From Shinella lacus (GTDB lineage: Bacteria > Pseudomonadota > Alphaproteobacteria > Rhizobiales > Rhizobiaceae), in contig NZ_WHSB02000017.1 in NCBI RefSeq assembly GCF_010994755.1, forward strand, positions 62,001-126,000: a stretch of 64,000 bases of DNA, written 5' to 3'. Positions 1 through 64,000 of this stretch are shown here, one piece after another (within the stretch, counting starts at the first letter, position 1; each line of letters starts with the position of its first letter). Both the position numbers and the translations under genes were made by a program. Under the pieces are notes generated by a model that ran no database searches, was not told the DNA's origin, and worked only from the letters and a program-made list of their open reading frames with translations.

Positions 1-626
1 GACAGCACGACGATGCGGTCGGCGAGCGTCATCGCCTCGACCTGGTCATGCGTCACGTAGATCATCGTCGTGTCGGCCATCTGCTCGGAAAGCTTGGCGA
101 TCTCGATGCGGGTGGCGACGCGCAGCGCGGCGTCGAGGTTCGACAGCGGCTCGTCAAACAGGAAGACCTTCGGGTCGCGGCAGATGGCGCGGCCGATGGC
201 GACGCGCTGGCGCTGGCCGCCGGAGAGCGCCTTCGGCAGGCGGTCGAGATATTTGGTGAGCTGGAGGATATCGGCGGCCGCGCGCACGCGCCGGTCGATC
301 TCCTCCTTGCTTTCGCCGGCAATGCGCATGCCGAAGGCCATGTTGTCGAACACGGTCATGTGGGGGTAGAGCGCGTAGGACTGGAACACCATGGCGATGC
401 CGCGCTTGGAGGGCGGCACGTCGTTGACGCGCTCGCCGTCGATCATCATCTCGCCGCCGCTGATCTCCTCCAGACCCGCGATCATGCGCAGCAACGTCGA
501 CTTGCCGCAACCGGACGGGCCGACGAAGACGATGAACTCGCCCTGCTTGATATCGAGATCGATGCCGTGGATCACGTCCACCGCGCCGTAGGACTTGCGG
601 ATATCCTTGAGAACCAGCCCTGTCAT
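1..626 (-). CDS. aglK: Alpha-glucoside ABC transporter ATP-binding protein AglK (3' end outside window)
   Basis: This is the ATPase that energises the alpha-glucoside importer, on the cytoplasmic face of the AglF/AglG permease. The first 208 residues are present and the rest lies beyond the left edge. Visible motifs are Walker [10 protein letters not shown] (36-44), the signature LSGGQ (134-138), Walker B VFLFDEP (154-160) and the switch His in VTHDQ (about 193). This is the MsmK/UgpC/MalK type, which normally has a C-terminal regulatory domain that cannot be checked here. The ATG at 626 lies 24 nt after the aglA stop, so the gene is the last visible member of the agl operon. The family assignment is firm; the substrate is inferred from the neighbours. 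Confidence 0.93.
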
Positions 627-649
627 GTTCCTACCTCCCCTTTGGTCCG

Positions 650-2302
650 TTACGCGAAGCGGGCGAAAAACCCGCTCCAGGCCGGAAGTTCGATGTTTTC
701 GTCATGCATCATGCTGTCGAAGCCGTGGCCTTCCAGAACGTCCAGCGTGCCGGAAGGCAGGTCGGCGAGGCGTGCGACCGGGCTCATGTTGAAGGCGCAG
801 AAGACCTTCTCGTTGCCGTGCGTGCGCACAAAGGAGAGGATCGCGCCTTCGGCCGAATGGAACTCGATCTCGCCCTTTACGAGCGCGACGTGCTCCTTGC
901 GGAAGGCGAGGAAGCGGCGGTAATGCGCGAGCACCGAGGCCTCGTCGCCCTCCTGCACATTAACCGCGCGCTCCAGATGCACCTCCGGAACCGGAAGCCA
1001 GGGCTTGCCCTGGCTGAAGCCGCCGGATTGCTCGCGGCTGTCCCAGACCATCGGCGTGCGGCAACCGTCTCGGCCCTTGAAATCCGGCCAGAACTGGATG
1101 CCGTAGGGGTCCTGCAAGTCCTCATAGGCGAGATCGGCTTCCGGCAAGGCAAGCTCCTCGCCCTGATAGATGCAGACCGAGCCGCGCAGCGACATCAGCA
1201 AGCTCGCCAAAAGCTTGGCATGGGCGTCGTGATCGGTGACGGCGCTGCCCCAGCGGCTGATATGGCGCATCACGTCATGGTTCGAGAAGGCCCAGCAGAC
1301 CCAGCCCTCGGGGGCCGCCTTTTCCAGCGCGCGCTGCGTTTCGGCGACGAAGGCCGGCGTCAGCGGCTCGGGTGCCAGGAATTCGAAGGCGTAGCACATG
1401 TGCATCTTGTCGCCGCCGGACGTATATTCGCCTGCGATTTCGAGGCCGCGCTGGCTGTCGCCCACCTCGCCGACGGCGGCGATGGCAGGGAACTCCTCCA
1501 TGACCGCGCGGAAGCGCTTCAGGAACTCCAGGTTCTCCGGCTGGTTCTTGTCGTAGAGATGTTCCTGGTAATTGTAGGGGTTCACGGCCGGCGCCGTCTG
1601 GGCGTTGCGGCGCTCGGGGGCGAGCGACGGGTTGTCGCGCAGTTCCTTGTCGTGGAAGTAGAAGTTGATCGTGTCGAGCCGGAAGCCATCGACGCCGCGC
1701 TCCAGCCAGAAGCGGGCGACCGAGAGCAGCGCGTCCTGCACTTCCGGGCTGTGCAGGTTGAGATCCGGCTGCGAGGTCAGGAAGTTGTGCATGTAATATT
1801 GCAGGCGCGTCGGATCCCACTGCCAGGCGGAGCCGCCGAAGATCGACAGCCAATTGTTGGGCGGCGTGCCGTCCGGCTTGGAATCCGCCCAGACATACCA
1901 GTCCGCCCGCGGATTGGTGCGCCGGGAACGGCTTTCGACGAACCAGGGATGCTTGTCAGAGGTGTGCGAAAGCACGAGGTCGATCATCACACGGATGTTG
2001 AGGCGATGGGCCTCGGCGATCAGCGCGTCGAAATCGGCGAGCACGCCGAAGATCGGGTCGACGTCGAGATAATCCGAAACGTCATAGCCGAAATCCCGCA
2101 TCGGCGAGGTGAAGAAGGGCGAGACCCAGATCGCGTCTGCCCCGAGGGAGGCGACATGGGCGAGGCGCTCGGTGATGCCCCTGATATCGCCGATCCCGTC
2201 GCCAGTGGTGTCCTGATAGGAGCGCGGATAGATCTGGTAGATCACCGCGCCACGCCACCAGTCCTTGTCCGGGGTCAGAAGCGTTGAACTCGACGTCGTC
2301 AT
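650..2302 (-). CDS. aglA: Alpha-glucosidase AglA (GH13)
   Basis: A cytoplasmic exo-acting alpha-glucosidase of 550 residues, expected to hydrolyse imported sucrose, maltose, trehalose or similar alpha-glucosides. GH13 landmarks are present: region I DLVLSH (about 108-113), GFRLD with nucleophile Asp210, AVGEV with acid/base Glu279 and SNHDV with Asp343. The reading frame extends upstream to 2512, but the family N terminus begins near [16 protein letters not shown], so I place the ATG at 2302. The extra upstream segment would translate the aglG 3' end and a palindromic repeat. The gene lies between aglG and aglK in the operon. Exact substrate range cannot be read from sequence. Confidence 0.93.
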
Positions 2303-2335
2303 TCTGGTCAGTCCTGTACTTTTCTTGTTTCTCAC

Positions 2336-2383
2336 GCAATTGCGGACGCAAAACCGCTTAACACTTTTGCTGGAATTGCTTTT
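2336..2383. repeat. 47-bp hairpin-forming intergenic repeat, copy 1
   Basis: GCAATTGC-GGAC-GCAAAA on the left and TTTTGC-T-GGAATTGC on the right form an imperfect hairpin. It matches 52300-52346 at most positions. It begins right after the aglG stop, within the aglG-aglA spacer, so it may modulate mRNA stability inside the operon. Confidence 0.85.
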
Positions 2384-2384
2384 G

Positions 2385-3530
2385 TCAGCCGCCCTTGACC
2401 GAGCCCGCCAGCAGGCCGCGCACGAGATAACGCTGCAGGCTGAAGAACACGACGAGTGGCACGATGATGGTGATGAAGGCCGAGGCCGTGAGGATTTCCC
2501 AGTTGCCGCCACGCGAGCCGAGCAGGTTCACGAGACGTCCCGTCAGCACCAGTTCCTCATTGCCCGCACCCAGGAAGACCATGGCGACGAGCAGGTCGTT
2601 CCAGGTCCACAGGAACTGGAAGATGGCGAAGGAGGCAAGTGCCGGGAAGGATAGCGGCAGGATGATCTTCACGAAGATGTCGAAGTCGGACGCGCCGTCG
2701 ACGCGGGCGGATTCCAGGATCTCGCGCGGCAGGCCGGCCATGTAGTTGCGCAGCAGATAGACCGCGAGCGGCAGGCCGAAGCCCATATGGGCGAGCCAGA
2801 TGCCGACATAGGTTTTTGCCGGCACGCCGAAGAAGGCGCCCACGCCGTTATAGAGCCGCAGCAGCGGGATCAGCGACATCTGGAGCGGCACGACGAGCAG
2901 GCCGACGATGACGGCGATCAGGATTGCCCGGCCCGGAAAGGGCATCCAGGCGAGCGCATAGGCGCAGAAGGCGGCGACGAGGATGGGGATGATGGTGGCG
3001 GGGATCGCCACCGTCAGCGAGTTGATGAAAGAGGCGCCGATGCCTTCGGCATTCAGCACTTCGCGGTAGTTGTCGAGCGTGAAGCGCGAGGGCACTGCTG
3101 CCGTGTAGAAGATGCGCTGGCCGCGCGTGCCTTCCATGCGGGTCGGCGAGACGATCTCGTAGCTGCCGTCCTCCTTGACGGTCAGCGTCTGGCCGTCGCC
3201 GATATCGGCCGCAGTGCCGGCCTCGAAGGCGGTCGGCTGCAAGGGGCGGAAGCCGAAGGCGGAGACCTTTGCGTCGTCGCCTTCCAGCAGGTTGCCGGAA
3301 ATGACGAACTTGCCGTCACGCTCGACCTGCGCTTCCGGGGCTGCGGCACGGCCGGTCAGGTTCTGCGAGGAGGTGGAGAGCGCCGTCCACCAGCCGGAGA
3401 CGGCGAGCTGGTCCTTGTCACGCAGCGACGAGATCAACAGGCCCGCGGTCGGCAGCGTCCAGAGTGCGACGAGCAGCAGGACGGAGAGATGGACGACGAA
3501 AATGAGCGGCGAACGGGACGTGGCGATCAT
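2385..3530 (-). CDS. aglG: Alpha-glucoside ABC transporter permease AglG
   Basis: Inner-membrane permease of the MalG/CUT1 type, 381 residues. There is one N-terminal membrane segment, then a long polar, probably periplasmic, stretch up to about residue 145, then five or so hydrophobic segments. The cytoplasmic EAA loop that contacts the ATPase is visible as ESARVDGASDFDIFVKIILP. The ATG at 3530 is 1 nt past the aglF stop (3532-3534), so translation is probably coupled. It pairs with AglF to form the channel. A palindromic intergenic repeat begins right after its stop codon. Confidence 0.92.
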   Translation of the reverse strand: MIATSRSPLIFVVHLSVLLLVALWTLPTAGLLISSLRDKDQLAVSGWWTALSTSSQNLTGRAAAPEAQVERDGKFVISGNLLEGDDAKVSAFGFRPLQPTAFEAGTAADIGDGQTLTVKEDGSYEIVSPTRMEGTRGQRIFYTAAVPSRFTLDNYREVLNAEGIGASFINSLTVAIPATIIPILVAAFCAYALAWMPFPGRAILIAVIVGLLVVPLQMSLIPLLRLYNGVGAFFGVPAKTYVGIWLAHMGFGLPLAVYLLRNYMAGLPREILESARVDGASDFDIFVKIILPLSFPALASFAIFQFLWTWNDLLVAMVFLGAGNEELVLTGRLVNLLGSRGGNWEILTASAFITIIVPLVVFFSLQRYLVRGLLAGSVKGG

Positions 3531-3531
3531 C

Positions 3532-4542
3532 TCAGTGGCCCTCCATTTCCTTGGTGGCGTTGCGGATGTTCCAGATCATGATCGGGATGACGAGGATCAT
3601 GATGACGACGGCGATGGCCGCGCCGCGCCCGAAATCCCCGCCGCCGCGGAACATCCAGTCGAACATCAGGTTCGCCAGAACCTGCGTCTGCCATTGCCCG
3701 TTCGTCATGGCGAGCACGATGTCGAAGACCTTCAGCACCAGGATGGTGATCGTCGTCCAGACGACCGCGATCGTGCCCCAGATCTGCGGCACCATGATCT
3801 TGAAGAAGATCTGGAAGCCGTTCGCGCCGTCGATGACCGCCGCCTCGATGGTTTCCTCGGGAATGCCGCGTAGCGCGGCGGAGAGGATGACCATGGCGAA
3901 ACCGGTCTGGATCCAGATCAGGATGACCATGAGGAAGAAGTTGTTCCAGAAGGGAATGGTCATCCAGGCTTCCGGCGAGCCGCCCATGGCGACGACGATC
4001 GCATTGAGGATGCCGATCTGTTCGGAGCCTTCCGCGCGGTAGTCGTAGACGAATTTCCAGATGACGGCGGCGCCGACGAAGGAGATCGCCATCGGCATGA
4101 AGATCAGCGTTTTCGCGATGTTGCCCCACCAGATGCGGTCGGTCAGCGCGGCGACGATCAGGCCGAAGAAGGTGGCGAGCGCCGGCACCACGAGCAGCCA
4201 GAGGAAATTGTTGAAGATCGACTGGCGGAATTCGCCGTCGTTGATCATCCAGGCGAAATTGCTGAAGCCGACGAACTGCTGGCCGGTGCGGTCATGGAAG
4301 GCGAGCCGGACGGATTCGAAGACGGGATAGACGAGGTAGACCGACAGCGCGATGAGCGCCGGCGCCATGAACAGCCAGGGCCGGATCGCATTGGTGATGC
4401 GCAGGTTCTTCGAGGCCTGCGCCCCCGTCAGCCCCTTGGAGGGGAAGATCCTGTCGAGCAGGAAGTTCGTTCCGAAGAAATAGACGACGCAGGCGAGAAC
4501 GCCCCCGACCATCGTGAAGATGGCGAATAACAATTGCTGCAT
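3532..4542 (-). CDS. aglF: Alpha-glucoside ABC transporter permease AglF
   Basis: Inner-membrane permease of the MalF/CUT1 type, 336 residues, partner of AglG. It starts MQQLLFAIFTMVGG with two N-terminal hydrophobic segments, then a core of membrane helices and the EAA loop EAAVIDGANGFQIFFKIMVP. The frame is open upstream to 4590, but the ATG at 4542 has a clear GGGAGGGA ribosome-binding site on the minus strand and matches family N termini. The aglE-aglF gap (4543-4685) carries a long perfect palindrome that may lower expression of the permeases relative to AglE. Confidence 0.92.
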   Translation of the reverse strand: MQQLLFAIFTMVGGVLACVVYFFGTNFLLDRIFPSKGLTGAQASKNLRITNAIRPWLFMAPALIALSVYLVYPVFESVRLAFHDRTGQQFVGFSNFAWMINDGEFRQSIFNNFLWLLVVPALATFFGLIVAALTDRIWWGNIAKTLIFMPMAISFVGAAVIWKFVYDYRAEGSEQIGILNAIVVAMGGSPEAWMTIPFWNNFFLMVILIWIQTGFAMVILSAALRGIPEETIEAAVIDGANGFQIFFKIMVPQIWGTIAVVWTTITILVLKVFDIVLAMTNGQWQTQVLANLMFDWMFRGGGDFGRGAAIAVVIMILVIPIMIWNIRNATKEMEGH

Positions 4543-4649
4543 GGCGATCCCTCCCCTGGAAACTTCCCCGCAATGTATTTTTACGGTCACGTCGAGCGCT
4601 CACGCGGAGCGCCCGCATGGTCCGGCTGCACTTCGGCATGCTTTGGGAA

Positions 4650-4675
4650 AACCGGCGGGCGGCCGCCCGCCGGTT
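4650..4675 (-). terminator. Hairpin / attenuator between aglE and aglF
   Basis: A 26-bp perfect palindrome (arm AACCGGCGGGCGG) lies 11 nt after the aglE stop. Read on the minus strand it is followed by TTTTCCC, a short T-run. Such structures often follow binding-protein genes and stabilise their mRNA while terminating some transcripts before the permease genes. The palindrome is seen directly; the role is inferred. Confidence 0.6.
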
Positions 4676-4685
4676 CACCGGGATG

Positions 4686-6041
4686 TTATTTGATGGCGTC
4701 CCAGGCCTTCTGGGCACCGTCGGCGACATCGGCCGCGGACTTGCCGCCGACGAAATCGACCATGCCGGTCCAGAACGCGCCCGCGCCGATCTTGCCGGGC
4801 ATCAGGTCTGAACCGTCGAAGCGGAAGGTCGTCGAGTTGAGCAGGATTTCGCCCTGCTTCTTCATCGGCGCGTTGGCATAGGCTTCCTTGTTGGCGCTCT
4901 TGTAGGGCGTCAGGAAGCTCGTCTGCGCCATCCACAGCTCATGCGCGATCGGCGTCTTCAGGAATTCGATGAAGGCGCGGGCGGGCGGCGTGTCCTTGGT
5001 GATCATGGCGAGCGTGCCCGCACCGAGGACCGGGTTGCCGAGCTCCGGCTTGCTGGCATAGGGCGGCATGTAGAAGAAGTCCGCATCCTCGCCGACGACC
5101 GTGCCCTCCGGGAAGAAGGACGGGATGAACGACGCCTGGTGGTGCAGGTAGCACTTCGGCGGCGAGGCGAAGAGGCCCTTCGGGCTGTCGCGGAAGTCGG
5201 TGGAGGCAACCGCCGCCGCACCGCCATCGACGAACTTGTCGTTCTTGGCGAACCAGCCGAATTCGTCGATCGCGCCGACCACGGCGGCATCGGTGAACGG
5301 GATCTGATTGGTGACCCACTTGTCGTAGGTTTCCGGCGAGGCGGTGCGCAGCATCAGGTCTTCGACCCAGTCGGTCGCCGGCCAGCCGGTGGCGCCGCCG
5401 GAACCGAGGCCAATGCACCAGGGCGTGCCGCCGTCGGCGACGATCTGCTCGGTCAGAGCCTTCAGGTCTTCCATGGTCTTCGGCACTTCATAGCCGGCGT
5501 CTTCAAAATTTTCCGGCACGTACCAGACGAGCGACTTCACGTCGATCTTATAGGGGAAGGCGAAGAGTGCGGCATTGCCGTCCTTGCCCTTGTAGGTCGA
5601 AAGATCGACCCAGGACTGGCCGGCGGCGTAATTGTCGAGCAGCCATTGCTTGGTCTCGTCGCCGAGCGGGCTCAGGTAGCCCTTGGACGCGAGGTCGGCA
5701 ATGAGGCCCGGCTGCGGCAGGATGGCGACATCTGGCGGGCTGCCGGCCTGGGTGTCGATGACGATCTGCTGCTCGTAGTTTTCGGAAGAGGAATATTTGA
5801 TCTCGACGCCCGTCGCCTCGGTGAAATAGGCGTAGACGATCTTGAAGAGCGCCTCGTCCTCACCGCGCCAGGGGCCGAAGATGGTCAGCGTCTGGCCCTT
5901 GAGGTCGTGACCCTTCTTGAAATCCTCAAAACTCTGCCAGTTGAACTTGGAATCTTCGCCGGGCTTGAATTTCAGCTCGGCCGCGGCGCTGCCCGCCATA
6001 AAAAGCGCGAGCGCAGCCGTCATCAGCAACGTCTTTTTCAC
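4686..6041 (-). CDS. aglE: Alpha-glucoside periplasmic-binding protein AglE
   Basis: Periplasmic solute-binding protein (family 1 extracellular type), 451 residues, which delivers alpha-glucosides to AglF/AglG/AglK. I choose the GTG at 6041 because the signal peptide then begins VKKTLLMTAALALFMAGSAAA, with cleavage after AAA, and a GGGAGG ribosome-binding site sits upstream. The longer ATG at 6104 would add a hydrophilic extension before the signal peptide. The mature part has the usual binding-protein features: an aromatic-rich body and the DVAILPQPGL-like segment. It is the first gene of the operon, reading away from aglR and its operators. Confidence 0.92.
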   Translation of the reverse strand: MKKTLLMTAALALFMAGSAAAELKFKPGEDSKFNWQSFEDFKKGHDLKGQTLTIFGPWRGEDEALFKIVYAYFTEATGVEIKYSSSENYEQQIVIDTQAGSPPDVAILPQPGLIADLASKGYLSPLGDETKQWLLDNYAAGQSWVDLSTYKGKDGNAALFAFPYKIDVKSLVWYVPENFEDAGYEVPKTMEDLKALTEQIVADGGTPWCIGLGSGGATGWPATDWVEDLMLRTASPETYDKWVTNQIPFTDAAVVGAIDEFGWFAKNDKFVDGGAAAVASTDFRDSPKGLFASPPKCYLHHQASFIPSFFPEGTVVGEDADFFYMPPYASKPELGNPVLGAGTLAMITKDTPPARAFIEFLKTPIAHELWMAQTSFLTPYKSANKEAYANAPMKKQGEILLNSTTFRFDGSDLMPGKIGAGAFWTGMVDFVGGKSAADVADGAQKAWDAIK

Positions 6042-6107
6042 GAGATTTGCCTCCCATAGCAATCCCGCCCTCTCCCGGGGCAGGCATCTTCTAAAATACC
6101 CCAAAAT

Positions 6108-6121
6108 TCAAAGCGCTTTGG
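6108..6121. promoter_or_regulatory. AglR/LacI-family operator 1 (agl proximal)
   Basis: The perfect 12-bp dyad CAAAGCGCTTTG occupies 6109-6120. The central CG with flanking AAAGC/GCTTT is the usual LacI/GalR-family operator form. It lies about 70 nt upstream of the aglE start codon, a position suited to repression of aglE-K. That AglR binds it is inferred from adjacency. Confidence 0.75.
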
Positions 6122-6271
6122 ATTTCCTTTCATCCCATTTCCCCCCAAGCTTCGTCAAGTACCCCTCAACAATTTGAACGTGAAATCGCCGTATCTAACG
6201 CAGTGCAGCGTAGTTTTGCGGCGCAAAATAGCCAAAACAGCTTTTCCTGTTTGATTTGCTGATGTTAGATG

Positions 6272-6285
6272 CCAAAACGCTTTGA
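6272..6285. promoter_or_regulatory. AglR/LacI-family operator 2 (imperfect)
   Basis: CCAAAACGCTTTGA differs from the symmetrical TCAAAGCGCTTTGA at two positions. It sits between the other two boxes in the aglE/aglR divergent spacer and could allow looping. Inference from similarity and location. Confidence 0.55.
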
Positions 6286-6315
6286 GATAAATTCAGGGAC
6301 AGAAAAGTCAAATAT

Positions 6316-6329
6316 TCAAAGCGCTTCGA
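6316..6329. promoter_or_regulatory. AglR/LacI-family operator 3 (aglR proximal)
   Basis: TCAAAGCGCTTCGA has one mismatch from perfect dyad symmetry. It ends 22 nt before the aglR GTG start and overlaps the probable aglR promoter or leader, suggesting autoregulation. The rest of the 310-bp divergent spacer (6042-6351) is AT-rich promoter DNA without other clear structure. Confidence 0.65.
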
Positions 6330-6351
6330 TTATTTCAAGAAAGCTAAGCAT

Positions 6352-7380
6352 GTGAATCTCAAGCAGTTATCGCAATTGCTGGGCCTCTCTCAGACAACCG
6401 TGAGCAGAGCGCTGAACGGCTATCCGGAGGTCAATGCCGAGACGCGCCAGCGTGTTCTCGATGCCGTACGGGAGACGGGATATCGCCCGAACCGGGCCGC
6501 CCAGCGCCTCGCAACCGGCCGCGCGGGCTCGATCGGCCTCGTCATGCCGACCGCCGATGGCATCGAGTCCGACGTGCATTTCGGCGAATTCCTCGCCGGT
6601 CTCGGCGACGAGGCGGTCAAGCACGACTTTCATTTCGTCATCAATCCCAGCCACCCCGACGAAGAGGTCGCAACCTGCCGGCGGCTGGTGGCGAGCGGCA
6701 ATGTCGATGCGCTGTTCCTCGCCTATATGCGCGTGAAGGACCCGCGCATCGCCATGATGAAGACGCTGAAGACGCCCTTCGTCGTGCATGGCCGCTCGAT
6801 CGGCGTGCCGAACGACTACCCCTTCCTCGACATCGACAATACCGGCGCCTTCTACGATGCCGCGCGCCTGCTCGCGCAGCTCGGCCACCGGCATTTCGCG
6901 CTGCTCAACGGTCCCGACTATCTCGCCTATTCGATCCGCCGCAAGAAGGGCACGGTCCGCGCGCTCGCCGAATACGGCCTGGTGTTGCGCGACGACTGCG
7001 TGGAACATTCGCAGATGACGGACGAACACGGTTTTCGCGCCATGGAGCGTTTCCTCCGCCTCGAAACACCGCCGACCGCCGTGCTCTGCTCCAGCACCGT
7101 GCTGGCGCTCGGCGCCGTGCGGGCGATCAGCCAGGCGGGGCTGAAGCTCGGCGTCGACATCTCCCTCATCGCCCATGACGACGTGCTGCCGATGCTGAAG
7201 CCGGAGAATTTCATGGTGCCGCTGACGACGACGCGCTCGTCGCTGCGCGCCGCCGGCCAGCGCATCGCCCGCCGCCTGATCGCCAGCATCCTCGATCTCG
7301 AAACCCTGCCGCAGCAGGAGCTCTGGAAAACGGATTTGATCGTGCGCGCCTCGACGGGACCGGCGCCGGCGGGGAAATGA
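6352..7380 (+). CDS. aglR: LacI-family repressor AglR
   Basis: Transcriptional regulator of 342 residues, divergent from aglE. The N terminus (LKQLSQLLGLSQTTVSRALN, then PEVNAETRQRVLDAV and GYRPNRAAQRL) is a classical LacI helix-turn-helix plus hinge. The remainder is a periplasmic-binding-protein-like ligand domain. The start is GTG at 6352; an overlapping ATG at 6350 gives an immediate stop. Three operator-like dyads lie in the shared upstream region. It probably represses the agl operon until an alpha-glucoside or derivative binds. The effector is not readable from sequence. Confidence 0.9.
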   Translation: MNLKQLSQLLGLSQTTVSRALNGYPEVNAETRQRVLDAVRETGYRPNRAAQRLATGRAGSIGLVMPTADGIESDVHFGEFLAGLGDEAVKHDFHFVINPSHPDEEVATCRRLVASGNVDALFLAYMRVKDPRIAMMKTLKTPFVVHGRSIGVPNDYPFLDIDNTGAFYDAARLLAQLGHRHFALLNGPDYLAYSIRRKKGTVRALAEYGLVLRDDCVEHSQMTDEHGFRAMERFLRLETPPTAVLCSSTVLALGAVRAISQAGLKLGVDISLIAHDDVLPMLKPENFMVPLTTTRSSLRAAGQRIARRLIASILDLETLPQQELWKTDLIVRASTGPAPAGK

Positions 7381-7381
7381 A

Positions 7382-7403
7382 AAGGCGCCCCGCGGGGCGC
7401 CTT
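7382..7403. terminator. Shared terminator hairpin between aglR and folD
   Basis: A 22-bp perfect palindrome (arm AAGGCGCCCCG) begins 2 nt after the aglR stop and ends 16 nt from the folD stop on the other strand. Convergent placement suggests a bidirectional terminator. The T-tracts on both sides are weak. Confidence 0.6.
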
Positions 7404-7418
7404 ACATCGTTGGACAAA

Positions 7419-8318
7419 TCAGAACTTCGGCGGCGTCCTGCCGGCCTTGCGGTAGGCGGCGATGACGGTGTTGGCCATCAGCATGGCGATGGTCATCGGG
7501 CCGACGCCGCCGGGGACCGGCGTAATGGCGCCGGCGACCTTGGCGCATTCCTCGAAGGCGACGTCGCCGACCATGCGCGACTTGCCCTCGCCCTTCTCCG
7601 GTGCGGCAATGCGGTTGATGCCGACGTCGATGACGGTGGCGCCCGGTTTCACCCAGTCGGCCTTCACCATTTCCGGACGGCCGACGGCAGCCACCAGGAT
7701 ATCGGCATTGCGGCAGACCGCAGCGAGGTCCTTGGTGCGCGAATGGGCGGTGGTCACCGTCGCGTTGGCGGCGAGCAGCAGGGCGGACATCGGCTTGCCG
7801 AACAGGTTGGAACGGCCGATCACCACGGCGTTGAGGCCGGAGAGGTCGTTGCCGTGCGTGCGACGCACGAAGACCATGGCGCCGGCCGGCGTGCAGGAAA
7901 CGAGACCGCCATCGAGATCGCCGGTCGCGAGCTTGCCGGCATTGACGACATGCAGGCCGTCGACGTCCTTCTCCGGCCTGATCGACTGGATGATCGGCTC
8001 GGAATTCAGGTGCTTGGGCAAGGGAAGCTGCACGAGGATGCCGTGAACGCTTTCGTCGGCGTTCAGCGTCTCGACGAGGCGGGCGAGTTCTTCCTGCGTC
8101 GTCTCCTCCGGCAGCGTGTGCTGGATGGAGGTGAAGCCGCATTCCTTGGCCATGCGGCTCTTGGAGGAGACATAGGCGTGGCTGGCCGGGTCGTTGCCGA
8201 CGATGACGACGGCGAGGCCGGGTTTTACGCCCGCATCCGTCTCCAGCGCAGCGGTCGCGGATTTTACGGCGTCAATCACGGAAGCGGCAACCTGCTTCCC
8301 ATCGATAATGGTGGTCAC
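7419..8318 (-). CDS. folD: Methylenetetrahydrofolate dehydrogenase/cyclohydrolase FolD
   Basis: Cytosolic bifunctional enzyme of one-carbon metabolism that interconverts 5,10-methylene-THF, 5,10-methenyl-THF and 10-formyl-THF with NADP. It has 299 residues, a normal length. Visible signatures are Tyr49 and Lys53 in [10 protein letters not shown] (catalytic YxxxK), LVQLPLPKH, the dinucleotide segment [15 protein letters not shown] and the C-terminal PGGVGPMT. A housekeeping gene with no functional link to its agl or flagellar neighbours. Confidence 0.96.
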
Positions 8319-8754
8319 ATTTCTCTCCCTGAATGATGTGCCCCACTCTAGTGGGGCGGCCGCGCGGCGGGATGGCCTCTTAACGCCCTATGCTGTCCAA
8401 AACACATAATTTCAAGCGCGCGTTGCGGGAAACCGTCGGTGCGGTGGATTTTCCTGTCAGCGATGCGAGAGCCATGCCTGCCGCATGACGGAGCCCGCAT
8501 AGCAGGCGAAAAGTCCTTTTTTGACGCAACCGCAAGGTTTCTTCCGATGGAAAGCCGCGGAGGTTCGCGAAAAATATCTCTTCATTTCAGCAGCTTATAC
8601 CGACGGTCGACGACATGGTTAGGAAAGCGTGAACGCCACCCATAGGCTTTTCCCGAAAACCTTAAATGGCCCTTCAGGCGAAGTTGTTAAACCCGACGTA
8701 GAACAGAACGCGCATTGCGGGATCGGCCAAGACCGTCCCGGAAGGAAGCTTGTC
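8319..8754. other. Intergenic region between folD and the TagA-like gene
   Basis: 436 bp holding the folD promoter (reading left) and the promoter and leader of the glycosyltransferase gene (reading right). The frame of the latter is open back to 8629, but I saw no conserved sequence in that extension. No repeat, RNA gene or convincing hairpin was seen. Confidence 0.5.
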
Positions 8755-9552
8755 ATGAACCTTATGTCGGGCAATATCGTCGCCTCGCAACGGGATATTC
8801 TCGGCCTGCCGGTCTGCGATCTCGGCTGGGCGGAGGCCTTCGCCTTTGCCGAAGAGGTGGCGACTATGCCCTTCGGGCAGAGCGTCATCGCCTTCATCAA
8901 TGCCGGCAATGCCAACCTGATGATCCGTGACCCGGAATACCGCGCCGTGCTGGAACGCCAGATCGTGCTACCGGACGGCCACGGCGTCGACATCGCCTCC
9001 ATGCTGTTCCACGGCCGCAAGTTCCCGGCAAATCTGACGGGCACGGATTTCGTCCCGGCCTTGCTCACCTATCTTGCCCGGCCGATGCGCGTGGCGATGA
9101 TCGGCGCGCAGCAGACGACGCTGATGCAGGCGGCGGAGAATTTTCGCCGGCATGCGCCCTGGCACGATTTCCTGCCGATTTCCGACGGTTTCTTCGACCG
9201 GGCGGCCTCCGACGCGGTCATGGAGCGGGTGCGCGAGGCGAATGCCGATATCCTGCTCGTCGCCATGGGCAGCCCGGCGCAGGAAAAATGGATCGACCGC
9301 CATGTCGGCCCCGGCCATGCCCGGCTCGTACTCAGCGTCGGCAACCTGTTCGATGTGGTCGCCGATGCGCCGCACGCGGCGCCGGGCGGCATCCGCCGGC
9401 TGCGGCTCGAATGGCTCTACCGCCTGGTGAAGGCGCCATCGCGCCTCAGCCGCGCCGACTTTTCCTTCCTCTACCATGTGCTGCGCTACAAGTTTTCCGG
9501 CACGGGCGAGGCGCATGACAGGAACGATACGGCAAAAGCCGGCTCGCTCTGA
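8755..9552 (+). CDS. WecG/TagA/CpsF-family glycosyltransferase
   Basis: A 265-residue protein of the GT26 family, whose members add N-acetylmannosaminuronate, N-acetylmannosamine or glucose to polyprenyl-linked sugars at the membrane face. Family landmarks: AFINAGNANLM, LPDGHGVD, NLTGTDFVP, ADILLVAMGSPAQEKWI and LSVGNLFDVVA. The ATG at 8755 is preceded by GGAAGGAAGC and gives a family-typical N terminus; an upstream ATG at 8629 adds 42 unsupported residues. It stands alone, without other polysaccharide genes, so the acceptor glycan (exopolysaccharide, O-antigen or unipolar adhesin) is unknown. Confidence 0.85.
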   Translation: MNLMSGNIVASQRDILGLPVCDLGWAEAFAFAEEVATMPFGQSVIAFINAGNANLMIRDPEYRAVLERQIVLPDGHGVDIASMLFHGRKFPANLTGTDFVPALLTYLARPMRVAMIGAQQTTLMQAAENFRRHAPWHDFLPISDGFFDRAASDAVMERVREANADILLVAMGSPAQEKWIDRHVGPGHARLVLSVGNLFDVVADAPHAAPGGIRRLRLEWLYRLVKAPSRLSRADFSFLYHVLRYKFSGTGEAHDRNDTAKAGSL

Positions 9553-9600
9553 GGCGGCCGGCTCTTATCGATCGATAAAGATGTGTTCAGGCGGTGGGTC

Positions 9601-10131
9601 TCAATGCCCGCCGCTTTTTTCCGCGGGCTTGCCGGCCGGAACCTCGCCCTTGACGAGCGTCTGGCCCTTCTTCGGCGCCGGGTCCTGTACGGAGGCGGTG
9701 GTAATATAGTCGATCTGCTCGACATAGACCTCCGCGATCACCTCCGCACCAAAACGGCGGTTCAGCCCCTCCTTGACGATGCCGCGAAAGGCATCGACGT
9801 CGAAGCTGCCGACCGTCGCCACGTCGATCATCTTCTTGCCGACGAGCAGCGTATAGAGCTCGTCGGTGATCATCTGCGGCAGGGGCACGGTCTGTTTGGC
9901 GGCAAGCTCCTTGTTCGCCTTGTAGGCGAGCTTGGTGAGGAGGTAGCCGCTGACGCCGCCCTCCCCGATCACCGGCACGGTCGTCGTATAGCCGCTGACG
10001 AACTCCATGGCCGCCTCGCGTTCCGCGGCCGTCGTATCGACCTTGGGGGCCGAGGCCATCTTCAGCGAAAAATAGACCGAGGCGAGCGTGATCGCGAGGA
10101 TCCAGACGCCGGTGCCGATGAGCTTGATCAT
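9601..10131 (-). CDS. Conserved hypothetical membrane-anchored protein at end of flagellar cluster
   Basis: 176 residues with one N-terminal membrane segment (about residues 4-22, LIGTGVWILAITLASVYF) followed by a soluble, probably periplasmic, domain. The C terminus is Lys/Pro/Gly-rich. Topology and the late VIAEVYVEQIDYIT strand faintly recall FliL-like proteins, but no defining motif is present. The ATG overlaps the stop of the FlgN-like gene by the ATGA arrangement, so it belongs to the flgJ-like/flgN-like operon. The position suggests a flagellar or envelope role. I do not recognise a family. Confidence 0.8.
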   Translation of the reverse strand: MIKLIGTGVWILAITLASVYFSLKMASAPKVDTTAAEREAAMEFVSGYTTTVPVIGEGGVSGYLLTKLAYKANKELAAKQTVPLPQMITDELYTLLVGKKMIDVATVGSFDVDAFRGIVKEGLNRRFGAEVIAEVYVEQIDYITTASVQDPAPKKGQTLVKGEVPAGKPAEKSGGH

Positions 10132-10496
10132 GTGCCGTAACTCACGCGGAACTGTTCCTGCGAATAGGTGCCGTCGGCTTCGAGGTCCTGCACGGCATTC
10201 TTCAGGATGCTGACGACCTCACGCACCGCATCGAGATGGGCGGAGACGCGCTGGGCGTTGGTCGCGAGCTTTTCACGAACGCGGCCGAGCTGCGTCGAAA
10301 ACGTCCGCGGCACCTCGTCCGGGCGCACATCGCGCGTCAGCATTGCCAGCTCGTAGAGGCAGCGGCTCTTGTGGGCGTTCGAGGTCGGCAGGTCGAATTC
10401 GGGATCGCTGCCGATATTGTCGTTCTCGTTGTCGATGATGGTCTCAAGCCGGCCGAGGACGGTGCGGATCCGGAGTTCGTTGGTCGCCTGTTCCAT
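10128..10496 (-). CDS. FlgN-like export chaperone candidate
   Basis: 122-residue, mostly alpha-helical, acidic cytosolic protein. The pattern NERL-type helix, CLYELAMLTRDV, then KLATNAQRVSAHLDAVREVVSIL resembles FlgN, the chaperone for hook-filament junction proteins FlgK and FlgL. It lies directly after a flgJ-like gene (4 nt gap), and elsewhere flgN sits near flgM or flgK. Similarity is by pattern only. It may instead be another small flagellar chaperone. Stop and next start overlap (ATGA). Confidence 0.6.
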   Translation of the reverse strand: MEQATNELRIRTVLGRLETIIDNENDNIGSDPEFDLPTSNAHKSRCLYELAMLTRDVRPDEVPRTFSTQLGRVREKLATNAQRVSAHLDAVREVVSILKNAVQDLEADGTYSQEQFRVSYGT

Positions 10497-10500
10497 TTTG

Positions 10501-11073
10501 TTATGCTCCGCTTACGCTTTTCTTGTCATGTTCCTTGATGCCCGGCGTCAGGTCGGCAAAGGCCTCCCGCTGCAGGGCCTGCACCATGCCGGATGCGACA
10601 CGGTCGGTATTCTTGTCTTTTTCCGGGGACGCGGCGCCGATGCCGCTGCTCTTGGCCAGGCTTTCGGCAATGCCGATGCCGCCGCCCTTGGCGATCGCCG
10701 TGCCGAGCTGGTCGGCCATCATGCCGCGCCACATCTCGCCGGCCGTGCCCTTGCCGTACATTTCTTCGCTGTCTGCCGGCAGCATGGATTTCACGAAATT
10801 CTGCAACACCATGGCTTCGAACTTGCGCAGGTGCTCCGGCACGGACTTGCCGCCGACGGCGGAAACACCCTGACTCGACGCATGCGCACCAGCCGAATCC
10901 CTGTTGAGGATGCTGCCGACGGTGGCCTGGAAACCGGCGCCCGCTTCCGCGAGGCTCGTCGCCTCGAAGGCGGCGCGGTTCGATTTCAGCTTGGCTTGCG
11001 CTTCCTGAACCTGGGCCGGGTCGGCGGCGCGCACGACATCAAGCACCAGATCGCTGGGGGGAGAAATTGCCAC
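10501..11073 (-). CDS. flgJ: FlgJ-type rod-binding protein without muramidase domain
   Basis: 190 residues. The core FEAMVLQNFVKSMLP, then MYGKGTAGEMWRGMMADQLGTAIAKGGGIGIAESL, is the rod-binding domain found at the N terminus of FlgJ, which caps the growing rod in the periplasm. The glucosaminidase/muramidase domain of enterobacterial FlgJ is absent. Peptidoglycan cutting may be supplied by the separate transglycosylase at 21190-21768. The N-terminal about 75 residues are poorly conserved. It is the first gene of a three-gene unit whose promoter must lie in 11074-11354. Confidence 0.75.
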   Translation of the reverse strand: MAISPPSDLVLDVVRAADPAQVQEAQAKLKSNRAAFEATSLAEAGAGFQATVGSILNRDSAGAHASSQGVSAVGGKSVPEHLRKFEAMVLQNFVKSMLPADSEEMYGKGTAGEMWRGMMADQLGTAIAKGGGIGIAESLAKSSGIGAASPEKDKNTDRVASGMVQALQREAFADLTPGIKEHDKKSVSGA

Positions 11074-11354
11074 GTCCTAAAGCCTTTCAGGTGTTTCCTG
11101 CAAGCCGGACCCGTCCTCATGGCGGTCCGCCGGCCTTTGACTGTTTGGGACATCGGGATCGTCCGCGCCGCATCTGCGGCTGCTTCGACAAACCTCGTCA
11201 TCGTCCTGATGCGACTATCGCTGCTCAACCTTACGGGAGGCTGGTGGCGGATGACGAAGTCGTGACGGCATCGACTGCCGAATCCACTCTGACGCAAGCT
11301 TCCATGAGACGGCGTTAAATCGCGTTTCATTACAAAAGCTTGGCGGAAGAGTGC

Positions 11355-11759
11355 CTAGTCGTCGCTCTTCTTGTAGGCGATGTGCTGGTCGATGAGGTCG
11401 TAGATGGAATTGTCGGCGGCCTCGCGGTCCTCGGCGCTGCGCGCTTCCTTGCGGTGCTCTTCCATGCGGTCGCCCTTGGTGCGCTCGCGCACCACGCGCA
11501 TCTCGTGCATCTGCTGAACGTTCGCCAGCATGTGGTCCTGCTGCTGGAGCTTGCTGTACTGGCCGGAATAGTGCCGCGAAAAGCTGCGATGCACCGGATC
11601 GAGCGAGTTGATCGCGCCGATGACGGCATCCATCGTCTCCGCCACTTCCTGGCGCTGCTGCGTGGTGTTGGCGAGGTCGATCTCGGCCATCTTTTCCAGG
11701 TGACGCTGCACGGAGACCAGGCGTTTCAGCTTGTCCGAACGGTTCTGCGCCATCGTCAT
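11355..11759 (-). CDS. FliJ-like coiled-coil flagellar protein
   Basis: 134 residues, almost entirely charged heptad-like helix (DKLKRLVSVQRHLEKMAEIDLA, then ERTKGDRMEEHRKEARSAEDREA). The size, the coiled-coil character and the position beside export-gate genes fit FliJ, the ATPase-complex stalk and general chaperone. The match is structural, not by motif. I use the ATG at 11759 because it overlaps the fliR stop (ATGA). The 281-bp spacer downstream (11074-11354) holds only the flgJ promoter region as far as I can see. Confidence 0.6.
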   Translation of the reverse strand: MTMAQNRSDKLKRLVSVQRHLEKMAEIDLANTTQQRQEVAETMDAVIGAINSLDPVHRSFSRHYSGQYSKLQQQDHMLANVQQMHEMRVVRERTKGDRMEEHRKEARSAEDREAADNSIYDLIDQHIAYKKSDD

Positions 11760-12508
11760 CGCCCCTGGAAGACGGGAATGAAGCCGGCCGCGAAAATTTC
11801 AAGCAGCGAGGAAATGCCGAAATACATTAGCACCAGGCCGCCCAGGATGATGAAGGGCAGCGAGACGAAGTAGATCGGGATCTGCGGCGCCAGCTTGTTG
11901 ACGAGGCCGATGGAGACGTTGAACACCAGGCCGTAGAGGATGAAGGGGCTCGCGAGCCGCAGCATGATCATGAAGGTCTGGCTCAGCGTATCGGTGAGCG
12001 AGATGAGCGCGCTCTGCGGATTGAAGCCTTCGCCGAGCGGCATGACATTGTAGGATTCGATCAGCGCCCGCATGACGACATGGTGGAAATCCAGCATGAA
12101 AAGCACGAGCAGGCCGGCAAACGAGAGCAGGTTCGTCAGCTGGTTTTCGGCGGTGTCTTCGAGCACGTCCGGCGTCGGCGGCGCGTTGAAGCCCATCATC
12201 ATGGTGAGCACCGTGCCCGCGAATTGCAGGCCGAGCACGTAATAGCGCGCGATCAGGCCGATGACGGCGCCGGTCAGCGTTTCGAAGACGATGAGCTTGA
12301 GATAGCCGTCGAGCGAGCCGGAGGTGCGCGGGTAGATGACATCCCACATGATGGGCAGCACCGCCATGGAGATCGCCACCGCCAGGAACAGGCGGATCTG
12401 CATGGAGAGGCGCGCGGAGGAAAAACCCGGCAGCAGCATGAAACACCCGCCGACACGGCAAAAGGCGGCGAACAGCGCCAGCACCGTGCCCTGCGGGTCC
12501 GTTATCAT
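11756..12508 (-). CDS. fliR: Flagellar export gate protein FliR
   Basis: Inner-membrane component of the FliP-FliQ-FliR export channel, 250 residues with six or so hydrophobic segments. Recognisable stretches are [19 protein letters not shown] near the N terminus and [26 protein letters not shown] in the middle, typical of FliR/SctT. The ATG at 12508 overlaps the flhA stop (ATGA). The frame continues upstream inside flhA, but those residues are unrelated to the family. Confidence 0.93.
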
Positions 12509-14592
12509 GAAATGGAGCCGAGAATCTTGATCTCGATGCCCTTGGCGAGCTCGACATGCGAGAGAACCGGCAATGTGGCGAACAGGCGCTCGATGATCAT
12601 GCGCACATAAGTGCGCGATTCGGGCGACGTGACCAGTACGAAAGGCGTGCCGCGGTCCAAAAACTCGCGGATAACCCGGGTTGCCTGCTCGGAAAACTCT
12701 TCGAGCTGGCGCGGATCGATGTCGAACTCGACGATTTCGCCCTTGGTGTCGCGCTTCAAGGCCTGGTGGAAGACCATGTCCCACTTGTTGCCGAGGCGCA
12801 GCACCGGTAGCACGCCGTTTTCGGCGAGATCGCCGCAGATCTGCTGAGACATGCGGATGCGGACATGCTCGACGATTTGCTCGGTCTTGCGGACATGCGG
12901 CGCGAGTTCGGCGACCGCTTCGAGGATGAGGTGCAGGTTGCGGATCGAGACGCGCTCGGCAAGCAACAGCTTCAGGACGGCCTGGAGGCCGGAATAGGAC
13001 ATGTGCGACGAGCAGATTTCGTCGGCGAGCTTGCGGTATTCCGGGTCGAGGCGCTCGATCAGCACCTTGACGTCCTTGTAGGACAGGAGCTGCGGCAGGT
13101 TGTTGCGGATGACTTCGGAGAGGTGCGTGAGAACCACCGAGACGTTATCGATCGGGTGGAAGCCTTCGCGGCGCAGGTCGTCTGCGAAGGTTTCGAGGAT
13201 CGAGACCGCCGGCATGCCGAAGGCGGGTTCGCGGATATCGTCGCCCGGCACGCTCGGCTTGCGCCCGCCGCCGGTGACGACCAGCACTTCGCCGACGCGC
13301 ACGATGTTGGACGCGATCGTCGTGCCGTGGATGCGGATTTGGTAGGATTTGTCGGGGATCGAGATGTCGTCGGAAACCTTGATTTCCGGCACGACGAAGC
13401 CGTATTGCCCGGCGAATTTCTTGCGCATCTTGCCGACGCGGAAGGCCAGTTCCTGGTGCGCGCCGAGCAGACGCGTGGAGACCTGCTTGCCGAGCAGAAG
13501 CTCGATTTCGGCGGTCTTCAGCACCGACTTAACCGAATCCTTCTCCTGGTCGCGCGTCTGTTGGACCTGTTTGGCCTCGTCGTCCCGGCGCGCCTTGTTC
13601 TCCGCTTCAATGCGGCGCGGGATCATCCACGCCCCGAAGGCCATGAGACCACCGAGCATCATGAACGGGAAGAACGGCAGGCCCGGAATAACCGCGAGCA
13701 TCATCATCAGGCCGGACGCGACGAAGAGCGCACGTGGATAGCCGGAGAGCTGGTTGACGACCGCCTGATCCGTCGAGCCTGCCGTGCCGCCGCGCGATAC
13801 GATGAGACCCGCGGCGAGCGACACGATAAGGGCCGGGATTTGCGAGACCAGGCCGTCGCCGACCGAAAGCTTGACGAAGACATCGGCCGCTTCCGACAGT
13901 TCCATACCGTGGCGGAAATACCCGATGATGATGCCACCGAAGACGTTGATGGCGGTGATGAGCAGGCCGGCGATCGCGTCGCCGCGCACGAATTTCGACG
14001 CACCGTCCATCGAGCCGAAGAAGGAGCTTTCCTCTTCCAGTTCGCGGCGACGCAGCTGCGCCTGTTTCTCGTCGATCAGGCCCGCCGAAAGGTCGGCGTC
14101 GATCGACATCTGCTTGCCGGGGATGGCGTCGAGGGTGAAACGCGCGCCGACTTCGGCGATACGCGTCGCGCCCTTGGTGATGACGATGAAGTTCACCACG
14201 ATGAGGATCATGAAGACGATGAGACCGATGACGAAATCGCCGGACATGACGAGGCTGGCAAAGCCTGCGATCACGCCGCCCGCCGCATCATGGCCCTCGT
14301 TGCCGTGCGAGAGGATGACGCGGGTCGTGGCGATGTTGAGCGCCAGCCGGATCATCGTCGCGATCAGCAGAACGGTCGGGAAGGACGAGAAATCGAGCGG
14401 GCGCTGGATCCACAGCGCCACCATCAGGATCAGGACCGAGAAGGCGATGGAGAAAGCCAGCCCCATGTCGATCATGAAGGCCGGAATCGGCAGGAAGAGG
14501 ATCGACAGGATCGTCAGGATGCCAACGGCGAACGCGATATCGCGGCCGTTTGGGCTCACCTTCGGAATGCTGATTGCCGGTACTTGCGCCAT
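12505..14592 (-). CDS. flhA: Flagellar export gate protein FlhA
   Basis: 695 residues, the normal length. The N-terminal half contains about eight membrane segments and the conserved FHIPEP-type cytoplasmic loop region ([25 protein letters not shown]). The C-terminal half is the soluble cytoplasmic domain that docks chaperone-substrate complexes ([20 protein letters not shown] and nearby). It forms the nonameric gate of the flagellar type III system with FlhB and FliPQR. A 208-bp spacer carrying a double-hairpin repeat separates it from fliQ upstream, so it may have its own promoter. Confidence 0.96.
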
Positions 14593-14696
14593 CGAAAGAG
14601 TTCCCGTCTCGTCATGAGAGGCGGCGGCGCGTCACACGCGCCGCCCATTTTCACCCCATGACCTACAGGCCGAAGCTTGCGCAAACCTCTCCTGTG

Positions 14697-14766
14697 TCAT
14701 GGTCGGGCCTGACCCGACCATCCACGCAACGGCTGTGGATCCTCGGGTCAAGCCCGAGGATGACGT
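14697..14766. repeat. Double-hairpin intergenic repeat (RIME-like)
   Basis: Two adjacent 9-bp stem, 5-nt loop inverted repeats: ATGGTCGGG/CCCGACCAT (14699-14721) and ATCCTCGGG/CCCGAGGAT (14739-14761). This two-palindrome design is typical of rhizobial intergenic mosaic elements. It sits between fliQ and flhA inside an otherwise tightly packed operon. Only one copy was noticed in the window. Confidence 0.7.
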
Positions 14767-14800
14767 CCCGCAGGTGGGATACTCTTGCGACAGAAACCGG

Positions 14801-15067
14801 CTAGAAGCCGCTTTCTATTCGGGAAAAGACGATATTGGTAAAAATGGAGATCTGGGCGCCGATGAAGGGGGCCGAGATGGCGATCGTCACGAAGATCGCG
14901 AGGATTTTCGGCACGAAGGTGAGGGTCATTTCCTGCACCTGGGTCAATGCCTGGATAAAAGCGATGGCGACGCCAACGATCATGGCGGCAAGCACGGCCG
15001 GTCCGGAGGCCACGACGACCGTCCAGATGGCTGCCTGCGCTATGTCGAGGGCGTCTGCCTCATTCAC
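14801..15067 (-). CDS. fliQ: Flagellar export gate protein FliQ
   Basis: 88 residues with two membrane helices: AIWTVVVASGPAVLAAMIVGVAIAFIQALTQVQE and ILAIFVTIAISAPFIGAQI. The QALTQVQEMTLTFVPK loop between them is the FliQ/SctS signature. It assembles with FliP and FliR in the export channel. Its start overlaps the flgD stop (ATGA), continuing the flbT-flgD-fliQ chain. Confidence 0.94.
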   Translation of the reverse strand: MNEADALDIAQAAIWTVVVASGPAVLAAMIVGVAIAFIQALTQVQEMTLTFVPKILAIFVTIAISAPFIGAQISIFTNIVFSRIESGF

Positions 15068-15513
15068 GTTTCGGGTTCACTCGCCGTGGTTTCGCTGACC
15101 TTCACGCCGGGACCGATGACAAGGGTCTTGCCCGAATCAAGCGTCGCAACGATGCCGTCGTTGTATAGCGTGACTTCCTTGACGACGCCAGAAATCTTGC
15201 CGTCCTCGCTGGTGACGGTGCGGCCGATGACCGAGTTCGCTTCCTGCAGCGAGGTGCGCTGCAGCAGGCTTTCCAGGTTCTTGTTGGTCTTGATAGTCTG
15301 CTCGACCTGCGAGAAGGTCGCAAGCTGCGCCATCTGCTGGGTCGCGTCCATCGGCTCGGTCGGATCCTGGTTCTTCATCTGCGCCACGAGCAGCTTCAGG
15401 AAGCTTTCGTAGTTGATGGTCGCCGACTTCTCGTCCGTGCCGGATTCAGCGCCGGTAACGGTCGGAACATAAGGCTTGTCTGCCGCCGATGCGGCGCCGA
15501 CGGGGGTTACCAT
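15064..15513 (-). CDS. flgD: Hook-capping scaffold protein FlgD
   Basis: 149 residues, shorter than enterobacterial FlgD (about 230). The conserved N-terminal capping region is clear: [22 protein letters not shown], then [15 protein letters not shown] short C-terminal domain follows. FlgD is exported and caps the growing hook. The ATG overlaps the flbT stop region by 7 nt. The short length suggests that the Tudor/Fn3-like insert domains are reduced. Confidence 0.92.
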
Positions 15514-15953
15514 GGTGCGATCTCCCTGCGGATCTGTTCGATGGTGGCCGGCGGGATCTCCTGATTGTTGAGGATGCGATCCTCGATCGGGTAGAGCGCG
15601 CGGATGGCTTTCAGCGCCTCGAAGACGCGGTCCTGGGTGACGAGGGCGTCGACGCGCTTGAGCTCGGCGAGCACTTCCTCGTTCTTGAAGCAGGAAAGCA
15701 GCATGATGACCGATTTGCGGAACATGGCGATCGACTGTTCGGCCCCTTCCGGATTGATCAGCGCCATCTGGGCGATGAAGTAGAGCTGGCGAAGCGGCGT
15801 GGTGGCCTGCTCGGGCTGAAGAACGTGGTTTTCCAGGAGGAAGGTGACATCGTTGAGGAATTCGATCGCGACCTTGCGGTCGACCCTCAAAACTGCGCCG
15901 TTGACGAAAATGCGCTCACCGGACTTCAGCGATATACGCAGTGTACTTTTCAT
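15507..15953 (-). CDS. flbT: Flagellin expression regulator FlbT
   Basis: 148-residue cytosolic regulator. The [37 protein letters not shown] start and [11 protein letters not shown] segment identify FlbT. In Caulobacter FlbT acts on the 5' untranslated region of flagellin mRNA; in Brucella it promotes flagellin production. It overlaps flaF (ATGA) and flgD. The conserved leaders of flaA, flaB and flaC in this window are plausible targets (inference). Confidence 0.93.
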
Positions 15954-16303
15954 TTGATGCCATCCTTGATGATGGTGGTGATGTCGATGATGCCCTGGAA
16001 ATTGTTGGATTCGCGTTTGCGGATCTTTTCGACTTCCTTGAGTATCCAGATGGCGATCGAGATGAGGTTGGCCCGAAGCTCGTCTTCGAGCTGGTTTTCC
16101 GGATTTCCGAGATCTTCGATAAAGCGTATCCAGACGCGGCGGGTAAAGTAGATCGCCTCCACCGCTTCCCTGCCGTAGGTGCCGCCATCGGAGGCCATTG
16201 CCGCTGTCAGAAGCGCAATCGACCGGTCGAGGACCTGCCGCTCTCGATCTTTCGAGACGGCAACGCCTTCCTCCATGATCTCGGCATATGAAAACTGGTA
16301 CAT
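15950..16303 (-). CDS. flaF: Flagellar assembly regulator FlaF
   Basis: 117 residues. MYQFSYAEI, then [13 protein letters not shown] and [17 protein letters not shown], is the FlaF signature. Together with FlbT it adjusts flagellin synthesis and secretion in alphaproteobacteria, usually acting in opposition to FlbT. It lies 38 nt downstream of flgL and is translationally coupled to flbT. Confidence 0.92.
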
Positions 16304-16341
16304 TCAGACATCCTTCATGTGTGTCCGTACCCTCTGGTTCA

Positions 16342-17400
16342 TCAGAGGTAATTCAGCAGGCTCAGGTTCTGGATCCTCGACGTCAGCGTGTAAGCGAGCG
16401 AAAGTTGCGATTCGAGCGTGGTGACGCGCGTCGCCGCCTCGTAGGTATCGATGCCTTCCATATCCTTGATGCTGGTGCTCAGGATGGTGATCTGGGCATT
16501 GAGCGAGGTATTGGCCTGGGTCACGCGCGCCTCGGAAATGCCGAGCTTGGAGCGCTCGCCATCAATGCCGGAGATCGCGCGGCCCGTATAGTCGATCGCC
16601 GCGTCGCTGACCGTCTTGCGGGTCTGTTCTGAAATGCCGAGTGCCAGCAGCTCCTGACCGAGCACGAGGCCGAGCGCCATGTAGCGCATGCCCTCGACAT
16701 TGGTGTTGGTCGAGCTCTGTACCGTCTCGGCCGTGCTGATGCGGCTCTGCATGTTCTCGTCGGACGCGTTCGACCAGTCCGTCTCCCAGCCCGGCCCCAT
16801 GAAACTCGTTTCGAGGTTGTCGATGAAGTCCTGCATGTCGGTCGGCGTGATGCCGGCGACGGCGACTTCATTGCTCTGCGGGAAGCCGAAATGCGTGGCG
16901 AATGCGGCGTCGAACGCTGCCTTCGCGTCGGAAACCGGCGTTTCCTGCAAATAGTCCTTGAGCGGCGTCACGTCGGTGTTGATGCCGGCAAAGAGGAATT
17001 CACCGCTAAAAGAACTGTTGGCGGCGGCGGTGAAGGTCGACATCGCGTTGCCGATGTTCTCCTTGGCGAGCGCCAGCTGGTCGGCGGACGTGATGCCGGA
17101 AAGCGCGATGAACACTTCCAGCGCATCGTTTGCCGCCGTCGACATCTGGCCGAGCGCTTCCTGCGAAGCGGCAAGGCGCTGCGTCGTCAGCGCGTTGGTG
17201 CTCTTCAGCGATTCCATGCGCTGGAGGTCGCGGTGCAGGTTCAGCGTGCGCGCGGTCTTGGCGCCGAGCACGGCGCCGACATCGGCATGACGGCCGGTGA
17301 CCGTCTCCTCCTGAAGCTGCAACATCTCCTTCTGCGCGCTGGCGACGGTAAGCCGCATCGCGTTCTGAAGGGACATGTTCGAAACGAAAGAAGTCTTCAT
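16342..17400 (-). CDS. flgL: Hook-filament junction protein FlgL
   Basis: 352 residues, exported axial protein (HAP3) that links the hook to the filament. It has a flagellin-like N terminus ([33 protein letters not shown]) and a C-terminal amphipathic helix ([28 protein letters not shown]) that pair in the D0/D1 coiled coil. It follows flgK by 3 nt. Confidence 0.93.
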
Positions 17401-17403
17401 AAC

Positions 17404-18849
17404 TTACCCCGCCGCCTGTAGAAGCGCGGCAATCATCTCATCGACCGCCGCCACGAGTTTCGCCGACGCCTTGTAGGATTGCTCGAGGTCGAGAAGCAGG
17501 GCCAGTTCCTCGTCGAGGCTGACGGCCGTCACATTGAGAAGCGCTTCCTGGGTGCGGCCGAGCAGCGCTGTCTTGTCGTCGCCTGCCGTCGTCGCCGCGC
17601 TGCGGATCTGTTCCAGCCAGCCAACCGAGCCGGTCGAGAAGGCGAGGATCGTGCCGGTCGTGTCGATCGCCGCATCCGGGTCGAAGGTCCTGGTCGTCTC
17701 GAAACCCGTCGCGTAGCCGTTCAACAGCTCCGAGAAGCTGGCATCGTCATTCAGGTTGAAGGTCGCGTTGATGCCGTCGCGCAGCAGCATGGCATTGCCG
17801 CCCTGCGCGGTGATCACGTCCGGATTGACCTTGATGACCGCGCCGAGACCTGGCGAATTGACCGTCGGGATGCCGCTCCAGGTGAAGAGGCCGTCGGTCG
17901 CCACGAAGGTGCCGGAGCCCGGCGGCGTCTCGACGCTCTCGGAGAACATCGAGATGAGGGCGACGGACATTTCGTCGAGCTGGTTCTGGAAGGTCGGCGC
18001 GACGTTGTCACGGATCTGCAAGAGAGCTGCGATCGAGCCTTGTGCGCTGGTGTTGCCGCCGGCACCCGGCTGGATCGGCACGCCGTCCACATAGACCGGG
18101 AAGCCGTCGACGGCCGCGGTGTAGGTGGTCTGCGGCTCGAAGGTCACCGTGCGCGCCACCGTCTCGAACAGCACCGTGCCGTCGCTCGTGTAGAGCGCCA
18201 GGTCGTTGTTCGTGCGGTTGACGGCGGTGACGCCGACGATCGCGGAGATTTCGGTGAGCAGCTTGTCGCGCTGGTCGAGCGCATCGTTGACGTCGGTGCC
18301 CGACGCCGTGCCCTGCTTGACCTTGTCGTTCTGGGTCTTGAATTCGCTGAGCAGGCGGTTGAGTTCCTTCACCGCCCCGTCGATGTCCGCATCCGCTTCG
18401 GACCGAAGCTTCTGCAGGGCATGCGAGGTGCCGTTCAGGGAATTTGCGACATCGATCGCATCCGACACGACCGTCTCGGCGAGCGAGACTTCGTTCGGCT
18501 TGTCGGCGAAGGTCTGGAGATTGTCGCGCAGCTTTGCGAGATAGGTGGAGGGGGCGAGTTCATAGTCCTCGCCGCCCATCATCATCTTCATCTGCGTGAG
18601 ACCGGACAGGAGCGTGTCCTGGCCGGCGGACTTGGAGATCGACAGCAGGTTCTGCTTCAGCAGTGCTTCGTTCTGTGCACGCTGCGTTTCGACCACCGTT
18701 GCACCGGAGGTCGCCGTAGCGAGGATCGCCGCGCGGCGGGCGTAGGCCGGGTTGCTTGCATTGGCAATGTTCTTCGACGCGACGGCCGATTGAAGGCCTA
18801 CGTTGGAGAAGCTGGACTGAGCAGTCTTCATTGCTGCTGAAAGCGACAT
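17404..18849 (-). CDS. flgK: Hook-filament junction protein FlgK
   Basis: 481 residues, exported axial protein (HAP1). The N terminus MSLSAAMKTAQSSFSNVGLQ, then VASKNIANASNPAYARR, and the C terminus SLDEELALLLDLEQSYKASAKLVAAVDEM, are the FlgK axial helices. The central part is a Thr/Val-rich variable domain. It lies 44 nt after flgE and 3 nt before flgL in the class III hook operon. Confidence 0.94.
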   Translation of the reverse strand: MSLSAAMKTAQSSFSNVGLQSAVASKNIANASNPAYARRAAILATATSGATVVETQRAQNEALLKQNLLSISKSAGQDTLLSGLTQMKMMMGGEDYELAPSTYLAKLRDNLQTFADKPNEVSLAETVVSDAIDVANSLNGTSHALQKLRSEADADIDGAVKELNRLLSEFKTQNDKVKQGTASGTDVNDALDQRDKLLTEISAIVGVTAVNRTNNDLALYTSDGTVLFETVARTVTFEPQTTYTAAVDGFPVYVDGVPIQPGAGGNTSAQGSIAALLQIRDNVAPTFQNQLDEMSVALISMFSESVETPPGSGTFVATDGLFTWSGIPTVNSPGLGAVIKVNPDVITAQGGNAMLLRDGINATFNLNDDASFSELLNGYATGFETTRTFDPDAAIDTTGTILAFSTGSVGWLEQIRSAATTAGDDKTALLGRTQEALLNVTAVSLDEELALLLDLEQSYKASAKLVAAVDEMIAALLQAAG

Positions 18850-18893
18850 CGGTTCTACCTAACTCTCGAATGCACGCGCGGCGTCATGCCGGC

Positions 18894-20120
18894 TTATCTC
18901 TTGAGATTGACGAGGACTTCCATCAGTTCGGAACCGGTCTGGAAGACCTTCGAGTTGGCAGTGTAATTGCGCTGCGACTCGATCATGCTGGTCAGTTCTT
19001 CGGCGATGTCGACGTTGGAGTCTTCCAGCGCGCCGGAGATGATGGTGCCGTAGCCGCCGTTGCCGGCATAACCCATGACGACCACACCGGAATCGCTGCT
19101 CTGCGCGTAGACGTTGCCCGGCAGAGGCTTGAGGTTGTCCGGGCTCTGCACGTTCGCCATGGCGATACGGTATTTCGGAGCGAGGTCGCCGTTCTCGTAT
19201 TTGAGATAGACGATACCGTCGTCGCTGATTTCATAGCCGGCAACGCCGCTCGGGCCGATGCCGTCGATGTCGCCCTTGGCTGCGAAGTCGGCCGCAAGCT
19301 GCGTGCTGCCGCCGCTGGTGCCGCCGATGGAGATTTCCAGCGGGTTGAGCACACCGCCGCCGATGGTCGTCGGGCCCGCCAGCGTGATGTCCGTCGGCGA
19401 AACGAGCTTGCCGTCCGTGTCGAAGGTCAGGGTCGTCGCGGCAAGAAGCGGCGTGACCGTGCCGGAGACCGGGTCCGTATAGTTGACTTCCAGCGACCAC
19501 TCGTTCGGGGTGCCCGTCGTCGAATATTTGAAGTCGAGCTTGCGGGTGTTGCCGAGGCTGTCATAGGCGACCAGCGAGGTCGTCTTGGAGAACGGGTCTT
19601 CGGCATTCGACGGCAGGTTGACGTGCAGGTAGCCGCTTTCGGAGGCCTTCACGTTCAGCTCGCCGGCTGCAAGGTTGATCTCTTCGAGGCCCGCGAAACC
19701 GTTGATGACGATCGTCGGGTCTTCGGTCGAGGAATAGGGATAACCCATCAGCTTGAAGCCGGACGAGTTCTGCAGCGAGCCGTCGCTCATCGGCGTGAAG
19801 GCGCCGGCGCGGGTCATGTATTCGACACCGTCGGAACCCTGGACGATGAAGAAGCCCTTGCCGTTGATGGCGAGGTCCGTCGCAGAGGTGGTGTAGGTGA
19901 AGGTACCCTGCGAGGAGATGGAGTAGCGCACATCCGTGTTGACGCCGCCGGAATTGTAGGCGCCGCCGGTGGTGGGCAGGATAAGGGAGGAGAACTGGGT
20001 CGAGGCCTTCTTGTAGCCTGTCGTATTCGCGTTTGCGATGTTGTCGGCCACCGTGCTCAGGCGGTTCGCCTGTGCATTCATGCCGGAAACACCCGTTCTC
20101 ATCGTACCGTAGAGGCTCAT
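18894..20120 (-). CDS. flgE: Flagellar hook protein FlgE
   Basis: 408 residues, a typical hook protein length. Signatures are MSLYGTMRTGVSGMNAQANRLSTVADNIANANTTGYK at the N terminus and ELTSMIESQRNYTANSKVFQTGSELMEVLVNL at the C terminus. It polymerises into the curved hook under the FlgD cap, with length set by MotD/FliK. A hairpin lies in the 113-bp gap after rem, so flgE may be transcribed from its own promoter or with rem. Confidence 0.95.
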   Translation of the reverse strand: MSLYGTMRTGVSGMNAQANRLSTVADNIANANTTGYKKASTQFSSLILPTTGGAYNSGGVNTDVRYSISSQGTFTYTTSATDLAINGKGFFIVQGSDGVEYMTRAGAFTPMSDGSLQNSSGFKLMGYPYSSTEDPTIVINGFAGLEEINLAAGELNVKASESGYLHVNLPSNAEDPFSKTTSLVAYDSLGNTRKLDFKYSTTGTPNEWSLEVNYTDPVSGTVTPLLAATTLTFDTDGKLVSPTDITLAGPTTIGGGVLNPLEISIGGTSGGSTQLAADFAAKGDIDGIGPSGVAGYEISDDGIVYLKYENGDLAPKYRIAMANVQSPDNLKPLPGNVYAQSSDSGVVVMGYAGNGGYGTIISGALEDSNVDIAEELTSMIESQRNYTANSKVFQTGSELMEVLVNLKR

Positions 20121-20193
20121 GTCATTTCCCCGTTCGTCTCGTCACTACGACCCTATGAAACGGGCCTTGCGTGAAGCTGGCTGCCAAGGTCGT

Positions 20194-20219
20194 CTGGCAG
20201 GGTCCGCCTTCCCTGCCAG
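20194..20219. other. Hairpin between rem and flgE
   Basis: Inverted repeat CTGGCAGGG/CCCTGCCAG with an 8-nt loop, 15 nt after the rem stop in the minus direction. There is no T-run, so it is a weak terminator candidate or an mRNA-stabilising structure. Confidence 0.45.
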
Positions 20220-20233
20220 CCGGCAATCTCTTT

Positions 20234-20908
20234 TCAGCCCTGCCAGTCGATGCAGTAGCCAAGGAAGCGCTTGGAATCGATCGGGTCGAAACCGAGCTTC
20301 TTGCGCAGCTTCTTGCGCAGTTTGCTGATGTGGCTTTCGACGACGTTTTCTTCGACGTCCTCGTCGAAGATGCCGTAGATCGCGTTGAAGATCTGGGTCT
20401 TGGAAAGCCGGCGGCCGCGGTTGGCGACCAAATATTCCAGGATGCGGCGCTCGCGGCGCGGCAGCGGGAAGACTTCGTCGTTGATTTCCGGGTCGCGACC
20501 GTCGGAAAACACACGGATCGGGCCGATTTCGGTGAAGTTGGTCAGCGCCTTCAGGCGCCGCCGGATGGCCGCCGCACGGGCCAGGATTTCCCGGGGATGC
20601 ACCGGCTTGCGCACGACGTCATCGACGCCGCTGTCGAACAGCGCAAGCGTGTTTTCCAGGGAGGGTGTGTCGCTGACCGCGATCACCGGGGCCTGGGAGC
20701 GGTCCCGGATCGCGCGCGGCAGTTCCATGCCGAGCTGGCCCTGGCCAATCAGGAAGGCCTCGACCGCATCGATGTCCGAATCGGCAGCGGTGTTGACCCA
20801 CTCGCCGAATTCACGGGGATCGAACCCCGTCGAGGGCACGCCCTCGCGTCCAAATAGAGAAGTATAACCATCTTTCACGAGCTCTCGCTCATCAACCACT
20901 ACGATCAT
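20234..20908 (-). CDS. rem: OmpR-type flagellar activator Rem
   Basis: 224-residue two-domain regulator. The C-terminal winged helix is clear ([26 protein letters not shown], then [13 protein letters not shown]). The N-terminal receiver fold is degenerate: the segment [17 protein letters not shown] aligns with the usual DLVLLDLMLPGMDGLEL, placing Phe52 where the phosphate-accepting Asp belongs. In S. meliloti Rem is activated by VisN/VisR and switches on late flagellar and motility genes during growth. Its 281-bp upstream region is rich in GTTAAC and dyad motifs. Confidence 0.92.
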
Positions 20909-21189
20909 TCGTCCGCCTCCGAATCAGTGTGGTGCCACGTTGAGGCAGTGGTACGAATCGGGCGAATCACCGGCAATTAGAGAAAGTGACTGAGTGGAAT
21001 TAACAGTTGATTAAGATTTGCGTGCCGATTTGATCTACATATAGTAGGTCGCCTCGACTTTCGCCACAACTATGTAGTGGAAAAGTTAACAAAGGTTAAC
21101 GACGCGCCTTGTCATCCCAATTCAGGGCGCATTCCTGCCACATTACGGCACAGGTCGTTCGGGGTGTGAAATTTCAACTTTTAGTCGAA
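20909..21189 (-). promoter_or_regulatory. rem promoter region with dyads
   Basis: AT-rich 281 bp upstream of rem. It contains an inverted pair CTACATA (21035-21041) and TATGTAG (21071-21077), plus two GTTAAC boxes at 21085-21090 and 21095-21100. It is the expected site of VisN/VisR action and possible autoregulation. Exact promoter elements were not assigned. Confidence 0.5.
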
Positions 21190-21768
21190 TTATTGGCAGA
21201 ACTGTTTCGCGTTCGCCGTCCAGCTTCCGTAGCCCGTCGCGACCAGATTTGCGATCACCCGGCAGACATAACGCTTCTGCGCGGGGTCGTTGTTCGGCCC
21301 CGCATGATAGCGCGCGACGGCCATCGTCCAGGTCTCATGCCTGGCGTGAAGCCGCGAAAGAAACGCCGCCGCATACTCGACGTTCTTGCGCGGGTCAAAC
21401 ATTTCCGCCGTCGAGGCAAACTGGTCGCGGTGGAAGTGGTGGTTGATCTGCATGCAGCCGAGGTCGATCAGCTTCGCGCCGCTGGCGCGCGCCTTCTCGA
21501 AAGCCTGCAACGCATCCTGCCGGTCGCGGCCGAAAAAGGCCTTGCCCTCGATGTTCATGGCATAGGGCTGCAACGATCCCTTCCGGCCGGTCTCGGTGAG
21601 ACCGACGGAATAGAGGATGCCGGCCGGTATGTCATATTTCGCGGCCGCGGCGAGGATTTCACGCTCGCAGGCCCCGACGGAGGCGTTAGCGTCAGAGATA
21701 GACGCCGCCAGTGCGCTGAGGCTGACCGCCAGCGAGGCCAGGAGCGTTTTCCGACGTGTTGCCTTCAT
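21190..21768 (-). CDS. Secreted lytic transglycosylase, flagellum-associated (SLT domain)
   Basis: 192 residues: a signal peptide (MKATRRKTLLASLAVSLSALAASISDANA) and an SLT-type catalytic domain. The catalytic Glu is likely Glu59 in SVGLTETG, followed by LGCMQINHHFH and AVARYHAGP, all typical of the family. It probably opens peptidoglycan for the flagellar rod, compensating for the FlgJ-type protein without a muramidase. The ATG at 21768 has a GAGGGA box and is the only start that keeps the signal peptide. It therefore overlaps motD by 77 nt in another frame. Confidence 0.85.
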   Translation of the reverse strand: MKATRRKTLLASLAVSLSALAASISDANASVGACEREILAAAAKYDIPAGILYSVGLTETGRKGSLQPYAMNIEGKAFFGRDRQDALQAFEKARASGAKLIDLGCMQINHHFHRDQFASTAEMFDPRKNVEYAAAFLSRLHARHETWTMAVARYHAGPNNDPAQKRYVCRVIANLVATGYGSWTANAKQFCQ

Positions 21769-23110
21769 GGGACATTCCCTCGCGTGCAAAATTGCGTGCC
21801 TGCTGCTCTCCGCCGCCCTGGCGGCCATTGCCGCCTTCACGCGCCTGTGGGTTGGAGAACTGCTGCTGTTGCTGCTGGTTCTGGCTGTCGCCCTGCTGGC
21901 CGTTCGCGCTCTTGTCGGCCGGCGAAAGCTGCACGGTGACCTGGTCGACGGCAAAACCCTGGCCGCGCAGCGCACGCACGATGGCGTCCTGATCGTCGGT
22001 AAGCTGCCGATAGGCTTCGCCCGTCTCCACCTGCAACGAGACGACGAGCGCGTCGCCGTGCAGGCGCAGCGTGGCGGTGACGAGGCCGAGCTCGATCGGG
22101 TGCATCTGGATCTTCAGCGTGTTGACGACCTTGCCGGTCGCAGCCGCTTCGGAATGGCTGAGCCCGCCGGTGGCACTGAGCGAGGCCGCCCATTGCGGGT
22201 CCTGCGTGATCGCGGAGGTCACGGCGCCCGCATTGCCGGTCTGCGCGAGGCCGATATAACGGCGCGCATCGACCACGGTCACCGTCTCGCCCTTCACGCC
22301 GGTCGGATTAGCGTCGCGGAAGGTGGCGCGCTCGCCGGCGTCGGAAAGTTTCATGTCGAGATCGCGCCCCTTGCCGTCGGCGCGGATCAGGCGGAAGAGT
22401 TGGTCGGTATCGGACTGCGGCACCTCGCCGGCATCCGCACCATCGACCGCCGCCGTGGCATCGGCCTTCACCGCCGTGGCATCGGCGCGTGCTTCGGCCT
22501 TGGCCTGGCCCTTGCCGCCGGTCTGCGTCTTGACGTCCTGTACGGCGCCCGCGACACCAGCCTTCGCCGCCGCGCCATTGGTCACGGCGTTCGGGGCGGC
22601 CAGCATTTCCAGGAGATTGCCGACATCCGTGTTCGCCGGTGCCGCCTCTGCCGTGTCGGTCGTCGCCTCGGCGTCGTCCGCGGCCGGCTCGTCAGTATTG
22701 CGTGCACTGACCTTGTCGGTGTTGCGCCCCTCGCCCTGCGTCTTGCGACCGTGGCGACCAGCGGTTTCGAGCAGGGCTGCCGCCTTTTCCTCGAAGGGCA
22801 CCGCGTCCTCTTCGGGCACGTCCGCCCCGGCCTTGTTGCGCAAGGCTTCGTTGAGCGCCGCTCCGTCGCGACGGCCGAGCTTGACGCGCGTCTCGTCGGT
22901 CTTCTCCCCTTCGGGTTCACCCGCGCCGATCGAGAGCGACAGGCGCGCGCCCTTGCGGCCCGAATCGCCCTCTCGTCCGGAGATGCTCGCAACGGCACTG
23001 GCGAAACCGCCCTCTTCCGAAGCGCCGGCGGAAAGGCCGTGAGCGGCCTTGCCCTTGGTTGGCGCATGCCCCTGCACGACGCCCAAAACCCCGCTACCGA
23101 TGGTGCTCAA
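21692..23110 (-). CDS. motD: Hook-length control protein MotD (FliK)
   Basis: 472 residues. The N-terminal two thirds is low-complexity, Ala/Glu/Asp/Thr-rich and presumably unfolded, as in hook-length rulers. The C-terminal region (VVNTLKIQMHPIELGLVTATLRLHGDALVVSLQVETGEAYRQL) is the Flg_hook domain that switches FlhB specificity. In S. meliloti MotD was first seen as a motility protein and later shown to be FliK. The start overlaps the motC stop by 4 nt. The last 25 codons overlap the transglycosylase gene. Confidence 0.9.
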   Translation of the reverse strand: MSTIGSGVLGVVQGHAPTKGKAAHGLSAGASEEGGFASAVASISGREGDSGRKGARLSLSIGAGEPEGEKTDETRVKLGRRDGAALNEALRNKAGADVPEEDAVPFEEKAAALLETAGRHGRKTQGEGRNTDKVSARNTDEPAADDAEATTDTAEAAPANTDVGNLLEMLAAPNAVTNGAAAKAGVAGAVQDVKTQTGGKGQAKAEARADATAVKADATAAVDGADAGEVPQSDTDQLFRLIRADGKGRDLDMKLSDAGERATFRDANPTGVKGETVTVVDARRYIGLAQTGNAGAVTSAITQDPQWAASLSATGGLSHSEAAATGKVVNTLKIQMHPIELGLVTATLRLHGDALVVSLQVETGEAYRQLTDDQDAIVRALRGQGFAVDQVTVQLSPADKSANGQQGDSQNQQQQQQFSNPQAREGGNGRQGGGEQQARNFAREGMSHEGNTSENAPGLAGGQPQRTGGVYL

Positions 23111-24429
23111 CTGCCTTCTCCTTTCAAGAGCGCGTCGATTTCGTCGAGCTTGGACCGGCCGCCCGATACGAATGTATCGAAAGCCGGATCGATGCCCGCC
23201 GTTTCGCCCTGCTCTTTCGTTTCCTCTTTCGGCTCGATAGCCGATGCGACCGGCGTTTCTTCGCCGCCGGCGCGCGGGTCCATTGCCCGGTCCGCCATTT
23301 CCGCTTCGCTCAGCCCCTCGTAGGAGGCGTCTTCCACGTCGGCGGTCGGCACGGCGGCTTTCGCCTCCGTCGGCACCGTCTCCGGCACGCGCAGCACTTC
23401 CTCGGCCACCGCACGGGCCGCCGCCTTCAGGGCGCGGTCCTTGGCCGAAAGCTTGTCGTCGGGAATGGCGATGATCGATTCCATCGCCTGCGCCACGTCG
23501 CCTGACGGCACCGAGGCGAGGCCCGAATAGAGATCCGCCAGGACCTTCGGCACGCTTTCGCCGTCGCCCGACAGCGCCTGTGCGCGTTCGGCCGCAAGCG
23601 AGGCCAGCTTGTTCTTGCCCGAGATCGCGGCAAGCCGCGCCATGCGCAGGTAGACCTCACGCTGGCGGGGCACGTCCATGAAGGAGAGGATTTCAAGGAT
23701 ATCGTCTTCCTTGATCGCCTCGAAATGGTCCACCGCCAGCTTCACGAAAAGATCGGCGAACTGGCTGGCATAGGGCGAGCGCAGGTAGCGGCGCGCATAG
23801 CGGTTGGCATAGGCCATGCTCTTGTCGATCCAGCCCGCTTCGCTGGCGATATAGATCGAGCGGCGCAGGGCCGCCTCCTCGACGATCGTGCCGGGCGCGA
23901 CAAGGCGGCCCCAGTCGAAATAGGTCAGCGCCAGCGCCGGGTCCTTGCGCATGACGGAATTGGCCGAGACGAGCGCCAGATAGGCGCCGACGCGCGAGCG
24001 CTTGTATTCCGGGAAGATTTCCGCGAGCGACTTGACGCTCTGCGTGCCGCGGCCGCTGAGATAGCTGCGCAGCGCATCCGTGAGGCGGGAATCGAAATGC
24101 CCGTCCACATCCTTGGTGATCAGGAATTCCAGCGTCTCGGGATTGCCGCCGCTCATGGCATAAACGAGGGCCGCATCGACATTGCGCGGATCATCGAAGA
24201 TCGACGAATCCGCCGTGCGCAGCCGCTCGTCGATCGTGCTCAGCAGGAAGCGCTGCATTTCCATCGCCGAATGGTCGCCGAGCGCAACCGTGTCCTGCAC
24301 ATATTGCAGCGACCGGATCATCTTGTAGGGCGCGAGGTCGTCGAGATTTTCGGCACGCGCGGAGGCGGTACCGCAAACCGCAGTGCAGAGGACCGTACCC
24401 GTCAGGAGGAGGCGCCGCAACAAGCCCAT
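23107..24429 (-). CDS. motC: Periplasmic motility protein MotC
   Basis: 440 residues with a signal peptide (MGLLRRLLLTGTVLCTAVCGTASA) and a helical body. The C-terminal about 90 residues are acidic and Pro/Glu-rich. In S. meliloti MotC is a periplasmic partner of MotB needed for torque generation, stabilised by MotE. The family is restricted to Rhizobiales. It lies 4 nt from motB and overlaps motD. Confidence 0.93.
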   Translation of the reverse strand: MGLLRRLLLTGTVLCTAVCGTASARAENLDDLAPYKMIRSLQYVQDTVALGDHSAMEMQRFLLSTIDERLRTADSSIFDDPRNVDAALVYAMSGGNPETLEFLITKDVDGHFDSRLTDALRSYLSGRGTQSVKSLAEIFPEYKRSRVGAYLALVSANSVMRKDPALALTYFDWGRLVAPGTIVEEAALRRSIYIASEAGWIDKSMAYANRYARRYLRSPYASQFADLFVKLAVDHFEAIKEDDILEILSFMDVPRQREVYLRMARLAAISGKNKLASLAAERAQALSGDGESVPKVLADLYSGLASVPSGDVAQAMESIIAIPDDKLSAKDRALKAAARAVAEEVLRVPETVPTEAKAAVPTADVEDASYEGLSEAEMADRAMDPRAGGEETPVASAIEPKEETKEQGETAGIDPAFDTFVSGGRSKLDEIDALLKGEGS

Positions 24430-24433
24430 GGCG

Positions 24434-25657
24434 TCAGGTGCCCTCGGCCTGGATGAGGATTTCGATGCGTCGGTTGGCGTCGGCCATCGGATCGTCCGGC
24501 ACCTTCAGGCGACGATCGGCAAAGCCGGTCACCTGGCTCACGCGCTTCTCTTCAAGCCCGCCGCGCACCAGCATGTAATAGGCGCTCTCGGCACGCTCCA
24601 TGGACAGGCGCCAGTTGTCGTTCTTGCCGCCGGCGAAGGGGCGGGCGTCCGTATGGCCGCGGATCGCGATCGCGCCGGGCCGGGCTTCGAGAATCTTGCC
24701 GATCTTCTCCATGGCCAGCACCATCTCGCGCTTGGGCAGCGCCGAGCCGATGTTGAACATGGGCGTGTCGAGCTGGTCGGTGAGGCTGACGAGCAGGCCG
24801 CCCTCGGCCGGGATCACGGTCAGGCCTTCCGCCAGTTTGCCGAGCGTGCCGATCTGTTCGGTGATCTGCTTCTTCAGCTCGTCCGCCTTCTTTTCCTCGG
24901 CGGACTTGGCCTCGTCTTCGTTGGCCTTGGTTTCCTCGGCAATGGCCTTTTCCGCTTTGGCCTTGGCGGCCGCAGCCTTTTCGGCCTCTTCCTTTTCGAG
25001 CGCTTCCTTCACCGTGTCGTCGCTGGCGGCCGCTATCTGCTGGGCGGTCTTGCCTTCGCTGCCGGCATCGGTCGCCTGCGAGACCTCGACCTGCTGCGTC
25101 CAGAAATCCGGATCGAACGGGTCACGATAGGCTTCGCCGCCATTGGCGCCGGTGGCGGGACCGGAGGTCGCCGCACCGCCCTCACCCTTGGCGCTGACAT
25201 TGGCCTGCTGGCCGACTTCCTGCGCGATCTCGGAAAGCACGGAATAGGGGTTCTCGAAGAAATTGGCCTCGGAATATTGCGATTCCTCGCCGGCCGTCGT
25301 CTTCTCGTCCTTGCCGCTTTCGGCACCGTTGCCGCTTGCCTGCTGCTGGCCCTGCTCCTTGGACTTGTCCTGGGTGGCCTCGCCTTCGGCGCTGTTGGCC
25401 GGCTTCTTCACCGATTTGTCGGCCGGCTTGTCGTCGGTCAGCTTGATCGGGTTGAAATAGGACGCGACCGAGGCCTGCGTCTTCTCGTTGGCGGCATTGA
25501 CGAGCCACATGACGAGGAAGAACGCCATCATCGCGGTCATGAAGTCGGCATAGGCGATCTTCCAGGCGGCCGAATGGTGGTCGCCTTCATGATCGCCATG
25601 GCGTTTGACGATGATGATCTCGTTCTTTCCGTGGTGGTGATTTTCGCCTTCGCTCAT
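24434..25657 (-). CDS. motB: Flagellar stator protein MotB
   Basis: 407 residues. There is a single membrane helix after WKIAYADFMTAMMAFFLVMW, with the proton-accepting Asp38. A long Lys/Glu/Ala-rich linker (about residues 75-260) follows. The C-terminal OmpA-like peptidoglycan-binding domain contains IRGHTDARPF. Enterobacterial MotB is about 310 residues; the extra length is the linker, which in rhizobia may contact MotC. Partner motA is 21 kb away on the other strand. The start overlaps the FliH-like stop (ATGA). Confidence 0.95.
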   Translation of the reverse strand: MSEGENHHHGKNEIIIVKRHGDHEGDHHSAAWKIAYADFMTAMMAFFLVMWLVNAANEKTQASVASYFNPIKLTDDKPADKSVKKPANSAEGEATQDKSKEQGQQQASGNGAESGKDEKTTAGEESQYSEANFFENPYSVLSEIAQEVGQQANVSAKGEGGAATSGPATGANGGEAYRDPFDPDFWTQQVEVSQATDAGSEGKTAQQIAAASDDTVKEALEKEEAEKAAAAKAKAEKAIAEETKANEDEAKSAEEKKADELKKQITEQIGTLGKLAEGLTVIPAEGGLLVSLTDQLDTPMFNIGSALPKREMVLAMEKIGKILEARPGAIAIRGHTDARPFAGGKNDNWRLSMERAESAYYMLVRGGLEEKRVSQVTGFADRRLKVPDDPMADANRRIEILIQAEGT

Positions 25658-26307
25658 GCAAGCACCTTGCGTACGGTATCAGCCCAGGCTGCCATCCGCG
25701 TTACGAGGACGGTTTCGCCGAACTCCACCGTCAGATCGACATCCTGCATCTCGACATGCCGGAAGACCGGCGCGGGCTCGTCGAAATGCGATTGCAATTG
25801 TTCGAAGAGGTTGAACGGCCCCTTCACCGTGATCGCCATGCCCTCGTCGGCCTTGAGGCCTTCGGCGATCATGCGGGCGAGGTCGGCGACGGCACCCGTC
25901 GTCAGGATCTCGCTCATGACCGGCGCCAGAACCTCGGCCGTCTGGGCGGCGACGCGATCGGCAACTTCGCCGGTCAGCGTGGAAAACCGCTCGGCCAGCG
26001 CCCTGGCATAGTCCAGCTCGTAGCGCATCTTCAGCGCGTCGAGTTCGGCCTCGTGCTCTGCCTTCAAGGCGGCGATATCCGCCTCGTGTTTTGCGACAAG
26101 CTCCGCCTCGGCTTCCGCCCGGCCTTCCGCAAAAGCTTCGGCGCGTTCGGCGGCAAGGTCGACCGGCGGTTCCGGCGGCGGCATCGCGAAGGCCGGAACG
26201 GCAGCGCCACCCTCGGCCTCACCCATGGAAGGCGACGAAAAGGCGGGCGCCCTGGCGCGCGGCGGTGCGCCAAAATCCTTGAGGTAACGGGCGAGTTGCA
26301 CACTCAT
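25654..26307 (-). CDS. FliH-like candidate upstream of motB
   Basis: 217 residues. There is a Pro-rich N terminus, then a long charged helix with small-residue spacing (about 60-120, AERAEAFAEGRAEAEAELVAKHEADIAALKAEHEAELDAL), then an alpha/beta C-terminal domain. That order is the layout of FliH/YscL, the stator that regulates the FliI ATPase. No clear FliH is found elsewhere in the window. The ATG at 26307 (MSVQLARYLKDFG) is preferred; the frame runs on to 26490 with unlikely residues. It leads the motB-motC-motD operon. Confidence 0.65.
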   Translation of the reverse strand: MSVQLARYLKDFGAPPRARAPAFSSPSMGEAEGGAAVPAFAMPPPEPPVDLAAERAEAFAEGRAEAEAELVAKHEADIAALKAEHEAELDALKMRYELDYARALAERFSTLTGEVADRVAAQTAEVLAPVMSEILTTGAVADLARMIAEGLKADEGMAITVKGPFNLFEQLQSHFDEPAPVFRHVEMQDVDLTVEFGETVLVTRMAAWADTVRKVLA

Positions 26308-26624
26308 GCCGCGCCCTCCCGCCCTGCCGCGTGCCGGACGAACGAAGAGAGGACCCGACGGGAACCCCGTGGGCCGTTTCGACGCTCGCTCTCGAAAACA
26401 CTGGAACCTGACACCACCGCTGACCTGTCTCCTCGGACAACAAGCACCTTTCGGGTCGCGAAAGGCGCACAATCTTCCTGATCGTGCCATTGAGCCTAGG
26501 GGTTCAAACTTGTGCGAGGATGAAGATGAAAGGGTGTTGGGCCGCGCCAGGGCAAATAGCGCGGCCCAACCGCCCGCCTCGGCCGATGACCAGCGGCCGG
26601 GCGGATGAGAAAACCTGCCTGCTC
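26308..26624. other. Spacer between flaC and the motB operon
   Basis: 317 bp containing the flaC terminator-like hairpin (26539-26567) and, nearer 26308, the presumed promoter of the fliH-like/motB operon. No other structure was recognised. Confidence 0.45.
26539..26567 (-). terminator. Probable flaC terminator
   Basis: Stem GGGCCGCGC/GCGCGGCCC with an 11-nt loop, about 58 nt after the flaC stop in the minus direction. Only a weak T-rich tail follows, so efficiency is uncertain. Confidence 0.5.
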
Positions 26625-27608
26625 TTACTGACGGAAGAGCTGGAGGATGTTTTCGGCACTCGAATTGGCGATCGACAGCGACTGGATGCCGAGCTGCTGC
26701 TGGGTCTGCAACGCCTTGAGGCGGGTCGATTCCTCGTTCATGTCGGCATCGACGAGACGGCCGATGCCCTTGTCGATCACGTCGTTGAGGCTGGCGACGA
26801 AGCTCTCCTGCATGCCGATGCGCTTGGTAATCGCGCCGAGCGTGGAAGCGGAGTTCGTCAGGTCCTTGATGATCTTGTCGACGACACTGATCATGTCGTC
26901 GAGTTCTTCGTAGGTGGTCGTCAACGTTCCGTCCGGATCGTCCTGGATCGAGATCGCCGTGTCGGCTGGCGATGCACCACCCATATCGATGAGATAGTAG
27001 TAGCGCGGGGGGCCTGCCCCGTCGTCCGTCAGTTCGCTGGCGTCGATCGACCTGGTGAGAAAGCCACGCTCGGGGTCCTCGATGTCGATCAGCACGGACG
27101 TCTCCGTGTCGAAGTCGAGCGTGGTGACCTTGACGTTGCCGCTGGCGGTGCGCACGAAGGAGGCGACGACGGATTTGATGCCGAGCGCGTCGGTACCAGT
27201 ATTATAGAGCCAGTTCTCGCCCGAGAAGGATGCCGACTGGGCAGCCGAGACGAGCTGGTTCTTCAGTTCGGTGATTTCGTCGTTGATCTTGTTCTTGTCG
27301 ACGCCCGGTTCGCGCGCGGCCACCAGCTTCGCCTTGATCTCGCTCATCACCTCGATGACGTTTTCAAGCGAGGTATAGGCGGTGTCGACCTTGGCGGCGC
27401 CGAGGCCGAGTGCGTCGGCGACGGTCGAAAGCGCGCGGTTGTCGGAGCGCATCGTAGTGGCGATCGACCAGTAGGCGGCGTTGTCGGCGGCGGTCTCGAC
27501 GCGCAGGCCCGACGAAACGCGTGCCTGGGTCGTCTCGAGACCCGTATCGATGGAACGGAGGGTTTGCAGCGCCGCCATGGCGGCGGAGTTGGTCAATATG
27601 CTGGTCAT
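26625..27608 (-). CDS. flaC: Flagellin FlaC
   Basis: 327-residue filament subunit. The N terminus MTSILTNSAAMAALQTLRSID and C terminus RLVDADMNEESTRLKALQTQQQLGIQSLSIANSSAENILQLF are the conserved flagellin D0/D1 parts. The central domain (about 140-250) differs from FlaA and FlaB and is longer. It lacks the FGHDGTD segment they share and has its own Asp/Tyr-rich stretch. The ATG at 27608 is chosen over 27614 by analogy with the sister flagellins. The leader shares conserved blocks with flaA and flaB. The letter is by position; it could correspond to FlaD elsewhere. Confidence 0.93.
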   Translation of the reverse strand: MTSILTNSAAMAALQTLRSIDTGLETTQARVSSGLRVETAADNAAYWSIATTMRSDNRALSTVADALGLGAAKVDTAYTSLENVIEVMSEIKAKLVAAREPGVDKNKINDEITELKNQLVSAAQSASFSGENWLYNTGTDALGIKSVVASFVRTASGNVKVTTLDFDTETSVLIDIEDPERGFLTRSIDASELTDDGAGPPRYYYLIDMGGASPADTAISIQDDPDGTLTTTYEELDDMISVVDKIIKDLTNSASTLGAITKRIGMQESFVASLNDVIDKGIGRLVDADMNEESTRLKALQTQQQLGIQSLSIANSSAENILQLFRQ

Positions 27609-28319
27609 TGGCATTTGCCCTGATAAAGGATTGTCGGGGACATGCCGGAGTGGGCGGGGACCGGTAACGACGAAGGGGCTTCATGCATCCGGCGCCGCTG
27701 TTTTGCCCTGGGCGCCAGTTCATCGTTCTTAATGAAGAGTTAACGGCGAATGGTTAACAAATGGTTAACGCCGTTAAGACTTCATAAAGGAAGGTGAAAA
27801 AAGCGTAAGTGGGCGATGGCTATTTCTAGCCAGGATACGACGCCACTCAACCATAAGACGCAGAGGAAGAAGGCAACCTTCGCCCCAGTATGGTACGGCC
27901 CTGTACCGATCCGGCAAAATTTGCACCGTTTTCAGGCGCTCCGCGCTTGTATTGCGTGGAACTGTTGCAACCTGTTAACGCATTGTTAGAACTTCCTGCT
28001 TAGAACTTTCCCTAGTTGCGAGAGTTCTACCCATTATCGGTACTTGCAACAACTGGCGTGGGGATCGGAGCCGCCATTAGGCTCCGGAAGCATGATGCCC
28101 TTCCGATACGCTGGCTCGTTCGAGTCATGTTCCATGAAAACAAAGTTATCGTCCGACAGGACACCCGAATTGCGAAGTCAATGGCGGGTCCGCGGACGTC
28201 CAACGCTGCAGCAAGCGCAGGACGTGCTGAGCGTGCCTTAAGGGATCGTGCCGATCCTTTCCAGGCCGTTCGCAGGGCAATGACGTTTGTGGACAGCCAA
28301 CCATCAAGGGCGCGCGTTC
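27609..28319. promoter_or_regulatory. Divergent flaC / repeat-gene regulatory region
   Basis: 711 bp. The flaC side holds the flagellin leader blocks (27637-27686) and three GTTAAC boxes (27739, 27753, 27764), within an inverted repeat GTTAACGGCG/CGCCGTTAAG (27739-27778). The repeat-gene side holds GCATGATGC (28090-28098) and CATGTTCC (28126-28133), resembling the flagellin leader, about 190 nt before the ATG at 28320. No gene was recognised. Confidence 0.55.
27637..27686 (-). promoter_or_regulatory. Conserved flagellin leader element, flaC copy
   Basis: Plus-strand blocks are GGGACATGCCGGA (27637-27649), CCGGTAACG (27661-27669) and GCTTCATGC (27678-27686), 29-78 nt upstream of the flaC ATG. 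They match the flaA and flaB blocks in order and orientation. Confidence 0.6.
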
Positions 28320-31300
28320 ATGACTTCAATCGTTACAAATCTTACCGTCACCCAGATCCGAAACCTTTCCTCCGCGGCAATCCAGCTCCTCAACTCCGAA
28401 GACGTACAGGCGTTGAACAGCACGCAGATCGCGGCACTCAGCTCCTCGCAGGTCAACGCATTTTCGAGCGACAGCCTTCTGGCCTTCAATTCGGACCAGA
28501 TCGGCGCGATCGCCGTCAGCGCACTCGCAGGCCTCAGCGCATCGCAGCTCGCAGCACTCGAATCCGGCCATATCAGCGGCCTCAACTCCAAGCAGATCAG
28601 CGCACTCAGCAGCGCCCAGGTCGACAGCTTCACGACCGACCAGATCGACGTGCTGAGCAGCGCGCAGATTGCCGCTCTCGGCTATGACGCCTTCACCACC
28701 ATCAACTCTGACGAGCTCGCAACCTTCACCACCGACGAAATTGCCGCCATCAGCGTCAAGGCTCTCGCAGGCCTGACGACCGACGCGCTGGCCGGCCTCG
28801 ACACCGACAAGATCACCGCGCTGAACAGCAAGCAGATCGCCGCTCTCAGCAGCGACCAGCTCGCAGCCCTCTCCTCCGATCAGGTTGCAGCGCTCACCAC
28901 CGATCAGGTTGTCGCCCTGACGGCAAAGCAGCTCTCCGGCCTCACCACCGACACCGTCGCAGCACTCAGCACCGACCAGGTGGCCGTCCTCGGCAGCAAG
29001 CAGATCGTCGCCTTCTCCAGCGCCCAGGTCGAAGCCCTGACGTCGGAACAGATCGAAGCCCTGAACAGCTCGCAGATCGCAGCCCTCGGCTCGGCAGCAC
29101 TTGCCACGATCAGCTCGGACGAACTGGCAACCTTCACCACCGACGAACTGGCCGCCATCAGCGTCAAGGCTCTGTCGGGTCTCTCCTCCGCCGCTCTCGC
29201 CGGCATCACCACCGACAACATCACTGCCCTGAACAGCAAGCAGATCGCCGCTCTCTCCACGAGCCAGATCTCGGGCCTCTCGTCCGACCAGGTTGCTGCT
29301 CTCAGCACCGACCAGGTCGTCGCCCTGACGGCAAAGCAGCTCGCTGGCCTCTCCACCGACACGGTCGCCGCTCTCAGCACCGACCAGGTGGCCGTTCTCG
29401 GCAGCAAGCAGATCGTCGCCTTCTCCAGCGCCCAGATGGCCGCCCTCACCTCCGAACAGGTCGAAGCTCTCACCAGCACGCAGATCTCGGTTCTCAGCTC
29501 GTCGGCACTCTCCACCATCAGCTCGGACGAACTGGCTACCTTCACCACGGATGAACTGGCCGCCATCAGCGTCAAGGCTCTGTCGGGTCTCTCCTCCGAT
29601 GCCCTCGCCGGCATCTCGACCGACGACATCACTGCCCTGAACAGCAAGCAGATCGCCGCTCTCTCCACGAGCCAGATCTCGGGCCTCTCGTCCGACCAGG
29701 TTGCCGCTCTCAGCACCGACCAGGTTGTCGCCCTGACGGCAAAGCAGCTCGCTGGCCTCTCTACCGACACGGTCGCCGCTCTGAGCACCGACCAGGTCGC
29801 CGTCCTCACCAGCAAGCAGATCGTCGCCTTCACGAGCGCCCAGGTCGAAGCCCTCACCTCCGAACAGGTGGAAGCTCTCACCAGCTCGCAGATCGCAGCG
29901 CTCGGCTCGTCGGCACTCTCCACCATCAGCTCGGACGAACTGGCTTCCTTCACCACCGATGAACTGGCCGCCATCAGCGTCAAGGCTCTGTCCGGTCTCT
30001 CCTCTGCCGCTCTTGCCGGTATCACCACCGACAACATCACGGCCCTGAACAGCAAGCAGATCGCCGCTCTCAGCAGCGACCAGCTCGCAGCCCTCTCGTC
30101 GGACCAGGTTGCCGCACTCTCCACCGACCAGATCGTCGCCCTGACGGTGAAGCAGCTCTCCGGTCTCTCCACTGACTCGGTCGCCGCTCTCAGCACCGAC
30201 CAGGTCGCCGCCCTCACCAGCAAGCAGATCATCGCCTTCAACTCCGGGCAGGTAGAGGCTCTCTCCTCCGAACAGATCGAAGCGCTGAACAGCTCGCAGA
30301 TCGCAGCCCTCGGCTCCTCGGCACTGTCCACCATCAGCTCCGACGAACTGGCAACCTTCACCACGGATGAGCTGGCCGCCATCAACGTCAAGGCCCTCTC
30401 GGGTCTCTCCTCCGCCGCTCTTGCCGGTATCACCACCGACAATATCACGGCCCTGGACAGCAAGCAGATCGCGGTTCTCTCCACCAGCCAGATCTCGGGT
30501 CTCTCCTCCGATCAGGTTGCAGCTCTGAGCACCACCCAGATCTCGGCTCTGACGGCAAAGCAGCTCTCGGGCCTCGCTACCGACACCGTCGCAGCCCTCA
30601 GCACCGATCAGGTTGCCGCCCTCAGCAGCAAGCAGATCGTTGCCTTCTCCAGCGGTCAGGTAGAGGCGTTCTCCTCCGAACAGATCGAAGCGCTGACCAG
30701 CTCGCAGATCGCAGCTCTCGGCTCCTCGGCACTGTCCACGATCAGCTCGGACGAACTGGCTACCTTCACCACGGATGAGCTGGCCGCCATCAGCGTCAAG
30801 GCTCTGACCGGTCTCTCCTCGGGTGCTCTTGCCGGTATCACCACCGACAACATCACTGCTCTGAACAGCAAGCAGATCGCCGCCCTGAGCAGCGCCCAGA
30901 TCTCCGGTCTCTCGACCGACCAGGTCGCAGCACTGAGCACGAGCCAGATCAACGCCCTGACCGCCAAGCAGCTCTCCGGCCTGTCCACCGACACGGTCGC
31001 AGCGCTGAGCACCGACCAGGTCGCGGCTCTCAACAGCAAGCAGATCGTTGCCTTCACCAGCAGCCAGATTGCGACCCTGACGAGCGAACAGGTCGAAGCC
31101 CTGACGCCCGGCCAGATCGCGGCCCTGAGCTCCTCGGCAATCGCAGCGATGGACGCAGACGAGATCGCCACCTTCTCGACGGCTGATATCGCAGCCATCG
31201 GCGTCAAGGCTCTCTCGGGTCTGTCCACCGACGACATCGCAGGCCTCACCTCCGACCAGGCCCGCGCCTTCACCAGCCAGCAGATCGGCGCCCTGAACAG

Positions 31301-31343
31301 CGCGCAGGTCGAAGCGGTCATCGCGGCTTACAACGACGTCTAA
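28320..31343 (+). CDS. Giant octapeptide-repeat protein between flagellin genes (unknown function)
   Basis: 1007 residues, built as MTSIVTN plus exactly 125 octads with consensus L-[ST]-[ST]-x-[QED]-[IVL]-x-[AG]. Octads form seven 136-residue units (17 octads, 408 bp) starting at 28389, 28797, 29205, 29613, 30021, 30429 and 30837. The first is degenerate, and a four-octad tail ends AAYNDV. There is no Cys or Trp, almost no Tyr, and the protein is acidic. No signal peptide, membrane segment or RTX motif is visible. The start MTSIVTN mirrors flagellin MTSILTN. ATG at 28320 has AAGGG upstream; an in-frame TTG lies at 28287. A strong terminator follows. A secreted or surface fibre, possibly glycosylated by the next gene, is inference. 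I do not recognise a named family. Confidence 0.9.
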   Translation: MTSIVTNLTVTQIRNLSSAAIQLLNSEDVQALNSTQIAALSSSQVNAFSSDSLLAFNSDQIGAIAVSALAGLSASQLAALESGHISGLNSKQISALSSAQVDSFTTDQIDVLSSAQIAALGYDAFTTINSDELATFTTDEIAAISVKALAGLTTDALAGLDTDKITALNSKQIAALSSDQLAALSSDQVAALTTDQVVALTAKQLSGLTTDTVAALSTDQVAVLGSKQIVAFSSAQVEALTSEQIEALNSSQIAALGSAALATISSDELATFTTDELAAISVKALSGLSSAALAGITTDNITALNSKQIAALSTSQISGLSSDQVAALSTDQVVALTAKQLAGLSTDTVAALSTDQVAVLGSKQIVAFSSAQMAALTSEQVEALTSTQISVLSSSALSTISSDELATFTTDELAAISVKALSGLSSDALAGISTDDITALNSKQIAALSTSQISGLSSDQVAALSTDQVVALTAKQLAGLSTDTVAALSTDQVAVLTSKQIVAFTSAQVEALTSEQVEALTSSQIAALGSSALSTISSDELASFTTDELAAISVKALSGLSSAALAGITTDNITALNSKQIAALSSDQLAALSSDQVAALSTDQIVALTVKQLSGLSTDSVAALSTDQVAALTSKQIIAFNSGQVEALSSEQIEALNSSQIAALGSSALSTISSDELATFTTDELAAINVKALSGLSSAALAGITTDNITALDSKQIAVLSTSQISGLSSDQVAALSTTQISALTAKQLSGLATDTVAALSTDQVAALSSKQIVAFSSGQVEAFSSEQIEALTSSQIAALGSSALSTISSDELATFTTDELAAISVKALTGLSSGALAGITTDNITALNSKQIAALSSAQISGLSTDQVAALSTSQINALTAKQLSGLSTDTVAALSTDQVAALNSKQIVAFTSSQIATLTSEQVEALTPGQIAALSSSAIAAMDADEIATFSTADIAAIGVKALSGLSTDDIAGLTSDQARAFTSQQIGALNSAQVEAVIAAYNDV
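28389..31244 (+). repeat. Seven tandem 408-bp units (first degenerate)
   Basis: The anchor GCCGG(C/T)(A/C)TC recurs at 28791, 29199, 29607, 30015, 30423 and 30831, with a variant at 31239, each exactly 408 bp apart. Units starting at 29205 and 29613 share more than 70 consecutive identical bases, indicating recent duplication or gene conversion. Within each unit is a 24-bp (octapeptide) sub-period. Confidence 0.95.
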
Positions 31344-31368
31344 GCCGAACATCTCGGCCTGACATGAG

Positions 31369-31399
31369 GCGGCGCGGTTCACACCGCGCCGCTTTTTTT
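31369..31399 (+). terminator. Strong rho-independent terminator after the repeat gene
   Basis: A 10-bp GC stem (GCGGCGCGGT/ACCGCGCCGC) with a 4-nt loop (TCAC) and seven T residues, 25 nt after the stop codon. It separates the repeat gene from the GT41 gene, which therefore needs its own promoter in about 31400-31515 or relies on read-through. Confidence 0.9.
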
Positions 31400-31519
31400 G
31401 CGTCCGTTTTTCGGAGTTGCGGACCGCCGGAAACGACCAGCCCGACGCAAGTCTGTTCCTGTAGCAAGGCGAACGAGCTCTTTTGCGAACCGTTCAACAG
31501 CCGTTGCCGCAGGATGTCC

Positions 31520-33565
31520 ATGACCGTCAGCACCCCCATTCACGCAGATCCGAATGCACCCCTCCTCCACCTGATGGGTCGGGCCCGCAACCAGCAGCTT
31601 TCGCTTTCGGAGCTCTTCCAGAGCGCGGAAAGCCTCAGCGCGGGCGGGCACAGGGCGCATGCGGTGGAGCTCTACAAGACCTGGATCGCCTTCAACGACA
31701 CCAACCCGCTGCTGCATCTGGCTTATTTCAACTACGCGGTTTCCCTTTCGGGCGCCGGCGACGCGGCGGGAACCATTCACGCGCTTCGCGCGGCCATCCG
31801 CATCAACCCGCAATTCGGCCAAGCCCATATCAATCTCGGCCGGACGCTGGAGGATTGCGGGCTGGTCGGGCAGGCCGTGCAGCAATGGCGCGGCTTCGTC
31901 GACACGACGGCGGACGTGACGCCGGACCGGATCAACAACCGGCTGCTCAGCCTGCAGCATATCGGCCGCGTTCTCGAAGGCACTGGCCATCTGGAAGAAG
32001 CCGAGGCAGCCCTGTGGCAGGCCATGGAACTGTTGCCGACGCGCACGGAAGCCGCGCAGCACTGGATTTCGCTGCGGATGCGCCAGTGCAAGTGGCCGAT
32101 CGTCTCCTCGTCGCTGCACATTACGCCGCGGCAGTTCATGGATGCCATGTCGTCCATGACCATCGCCTGCTACACCGACGACCCGTTCTTCCACATGGCG
32201 AAAGCCTATCGCTACTCGCAGACGGCCGTCGGCCGGCCGGCCGATCTCAAGGCCTTCGTGCGCAAGCCGGTGCGCCAGAAATCGGGCACCGGAGAGCGGC
32301 TGCGCGTCGGTTACGTCTCCTCGGACCTGCGCCAGCACGCCGTCGGCTTCGCGCTCAGCGAAGTGCTCGAACTGCACGACAAGTCGTCGGTCGAGATCTT
32401 CGCCTATTATTGCGGCGAGCCGGCGCCGATCGACAAGACGCAGGCGCGAATCAAGCAGGCGGTCGACCATTGGCGCGATATCAGCCCGCTCAGCGATCTG
32501 GACGCCGCGCGCCTGATCGCGACCGACCAGATCGACGTGCTCGTCGACGTCAACGGCTATACCAAACACGCGCGCACGAAGATTTTCGCCTACCGGCCGG
32601 CGCCCGTCATTGTCAACTTCTGCGGGTATCCGGGCACAGTTGCGAGCCCCTATCACCAGTACATGATCGCCGACGAGCACATCGTGCCGCCGGAAAACGA
32701 GATCTATTACACCGAGAAGGTCCTGCGCATTCCCTGCAACCAGCCGGTGGACCGCAAACGCCTGGTCTCGCCGCGCCCGATGCGCTCGGCCGTCGGCCTG
32801 CCGGAAAACGCTTTCGTCTTCGCCAGCTTCAACGGCATGCAGAAGATCACCGCCCCCTGCTTCCAGCGCTGGATGAGCATCCTCACCGCCACGCCGGGCA
32901 GCGTGCTGTGGCTGCTGGCCGGTGACGACAGCGTCAACGAGCGGCTCAAGCAGCTCGCGACGCAGAGCGGCATCGCGCCGGAACGAATCATCTTCGCCGG
33001 CAAGGCGCAGAACCCGGACCATCTGGCCCGAATCGGCCTCGCCGACCTCTTCCTCGACACGTTCCCCTACGGCGCGCATTCCACGGCTGCCGACGCCATC
33101 ACCCAGGGCCTGCCGGTGCTGACCGTGTCCGGCAAGAGCTTTGCGTCGCGCTTCTGCGGCAGCATCGTCACGGCGGCCGGCATTCCCGAACTGGTCTGCG
33201 CCGACCCGGACGCCTATGTGCAGAAGGCCATCGCCTTCGCCCGGAATCCGGCGAGCCTCGCGGCGGTCCGGCAATCGCTCCAGGCCCAGCGCGAGACCTG
33301 TGCGCTGCGCGACATGGACCGCCTCGCGCGCCGACTCGAAGAACTGTACTGGCAGATGCAGGGCGATGCGGAACGCGGCGAACTGCCGGTGCCGGACCTG
33401 CGCAACCTCGACGTCTATTACGAGGTCGGGGCCGAGCTTGCGGCTGCGGGCATCGAATTCGAGACCGACGAGGCCTACCGTCAGCGCTACCGGGCCGAAC
33501 TCGTTGCGCTCAACGAGCATGCTCCCCTCTATCCGGACGCGCGCCTCTGGCAGACGGCCGGTTAA
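31520..33565 (+). CDS. TPR-GT41 (SPINDLY/OGT-type) protein O-glycosyltransferase
   Basis: 681 residues. Helical TPR-like repeats (about 45-180) precede a GT41 catalytic region. Conserved landmarks align with human OGT: RVGYVSSDLRQH with His273 (OGT His498 position), DVNGYTKHAR, RPAPVIVNFCGYPGT, FASFNGMQKI with Lys442 (OGT Lys842) and DTFPYGAHST with His520 (OGT His920). It should transfer a sugar from a nucleotide donor to Ser/Thr of a protein in the cytoplasm. I take the ATG at 31520, with AGGA 5 nt upstream. The frame opens at 31364, inside the terminator region. Neighbours suggest flagellin or the octad protein as acceptor; donor and acceptor are unproven. Confidence 0.9.
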   Translation: MTVSTPIHADPNAPLLHLMGRARNQQLSLSELFQSAESLSAGGHRAHAVELYKTWIAFNDTNPLLHLAYFNYAVSLSGAGDAAGTIHALRAAIRINPQFGQAHINLGRTLEDCGLVGQAVQQWRGFVDTTADVTPDRINNRLLSLQHIGRVLEGTGHLEEAEAALWQAMELLPTRTEAAQHWISLRMRQCKWPIVSSSLHITPRQFMDAMSSMTIACYTDDPFFHMAKAYRYSQTAVGRPADLKAFVRKPVRQKSGTGERLRVGYVSSDLRQHAVGFALSEVLELHDKSSVEIFAYYCGEPAPIDKTQARIKQAVDHWRDISPLSDLDAARLIATDQIDVLVDVNGYTKHARTKIFAYRPAPVIVNFCGYPGTVASPYHQYMIADEHIVPPENEIYYTEKVLRIPCNQPVDRKRLVSPRPMRSAVGLPENAFVFASFNGMQKITAPCFQRWMSILTATPGSVLWLLAGDDSVNERLKQLATQSGIAPERIIFAGKAQNPDHLARIGLADLFLDTFPYGAHSTAADAITQGLPVLTVSGKSFASRFCGSIVTAAGIPELVCADPDAYVQKAIAFARNPASLAAVRQSLQAQRETCALRDMDRLARRLEELYWQMQGDAERGELPVPDLRNLDVYYEVGAELAAAGIEFETDEAYRQRYRAELVALNEHAPLYPDARLWQTAG

Positions 33566-33593
33566 CCTCCGGCCGCGAGCGCGCCAAACGTGA

Positions 33594-34769
<1,176 letters not shown>

Positions 34770-34779
34770 GACAAAGAAA

Positions 34780-34803
34780 AAGGCCCCGGAAAACCGGGGC
34801 CTT
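34780..34803. terminator. Bidirectional terminator between glf and flaB
   Basis: A 10-bp stem AAGGCCCCGG/CCGGGGCCTT with an AAAA loop. On the minus strand it is followed by TTTCTTTGT, so it best terminates flaB. On the plus strand it lies 10 nt after glf with little T-run. Confidence 0.8.
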
Positions 34804-34838
34804 CTGATGGACTTGAAGGATTAAGCCTCGCTTTCCGA

Positions 34839-35753
34839 TTAACGGAAGAGCTGGAGGATACCTTCGGAAGAGGAGTTGGCGATCGACAGCGACTGGATGG
34901 CGAGCTGCTGCTGGGTCTGCAGGGCCTTCAGGCGGGTCGATTCTTCGTTCATGTCGGCGTCGACGAGGCGGCCTACACCGCTGTCGATCGAGTCCGTGAG
35001 CTTGGAAACGAAGTCTTCCTGCAGGCCGATACGCATCGAGATCGAGCCAAGCTCGGCGGCTGCGCTGGTCATTGCCGAGAGCGACGTTTCGACGTCGGAG
35101 AGGAACTCGCCGATATCGGCCGGGGTCATCGTGTCGTCGAGTTCGATGTCGATGACGGCGGTGCCGGAAACGGCGCCGGCCGTACCGAGGATACCGGCGG
35201 CGAAGTCGATGTCGGTGCCATCATGGCCGAAGAGGACGTTGCCGTCGGCGGCGGAGTTGAAGGTGTAGGTGGTCGTCTTGACCGAGACGGTGTCGTCAGC
35301 GGCGCGGACGAAGCCCGAAACGACGGACTTTTCGACGGCATCTTCGCCGGCAACCCAGTTTTCGCCCGAGAAGGAAGCCGATTCTGCAATGCTGCGCAGC
35401 TGATCCTGAAGCTGGGTGAGTTCTTCCTGGATCTTCGCCTTGTCGATGCCTTCTTCCGTGGCGGCAACAAGCTTGGACTTGATTTCCTTGACGACTTCGA
35501 TCGCCGAGTCCATCGCCGCATAAGCGGTGTCTACCTTGGCGGCGCCGAGGCCGAGGGCGTCCTGAACAGCGGAAAGCGCCATGTTGTCGGAACGCATCGT
35601 GGTCGCGATCGACCAATAGGCGGCGTTGTCGGCTGCACCAGCGACGCGCAGGCCAGACGAAACGCGGGCCTGGGTTTCTTCCATGTTGCTGCCGATGGAA
35701 CGCAGGGTCTGGAGTGCGGTCATTGCCGCAATGTTCGTCAGAATGCTCGTCAT
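34839..35753 (-). CDS. flaB: Flagellin FlaB
   Basis: 304-residue filament protein with conserved ends (MTSILTNIAAMTALQTLRSIG and RLVDADMNEESTRLKALQTQQQLAIQSLSIANSSSEGILQLF). The middle region shares SVKTTTYTF and VLFGHDGTDIDFAAGILGTAG with FlaA. The true start is the ATG at 35753; the frame continues to 35831 over the leader. It is separated from flaC by the GT41/Glf/octad island. It carries the conserved leader, with a 7-nt shorter block spacing than flaA and flaC. Confidence 0.95.
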   Translation of the reverse strand: MTSILTNIAAMTALQTLRSIGSNMEETQARVSSGLRVAGAADNAAYWSIATTMRSDNMALSAVQDALGLGAAKVDTAYAAMDSAIEVVKEIKSKLVAATEEGIDKAKIQEELTQLQDQLRSIAESASFSGENWVAGEDAVEKSVVSGFVRAADDTVSVKTTTYTFNSAADGNVLFGHDGTDIDFAAGILGTAGAVSGTAVIDIELDDTMTPADIGEFLSDVETSLSAMTSAAAELGSISMRIGLQEDFVSKLTDSIDSGVGRLVDADMNEESTRLKALQTQQQLAIQSLSIANSSSEGILQLFR

Positions 35754-35790
35754 GTCTAAGGTGCCCCTTGAGTGGCTGAAACTGGGAGAA

Positions 35791-35834
35791 GGGACATTCC
35801 GGGGTCGCCGGGTAACGGTGGTCAGCATCATGCC
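35791..35834 (-). promoter_or_regulatory. Conserved flagellin leader element, flaB copy
   Basis: Read on the plus strand the blocks are GGGACATTCCGG (35791-35802), CCGGGTAACGG (35808-35818) and GCATCATGCC (35825-35834). Equivalent blocks precede flaA and flaC. It lies 38-81 nt upstream of the ATG. It may be a promoter, a 5' UTR target for FlbT, or both. Confidence 0.6.
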
Positions 35835-35933
35835 TGCTAACCGGTTAAGTTTCTTGGTTAACCCACCGTTTCGATGAGCACAGAAAACCGCATTAAGGTT
35901 AAGGAAGTCTTTAGCGCGGAATAAAAAGCAAAA

Positions 35934-35959
35934 AACCGCACCCGTTGCCGGGTGCGGTT
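35934..35959 (-). terminator. flaA terminator
   Basis: An 11-bp stem AACCGCACCCG/CGGGTGCGGTT with a 4-nt loop. On the minus strand it is followed by a T-rich tail (TTTTGCTTTTTATT). It lies about 50 nt after the flaA stop. Confidence 0.85.
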
Positions 35960-36010
35960 CTTTGTAGGGATGGGGTGCGGTCAGCCTCCGCGCCTTCCCC
36001 CGATGGTCGA

Positions 36011-36916
36011 TTAACGGAAGAGCGACAGGATGTTCTGCGATTCGCCGTTGGAGATCGAAAGCGCCTGGATGGCCAGCTGCTGCTGGGTCTGGAGCGCCTT
36101 GAGGCGGGTCGACTCTTCGTTCATGTCGGCGTCGACAAGGCGGCTAACGCCCTGGTCGATCGTGTCGGAGAGCTTCGAAAGGAAGTCGTCCTGCAGGTTG
36201 ATGCGCATGGAGATCGAGCCGAGCGTACCAGCTGCGTCCGTCATTGCGCTGAGCGCGTCTTCAACGTCGGAGAGTGCGCCCGCGAGGGCGTCGCCGTCCA
36301 TGGCGCTGATGTCGAGCGTGTAGACTTCGTTGCCTTCGGTGCCTGCGGTGCCGAGGATACCAGCGCTGGTGTCGACGTCGGTGCCATCGTGACCGAACAG
36401 CACGTTGCCGGTCGCACCGGTGTCGAGCGTGTAGGTCGTCGTCTTGACGGAGACGCCATCGTCAGCCGAGCGAACGAAGCCGGAAACGACCGTCTTGTCG
36501 CCAGCAGCGCCGGCAATCCAGTTTTCGCCGTTGAACGATGCGGATTCCGCGATGTTCAGGAGCTGTTCCTGGAGCTGGGTGATTTCCTTCTGGACCTTCG
36601 CCTTGTCAACGCCTTCTTCGGAAGCGGCAACGAGCTTGGTCTTGATCGTCTTTACGACCTCGATAGCGGCGTCCATACCGGCATAGGCGGTATCGACCTT
36701 GGCGGCACCCATGCCGAGCGCATCGGATACGGCCGAAAGAGCCATGTTGTCGGAGCGCATGGTGGTCGCGATCGACCAGTAAGCGGCGTTGTCCGAGGCG
36801 CTGCCAACGCGCAGGCCGGACGAAATGCGGCCCTGCGTCGTTTCCATGTCGTTGCCGATAGAACGCAGCGTCTGGAGAGCTGCCATTGCAGACGTGTTGG
36901 TGAGAATGCTCGCCAT
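36011..36916 (-). CDS. flaA: Flagellin FlaA
   Basis: 301-residue filament subunit, probably the principal flagellin. N terminus MASILTNTSAMAALQTLRSIG and C terminus RLVDADMNEESTRLKALQTQQQLAIQALSISNGESQNILSLF are highly conserved. The centre contains TVVSGFVRSADD, SVKTTTYTLDT and VLFGHDGTDVDTSAGILGTAG, shared with FlaB. It has its own terminator (35934-35959) and a leader with the conserved blocks. Central Ser/Thr residues are candidate O-glycosylation sites for the nearby GT41 enzyme (inference). Confidence 0.95.
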   Translation of the reverse strand: MASILTNTSAMAALQTLRSIGNDMETTQGRISSGLRVGSASDNAAYWSIATTMRSDNMALSAVSDALGMGAAKVDTAYAGMDAAIEVVKTIKTKLVAASEEGVDKAKVQKEITQLQEQLLNIAESASFNGENWIAGAAGDKTVVSGFVRSADDGVSVKTTTYTLDTGATGNVLFGHDGTDVDTSAGILGTAGTEGNEVYTLDISAMDGDALAGALSDVEDALSAMTDAAGTLGSISMRINLQDDFLSKLSDTIDQGVSRLVDADMNEESTRLKALQTQQQLAIQALSISNGESQNILSLFR

Positions 36917-36948
36917 TCTAGTTGTCCCTTTTTTTACAAAATACTGGT

Positions 36949-37000
36949 GGGGACATACCGGACTGAAAACTTACCGGTTACGGCGGTTCGGCATCATGCC
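36949..37000 (-). promoter_or_regulatory. Conserved flagellin leader element, flaA copy
   Basis: Plus-strand blocks are GGGGACATACCGG (36949-36961), ACCGGTTACGG (36973-36983) and GCATCATGCC (36991-37000), located 33-84 nt upstream of the flaA ATG. Block spacing equals that of flaC (24 and 41 nt between block starts). In flaA a TTGGCA-like hexamer overlaps the third block, so part of it may be a -35 region. Confidence 0.6.
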
Positions 37001-37155
37001 AACTCGGTTTCTTCAGGGCTCTGAAGGGATACCAAACCCGTCGTGTGAGCCCCAACCTCGCAGCCAATCCTTGCCAACTTCTTAAATCGAGCAAGCGGCC
37101 GCAACCCGTTGAAAAACAGGGTAAACAGCGGGTAAAATGATATGGTTAATGAGCT

Positions 37156-37902
37156 CTAACTGAAGGAGCGGACGAGGCTTCCGACGAGCAGATTCCAGCC
37201 GTCGATCAGCACGAAGAACAGGATCTTGAAGGGCAGCGAAATCGAGGTCGGCGGCAGCATCATCATGCCCATGGCCATGGTGATGGTGGCGACGATCATG
37301 TCGATGACGAGGAAGGGCAGCACGACCAGGAAGCCGATTTCGAAGCCGCGTCGGATTTCCGAGATCATGAAGGCCGGGATGACGACGCGCAGGTCCGCGA
37401 TGTTGTTCTGGACGACCGTCTGGCCACGCTCTTCGGCAAGCGAGATGAAGAGCTCGAGGTCCTTGTCGCGGGTGTTGGCCACCATGAATTCGCGGAACGG
37501 TTCCGCAATGCGCCGCATCGCTTCGGTCTCGTCGATCTGGTTGGCGATCATCGGCTCGACGCCGTTCTGCCAGGCGCGGTCGAAGGTCGGCGCCATGACG
37601 TAGAAGGTCATGAACAGCGCGAGCGACACGAGAATCATGTTGGACGGCGTGGTGGCAAGCCCCATGCCGGAGCGCAGGATCGAAAACGCGATGACGAAAC
37701 GCGGAAAGCTCGTCACCATGATGAGAATGCCGGGGGCGACCGAAAGGACGGTCAAAAGCCCGAAGGTGCGGATGATCCAGGACGCGACCGAGCCATCGAT
37801 GGGCGCGTTAAGGAGATCGCCCGGCAGCTGCAACTGCTGCTGGGCGTAGGCCGCACCGGTCATCGCCATCATGGCGACGAAGGTCAGAAGGGCTCGAATC
37901 AT
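37156..37902 (-). CDS. fliP: Flagellar export gate protein FliP
   Basis: 248 residues: a cleavable signal peptide (MIRALLTFVAMMAMTGAAYA), then membrane segments with the FliP/SctR signature SVAPGILIMVTSFPRFVIAFSILRSGMG and the late MMMLPPTSISLPFKILFFVLIDGWNLL. It forms the export channel with FliQ and FliR. It is the last gene of the flgF-to-fliP gene string and its start overlaps fliL (ATGA). No fliO was seen next to it. Confidence 0.95.
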   Translation of the reverse strand: MIRALLTFVAMMAMTGAAYAQQQLQLPGDLLNAPIDGSVASWIIRTFGLLTVLSVAPGILIMVTSFPRFVIAFSILRSGMGLATTPSNMILVSLALFMTFYVMAPTFDRAWQNGVEPMIANQIDETEAMRRIAEPFREFMVANTRDKDLELFISLAEERGQTVVQNNIADLRVVIPAFMISEIRRGFEIGFLVVLPFLVIDMIVATITMAMGMMMLPPTSISLPFKILFFVLIDGWNLLVGSLVRSFS

Positions 37903-38432
37903 TCGATCACAAAACTTCGGAACATGACGTTGGTTACGCGCCCTTCGGACCGAAGGTCAACCCGCTCCTGCAGGTCTTCCCGGAGATATTGGAAACCGCG
38001 GGGTCCCTGCACCTGCTGGAGCGAGACCGTGCGCATGTAGGCCATGATGTCCTGGTGGATTTCTTCGGCCAGAACCACGTCCGGAACGCCCTTGAACATC
38101 AGCGCGACTTCGAGGCGCACGCGGTTGTCGGAGGGATAGGCGAGATTGCTGGTGATCGGGTCGAGCAGCACGACTCCGTTCGCCGGAGTGGAGATATGCG
38201 GCACGGCCTCCGCCGCATCGCCTTCCGCACCGCCGCCATGGCCGTCTCCGCCAGCGGCGGCCTCGGCTGCCGCGACCTCTTCCGCCGGCTTATCGGTGGG
38301 CGGCGGGGCCAGCATGTTGCCGACGAGCCAGCCGCCGCCGAGCGCCAGGACCGTCAGCACCGCGATTGCCGCGATGGTGATGACCAGCGAGGGCTTCTTC
38401 TTCTCCTCGACGACTTCCGCTTCGTCCGCCAT
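37899..38432 (-). CDS. fliL: Basal-body protein FliL
   Basis: 177 residues. There is a short charged cytoplasmic N terminus, one membrane helix (about 15-40, LVITIAAIAVLTVLALGGGWLVGNML), a Glu/Ala/Gly-rich periplasmic linker, and a stomatin-like periplasmic domain ending VTNVMFRSFVIE. FliL surrounds the stators and stabilises the motor. It is coupled to fliP and lies 31 nt after flgH. Confidence 0.93.
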   Translation of the reverse strand: MADEAEVVEEKKKPSLVITIAAIAVLTVLALGGGWLVGNMLAPPPTDKPAEEVAAAEAAAGGDGHGGGAEGDAAEAVPHISTPANGVVLLDPITSNLAYPSDNRVRLEVALMFKGVPDVVLAEEIHQDIMAYMRTVSLQQVQGPRGFQYLREDLQERVDLRSEGRVTNVMFRSFVIE

Positions 38433-38463
38433 GCTTTTCTTTCCGGGTTGCTAGGGTTTGGCG

Positions 38464-39174
38464 TCAGATCGGCGAGAGCAGGTCGACGGCCTGTTGGCCC
38501 CATGGCGGCTGCTGCACTTCGGTCAGGCGGCCGCGGCCCCCGTAAGAGATGCGGGCTTCCGCGATGCGCTCGTAGGCGATCTGGTTGTCGGAATCGACGT
38601 CCTGCGGGCGCACGATGCCGGCAACGTTCAGGATGCGGAGCTCGTGGTTGACGCGCACTTCCTGCGAACCGCTGATCAGGAGATTGCCGTTCTCGATCAC
38701 GCCCGTCACGACCGCGGCGACGAGCAGGTTCAACCGTTCGGACCGCTCCGTCGTGCCATCGCCCTTGGTGCTGGTCGACGAGCCGTAGTTCAGGTCGGCT
38801 TCCGTATCAGTCTTGAAATTGTTCCCCGAGCCGCCGAAACCGAGATTCATGCCGCTCTTGTTGGTGCGCGAGCGGTCAGTCTTGTTGTCGAAGGTCGCCC
38901 GGTCGTTGACGCGGATGTTGACGGTCAGGATGTCGCCGATCTTGAAGGCGCGCGAATCCTTGAAGAGCGCCGACTGCTGGTCGCTCCAGATCGAATAGCC
39001 GGACACCGCCGTGCGCGGCTGCTTCGGATACATGGCAAGCTGCGGGGTTTCCGCATAGTTCAGCCCGCTGCCGATCGGGCTCATCGCCGGCGCCTTGCCG
39101 ATCTCGTTCAAGGCCTGGCTGGAGCAACTCGACAAAGCCAGCGCGACGGCGAGTGCTGAGGCGGTCTTCTTCAT
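38464..39174 (-). CDS. flgH: Flagellar L-ring lipoprotein FlgH
   Basis: 236-residue outer-membrane lipoprotein. The signal peptide ends in the lipobox LSSC (lipidated Cys at about 17). The body shows SIWSDQQSALFKDSRAFKIGDILTVNI, then LNLLVAAVVTGVIENGNLLISGSQEVRVNHE, both FlgH-typical. It makes the L ring around the rod. The start overlaps the motE stop (ATGA). Confidence 0.95.
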   Translation of the reverse strand: MKKTASALAVALALSSCSSQALNEIGKAPAMSPIGSGLNYAETPQLAMYPKQPRTAVSGYSIWSDQQSALFKDSRAFKIGDILTVNIRVNDRATFDNKTDRSRTNKSGMNLGFGGSGNNFKTDTEADLNYGSSTSTKGDGTTERSERLNLLVAAVVTGVIENGNLLISGSQEVRVNHELRILNVAGIVRPQDVDSDNQIAYERIAEARISYGGRGRLTEVQQPPWGQQAVDLLSPI

Positions 39175-39713
39175 GACGGGTCCTTTGACGTGTTCGGGTC
39201 GCCCGCAATCGCAATAAGGCGGGTAAGCAGCGCGGCCTTATCGGCCGGCATTTCGGCAAGGATGGTGCTCGACTGGCGCGGCGGCAGCTTCATGATGATC
39301 GCCGAGGCGATCTCCGGGTTGATCTCGGCGAGCTGGCCGGCAGCCGCATCCGGCTTCATCTTGCGGTAGATCTCGACGAGGCCGCCCTCTGCCATCTTGA
39401 GGAAGTCATTGCGGCGTTTCAACCAGTCCTCATATTCCGCCCGTCGGGCCTCTAGCGTCTTGATGCGCTCGTCGACGCCCTTCTGGAGGTTTTCCAGCTC
39501 CTGCTTCTGGAGGAGATAGCGCTGGTCGCGCGCCGCATCCGCGATGTTGGTGCAGAATTCGCGGATCTCGTCGGCGGTCGCCTTGGTCGTCATGATGACC
39601 GGGCGCTCTTCGGCGAAGGCGCCGGGTATGGCCATCAGGACGAAACCCGCCATCGGTAGCGCGAGCTTGCGCGCCAGCGTCTTCACGGCGGTAAGGGTCG
39701 ATATGGTGGTCAT
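39171..39713 (-). CDS. motE: Motility protein MotE (MotC chaperone)
   Basis: 180 residues: a signal-type N terminus (KLALPMAGFVLMAIPGAFA), a central coiled coil (about 65-110, LLQKQELENLQKGVDERIKTLEARRAEYEDW) and a C-terminal MgtE-N-like helical segment (PEIASAIIMKLPPRQSSTILAEM). In S. meliloti MotE is a periplasmic chaperone that stabilises and folds MotC. It is encoded far from motC but within the basal-body operon, between flgI and flgH, with ATGA overlaps on both sides. Confidence 0.9.
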   Translation of the reverse strand: MTTISTLTAVKTLARKLALPMAGFVLMAIPGAFAEERPVIMTTKATADEIREFCTNIADAARDQRYLLQKQELENLQKGVDERIKTLEARRAEYEDWLKRRNDFLKMAEGGLVEIYRKMKPDAAAGQLAEINPEIASAIIMKLPPRQSSTILAEMPADKAALLTRLIAIAGDPNTSKDPS

Positions 39714-40825
39714 TGCAACACCAGTTCTGCCTGGAGGGCGCCTGCGGTCTTGATGCTCTGGAGGATCGAGATGATGCCGTCCGGCTTGACGCCGATGCTG
39801 TTCAGTCCGGAGACGAGCGAGCGCAGGCTGGAGCCGTCGAGCAGCGCGACCGTACCGCCGTCCTGCTGGACGAGGATATCCGTGTTCGGCTCGACCGCCG
39901 TCTCGCCCCTGGAGAAGGGTTCCGGCTGTACGACCTTCGGCATCTCGTTGATCTGCACGGTCAGCGTGCCGTAACTGACGGCGACGGGCGAGATGCGCAC
40001 ATCCTGGCCGATGACGATCGTTCCCGTGCGTTCGTTGACGACGACGCGCGCCGGCACGTCCGTCTCCACGACGAGGTTTTCGATATCGGCCATCAGGCGC
40101 GCGAGGTCGGCCATTTTCGGCTTTGCGATGTAGACGGACTGCGAATCGCGCGATTCGGCGATCGGCGAACCGTATTGCGCGGCCGCGTAGCGGTTGATCG
40201 CGTCAGCCATGCCGACGGCGGTGGAAAAGTCGGGGTTGCGCAATTGCAGGACGAGATCGGACGAATCCTTGAAGCGCGAGGGAAGCTCGCGTTCGATGAT
40301 CGCGCCGTTCGGCACACGGCCGGCGGTGGTGACGCCCTGCTGCACAGTCGCGGCCTCGCCGCCGGCGCTGATGCCGGTGACGACGATCGAGCCTTGCGCG
40401 ACCGCATAGATCTGGCCGTCGGCGCCCGACAGCGAGGTCATGACCAGCGTGCCGCCGCGCAGCGACGACGCATCGCCGAGCGAGCCGACGGTCACGTCAA
40501 TGCGGCTGCCGGGGCTGGCGAAGGGCGGCAGCGTCGCGGTGACGAGCACAGCGGCGATGTTTTTCGCCCGCGTCTGCGTACCGACCATGGAGATGCCGAG
40601 GTTCTGCAGCATGGCCCGCATGGACTGTTCGGTAAACGGCGACGAACGCATGCTGTCGCCGGTGCCCTGGAGGCCGACGACGAGGCCGTAGCCGATAAGC
40701 TGGTTGTCGCGGCCGGCCTGGAGCGAGGCGACATCCTTGATGCGAGCGGCCGGCAGCGCCGGGCCTGCCGCGAGCAGCAGGCAGGCGATCATGGCAAGGG
40801 CGTGGGAGAAGAGGTTACGCATCAT
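39710..40825 (-). CDS. flgI: Flagellar P-ring protein FlgI
   Basis: 371 residues: a signal peptide (MMRNLFSHALAMIACLLLAAGPALPAA) and the P-ring fold, with IKDVASLQAGRDNQLIGYGLVVGLQGTGDSM and the C-terminal DGIISILQSIKTAGALQAELVLQ. The start at 40825 overlaps the flgA stop (ATGA). The frame extends to 41278, but that extension only shadows flgA. FlgI forms the periplasmic bushing in peptidoglycan with help from FlgA. Confidence 0.95.
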   Translation of the reverse strand: MMRNLFSHALAMIACLLLAAGPALPAARIKDVASLQAGRDNQLIGYGLVVGLQGTGDSMRSSPFTEQSMRAMLQNLGISMVGTQTRAKNIAAVLVTATLPPFASPGSRIDVTVGSLGDASSLRGGTLVMTSLSGADGQIYAVAQGSIVVTGISAGGEAATVQQGVTTAGRVPNGAIIERELPSRFKDSSDLVLQLRNPDFSTAVGMADAINRYAAAQYGSPIAESRDSQSVYIAKPKMADLARLMADIENLVVETDVPARVVVNERTGTIVIGQDVRISPVAVSYGTLTVQINEMPKVVQPEPFSRGETAVEPNTDILVQQDGGTVALLDGSSLRSLVSGLNSIGVKPDGIISILQSIKTAGALQAELVLQ

Positions 40826-41331
40826 TTCGCCACCACATGCACGGTTCCGTCCGCCATGACCGTGCCGGAGACGGTCACGCCCGAATCCTTGTTGCGGATG
40901 CGGATCAGTTCGCCGGCGGCACCATCCTGCAAGGGGGTGCCGGACGCCCGGATGACGAGCGAGCCGTTGTCGAAGACCATCTGCACGGTCGTGCCGCGTG
41001 ACACGAGGAAGGGTTCGCGCAGCGCCGAGACGAGGATGACGCGACCCGGCAGCAGCGTGCGCTTGGTCACGAGCCCGCTGACCTCGTCGACATTCTGGGC
41101 AAAGCCCTTGACGATGTTCGGGTTGGTCACCTCGACCACTTCGAGCTGTCCCGCCTGGATCTCCTCGCCGGGATAGATGATGCGCTTGGGCACGACCGCG
41201 GTGCGCGTGTCGGCAAGGGCCGCATCGGCCACGAGAAGACCGACGAGCGCGGCGGGCGCGACGAGGGCCGCGCGCCACCGGATCGACCGGGTCTTTTCTT
41301 TCCGAAGAGCTGCTATCAGGCGAAACATCAT
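40822..41331 (-). CDS. flgA: P-ring assembly chaperone FlgA
   Basis: 169 residues, shorter than enterobacterial FlgA (about 219). There is a signal peptide, then an SAF-like domain: KRIIYPGEEIQAGQLEVVEV, then LLPGRVILVSALREPFLVSRG and TVMADGTVHVVAK. It is periplasmic and needed to polymerise FlgI. It lies between flgG (20 nt upstream) and flgI. Confidence 0.92.
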   Translation of the reverse strand: MMFRLIAALRKEKTRSIRWRAALVAPAALVGLLVADAALADTRTAVVPKRIIYPGEEIQAGQLEVVEVTNPNIVKGFAQNVDEVSGLVTKRTLLPGRVILVSALREPFLVSRGTTVQMVFDNGSLVIRASGTPLQDGAAGELIRIRNKDSGVTVSGTVMADGTVHVVAK

Positions 41332-41351
41332 GTTCCCCGCATGTCCGGTTG

Positions 41352-42134
41352 TTATCTCAGGTTCTTGCTGACCACGGCCGCCATTTCGTCCGCCGCCTGG
41401 ATGATCTTGGAGTTCATCTCATAGGCGCGCTGGGCGGAGATCAGGTCGGTGATTTCCTTGACCGGATCGACGTTCGAGGCTTCCAGGTAGTTCTGCTGGA
41501 TATAGGCGAAGCCCGCTTCGTCCGGGGCGCCGACATTGGCCGGGCCGGAGGCTGCGGTTTCGCGGAAGAGGTTTTCGCCGAGCGGCTCAAGGCCGGCCTC
41601 GTTGACGAAGTTCGCCAGCGTGATCTGGCCGAGTTCCTGCTGGTCACCGGCGACGGTGGCATAGACCTGGCCGGACTTGCTGACGGTGACTTCCGTCGCG
41701 TCGGCCGGAACGTTGATGCCCGGCACGACCGTGTAGCCGTCCAGCGTCACGAGCTGGCCGTCGGCATTGGTGTTGAAGGCGCCGGCGCGGGTGTAGAGCG
41801 TGGTGCCGTCCGCCGCCTCGATCTGGAACCAGCCGCGGCCGATCAGCGCGAGGTCGAAGGAGTTGCCGGTGCTGGTAAGGCCGCCCTGGAGGTGCAGGTT
41901 GCGCACCGCAGCGGTCTTGACGCCGAGGCCGACGATGGCGCCTTCCGGCACCACCGACTGGTTGGCGCGGTTCGGCACGCCGGCGGCGCGCTCCGTCTGG
42001 TAGAGAAGGTCGGAGAACTCGGCGCGGGCGCGCTTGAAGCCCGTCGTGTTGATGTTCGCGATGTTGTTCGCGATCACTTCGAGATTGGTCTGCTGCGCGT
42101 TCATGCCGGTGGCGGCAATGGCAAGGGCTTTCAT
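41352..42134 (-). CDS. flgG: Distal rod protein FlgG
   Basis: 260 residues, the usual FlgG length. Axial signatures: [35 protein letters not shown] at the N terminus and [34 protein letters not shown] at the C terminus. It builds the distal rod beyond FlgB/C/F. It follows fliE by 9 nt. Confidence 0.95.
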
Positions 42135-42143
42135 GTCCGGTCC

Positions 42144-42473
42144 TCAGATCTGCATTCTAGCGACTTCGAGATAGGCGGTGACGACCTTGTCGCGGATGGC
42201 GATGGCGGTCTGCAGCGACTGCTCGGCGTTCATGACGGCATCGACCACTTCGCGGGTCGAGGCCTTGCCCTGGATGGCTTCGAAGGACTTGGTTTCGCTG
42301 AGCTTCAGCGAATTGGCCGCGTCGGTCGCCATGTCGCCCATCACCTGGGCGAAGCTCATTCCGGTTGCGGTTCCCTGCGCGGCGGCAGCGGAAACGGGGT
42401 TCGACGTTTCCGTCACGCCCGAAAGGGGATTGGCGGAGAAGAGCGAATTGACGCCCTTGATGCTCTCGATCAT
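42144..42473 (-). CDS. fliE: MS ring-rod junction protein FliE
   Basis: 109 residues with the FliE C-terminal helix pair ([34 protein letters not shown]). It connects the FliF ring to the rod and is the first exported axial component. The start overlaps flgC (ATGA). Confidence 0.93.
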
Positions 42474-42889
42474 TGCGATGCCCTCAGGAGGTCGATGGTC
42501 GCGCTGATCAGGTCGCGCGATTGTTTGATGCTCTGCAGGTTGGCTTCATAGGAGCGGTTGGCTTCCCGCATGTCGGCCATTTCGACCAGCATGTTGACGT
42601 TCGGCATCTTGACGATGCCCTGTTCGTTGGCCGCCGGATTGCCGGGATCGTATTCGGTCGAGAATTCGCCTTCGTCCACGCCCAGACGCTCGACCTCTAC
42701 GAGCGCCGCGCCGGTCGCCCGGTCGAGCTCGGCCGCGAAGGTCACGGTCTTGCGACGGAAGGGGTCGGCACCCGGCGTATCGCCTGTGGAGCGGGCGTTG
42801 GCGAGGTTTTCCGAGACGATACGGATGCGGGTGGATTGCGCCTCAAGTCCCGAGGCCGCGACTTTCAGTGAAGCTATGAGCGGATCCAT
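42470..42889 (-). CDS. flgC: Proximal rod protein FlgC
   Basis: 139 residues with the axial N terminus [35 protein letters not shown] and C terminus [30 protein letters not shown] proximal rod subunit. It lies 3 nt from flgB and overlaps fliE. Confidence 0.95.
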
Positions 42890-42892
42890 TTT

Positions 42893-43273
42893 TTACCTTC
42901 TGACTGTCATCAGCATCATGCGATGAAAGGCCTTGACGAGGCCGGCATTCAACTCGAAATCACGCTTGACCTGGCCCTCTTTCATGAGTTCCTCGGCAAG
43001 GCCGACGGTGTTGCCGGACTCCTGCACGCCGATCTCTTCGGTGGGCTTGGTGTCGATGACGCGGCTTGCCATTTCGGTTTCGGTGAAATGGCCCGGCTGC
43101 GTCGCCGCCATGCGGATGCCCGTGGTTTCGAGCACCGACTGGAAGGGGGTCACGTCCTTCGCCTTGAAGGCGGGCGTGTTCGCGTTGGCGATGTTGCCTG
43201 CAACCACGCTCTGGCGGACAGAAAGCCATTCGGCTTGTTTCGATGCCAGTTCAAACAGTTGTATCGGTTGCAT
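42893..43273 (-). CDS. flgB: Proximal rod protein FlgB
   Basis: 126 residues. N terminus MQPIQLFELASKQAEWLSVRQSVVAGNIANANTPAFKA is typical of FlgB. The ATG at 43273 has GGAG 6 nt upstream; in-frame alternatives at 43285 and 43333 are less family-like. A 195-bp gap to the preceding gene, with a small hairpin (43445-43462), suggests a promoter for flgB onward. Confidence 0.93.
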   Translation of the reverse strand: MQPIQLFELASKQAEWLSVRQSVVAGNIANANTPAFKAKDVTPFQSVLETTGIRMAATQPGHFTETEMASRVIDTKPTEEIGVQESGNTVGLAEELMKEGQVKRDFELNAGLVKAFHRMMLMTVRR

Positions 43274-43468
43274 GACAAGCTCCATCCTTGTTCGAGGCGA
43301 ACCTACGGAGCCAATCTTGCGTGGGACTTGCACCGGGTGAGCTTCACCGCCAAGTCCCTGAATTCCCCGGAAATAAAGTGCTCAAGCTGCTCTTGCCACA
43401 GCGAGCGGGCGGCCGGCATCCCTCATCGGACGGGCCGAATCGAAGGCGGGCGAAGGCCCGCCGTCGCG

Positions 43469-44038
43469 TCAGTTGCGTTTGACGATGTCGCCGTTCGAGG
43501 TGACGATGACCCAGGCGCCGTCGCGCTGTTCCAGCGTCGCCAGGCGGCTGTTGTCCGGCAGGATCGAGCCGACACGCACGATATACATGCCGCTCGCATC
43601 CTCGATCAGCGCCCGGCCGTTCGCCACATGCATCAGCCGGAAGCCGGACGAGGCGGGCAGCGGCTGGTCGAGACCGGTTTCCACCGGAGCGCCGAGCGTC
43701 GTCTTATCCTTTTCACTGCCGCCAGCGGTGGTCGCGGTCGAGACGGGATCGACGCTTTCCAGGCTCGGATCGTCGTCGTTATCGACCATCGCGGCAGGCG
43801 AGACACTCATCACTTCCTTGGGCTTCGTTTCCGGCAGGTCGCGGGTGTTGCCTTCCCAAAGTGCGGGAACCGAAAACTGATCCGGGTTGAGGAAAACGTA
43901 CCACGGAAAGAAAGCGGCCATGGCGGCCAGCAGCACGCCGGTGCCCACCAGCATCTTGTCGCCGGTGCTGTAACGCCCCTTCGTCATGCGCTTGATCGGC
44001 GGAACACTCTGGTCCGCATCGAAATCCGTCACTGTCAT
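43469..44038 (-). CDS. Conserved hypothetical flagellar-region membrane protein
   Basis: 189 residues. A cytoplasmic N terminus (about 28 residues) precedes one membrane helix (about 29-50, MLVGTGVLLAAMAAFFPWYVFL). An Asp/Thr-rich disordered segment (70-125) and a compact C-terminal domain follow (LMHVANGRALIEDASGMYIVRVGSILPDNSRLATLEQRDGAWVIVTSNGDIV) that looks like a small beta barrel, probably periplasmic. It is coupled to fliI (ATGA), and a gene in this position is conserved in rhizobial clusters. Function unknown; an export or basal-body role is suggested by position. Confidence 0.85.
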   Translation of the reverse strand: MTVTDFDADQSVPPIKRMTKGRYSTGDKMLVGTGVLLAAMAAFFPWYVFLNPDQFSVPALWEGNTRDLPETKPKEVMSVSPAAMVDNDDDPSLESVDPVSTATTAGGSEKDKTTLGAPVETGLDQPLPASSGFRLMHVANGRALIEDASGMYIVRVGSILPDNSRLATLEQRDGAWVIVTSNGDIVKRN

Positions 44039-45444
44039 CCCCTTCTCGTTGCTGGCGCGCCGCCCTGCCCGGCCGCGTTCTTCAGCGCGACCGCAAGGTC
44101 GGAGAACGCGTCACCGGCGGGCCTTTCGCCCGGCGTCTGTTTCAAAACCTCATAGATGATCGGCACCTGCTTGATCGCCATGTCGAGATCCGCATCGGCA
44201 CCCGGGCGATAACCGCCGATGAGGCGCAGGTCCCGTGTCTCCTCGAACCGGTGGATCAGCGCCTTCAGCCGCGACACCAGCTTCTCCTGGTCCGGCGTCC
44301 AGGCCTTGCGGGCGAGGCGCGAGATGGAGGCGAGCGGATTGATCGGCGGATAGCGGCCCTCTTCCGCAAGGCTGCGCTCAAGCACGATATGGCCGTCGAG
44401 AATGCCGCGCGTCGAGTCGGCGATCGGGTCGTTGTGGTTGTCACCGTCGACGAGGATCGAGATGATCGCGGTGATCGTGCCAGCACCCTCGGCGCCCGGC
44501 CCGGCGCGCTCCAGAAGGCGCGGCAGCTCGGTGAAAACGGAGGCGGGATAGCCGCGGGCGATCGGCGGCTCGCCGGAGGCGGTCGCCACTTCGCGGATCG
44601 CATGTGCAAAGCGCGTGACGCTGTCGATGATCAGCAGGACGTTGTCGCCCTGGTCGCGGTAATGTTCGGCGATGGTTACGGCGGTCAGCGGCGCCATCTT
44701 GCGCAGCATCGGGCTCTCGTCGCTGGTCGCGACGACGGCGACCGATTTCGCGAGATTGTCGCCGAGCGTATCTTCAATGAATTCACGCACTTCACGGCCA
44801 CGTTCGCCGACCAGCGCGATGACGACCTTGTCAAACGCTTCCGCGCGGGCAAGCATCGATAGAAGCGTCGACTTACCAACGCCGGAGCCGGCGAAGATGC
44901 CGAGGCGCTGGCCGAGGCAGAGCGGCGCGAAGATATCGATGGCGCGCACGCCGGTATGGAACCCTTTTTCGACGCGCTTGCGGGTCATCGAGGGCGGGGC
45001 GGAATTGGAGATCGAGCGACGCACGTCGCCCTGGACCAGCGGGCCGAGCCCATCGATCGGCTCGCCAAGCGCATTGATCGTGCGGCCACACCACGAGGAT
45101 GCCGGTGCGACGCGGAAGGCGCCCTTGCGGATGACGGTGTCGTGGATACCGATCGGCTCGCCCGGCTCGATGGGGCAGACGACGACCGTTTCCGGCTCGA
45201 CGCGCACGACTTCGCCCAGATGGATGCCGGTCGGGCTTCGATGCGCGACGAATTCGCCGAGGCGCACATGGCGCGACAGGCCGCTCACCGTATAGTTGCC
45301 GGACGCGATTGTCTGGACATGGCCGCCATGCACGACGGAAAATTCCGGCGAGGAATAGCGCCGCACCAGGCCCGCCATCGCGCTCAACATGCGGCCGCCA
45401 TCGGGGATACGGGTGTCGCTGGTCGTCCTCTTCTCTGCCGCCAT
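44035..45444 (-). CDS. fliI: Flagellar export ATPase FliI
   Basis: 469 residues. Walker A is GSGVGKST (about 186-193), Walker B VLLIIDSVTRFA (about 271-282), and the SARGYPASVFTELPRLLERAG-like segment and RSLAEEGRYPPINPLASISR follow. All are typical of the F1-beta-like type III ATPase. It unfolds and delivers substrates to the FlhA gate. The FliH-like and FliJ-like partners are encoded elsewhere in the window. It follows flgF by 6 nt. Confidence 0.96.
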   Translation of the reverse strand: MAAEKRTTSDTRIPDGGRMLSAMAGLVRRYSSPEFSVVHGGHVQTIASGNYTVSGLSRHVRLGEFVAHRSPTGIHLGEVVRVEPETVVVCPIEPGEPIGIHDTVIRKGAFRVAPASSWCGRTINALGEPIDGLGPLVQGDVRRSISNSAPPSMTRKRVEKGFHTGVRAIDIFAPLCLGQRLGIFAGSGVGKSTLLSMLARAEAFDKVVIALVGERGREVREFIEDTLGDNLAKSVAVVATSDESPMLRKMAPLTAVTIAEHYRDQGDNVLLIIDSVTRFAHAIREVATASGEPPIARGYPASVFTELPRLLERAGPGAEGAGTITAIISILVDGDNHNDPIADSTRGILDGHIVLERSLAEEGRYPPINPLASISRLARKAWTPDQEKLVSRLKALIHRFEETRDLRLIGGYRPGADADLDMAIKQVPIIYEVLKQTPGERPAGDAFSDLAVALKNAAGQGGAPATRRG

Positions 45445-45450
45445 GATCGT

Positions 45451-46176
45451 TTACCGGTTTCCGCCGAAGGTGCGGATGGCTTCCTTCAGCGATTCCTCGC
45501 TGTCGCGCATCAGCGATGCGATGCTTTCGAAGGCGCGCGTGACCTGGATGAGCTGCGTCATCTCGCCGATGGCGTTGACGTTGGATTCCTCGACATAACC
45601 CTGCACCACGCCGGCATCCATGCGGTCGACGACCGGTTCGGGCGGAATGGTGGTGATGATGCCGCTGTTGCCGGCGCGCACGAAGCCGCCGGAGAGATCG
45701 GCGTCGAACAGGCCGAGGGCCGCGACGGGCTGGCCGTTCTGGTTGAGCTGGCCGTCGGCGCTGAGCAGGATCGGTCCGTTGGCGAGATCGAGCTGGATCG
45801 GCCCGCCGCCGGCGTCGAGCACCGCATAGCCGTTGAGCGTCACCAGTTCGCCGGCATCGGTCACCGTGAAGCGGCCATCGCGGGTGAGCGTGGGGCCGGA
45901 AGGCGTCTCCACCTGGAACCAGGCGTCGCCCTTGATGGCGAAGTCGAGCGTGCCGCCGGTCTCCGTCATGCCGCCGCTGCGGGTGGACAGGAATTCGTTG
46001 CCCTGCGAGACGAAGGCGACGTCGGCGACCTTCTGATCGCTGACGACCTGGTTGAATTTCACTTCCGTGGCGCGGAAGCCGACGGTCGTCGAATTCGCGA
46101 CGTTGTCTGCAAGTGTCGTCAGGCGGCGATCAAGCGCAAGCTGGGACGAAAGCGATACATAGAGCCCGGTCTGCAT
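45451..46176 (-). CDS. flgF: Proximal rod protein FlgF
   Basis: 241 residues. MQTGLYVSLSSQLALDRRLTTLADNVANSTTVGFRA and the C-terminal VNAIGEMTQLIQVTRAFESIASLM are FlgF signatures. The ATG at 46176 lies 2 nt past the upstream stop. The frame reaches 46302 but that part only shadows the preceding gene. Confidence 0.93.
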   Translation of the reverse strand: MQTGLYVSLSSQLALDRRLTTLADNVANSTTVGFRATEVKFNQVVSDQKVADVAFVSQGNEFLSTRSGGMTETGGTLDFAIKGDAWFQVETPSGPTLTRDGRFTVTDAGELVTLNGYAVLDAGGGPIQLDLANGPILLSADGQLNQNGQPVAALGLFDADLSGGFVRAGNSGIITTIPPEPVVDRMDAGVVQGYVEESNVNAIGEMTQLIQVTRAFESIASLMRDSEESLKEAIRTFGGNR

Positions 46177-46178
46177 GA

Positions 46179-46958
46179 TCAGCGACCTCCGAGTTTCAGG
46201 TTGTTGATGGAAATCAGCAGGTCCGTCGAAATGCCGGTGAGGCTCGACGACTGGAAGACGGTCAGCGGATCGTAGCTGCCGGACGGGTTTTCCAGCTCCC
46301 ACATGGCGGTGAAGCGTTCGAGGAACTTGCCGACCTTGCTGGTGTCCTTGAAGTCTTCGAGGTTCAGCGCCTCTTCGTAATAGGCGGCCTGCCGGTCGAT
46401 ATCGGTGCCGGCAAATTCCGCCGGCAGCTGGAGCGCGGTGCGCACGACCTGGGCCAGCGCATCGTCGGCGATAATGGAATAGCCGGACGTGATGGACGAG
46501 GCCATGCGCTCGAAATAGAGCGCCAGGCGCACGCCGGTATTGTCCTCGCCGGCGCTGACTTCCAACGTCTGGCGGGCATATTTGTCGACGACGCCCTTCT
46601 GGGCGCGTTCGAAGCCGGTGGCGAACTCGCCGTGCTTGGCGAAGTTCAGCGATTCGGCCAGCTCCTTGTAGCGGGTGTCGCTGAGCTGGTTGGCGAAGGC
46701 GGCCTCGTCCTCGGTGCCTTCCGTCAGCACCTTGCGCATGAAGGCCTTGGCGTAGGCCATGTCCTCCAGCCCGTGGGCCTTCATCACGTAGTTATAGAGC
46801 CGGCTGTCGGCGAAGAATTCATCGACCGACTTTATGCTGCCGATCTTGGAGAGGTAATATTCCGTTTCGCGCTTGACGTCCGGCTGCTCCTGAACGCGCG
46901 ACAGCGACGTCTGGAGATCCGCGGTAATCAACTTGTAGCTCGTATAGGTGGTCGTCAC
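46179..46958 (-). CDS. DUF1217-type conserved flagellar-region protein
   Basis: 259 residues, mostly helical. It starts (M)TTTYTSYKLITADLQTSLSRVQEQPDVKRETEYYL and contains DSRLYNYVMKAHGLEDMAYAKAFMRKVL, features I associate with the DUF1217 family found beside flgF in alphaproteobacteria. The GTG at 46958 is used; a TTG at 46982 is the only longer choice. It leads the flgF-fliI operon, divergent from motA. Function unknown; a role in rod or export assembly is suggested only by location. Confidence 0.82.
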   Translation of the reverse strand: MTTTYTSYKLITADLQTSLSRVQEQPDVKRETEYYLSKIGSIKSVDEFFADSRLYNYVMKAHGLEDMAYAKAFMRKVLTEGTEDEAAFANQLSDTRYKELAESLNFAKHGEFATGFERAQKGVVDKYARQTLEVSAGEDNTGVRLALYFERMASSITSGYSIIADDALAQVVRTALQLPAEFAGTDIDRQAAYYEEALNLEDFKDTSKVGKFLERFTAMWELENPSGSYDPLTVFQSSSLTGISTDLLISINNLKLGGR

Positions 46959-47130
46959 GATTGGCCGCCGATCAAGGTGCAAGAAGGCACGATTGCCCGT
47001 TATGAGCCATGATCCTGCGGGTTTTTGCTTGCGCGAACCTGATCCGTAAACCTGCCGTTAGGTACAGCCTCACGCAAGGCTGGAACCGTATCTCCACAAG
47101 GGTCAGAATTGTGTCGGGACACCTGCGCTC

Positions 47131-48003
47131 ATGAACATTATCATCGGTCTAATCGTTACCTTCGGCTGCGTCCTTGGCGGCTATATGGCCATGGGCGGGC
47201 ACCTGGAGGTGCTGAACCAGCCCTTCGAGCTCCTGATCATCGGCGGCGCCGGCGTCGGCGGCTTTATCGTGGCGAACACGATGAAGGTGATCAAAGGGAC
47301 CGGAACCGCGCTCGTCGAAGCCTTCAAGCACAAGGTTCCCAAGGAGCGCCATTATCTCGATACGCTCGGCGTGCTCTACAGCCTGATGCGCGACCTGCGC
47401 ACGAAATCGCGCAACGAGATCGAGGCGCATATCGACAATCCGGACGAGTCGCCGATCTTCCAGTCCGCGCCGACGGTTCTCGCCAACAAGGAACTGACCG
47501 CCTTCATCTGCGACTATGTCCGCCTCATCATCATCGGCAATGCCCGCAGCCACGAGATCGAGGCGCTGATGGACGAGGAAATCCAGACGATCACCCGCGA
47601 CAAGATGAAGCCCTACCACGCGCTCAGCACGATGGGCGACGCCTTCCCGGCCATCGGCATCGTCGCGGCCGTTCTCGGCGTTATCAAGGCCATGGGCGCC
47701 ATCAACGAAAGCCCGGAAGTGCTTGGCGGCAAGATCGCGGCGGCCCTCGTCGGCACGCTGCTGGGCGTGTTCCTGTCCTATTCGATCGTCACCCCGATCA
47801 TCACCAACATCAAAGTCGTGCGCGAAAAGCAGAACCGCCTCTACGTCATCGTCAAGCAGACGCTGCTCGCCTACATGAACGGCTCCGTGCCGCAGGTGGC
47901 GCTGGAATACGGCCGCAAGACCATCTCTTCCTACGAGCGCCCGTCGATCGACGCGGTGGAGCAGGAAATGATGAATCCGGGCGGCAGTTCGAAGGCGGCC
48001 TAA
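47131..48003 (+). CDS. motA: Flagellar stator protein MotA
   Basis: 290 residues, four membrane segments with a large cytoplasmic loop between helices 2 and 3 ([44 protein letters not shown]). The [25 protein letters not shown] segment and the [17 protein letters not shown] helix are characteristic of proton-driven MotA. It forms the ion channel with MotB and pushes on FliG. First gene of the plus-strand motor operon, with fliM 3 nt downstream. Confidence 0.96.
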
Positions 48004-48006
48004 GAC

Positions 48007-48951
48007 ATGAAAGAAGCGAGCGTGAGCGAAACCCCTACCCTAGACCCGATCGTACTGGCCCGGCTCACCGGCCGGCTCGGCGACCAGGCGACGATCTCCA
48101 AGCTCTGCGCCAGCCTCGGCGACGTCTTCGCCGAGTTCCTGCCGGACATGCTGGAGAGCGAACTCGGTTTCGAGGTCGCGGTCTCCTATGCGGGTTTCGA
48201 GACGGGCAAATACGGCCCGCTGGTGGAAGGCCTCGGCGGCGCGATGGCGTTCTGCGACGCGTCGCTGCGCGACTGGTGCGATCGCTTCACGCTGATCTGC
48301 GACAGCCCGATGATCATCACGCTCGTCGAGAACATGCTCGGCGCCGTCAGCGATTCCATCGAGGATCCCGAGCCGCGGCCGCTCTCCAAGATCGAGCTCG
48401 ACCTTGCCGCCATGATGTTCGACCGCATCTCCGGCGTGGTGAAGACCGCCGTCAACGGCGCGAACGGCTTCGAGCCCTTCCTCGGCCCGGCGCACAATGC
48501 GGAGACGCGCAAGCCTGCCGACGACGGCTCGGACGACACCTTCGTCGCCATGGTCAACATGGCCGTCGGTATCGGCCCGGTGCTCTCGACCTTCCACATC
48601 GTCGTCCCGCAGAGCGTTCTCCTGAAATCCAACATCGCCGCGCCGAAGCCGGCGAATGTGGCGAAGACCCGCGTCGAGTGGAGCGAACAGCTCGGCGAGC
48701 AGGTCCGCCGCTCCAAGGTGACGCTGGAGGCGCGCATTCGTCTCGAAGCCCAGACGCTCGACACGATCAGCCGGCTGCAGGCGGGCGACATCATCCCTTT
48801 CAACGAGACGGGCGACGTTCGCGTCGACGTGAACGCCAACGGCCGCAACCTCTATGTCTGCGAGTTCGGCCGCTCCGGCGCCCGCTACACGGTTCGCGTC
48901 AAGGATACCTACGGTTCGGAGGACGAGCTTCTCCAGCACATCATTGGATAG
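48007..48951 (+). CDS. fliM: Motor switch protein FliM
   Basis: 314 residues. The CheC-like middle domain and C-terminal SpoA domain (RIRLEAQTLDTISRLQAGDIIPFNETGDVRVDVNANGRNLYVCEFGRSG) are recognisable. The N-terminal CheY-binding peptide of enteric FliM (LSQxEIDxLL) is not present; the protein opens MKEASVSETPTLDPIVLARLTGRLGDQ. This fits rhizobial motors that rotate one way and are slowed by CheY2-P. It forms the C ring with FliG and FliN. Confidence 0.92.
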   Translation: MKEASVSETPTLDPIVLARLTGRLGDQATISKLCASLGDVFAEFLPDMLESELGFEVAVSYAGFETGKYGPLVEGLGGAMAFCDASLRDWCDRFTLICDSPMIITLVENMLGAVSDSIEDPEPRPLSKIELDLAAMMFDRISGVVKTAVNGANGFEPFLGPAHNAETRKPADDGSDDTFVAMVNMAVGIGPVLSTFHIVVPQSVLLKSNIAAPKPANVAKTRVEWSEQLGEQVRRSKVTLEARIRLEAQTLDTISRLQAGDIIPFNETGDVRVDVNANGRNLYVCEFGRSGARYTVRVKDTYGSEDELLQHIIG

Positions 48952-49013
48952 TTTAGGCATGAAGCCTGACGAGTGGCACGCCTCAGGCAAGTTTCGAATG
49001 GAATAGTGGTCTT

Positions 49014-49589
49014 ATGGCACCGAAGAAAACACCCATCGCTGACGACATGACGTCTTCCCTCAACGCGGGCGACCAGGAACTGGAGCAGGCGATCGACGAC
49101 CTGCGCGGCGTTCTTCAGAAGGATGCTACCGGCAGTTTCGGCTCGGATCTTCCCGCGACCATCGACAACGACCCGCTCGCCGCTTTCGGCGGCGATTTCG
49201 GCAGCTCGGACTTCGGCGGCGGCGCGGCCACGTCGGATTTCGGCGGCGGCACGAGCTTCGGCGGATCCGATTTCGGCGGCGGCACCGATTTTGGCGCCGA
49301 TCTCGGCGAAGCGGCCCGGCCGGGCAGCGCGCTCCAGTCCAACATGGACCTCATCATGGACATCCCGATCGATCTTCAGATCGTTCTGGGCTCGTCGCAG
49401 ATGCAGGTCTCCAGCCTCATGAACCTCTCGGAGGGCGCCACGATCGCGCTCGACCGCCGCATCGGCGAGCCCGTCGAGGTCATGGTCAACGGCCGTGTCA
49501 TCGGCCGCGGCGAAATCACCGTTCTTGAAAATGACGACACCCGCTTCGGGGTCAAGCTCATCGAAGTGAAGAGTACACGCAAGGTCTGA
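49014..49589 (+). CDS. fliN: Motor switch protein FliN with Gly/Phe-rich linker
   Basis: 191 residues. The last about 85 form the SpoA domain ([59 protein letters not shown]). Residues about 58-95 are a low-complexity linker with four DFGGG-type motifs. Enteric FliN is 137 residues, so the linker and N terminus are additions. It completes the C ring and binds the export ATPase complex. It lies 62 nt after fliM and 29 nt before fliG. Confidence 0.94.
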
Positions 49590-49618
49590 TACCGGTTCAG
49601 GTCTCAGGGGGATAATCC

Positions 49619-50659
49619 ATGATGGATTTCGAAAATTTCGGCACCTCCACAGCGGTCGGCGCACCGCTATCGCAGGTCGAGAAGGCGGCAGCCGTGCTTC
49701 TGGCCATGGGCAAGGGTGTTGCCGGCAAGCTCTTGAAGTATTTTACCCAGAGCGAGCTCCAGGCGATCATCGCCTCCGCGCAGAACTTGCGCGCCATCCC
49801 GCCGCATGAATTGCTGGACCTCGTCAACGAGTTCGAAGACCTCTTCACCGAGGGCGCCGGCCTCATGGACAATGCCAAGATGATGGAAGGCATTCTCGAA
49901 GAGGGCCTGACGCCGGACGAAGTCGACGGCCTGCTCGGCCGCCGCGCCACCTTCCAGGGCTACGAGACGACGATCTGGGACCGTCTGCAGGACGCCGATC
50001 CGGTCTTCGTCGCAAAGTTCCTGCTCAACGAGCACCCGCAGACCATCGCCTATATCCTCTCCATGATGCCCTCGGCCTTCGGCGCCAAGGTGCTGCTGGA
50101 GATACCGGAAGATCACCGCGCCGACATCATCAACCGTACCGTCAACCTCAAGGATGCGAGCCCGAAGGCGACCGTCATCGTCGAAGCACGCGTCATCGAG
50201 ATGATCAATGCACTCGATGCCGAACGCAACTCGATGGGTTCGAACAAGGTTGCGGACCTCATGAACGAGCTCGAAAAGTCGCAGGTCGACGAAATGCTCG
50301 CTTCGCTCGAAACGGTCTCCACCGAATCGGTCAAGAAGGTTCGTCCGAAGATCTTCCTCTTCGAAGACGTGCTCTACATGCCGCAGAGAAGCCGCGTGTC
50401 GCTGTTCAACGACGTCTCCGGCGACATCATCACGGCGGCCCTGCGCGGCTCGACGATGGAACTGCGCGAATCGATCCTCTCCTCGATCGGCGCACGCCAA
50501 CGCCGCATGATCGAATCCGATCTCGCTGCCGGCGACCAGGGCGTCAACCCGCGCGAAGTGGCGATCGCCCGCCGCTCGATCACGCAGGAAGCCATCCGCC
50601 TGGCGGCGGCCGGACAAATCCAGTTGAAGGAGAAGGAACAGGCGCGCGAAGCGGCCTGA
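49619..50659 (+). CDS. fliG: Motor switch protein FliG
   Basis: 346 residues. Segments KAAAVLLAMGKGVAGKLLKYF, NEHPQTIAYILSMM and the C-terminal torque helix region (VSLFNDVSGDIITAALRGSTMELRESILSSIGARQRRMIESDL) identify FliG. It links the MS ring (FliF) to FliM/FliN and contacts MotA. The ATG at 49619 has GGGGA 6 nt upstream; ATG at 49622 is an alternative. A terminator-like hairpin follows before flhB. Confidence 0.95.
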   Translation: MMDFENFGTSTAVGAPLSQVEKAAAVLLAMGKGVAGKLLKYFTQSELQAIIASAQNLRAIPPHELLDLVNEFEDLFTEGAGLMDNAKMMEGILEEGLTPDEVDGLLGRRATFQGYETTIWDRLQDADPVFVAKFLLNEHPQTIAYILSMMPSAFGAKVLLEIPEDHRADIINRTVNLKDASPKATVIVEARVIEMINALDAERNSMGSNKVADLMNELEKSQVDEMLASLETVSTESVKKVRPKIFLFEDVLYMPQRSRVSLFNDVSGDIITAALRGSTMELRESILSSIGARQRRMIESDLAAGDQGVNPREVAIARRSITQEAIRLAAAGQIQLKEKEQAREAA

Positions 50660-50700
50660 TCCCGCTTGACACCGTAACGCCACAGGCGGAGCGTACTTCC

Positions 50701-50740
50701 GGCCCGAATCTCCTGAATGGGGATTCGGGCCGTTTCTTTT
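50701..50740 (+). terminator. Hairpin/attenuator between fliG and flhB
   Basis: Stem GGCCCGAATC/GATTCGGGCC (10 bp) with an 11-nt loop, followed by GTTTCTTTT. It ends 12 nt before the flhB GTG start, so it probably reduces expression of flhB relative to the switch proteins rather than ending the operon. Confidence 0.65.
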
Positions 50741-50752
50741 AGGGAGCGCGAC

Positions 50753-51832
50753 GTGTCGGACGACGACAAAGACAGCAAAACAGAACTCCCGACCGAGAAG
50801 AAGATTCGTGATGCCATGGAGAAGGGCAACACGCCCTTCTCGCGTGAAATCACCATCTTCGCCTCGACGCTCGCGATCTATCTCTTCCTCGTCTTCTTCA
50901 TGCCGGGCGGCATCGCGCGCATGAACGAGACGCTGCGCGACTTCTTCGAGCAGCCGGAGGCCTGGAACCTCAAGACCGGCACCGACGTGATCGCGATCTT
51001 CCGCCATCTCGGCTGGGAGGCCGCAACGCTTCTGACGCCCATTCTCATCATGATGATGGTGTTCGGCATCGCCTCCTCCGTGTTGCAGAACCTGCCGAGC
51101 CCGGTGCTCGAGCGCGTGCGGCCGCAGATCTCCCGCCTCAACCCGGTGAAGGGCCTCGGACGCCTTTTCGGCAAGCAGGGCCTCGTCGAATTCGCCAAGT
51201 CGCTGATCAAGATCCTGCTGGTCTCGCTCGTCGTGGCGCTCGCCATGCGCGGCAATTATTTCGCCTCGCTCGACACGATGTTCTCCGAGCCGGCGGCGTT
51301 GATCATGATGATGACCGCCGACATCAACAAGGTGCTGCTGATCATCCTGTTTGCCACCGCGCTCATTGCCGGCATCGACTTCGCCTGGACGCGCCATCAC
51401 TGGTTCTCCGAACTGATGATGACGAAGCAGGAGGTGAAGGAGGAAATGAAGCAGTCGCAGGGTGACCCGATCGTGCGCGCCCGCATGCGCTCGATCCAGC
51501 GCGACCGCGCCCGCCGGCGCATGATGACGGCCGTGCCGCGCGCGACCCTCGTCATCGCCAACCCGACCCACTTCGCCGTCGCCCTGCGTTACGTGCGCGA
51601 AGAAGGCGACGCGCCGGTGGTCGTCGCCAAGGGCCAGGACCTCGTCGCGCTGAAGATTCGCGAGATCGCCGAAGAGAACGGAATACCCGTTTTTGAAGAC
51701 CCGCCGCTCGCACGCTCAATGTTTGCGCAAGTCTCGGTCGATAGTGTCATTCCGCCGGTGTTTTACAAAGCCGTGGCAGAGCTGATTCACCGGGTTTACG
51801 CAGCTTCGCCTCAGACCAGACGGGTAAACTAG
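50753..51832 (+). CDS. flhB: Export specificity switch protein FlhB
   Basis: 359 residues. Four membrane helices are followed by a cytoplasmic domain with the autocleavage motif NPTH at 270-273 ([13 protein letters not shown]). The GTG at 50753 has AGGGAG 7 nt upstream and gives the family N terminus [20 protein letters not shown]; the frame extends to 50717 through the hairpin. With MotD/FliK it switches export from hook to filament subunits. Confidence 0.95.
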
Positions 51833-51837
51833 ATCCG

Positions 51838-52290
51838 ATGAGAAAATGCACCTATTCCGCCGAGCGCGAGAAGATTGTTGCTGAAGCAATCTGCCCGGTC
51901 GCCACAGAGCTCCGACTGCTCGACGCCGCCGATCTCGTCTCGTTGTTGCGTTTCGAGTGCTACGGTAACCTGGCCGATCTGGTCTCCTCGGCGGCGGAGC
52001 TGTATTTCCTGCCCGGCACGGTGAATTTCGGCGCCGGCGGCGACTACAGCCTCGACTGGGGCACCGAGCCGGAAGTGACGCTCGACATGGAACTGCGCCC
52101 GCAGGGCGTCACCGTCTATGCGAAGCTTCTGTTGCAGAAGGACACCGCGGGCGTGGAAGTCACCCATGTCGCCTTCAACAATCCGTCCGCGGATCCCGAC
52201 GACAACACGGCCTTCCTGCGCAAGAGCCTCCAGGAGGCGCGCTACGTGAAATCCGGCGGCAAGGCGCCACCGGCTCTGCACGCTCATTAG
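51838..52290 (+). CDS. Conserved hypothetical after flhB
   Basis: 150-residue soluble protein. Opening MRKCTYSAEREKIVAEAICPVATELRLLDAADLVSLLRFECYGNLADLVSSAAELYF is followed by beta-strand-rich sequence and an Asn/Asp loop. No motif or signal peptide is seen. It starts 5 nt after flhB and therefore belongs to the motA operon. A gene in this position is, as far as I know, conserved in S. meliloti. Function unknown. Confidence 0.85.
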   Translation: MRKCTYSAEREKIVAEAICPVATELRLLDAADLVSLLRFECYGNLADLVSSAAELYFLPGTVNFGAGGDYSLDWGTEPEVTLDMELRPQGVTVYAKLLLQKDTAGVEVTHVAFNNPSADPDDNTAFLRKSLQEARYVKSGGKAPPALHAH

Positions 52291-52299
52291 AGCATTTCC

Positions 52300-52346
52300 G
52301 CAATTCCGGACGCAAAACCGCTACGCACTTTTGCTGGAATTGCTTT
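52300..52346. repeat. 47-bp hairpin-forming intergenic repeat, copy 2
   Basis: An imperfect dyad with arms GCAATTCC/GGAATTGC and GCAAAA/TTTTGC around CCGCTACGCAC. It is nearly identical to the element at 2336-2383. It starts 10 nt after the stop of the flhB-distal gene and lies in the convergent gap to visR, so it may also stop transcription. Confidence 0.85.
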
Positions 52347-52361
52347 AAGGCAAAAGGCTCG

Positions 52362-53105
52362 TCAGGTGATGTAGCCGAGGCGGATAGCCTTGGCGATCGC
52401 CTGGATGCGGTTGACCGCGTCGAGCTTCGTCGTGGCGGTGCCGAGATAGGCGTTCACGGTGTGCACCGAAAGCCCCATCTTTTCCGCGATCGCCTCCGAG
52501 ATGCAGCCGTCGCCGGCCATCTGGAGGCAGGCGATCTCGCGTTCGCTGAGCGCTTCGGAGGGTGCGAGCTTCTTTTCCTCGCAGGCCAGCATGTCGATCA
52601 GCACCTGGCAGCTCTTCATGTGCATGTCGACGATGAGGTCGCTGGAAGGCGCGATGAACGGCCCCACGAAGACGACATAGCCATTGCCATGCGCGCCAAG
52701 GCGAATGGGGAATGCGATGCCCGACCAGGCGAGCAGCCGCGGCGGGAGGCGTGTCGTGAAAGGCTCTGCGCCCGATTCGGCGAACTGGTTGTCGCCGGCC
52801 CCTTCCCAGATCAGCGGCAGCATGGACGCTTCGAGATGGGCGAGCATGGCGGGGCCGTAGGCTTCGATCAGCGCCCGGGCGTTGCCGTCGACATCCTGCG
52901 CCCAGTTGTGCAGCGAGAGCGTCAGCTTGCGCGCCGACGGCAGGCCGTGGCCACTGAGGCGAAGCACTGCGAAGTGCTCGGCGCCGATGATCGTCTGCAT
53001 CACCTGCAGGCGGGAGACGAAATCGGAGGCGCGGGCCGCCTTCGGCGGGCGCGCAAGGCGGATTTCCGTCTCGATGGCCGTGGGGGCGGAAAGCTGGATG
53101 TCCAT
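52362..53105 (-). CDS. visR: LuxR-type motility master regulator VisR
   Basis: 247 residues. An N-terminal ligand/dimerisation domain precedes a C-terminal LuxR-type HTH (ALSEREIACLQMAGDGCISEAIAEKMGLSVHTVNAYLGTATTKL). In S. meliloti VisR works as a heterodimer with VisN to activate rem and hence the flagellar cascade. It lies 10 nt after visN. There is no receiver domain. Confidence 0.93.
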   Translation of the reverse strand: MDIQLSAPTAIETEIRLARPPKAARASDFVSRLQVMQTIIGAEHFAVLRLSGHGLPSARKLTLSLHNWAQDVDGNARALIEAYGPAMLAHLEASMLPLIWEGAGDNQFAESGAEPFTTRLPPRLLAWSGIAFPIRLGAHGNGYVVFVGPFIAPSSDLIVDMHMKSCQVLIDMLACEEKKLAPSEALSEREIACLQMAGDGCISEAIAEKMGLSVHTVNAYLGTATTKLDAVNRIQAIAKAIRLGYIT

Positions 53106-53115
53106 GATGCCCTCC

Positions 53116-53859
53116 TCAGACCAGGCTGTTGCGAACGGCCCAGGCGATTGCCTCGGACCGCGTCTTGGTCGCGGTCTTGCGCATCACGCTGGTGATGTAG
53201 TTGTTGATCGTGTTGCGTGAGATGCCGAGGATGACGGCGATCTCGTCGCTCGTCTTGCCTTCGGCGATCCAGTAGAGGCACTCGATCTCGCGTTCCGTCA
53301 GCTCCATCTCGCGATCCTGTCGGAGGATCGCGCCCTTGCAGCAGACGCTGGCGAAATAGCCGGTCATGACGCCGACATCGCGCAGCTTGCTCTGGGAGAG
53401 GATGAAATGCTCCGGGAAGAGCAGCAGCAGCGACATGCGCGCCCGGCCGACATGGAAGGCGATGACGCAATATTCGCGGCTGACGCCTTTCGGCACCGGG
53501 GCGCCCTCGGCGAGGTGGTGGAAGCAGGGCTTCAACAGCCCGAGGCACTTGTCGAGTTCGCTCATGCGGGACTGGCTGGCAAGCACGGAGCCCGCGATGG
53601 AGCGCACCATGTCGAACGGCCAGTCCGAGGCCACGACGGTTTCGAGCCCGGCTTCGGGCGAGACATCGTGGCGGACGAGAAGGTAGTGGGACGCGCTGAC
53701 ATAGTCCGTCAGCGCTCTCAGACCGGTGGACAGGCCCGCGCGGCTGGCGCAGCGTCCGAGGTGTTGAATCAGAAGCTCACGCGCACTCTTACGCTCACCT
53801 GACTCGGCGGAGAATCCATAGGATTCCCAGGCCGCGACATCCGACCGGATCGTTTCCAT
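53116..53859 (-). CDS. visN: LuxR-type motility master regulator VisN
   Basis: 247 residues with an N-terminal sensory domain and the LuxR-type HTH LTEREIECLYWIAEGKTSDEIAVILGISRNTINNYITSVMRK. The partner of VisR. The 578-bp region upstream (53860-54437) is AT-rich with dyads and is where higher-level control would act. Confidence 0.93.
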   Translation of the reverse strand: METIRSDVAAWESYGFSAESGERKSARELLIQHLGRCASRAGLSTGLRALTDYVSASHYLLVRHDVSPEAGLETVVASDWPFDMVRSIAGSVLASQSRMSELDKCLGLLKPCFHHLAEGAPVPKGVSREYCVIAFHVGRARMSLLLLFPEHFILSQSKLRDVGVMTGYFASVCCKGAILRQDREMELTEREIECLYWIAEGKTSDEIAVILGISRNTINNYITSVMRKTATKTRSEAIAWAVRNSLV

Positions 53860-54437
53860 GATAGCCCCCTGTTCCGATTCAGAACGGACATTCCCGCCTC
53901 CTTCCCGCCAAAAGTTCGGAACCGTCCGAACTTCCCCCGGTCAGGCCGCATCGGCGAGAATCACCAAGCGAATCAGTGACTAAAGTGTACATCGGCCATC
54001 GCTAAAAACCACCGCCATCTTCTCGGGATTTACTTTTGCCGGCTTCCGTGAGTCGATTCGAAACGGGTGATTTGCCGGCTCACGAAGCGCCTAATCTCGC
54101 CGATGAGCTAGAGGTAAGTGATTGTTAACCATACAATATTCATTTGCCGCAATCGGGTAGCCGCTTGAAAGTGGGCGCTAATTCGATTCACGATTGTGAA
54201 TAAATAATACAAATCACAACCATAAAGATCATAAACTTTTTGCGAGCATCGACGGCGTGCGGAATCGGCGTGGCGGGAAGTGACTCCGCCAGCGAAAAAA
54301 TTGCGCGGATCGGCCAGGCGAGCGTTGCCGAAATGCGACACGAATTGGCAAATCAACGTCGCCGTTTTGTCATCCGCAAAAGCAAGGGCGCGGTCGTTGC
54401 CGACCGCGCCCTATGCCATTTCGAGATTTTGGAGCCG
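53860..54437. promoter_or_regulatory. visN upstream region
   Basis: 578 bp. It includes overlapping dyads ATTCAC-N4-GTGAAT (54186-54201) and TTGTGA-N14-TCACAA (54194-54219) in a markedly AT-rich tract, one GTTAAC (54124-54129), and the fliF terminator (54386-54411). A small frame at 54108-54356 on the minus strand shows no gene-like features. Confidence 0.5.
54386..54411 (-). terminator. fliF terminator
   Basis: An 11-bp stem GGGCGCGGTCG/CGACCGCGCCC with a 4-nt loop, 26 nt after the fliF stop. On the minus strand it is followed by TTGCTTTTGC. Confidence 0.8.
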
Positions 54438-56132
54438 TCAGGCCGCTTCCTTGTCGACCGCCCACTTGCGCAGGATCTTGGCAGCGCGTTCCTCGCTGAT
54501 CTCGACCATGCGGCCGAGGCGGCGTTCCGGGCCTTCCTTGACGCGGCGGTTGAAGGTGCCGTCGCCGTCGTCGCCGGCATTGAGCAGGTCGTCCGTGCTG
54601 TCGAAGCCGAAGTCCGCGCCGAAGCCGTCCATGAGGGTGGCACCGGGGCCGCCGACACCCGCCACCGGCGAGAAGTCGGGCAGTTCGAGGCCGGCCGCAT
54701 CGCTTTCCAGCGCATTGGCCGAGGCACCGCCGCCGGTGACCGAGCGGACCGCCGGGCGAAGGCCGAACCAGACCACCACGATGGCGACGCCAAGGAAGGC
54801 CAGCGCATTGATGATGCCGCCGAGATTGCGCGTCAGCACTTCCATGATGCCCGGACCTGCCACAGCCTCGTCGAGGAGCTGGTGGTCGAGGAATTCCATG
54901 GCGTTGATCGTCACAATGTCGCCGCGGTCGGTGCTGAGGCCAGCGGCTGAAGAGACGATCTTCTGCATGTCGGCGATGTAGGCATCGATTTTCGCCTGGT
55001 CGGCAGGCTCGCCAACCATGGCCGCGATACGGGCGCGGTTGACGACGACGGCGACAGACAGCTTCTCGACCGCAAAGCCGCTGCGCACGGTGGCGACGGT
55101 CTTGCTGTTGATCTCGTAGTTGGTCTGCTCTTCCTTCTTGTCCGCTTCGTCGCTCGATTTCTGGCCGTTAGCGTCGCCCTCGGGGCCGCCCTGGGGAATG
55201 TTCTGCTCGACGGTCGCGGCCTTATTGTCGGCCTGCTGCTGAGACTTCTGGGTTTCTCGCGTGACGCGGACCGAGCGCTCGACGCGGGATTCCGGGTCGT
55301 AGACCGTCTCCTGGATCTGCTGCGAGTCCGTGTTGAGCGAGGCTGTAACGCTGGCGCGGAAATTGTCCATGCCAAGGAAGGGTGCGAGCGCTTTTTCGAT
55401 ATTGCGTTCGACTTCGCTCTGCACGGTCTGTACGGCCGTCAGCGAGCGGTTGACTGCGCCGTTCTCCGCATCGTCGCCGGAGGCGAGAAGCTGGCCGGCG
55501 GAGTCGAGGATGGTGACGCCGTCGACTTCCAGGCCCGGCACGGAAGCCGCGACCAGATGGCGGATCGCGCCGGCCGATTCACGGCCGATCTGCGCGCTGG
55601 CGCGGATCATCACGGAGGCGGTCGGCACCTGCTCCGCTTTGCGGAAATTGCCGCGCTCCGGCATGACGATGTGCACGCGGGCTGCGGCGATGCCGCTGAT
55701 CTGCTGGATGGTGCGGGCGATTTCGCCTTCGAGTGCGCGGACACGCGTCACTTCCTGCATGAAGGAGGTGAGGCCGAGCGATCCGACCTTGTCGAAGAGT
55801 TCGTAGCCGGAATTGGCGCTGCTCGGCAGGCCGCGCTCGGCGAGATAAAGCCGCGCCTTGCCCGTCTGCCCGACCGGCACCTCGATGCTGCCGCCGTCCG
55901 TTCCGGTGTTGAAATCGATATTGGCTTCGGCGAGCGCCAGGCTGATCTGGTTCACGTCGGTCTTTTCCAGACCGACATAGAGTGTCTCGTAAGCGGGTTT
56001 GTTAACCAGGATTCCGGCGGCAAGCACCAGACCGATCGAGACGATGGCGGCTCCCGCCAGCATCGCGAGCTTCGCCTGCCCTAGCGAAGCCAGGTTCTTG
56101 TAGACTTTCGTCAACTGTTCCAACAGATTCAT
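54438..56132 (-). CDS. fliF: MS-ring protein FliF
   Basis: 564 residues with two membrane helices (about 22-42 and 430-455) around a large periplasmic ring-building region. That region contains PAYETLYVGLEKTDVNQISLALAEANIDF and the GVTILDSAGQLLASGDD segment. The C-terminal cytoplasmic tail (RLGRMVEISEERAAKILRKWA) binds FliG. The ATG at 56132 (MNLLEQLTKVYKNL) is chosen over 56174. It is separated from cheT by 265 bp and may have its own promoter. Confidence 0.96.
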   Translation of the reverse strand: MNLLEQLTKVYKNLASLGQAKLAMLAGAAIVSIGLVLAAGILVNKPAYETLYVGLEKTDVNQISLALAEANIDFNTGTDGGSIEVPVGQTGKARLYLAERGLPSSANSGYELFDKVGSLGLTSFMQEVTRVRALEGEIARTIQQISGIAAARVHIVMPERGNFRKAEQVPTASVMIRASAQIGRESAGAIRHLVAASVPGLEVDGVTILDSAGQLLASGDDAENGAVNRSLTAVQTVQSEVERNIEKALAPFLGMDNFRASVTASLNTDSQQIQETVYDPESRVERSVRVTRETQKSQQQADNKAATVEQNIPQGGPEGDANGQKSSDEADKKEEQTNYEINSKTVATVRSGFAVEKLSVAVVVNRARIAAMVGEPADQAKIDAYIADMQKIVSSAAGLSTDRGDIVTINAMEFLDHQLLDEAVAGPGIMEVLTRNLGGIINALAFLGVAIVVVWFGLRPAVRSVTGGGASANALESDAAGLELPDFSPVAGVGGPGATLMDGFGADFGFDSTDDLLNAGDDGDGTFNRRVKEGPERRLGRMVEISEERAAKILRKWAVDKEAA

Positions 56133-56397
56133 TCTGTTCCCGCACGGACTAGTCGCCTGGACACCGGGCAACATGCCGGCGTTATCAGACGCATTTTCAA
56201 TCTCGTGGGACGAAACCGGCGCATTTCCGCACGCACCGCCTGCCCCATGGAATACCTGGATCTAACTGACCCGACATGGAGACTAGCCGGCGAAACTTGC
56301 GCGAGCATTTCGTTGCGGCGCACTGGAGCGTGCCCGCACAACGCAAGACGGCGCCACAGGGGCGCCGCCAAACTCACTGATTATAGTGTGGAATCGG

Positions 56398-56787
56398 CTA
56401 GAAAGCCTCGAAATCGCCGACTGCCTTGCCGATCGGCTGGGAATGGCCGTGGCGCATTCCGTTGCTCAGCGCCTTCTGCATATCGGCAAGCTTCACCAGA
56501 TTGAGCGCCGTCGTGACGTCTACGATCCAGTTCTCTGGAATGCTTGCGGTGATCGTGTCGATGAACTCGGCGAGGCCGCGCGTCTTCTGGACGGCAAGGT
56601 CGATGCCTTGCAGCACCATCATGCGCTCCATGGCGTTCGCTGCGGTTTCGCCATGCACGGCGGCCAGCTGCGGCTCGATACGTTCGATCAGGTAGGCGAC
56701 ATCGTGCAGTTCGGACACGATTCGCATCAGGACATCCGGAAGGGCTTCCTCCATGGCAGTCGCTGCACTCAGATACTCGGCTTGCAT
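56398..56787 (-). CDS. cheT: Chemotaxis accessory protein CheT
   Basis: 129-residue all-helical cytosolic protein, last gene of the chemotaxis operon, in the position of S. meliloti cheT. The helix MMVLQGIDLAVQKTRGLAEFI contains DLAVQ (Asp63 to Gln67), a DxxxQ pattern like the catalytic Asp/Gln of CheZ-type phosphatases. In S. meliloti CheT has been linked to CheY dephosphorylation and to CheR. The family assignment rests on position, size and this motif. Confidence 0.82.
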   Translation of the reverse strand: MQAEYLSAATAMEEALPDVLMRIVSELHDVAYLIERIEPQLAAVHGETAANAMERMMVLQGIDLAVQKTRGLAEFIDTITASIPENWIVDVTTALNLVKLADMQKALSNGMRHGHSQPIGKAVGDFEAF

Positions 56788-56837
56788 GGGTGACCCTTTT
56801 TATACCCTGTTCGCTTCCTTGGGGTGCGATTGCCCGG

Positions 56838-57392
56838 TCAGAAGAATTCGATCGAGCTTTCGACAGGCCTGGCGACGGGTACGGGCCGCTGCTCCAGCGC
56901 CACCGTCTTCTGCGTCTCCACCCCTGTCAGCGCATATTGCCTGGCCCGGCCGCTCGACGGCCAGTATTCCAGCTTGCGCCCATGCTCGCCGCCGGTGCTT
57001 TCACCGACGACCTTGATGCCTTCGTCCATCAGGAACTGCCGGGCGAACAGCGCGTTCTGCTCGCCGACATTGGAGAAGCGCGCGATCGTCTTCGCGCCTC
57101 CAAAGATTTTCGCCTCCAGCCGGTCGCGGCGCGCGCCCTGCTTCAAAAGGCCGTTGATCAACAGTTCCATCAGGTGCACGCCGTAGCGCGTGGCGTCGCC
57201 GCCCGAGGCCATCGCCTCGGCCGAGCCCGGCAGCAGGAAATGGTTCATACCGCCGACGCCAATGACCGGGTCGCGCATGCAGGCGGCCACGCACGAGCCG
57301 AGAATGGTGGTGAGCACCACATTCGGATCGTTGAGGACCTTGTATTCTCCCTGGATGACATGGACGCGGCGCGTCCCGGCGTCTGCTATCAT
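56838..57392 (-). CDS. cheD: Chemoreceptor glutamine deamidase CheD
   Basis: 184 residues. The catalytic Cys34 in [12 protein letters not shown] and His51 in [12 protein letters not shown] are in place, as is the [10 protein letters not shown] segment. It deamidates receptor glutamines in adaptation. The C-terminal about 25 residues ([21 protein letters not shown]) form a tail beyond the core. It is coupled to cheY2 (ATGA). Confidence 0.94.
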
Positions 57393-57778
57393 TTCAATGC
57401 CCCGAACACGGCTTCGATGGCCGCCTTCATCTTTTCGATGGTGAACGGCTTGGCGAGAACGTTGTTGGCACCGAGTGCCGCCGCCTTCTGCACCAGGGCA
57501 CGGTCGCCCTGTGCGGTGAGGATGATGAAGGCCGCCTTCTTGGTGGTGGGGTTGGACCGCACCGCCTGAAGGAACTCGATCCCGTCCATCTTCGGCATGT
57601 TGAAGTCGGAGATCACGAGATGGTGCGGCTGCTGGGCCATGATGGCCATGCCCTGCGCACCATCACCGGCTGCCGTGATCTGCTTGAAGCCGAGTTGCTG
57701 CAGGGCATCACCCAGCAGCAGGCGACTGGTCACCTGATCATCGACGATGAGGACTTTGATTTTTTCAGCGATAGACAT
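57389..57778 (-). CDS. cheY2: Response regulator CheY2
   Basis: 129-residue single receiver domain with the acidic pair Asp13-Asp14, phosphate acceptor Asp58 ([13 protein letters not shown]), Thr in ILTAQ and Lys in LAKPF. In S. meliloti CheY2-P is the main regulator that slows the motor. Its start overlaps the cheB stop by one base (TAATG). Confidence 0.93.
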
Positions 57779-58836
57779 TATTCGCTCCCTTCTCTACGGG
57801 CCGCAGTGATCTTCAAGATTTCCTCCCCAATGGAGGAGAGCGGAAACTGGTGTTCTACGGCGCCCAGCTCGAAAGCCACTCTCGGCATTCCATATACGAC
57901 GCAGGTTTTTTCATTCTGACCGATGGTCCGCGCCCCTGCATGGCGCATTTTCAACAGGCCGCTTGCCCCGTCCCGGCCCATGCCGGTCAGGATGACGCCG
58001 ACCGCATTGCGGCCGGCAAGTTCGGCCACCGAATCAAACAGCACATCCACCGAAGGGCGATGGCCGTTGACCGGATCCCGTTCCACCAACCGGCAGCAGG
58101 GTGCATGCGGGTTGGAGACCTGGAGATGACGTTCGCCGCCGGGCGCCAGGTAGATCTTGCCGATCTCCAGGCGGGCACCGTCTGTCGCTTCCTGCACCAC
58201 GGGCCCGCAGAGCCGGTGCAACCGGTCGGCAAAGCTCTTGGTGAAGGACGGCGGCATATGCTGGGTGATGACGGTCGGCGGGCAATTGACCGGGAACTTC
58301 TGCAAGACCGCGATCAGCGCTTCCACGCCGCCCGTCGAGGCGCCGATGGCGACGACCCGGCGGCCGGGCTTGTAGCTGACGGCCGGGTTGACGTTTGCGG
58401 CGGTCGGCGCCAGCGGCGGCACATCCGTGCGGATCTGGCGGCGCTGCGAGCGGGCAGCGGCCTTTACCTTTTCGGCAAGGTCGCCGAAGGGGCGGGCGTC
58501 GCCCGGCTGCGGTTTTCCCACGCAATCGAAGGCACCGATTTCCAGCGCCATCAGCGAGGCTTCCGCGCCGCGATGGGTCAGCGTCGAGACCATGATGACC
58601 GGCATCGGCCGGAGCTTCATGATCTTGTCGAGGAATTCGAGCCCGTTCATGTTCGGCATCTCGATGTCCAGCGTCACGACGTCCGGATTGAGCTGCTTGA
58701 TCGCGTTGCGGGCTTCCATGGCGTCGCCGGCCTGGCCGACGACGTTGACGTCCGGATCTGCATTGAGCACGGCCGTGATCAGGCCGCGCATGGTCGGCGA
58801 GTCGTCGACGACGAGTACGCGCGCGGGTGCCATCAT
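57778..58836 (-). CDS. cheB: Chemoreceptor methylesterase CheB
   Basis: 352 residues: an N-terminal receiver (Asp57 in [12 protein letters not shown]) and a C-terminal methylesterase with Ser168 (GASTGG), His194 (TQHMPPSF) and Asp290 (GMGRDG). It removes receptor methyl groups when phosphorylated by CheA. It overlaps cheR (ATGA). Confidence 0.96.
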
Positions 58837-59738
58837 GCGCTCCTCCTGTACTTGCCCGTGTAGCGGTAGGTGGTGATGCCGATATTATCGAACTGGTTCT
58901 TCGCCTCGCCCGAGACGCGCTCCGAGTGGCCGATATAGAGGTGGCCGGCGTCGCCGAGCATGCCGGCGAAGCGCGACCAGATCTTCATCTGCGTCGGCTC
59001 GTCGAAATAGATGACGACGTTGCGGCAGAAGATGACGTCGAACGGACCCTTGAACGGCCATTGCGCCATCAGGTTCAGCTCGTTGAAGGTGATGAGGCGC
59101 TTTACACGATCGTCGACCTGCCATTTCTGCCGGCCGCCCGCATCCACCTCGCGGAAGAACTGCTTGCGCATGGCGGGGTTGACGGTTTCGAGCGCATTGG
59201 CGTCATAGGCGCCGGCGCGGGCGATGGCGAGAATCTTCGGGTCGATATCCGTCGCGAGGATGCGGAAGTCGTAGTCCGCGGCGTTCGGCATCAGCGACAG
59301 CACGGTGAGCGCGATCGAATAGGGCTCCTGGCCATCCGAACAGGCGGCCGACCAGATGCGCACGCGGCCGCCATTGCGGGCGCGCGCCAGCAGGTCCGGC
59401 AGCACGTCGCTCTTCATATGGTCGAAGTGATGGTTCTCGCGGAAGAAGCGCGTGAAGTTGGTCGTCAGGTGCGACAGCATCTCCTTGCGCGGGCCGGCAC
59501 CGGCGGGCGAGGAAACGAGCGCGCAATATTCCCGAAAGCCCTTGAGGCCGAGCTGGCGGATGTGCTTCGACAGGCGCGAATAGACGAGCGAGGCCTTGGT
59601 CTCGTTGAGGTAGATTCCGGCATCCGCATAGATCATGGCCGCAATCTCGGAGAGGTCCTTGCGCGTCAGCGGGTATTCGCCGCTGGCAAGGCACTCGTCC
59701 GGAGACTGTCTTGCATCGATGGCCGGGGAATAGGTCAT
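58833..59738 (-). CDS. cheR: Chemoreceptor methyltransferase CheR
   Basis: 301 residues. The helical N-terminal domain is followed by the SAM-binding domain: [42 protein letters not shown] and [14 protein letters not shown]. It methylates chemoreceptor glutamates. It overlaps cheW and cheB by 4 nt each. Confidence 0.96.
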
Positions 59739-60199
59739 GCAGCTTCGCTTTCCGTATGCGGGAACAGGGCATCGAGTTCGATGAGGCAGATCATGCGGCC
59801 CTCGATGGCGAGGATGCCGCGGGCGTAGGCCTTCGCCGCCTCATTGGCGATGTCCGGCGTCGGCTGCATGTTGTCGTCCGTCACGGTCAGGATGTCGGAC
59901 ACCGCATCGACCAGCAGACCCACCACCCTCGTCCCGACCTGGGCGACGATGATGACGTGGCGCACCGTCGGCTCGGCCGGCTTCATGCCGAGGCGCAGCG
60001 ACAGGTCGACGATCGGCAGAACGGCACCGCGCAGGTTGATCACGCCCAGCACATAGGAAGGCGCATGCGGCATCGACGTCGCCGGGGTCCATCCACGGAT
60101 CTCCCGGACCGACATCACGTTCACGCAGAACTCCTGGTCGCCGATCCTGAAGGCGATCAGTTCCCGTCCGTGCGTGAGATTGTTTGCCGCGTACGTCAT
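59735..60199 (-). CDS. cheW: Chemotaxis coupling protein CheW
   Basis: 154-residue CheW fold: [42 protein letters not shown] and [13 protein letters not shown]. It couples CheA to receptors. It lies 6 nt from cheA and overlaps cheR. Confidence 0.95.
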
Positions 60200-60205
60200 T
60201 GTCTC

Positions 60206-62485
60206 TTAACCGGTTGCAGCGAGCGAGATGTCTTGTCTGAGCGACTGGCCGCGCGACGCGGCGACCACCGCATCGACGTCCAGGATGAGGGCCACGCGGC
60301 CGTCGCCGAGAATGGTGGCAGCGGCGATGCCGGGCACGTGGGTGTAATTGGCCTCCAGGCTCTTGATGACGACCTGGCGCTGGCCCTGGATGGCATCGAC
60401 CATGAGGGCACGCTGGCCGCCGCCTTCCGATTCGACGAGGAGGGCCACGCCGTCCATCGGATTGGCCTGCGTGTTGCGGAAGTTGAGGATCCGGCCGACA
60501 TCCACCAGCGGGCAGAAGGAGTTGCGGATCGAGATGAGGCGCTGCGAGGCGCCGAAGGAGTGGATGGCCGAGGCTTCCGGCTGGAGCGTCTCGACGATCG
60601 CCGTCAGCGGCACGACCAGGGTCTGGCCGGCAACCGTGACCACCATGCCGTCGAGGACGGCCAGCGTCAGCGGCAGGCTCATGGTGAAGACGGAGCCCTG
60701 GCCCGGCTTGGACGAGATCGAGATGCGGCCGCCGAGAGCTTGGATCGACCGCTTGACCACGTCCATGCCGACACCGCGGCCGGAAAGGTCGGAAACCTTG
60801 TCGGCGGTGGAGAAGCCGGCGTGGAAGATCAGGTTGTCGATTTCCTCGTCCGACAGGTTGGCGTCGGCTGCGATGAGATCGTTGTCAATCGCCTTCTGGC
60901 GCACCTTCTCGCGGTTGATGCCGGCGCCGTCGTCGGCAAGCTCGATGACGATGCGGCCGGAGCGGTGTTTTGCCGTCAGGCGAACGGTGCCTTCCGGGTT
61001 CTTGCCGAGCGCTTCGCGCTTCTCCGGCATTTCCAGGCCATGGTCGACCGCGTTGCGGATCATGTGCGTCAGCGGCTCGGCGAGCTTGTCGATGACGGTT
61101 TTGTCGACTTCGGTGTTTTCGCCTTCTGTGATGAGGCGGACCGACTTGCCGGTAATATCGGCGATTTCGCGCACGGTACGGGCCATGCGCTGGAAGACCG
61201 GCTTCACCGGCTGCGCGCGGATCGCCATCACCGAATCCTGGATCTCGCGGGTGAGCTGTTGCAGCTCTTCGAGGCCCATATTGATGGAGGACGTACCGTT
61301 GGTGTCGTTCTCGACGACGCTCTGCGAGAGCATCGCCTGGTTGATGACGAGCTCGCCGACAAGGTTGATCAGGCGGTCGACGCGGTCGAGATCGACGCGG
61401 ATCGTCTGGCCTGCGGCGGCGGCCTGGTTGGCCTGTGCGGCGCTGGCGGCGGAAGCCGCGGCCTTGGCATTTTCCGCGGCGCGGCTTGCGACCTGCGCCA
61501 CCTTGCTGACGGTTTCAGCGGCGGCAACGGCGGCAGCCGCGTCGCTTTCAATGACGGCCGGCTCTTCGTCGGAGCCGGTCGAACCGCCCTCGTCGAGGAT
61601 CGACAGGTCGAACGGCACCGGCTGCATCGGCAGCTCTTCCTCGTTCGCTGCCTCGCCGACGACTTCTTCTTCGATAGTGCGGATGTCGAGATCGCAATCC
61701 CACTCGGCGAATTCGAAGACGGTGCGCACGCCGTCCTCGCCCTTGTCTGTCGTCACCGAGATCTTCCAGGAGAAATAGGCTTCCTCCGGGTTCATCTTGT
61801 CGAGCGGCGGCAGGCTATCCATGTCGCAATAGATGCTCATCTCGCCGAGGCGGGAGAGATCACGCAGCAGCAGGGCCGCTTCATTGCCCTTGGCATAGAG
61901 GTCCTTCTTCGGGCGGAAGAGGATCTGGCAGGTCGGCACGTAGCGATCGGCCGGCTCCTCGTCGAAATCGCCGAAGGAGAAGGGGATCGGCTGGAAGCCT
62001 TCGTCGTTGACCGCCGGCTTTTCGACAACCGGCGCCGGCGCGGCCGCCTTGGGAGCAGCGACCGCAGGTTTCGATGCGGGGGCCTCGGCAGCGGCCGGCA
62101 CTTCGCCGTTCGCCAGCGCTTCCAGTTCGCGGATGAGGGTGCGGCTGCGCGCCTCGTCGACGCTTCCGCCGTCGCGCGCCGCATTGGTCAGGTCCGCCAA
62201 GACGTCGGCGGATTTCAGCATGACCTTCAGGACGTCCTGGGTCGGCTCCAGCTTGTTGGATCGAACGCAATCCAGTGTCGTCTCAAACACGTGGGCGAAG
62301 GAAACGAGGTCATCGAGGCCGAATGCACCGGCACCGCCCTTGATCGAATGCACGGCGCGGAACACGGCGTTGACCGTCTCCGGGTCGCGATCCCCATCGT
62401 TCAACTTCAAGAGACCGGACTCCAGTTCCGCGAGTTGCTCCTCGCACTCCTGGAAGAAAATCTCTTTGATTTCGTTCATATCCAT
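60206..62485 (-). CDS. cheA: Chemotaxis histidine kinase CheA
   Basis: 759 residues: HPt domain with His46 (FRAVHSIKGGAGAF), an Ala/Pro linker (about 135-165), a P2-like region, dimerisation helices, an ATPase domain (HMIRNAVDHGLE, ELADDGAGINREK, DLSGRGVGMDVV) and a C-terminal CheW-like domain. A second Ala-rich linker (about 310-350) separates P2 from the dimerisation region. It phosphorylates CheY1, CheY2 and CheB. I start at 62485; the ATG at 62479 is an alternative. Confidence 0.96.
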   Translation of the reverse strand: MDMNEIKEIFFQECEEQLAELESGLLKLNDGDRDPETVNAVFRAVHSIKGGAGAFGLDDLVSFAHVFETTLDCVRSNKLEPTQDVLKVMLKSADVLADLTNAARDGGSVDEARSRTLIRELEALANGEVPAAAEAPASKPAVAAPKAAAPAPVVEKPAVNDEGFQPIPFSFGDFDEEPADRYVPTCQILFRPKKDLYAKGNEAALLLRDLSRLGEMSIYCDMDSLPPLDKMNPEEAYFSWKISVTTDKGEDGVRTVFEFAEWDCDLDIRTIEEEVVGEAANEEELPMQPVPFDLSILDEGGSTGSDEEPAVIESDAAAAVAAAETVSKVAQVASRAAENAKAAASAASAAQANQAAAAGQTIRVDLDRVDRLINLVGELVINQAMLSQSVVENDTNGTSSINMGLEELQQLTREIQDSVMAIRAQPVKPVFQRMARTVREIADITGKSVRLITEGENTEVDKTVIDKLAEPLTHMIRNAVDHGLEMPEKREALGKNPEGTVRLTAKHRSGRIVIELADDGAGINREKVRQKAIDNDLIAADANLSDEEIDNLIFHAGFSTADKVSDLSGRGVGMDVVKRSIQALGGRISISSKPGQGSVFTMSLPLTLAVLDGMVVTVAGQTLVVPLTAIVETLQPEASAIHSFGASQRLISIRNSFCPLVDVGRILNFRNTQANPMDGVALLVESEGGGQRALMVDAIQGQRQVVIKSLEANYTHVPGIAAATILGDGRVALILDVDAVVAASRGQSLRQDISLAATG

Positions 62486-62501
62486 CGGGAGAAATCCTGG
62501 A

Positions 62502-62867
62502 TTAGGCGGTTACGCGCTCGATTGCGTCGATCAGCTTCGTCGGGTCGAAAGGCTTTACGATCCAGCCCGTGGCGCCGGCCTGGCGTGCACGGTTCTTCTT
62601 CTCGGCGTCGCTTTCGGTCGTCAGAACGAGGATCGGGATTGCCCGGTACTTCTCGTTGCGGCGAACGCCCTCGATGAAGCCGAAGCCATCGAGACGCGGC
62701 ATGTTGATGTCGGTGACGATGACATCCGGGTTCGCGTTTTCCAGAACTTCGAGGCCCTCGATGCCGTCTTCGGCCTGGATGGTCTCAAAGCCTGCATTGT
62801 TGAGGGTGACGAGAAGCATGTTTCGAATTGTCCGGGAATCATCCACGGTGAGTACTTTTTTCTTCAT
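62502..62867 (-). CDS. cheY1: Response regulator CheY1
   Basis: 121-residue receiver with Asp9-Asp10, acceptor Asp53 (VIVTDINMPRLDG), Thr in VLTTES and Lys in VKPFD. In S. meliloti CheY1 acts as a phosphate sink drawing phosphoryl groups from CheY2 back through CheA. It lies next to cheS, whose product helps this route. Confidence 0.94.
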   Translation of the reverse strand: MKKKVLTVDDSRTIRNMLLVTLNNAGFETIQAEDGIEGLEVLENANPDVIVTDINMPRLDGFGFIEGVRRNEKYRAIPILVLTTESDAEKKNRARQAGATGWIVKPFDPTKLIDAIERVTA

Positions 62868-63163
62868 TGCCTAGCCTCCTGTGCCAGCAAGTGATCAATA
62901 TTCACGCCAATAAGTTGCATTGTCTTCATGAAAGGTTCGGACACCTTGGCGAAGGTGAAGGGCTGCTTGTCCTCCTCCCAGCTCTTGGCGCCAGCCATCA
63001 ATACCTGGGCACAGAGCGCGCCGACCCGCTCGACCGCCGAAGCGTCGATGACGAGCGGACCGCCCTTCAGCCCCATGAGCTGTGCATGCAGCGCCGTCGC
63101 CTCGTTGAGATCGAGGACGGGGGCAAGGCTTAGACTTTTCTGAGCGGCTTTCTTGCTCGCCAT
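62864..63163 (-). CDS. cheS: CheS (STAS-type CheA accessory protein)
   Basis: 99-residue STAS-like protein: LAPVLDLNEATALHAQLMGLKGGPLVIDASAVERVGALCAQVLMAG. The size and position (second in the operon, before cheY1) fit S. meliloti CheS, which binds CheA and speeds CheY1 dephosphorylation. Its stop overlaps the cheY1 start (ATGA). Confidence 0.88.
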   Translation of the reverse strand: MASKKAAQKSLSLAPVLDLNEATALHAQLMGLKGGPLVIDASAVERVGALCAQVLMAGAKSWEEDKQPFTFAKVSEPFMKTMQLIGVNIDHLLAQEARQ

Positions 63164-63292
63164 TACCGGGTTCCTTGTCTGCGTCTGTGCAAAATCATCG
63201 TTGCGTCATTCCGGCCGGCGGGCGGATGGCTTCCTTCCGAAAGCCGGCTGCGCGCCGTCGAGAACCAGTGCCGGGGCCGTCTCTCCGTCATC

Positions 63293-64000
63293 TCACCCTC
63301 CGAAGCCGACGGCGCGAGCCGTGAGGAAATCGAGGGGTGAAGCCTGCACGTCGCTGCGTTCCGCGGCGACACGCGTTTCCGCCGGCGCGGGACGCGGATT
63401 GCGACGAAGGTCGCGGCCCGACGAAACGTGGAATTCACGGATCGTGCGGCCGAGTTCGAGGATGACCGTGTGGAGGTCGCCGCCGGCTTCGCCGACGCGT
63501 CCCGCATCCGAAGCATCCGCTTCGAGCGCACGGCCGGCACGGCCGATATCCGCGGTGACGCCGTTCAGCCCTTCGGCATCGACGGCGCTTTCGCGCACGA
63601 TGCCGGTGATGGCGTCGTTGATGTCGGCAACCTGGCGCACGATGTTGCCGATCGCGTCCTGGGTGCGGTGAACGTGCTCGACGCCGGCTTCCACCTGTGC
63701 CTTGGTGCCCGTCACGAGCTGCTTGATCTCACGCGCCGCATCCGCCGAGCGCTGGGCGAGTGCCCGCACTTCCTGCGCGACCACGGCAAAGCCGCGACCA
63801 CTATCGCCGGCGCGGGCGGCCTCGATGCCGGCATTGAGCGCCAGCAGGTTGGTCTGGAAGGCGATCTCGTCGATGACGCCGATGATCTGGCCGATCTTTT
63901 CCGCCGATGCCTCGATATCCGCCATCGCGGACATGGCTTCACCGACGATGTTGCCGCTTTCGGCGACGGACTGCTGCGTGATGGCGGCTGCCGACTGCGC
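63293..64000 (-). CDS. icpA: Soluble chemoreceptor IcpA/McpE-type (5' end outside window)
   Basis: The C-terminal 235 residues of a methyl-accepting protein. The hairpin tip is visible ([47 protein letters not shown]), as is a Pro/Arg-rich tail. The start is beyond the right edge, so whether it is cytoplasmic cannot be seen. The gene at this position in S. meliloti (icpA) encodes an internal receptor without membrane segments. It heads the chemotaxis operon, with 129 bp before cheS. Confidence 0.88.

Follow-up and report, generated by a model that had tools for sequence, protein, structure and literature searches.

A GT41 glycosyltransferase gene and a gene for a protein built from ALTTAQ octads form a conserved genomic pair, and their proximity is no local accident. 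We propose that the enzyme works in the cytoplasm as a protein O-glycosyltransferase dedicated to one natural acceptor, the octad (ALTTAQ) protein encoded next to it. We consider this reading likely, at a probability of roughly 0.7; the linkage of the genes is shown, and the reaction is inferred.

The window, the whole stretch of 64,000 nucleotides of Shinella lacus DNA that was analysed, is part of one contig of a 7.04 Mb genome that is closest to named Shinella genomes (Rhizobiaceae). Between flagellar genes, it carries on the + strand the octad-repeat gene, then the GT41 gene, then glf:

28320..31343, + strand, octad-repeat protein gene (1007 aa, begins MTSIVTNL, PF20080 638 bits)
28338..31337, + strand, octad array, 125 contiguous octads in fixed register
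31366..31399, + strand, terminator-like hairpin and T-tail between array and enzyme gene (13 pairs, 9 of them G-C)
31520..33565, + strand, GT41 glycosyltransferase, OGT-type, 681 aa (PF13844 E=1.7e-69; OGT and XcOGT by phmmer)
31697..32089, + strand, TPR-like N-terminal region of GT41 (TPR_17; alignment to OGT TPRs)
32291..33388, + strand, GT-B catalytic region of GT41 with aligned His/Lys/His/Asp landmarks (alignment)
33612..34769, + strand, glf, UDP-galactopyranose mutase, collinear with GT41 (TIGR00031)

The GT41 open frame spans 31364-33565 (+). The original prediction, made from sequence alone, placed the start at the ATG at 31520, which is reasonable, as an AGG lies 6 nt upstream. It mentioned neither glf, which begins 46 nt behind the GT41 gene, nor the hairpin followed by seven T at 31366-31399 (-25.3 kcal/mol, z -4.39). 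The whole region holds 2 terminator-like sites versus 4.5 in shuffles, and the scan count alone is no evidence. Because the hairpin and T-tail intervene, GT41 in the window is probably co-transcribed with glf and not with the array; a single operon of array and GT41 is rejected there. The enzyme gene also has three flagellin genes nearby, at distances of up to about 5 kb.

The enzyme is a member of the GT41 family by its domain, with 234.9 bits for PF13844 (Glyco_transf_41) against a cut-off of 25 (E=1.7e-69). In phmmer searches it matches chains of human OGT (E about 6e-73), and its residues 70-604 align with Xanthomonas XcOGT (5.9e-72). The N-terminal TPRs that define an OGT-type GT41 are present by a weak TPR_17 match together with the alignment to OGT TPRs; TPR_17 scores 24.7 bits, barely above its cut-off of 24.4, and TPR_19 falls under its own. 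Residues H273, K442, H501, H520, T522, and D525 (counting the M at 31520 as 1) are invariant in 42 aligned sequences, and we take them to be the counterparts of OGT H558, K842, H901, H920, T922, and D925. In this manner, two claims of the original prediction hold: the His/Lys/His landmarks of O-GlcNAc transferase are aligned and invariant, and TPR repeats are present, though weak. N-glycosylation of the HMW1C type was considered for the enzyme and rejected, given an NCBIfam NGTferase equivalog score of 27.1 of 1000 bits.

The 125-octad Ser/Thr array predicted beside the enzyme also holds. Octads with the consensus A-L-[ST]-[ST]-x-Q-[ILV]-A run from residue 7 to the C-terminus, 125 in unbroken register, and the protein belongs to PF20080 (ALTTAQ_rpt; 638 bits, cut-off 26.4). 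It contains 274 Ser+Thr and 25 Asn overall. Ser or Thr occupies the first hydroxyl position (position 3) in 94/125 octads, the second (position 4) in 105/125, and both in 80/125. These two positions hold 199 sites; the earlier figure of "well over 200" was slightly high. Position 3 is made up of 94 Ser/Thr, 16 Asn, 8 Gly, and 3 Asp, 121 of the 125 octads combined. Ser, Thr, Asn, Asp, and Gly are the usual helix N-cap set.

The fold is predicted by model. AlphaFold2, run on residues 1-336 with 32 sequences (pLDDT 94.2, pTM 0.83), places one short helix in each octad, mostly at positions 4-8. The top Foldseek rows for this model are mesothelin (1.1e-05), followed by armadillo-type proteins; we claim no kinship from the fold search, as VIA Z is at most 8.0, rated background for repeats by the tool. 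Likewise, Pfam matches of the array to CAAP1, LRR_EndoS, DUF4351, and GspA_C39-like (E <0.001) were treated as repeat noise. At the named loci, a pattern search finds a comparable N-terminus, followed by at least 345 aa, in 59 of 85 octad frames. The window's octad protein opens with MTSIVTN (28320-28340) and one flagellin (34839-36916) starts MTSILTN, possibly by chance and possibly as a shared export feature. The same genome encodes a second, larger octad gene (L135 10231-17061, a frame of 2276 aa) beside which no glycosyltransferase was recognised, and unlinked arrays akin to it occur in 11 further stretches of the same genus.

The pairing of enzyme and array rests first on the two samples that are unselected, both of which include the window's own genome. 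One consists of 249 genomes of the order, drawn evenly and without regard to the pair. At a threshold of at least 560 bits for a clade-type GT41, the GT41 group is present in 11/249, and ALTTAQ arrays are present in all 11, with at least 22 matches each and one match within about 1.7 kb of the GT41 gene. ALTTAQ occurs anywhere in only 7 of the other 238, with 35 matches in one genome (G257) and 1 to 5 in the rest (Fisher p 7e-15, uncorrected for kinship). Order genomes that hold other GT41s only (E <=1e-20, hand count) have any ALTTAQ match in 2/35. The second sample comprises 41 relatives; both genes are found in the same 22 genomes and neither in 19, at a GT41 threshold of at least 49% identity; some of these 19 do have weaker matches to GT41 or TPRs.

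Among named genomes, a scan yielded 74 GT41 loci, 69 of them with an octad gene nearby. The genomes of the other five all have ALTTAQ elsewhere; two of these loci (L074 and L077) run into a contig end, and the flanks of L068, L072, and L073 are complete and still show no nearby octad gene. The array sits on either side of GT41, on either strand, and sometimes twice; because side, strand, and copy number vary, the pair is not simply one inherited operon. The pairing recurs in at least 9 families (f1, f11, f20, f23, f26, f53, f77, f91, and f201), and most named loci with the pair have no flagellar neighbours. In f91, GT41 and array are separated by 12-15 kb or sit on different contigs, and this family seems expanded in both GT41s and arrays. 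In G367, a single frame of 3767 aa with several GT41 matches lies beside an octad array (L264 250-11554).

In the phylum and class samples, clade members were sought in ALTTAQ-positive genomes; genomes picked in this way show arrays without the enzyme, not the frequency of the enzyme without arrays. Among 397 phylum genomes, 15 have at least 20 ALTTAQ matches. Nine of the 14 besides our own hold a clade GT41 (at least 780 bits); G565 has a neighbouring-group GT41 (581 bits) directly behind the array; G353, G364, and G367 have other GT41s (about 437-475 bits); and G585 has a weak match only. Among 387 class genomes, 6 besides our own have ALTTAQ, and a clade GT41 lies on the array-bearing contig in 4/6 (G974, G789, G767, and G840) and is absent in G670 and G747. 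Against the proposed pairing stand octad genes that are unlinked, and arrays that occur in G585, G670, and G747 in the absence of the clade enzyme. Two such arrays, with few position 4 hydroxyls, are found at L257 6805-11050 (G585) and L315 7476-12552 (G670).

A quick maximum-likelihood tree of 79 rows, in which other GT41s are only partly represented, was used to group the enzymes. The ALTTAQ-associated GT41s form one clade (SH-aLRT 100), and all its loci are in ALTTAQ genomes. The neighbour group (95 for the union) also comes from ALTTAQ clusters, namely that of G565 and the second GT41s of G767 and G840; the remaining GT41s in the tree fall outside the ALTTAQ-associated group. The bit-score label requires 7 changes on this tree. 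Duplicate frame fragments (L232, L233, L253, L311, and L312) account for low scores, and a multi-domain frame (L186) for an inflated one.

The adjacent Ser/Thr of each octad were both proposed as candidate sites by the original prediction, and this part needs correction: the likely acceptors are mainly the second Ser/Thr, about 105 in the window's array. We read position 3 as the helix N-cap because the AlphaFold2 helix starts at position 4. N-capping explains the Ser/Thr at position 3, where 121/125 residues are of the N-cap type, and this position is rejected as the acceptor. Position 4 is modelled as the first helix residue, with a hydroxyl that the predicted fold does not need. It is the better acceptor and probably the site, a good lead and not proof; the assignment is inferred, and the linkage is unproven.

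The hydroxyl constraint itself is shown. In an alignment of 32 sequences (A1), 94% of cells retain the position 4 hydroxyl, and 45% show an exchange between Ser and Thr; this retention is the highest of the eight positions (78% at position 3, 36% at position 5, and 21% at position 8). Within the Shinella group, the 12 arrays linked to a GT41 (57% mean identity) retain the hydroxyl in 86% of cells at position 4 and in 73% at position 3, and the 11 unlinked second arrays (64% identity) in 69% and 86%, respectively. The diverged linked arrays L066, L067, and L326 were excluded from this comparison, as were L090 and L132, whose position 4 Ser/Thr share is 0.55-0.68. A wider set of 127 arrays was divided into 78 linked and 30 unlinked, with 19 left out as second arrays at the same locus or as lying >3 kb from GT41. 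The median position 4 Ser/Thr share is 0.83 in linked versus 0.52 in unlinked arrays (p 3.3e-5), and the position 3 share is 0.74 versus 0.75. Position 5 goes in the opposite direction (0.19 linked versus 0.24 unlinked), driven by f91 arrays. Several f91 arrays were classed as unlinked (GT41 12-15 kb off, on another contig, or of low score), which biases against the position 4 effect. In genomes without GT41 beyond weak matches, the position 4 share is 0.26 (G585), 0.00 (G259), and 0.25 (G747); in G670, which has unrelated GT41s only, it is 0.27.

Some observations run contrary to this pattern. The diverged arrays L066, L067, and L326, from three Shinella species, are linked and have a position 4 share of 0.14-0.15. 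The G257 array reaches 0.97 with no clade GT41 in the assembly, the array lying at a contig end. Of 12 within-genome pairs, the linked array is favoured in 8 when position 4 or 5 counts (p 0.15 by Wilcoxon test) and in 7 when only position 4 does, and in some families position 5 rather than position 4 carries the hydroxyl (L260, L275, and L276). In addition, the difference may be inherited, since linked and unlinked arrays are partly separate lineages and are not independent by descent.

Accessory genes bear on the donor. Glf is a UDP-galactopyranose mutase by family membership (TIGR00031, 313.6 bits, cut-off 303.75), and glf was found by tblastn in 62/74 named loci; it was not found by this search in the other 12/74, some of which are cut by contig ends. 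An uncharacterised protein of 430 residues with an invariant CDDD motif is encoded downstream of GT41 in 33/74 loci, for example at L061 12097-13386. We infer from the motif that it is a glycosyltransferase. Its model (pLDDT 81.4) contains a galectin/CBM66-like sandwich, the sole part matched by Foldseek (best rows E about 2e-5), and Pfam labels the galectin-like part Methyltransf_FA. A GalE-like protein occurs in 10/74 loci and a weakly CmcI-methyltransferase-like protein in 6/74; the names FliP and GalE were assigned by eye, without a family search. The original O-GlcNAc-type framing is therefore shifted by inference: glf points to a glycan related to galactofuranose in place of plain O-GlcNAc, and the donor is unproven.

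Export is inferred and unproven. Genes for an ABC exporter with a C39-like N-terminus and for HlyD lie between the GT41s and the array in G767 and G840, and the G323 cluster contains a C39-like piece together with a relative of HlyD (43%). In the window's genome, the search turned up no close counterpart of the ABC exporter type found in these clusters (best listed match 32% identity); type I secretion is unsupported there and not excluded.

The mechanism that we propose joins these elements, and its steps are inferred. The octad solenoid would be held by the TPR region, and the Ser/Thr at octad position 4 would receive a sugar that the GT-B domain takes from a UDP donor. With ~105 sites in the window's array, the product would be a rod lined with sugars at regular steps. 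The glycan may contain galactofuranose or be extended with it, as suggested by glf; the GalE-like genes and the CDDD-motif protein with its lectin-like insert in relatives would support this. Once coated, the rod would leave the cell to serve as a surface or matrix protein, a putative role for the octad protein, and type I secretion may be the route, at least where relatives retain such genes in the cluster.

One rival explanation is that GT41 and Glf act on a polysaccharide or lipid, producing a galactofuranose surface glycan that the octad protein binds or with which it is co-exported. In its favour, some loci hold glf, GalE-like, UDP-sugar dehydrogenase, GT61, and lectin-insert CDDD proteins. 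Against it, TPR-GT41 enzymes of known function act on proteins, the position 4 hydroxyls are constrained in linked arrays, and glf went undetected in 12/74 loci (some cut by contig ends). We regard this rival as unlikely.

Flagellin is the alternative acceptor that the original prediction named, with reference to its central domains. In this rival, GT41 glycosylates the surrounding flagellins in the manner of FlmG, and the octad gene is an unrelated neighbour. Three flagellin genes do lie within about 5 kb of the window's GT41, and Caulobacter FlmG, with TPRs and a GT-B-like domain, modifies flagellins in the cytoplasm (PMC7591256). Against this, flagellin genes are neighbours in 15/74 loci versus 69/74 for octads (the flank is <5 kb in 16/74 loci of this count); the conserved flagellin link expected of an FlmG-type enzyme is absent. 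Moreover, a congener (G006) keeps its flagellins without the octad pair and has a different GT41 directly beside them. This enzyme (L139 8317-10239, 640 aa) lies between a FliP-like gene, so named by eye, and three flagellins; it is distantly related, belonging to a trio that a branch of 1.36 separates from the other sequences, and could itself be a flagellin transferase. Two GT41 lineages with two acceptors would be the simplest reading. As the main acceptor, flagellin is rejected as first choice; it remains a weaker candidate and an improbable one.

Last, the TPR protein might serve the octad solenoid as chaperone or assembly factor, its transferase activity being secondary or lost, as HMW1C has been suggested as a possible chaperone (PMC3983070) and three linked arrays have few position 4 hydroxyls, but this is very unlikely with catalytic landmarks invariant in 42 sequences, including relatives of 42-49% identity.

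The reading of GT41 as a dedicated O-glycosyltransferase of the octad protein is thus supported by conserved linkage, as is the glycosylation pair that was originally called likely, though the reaction is inferred without biochemistry. A bolder version is possible, though less likely than not: a new class of bacterial glycoprotein, an octad-only helical-screw rod in which each helix carries about one O-linked glycan containing galactofuranose. A TPR-GT41 clade that uses galactofuranose or primes for it would make this rod, which would be exported as a surface fibre. On this view, some lineages place several GT41 domains beside giant arrays.

Bacterial OGT-type GT41 enzymes are widespread, and natural acceptors are known for few. 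Here, one GT41 clade is tied to one candidate substrate family for which a site is predicted and donor genes can be tested, offering a possible natural partner for bacterial enzymes with mostly unknown targets. With its simple repeats, the octad protein would also be a useful substrate for work on how TPR enzymes read acceptors of regular structure. No report of the GT41-ALTTAQ pair was found in the open-access literature searched.

Four known systems frame the comparison. The array has a sequence match (3.4e-20) to HeliScrew4 (PDB 9zem), which shares the same octad grammar; HeliScrew4 differs in having 120 residues and frequent Pro at the array's second Ser/Thr position. Its name suggests a designed protein, and no paper on it was found in the open-access literature searched. 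Caulobacter FlmG is likewise a soluble cytoplasmic protein O-glycosyltransferase with TPRs and a GT-B-like domain (PMC7591256), but it puts pseudaminic acid on flagellins, and flagellin is no conserved neighbour of window-type GT41s. Human OGT and XcOGT share the TPR and GT-B architecture and the aligned catalytic residues; the window's enzyme differs from them in having one conserved genomic partner and linkage to glf. The closest precedent for such a partner is a GT41 encoded beside the adhesin that it glycosylates, as in HMW1C/HMW1 and EtpC/EtpA (PMC3983070). With HMW1C/HMW1, the pair shares a GT41 as dedicated cytoplasmic enzyme, one large and probably exported partner, and many sites per substrate. 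A GT41 beside its own adhesin is thus already known, but in HMW1C and EtpC it is N-linking and without TPRs; HMW1C has an AAD domain in their place, makes N-hexose links, and serves two-partner secretion (PMC3983070), whereas the window's GT41 has TPRs and a partner with 274 Ser/Thr and 25 Asn. If our reading is true, the HMW1C principle of a dedicated GT41 beside an adhesin would extend to O-glycosylation and to a helical solenoid.
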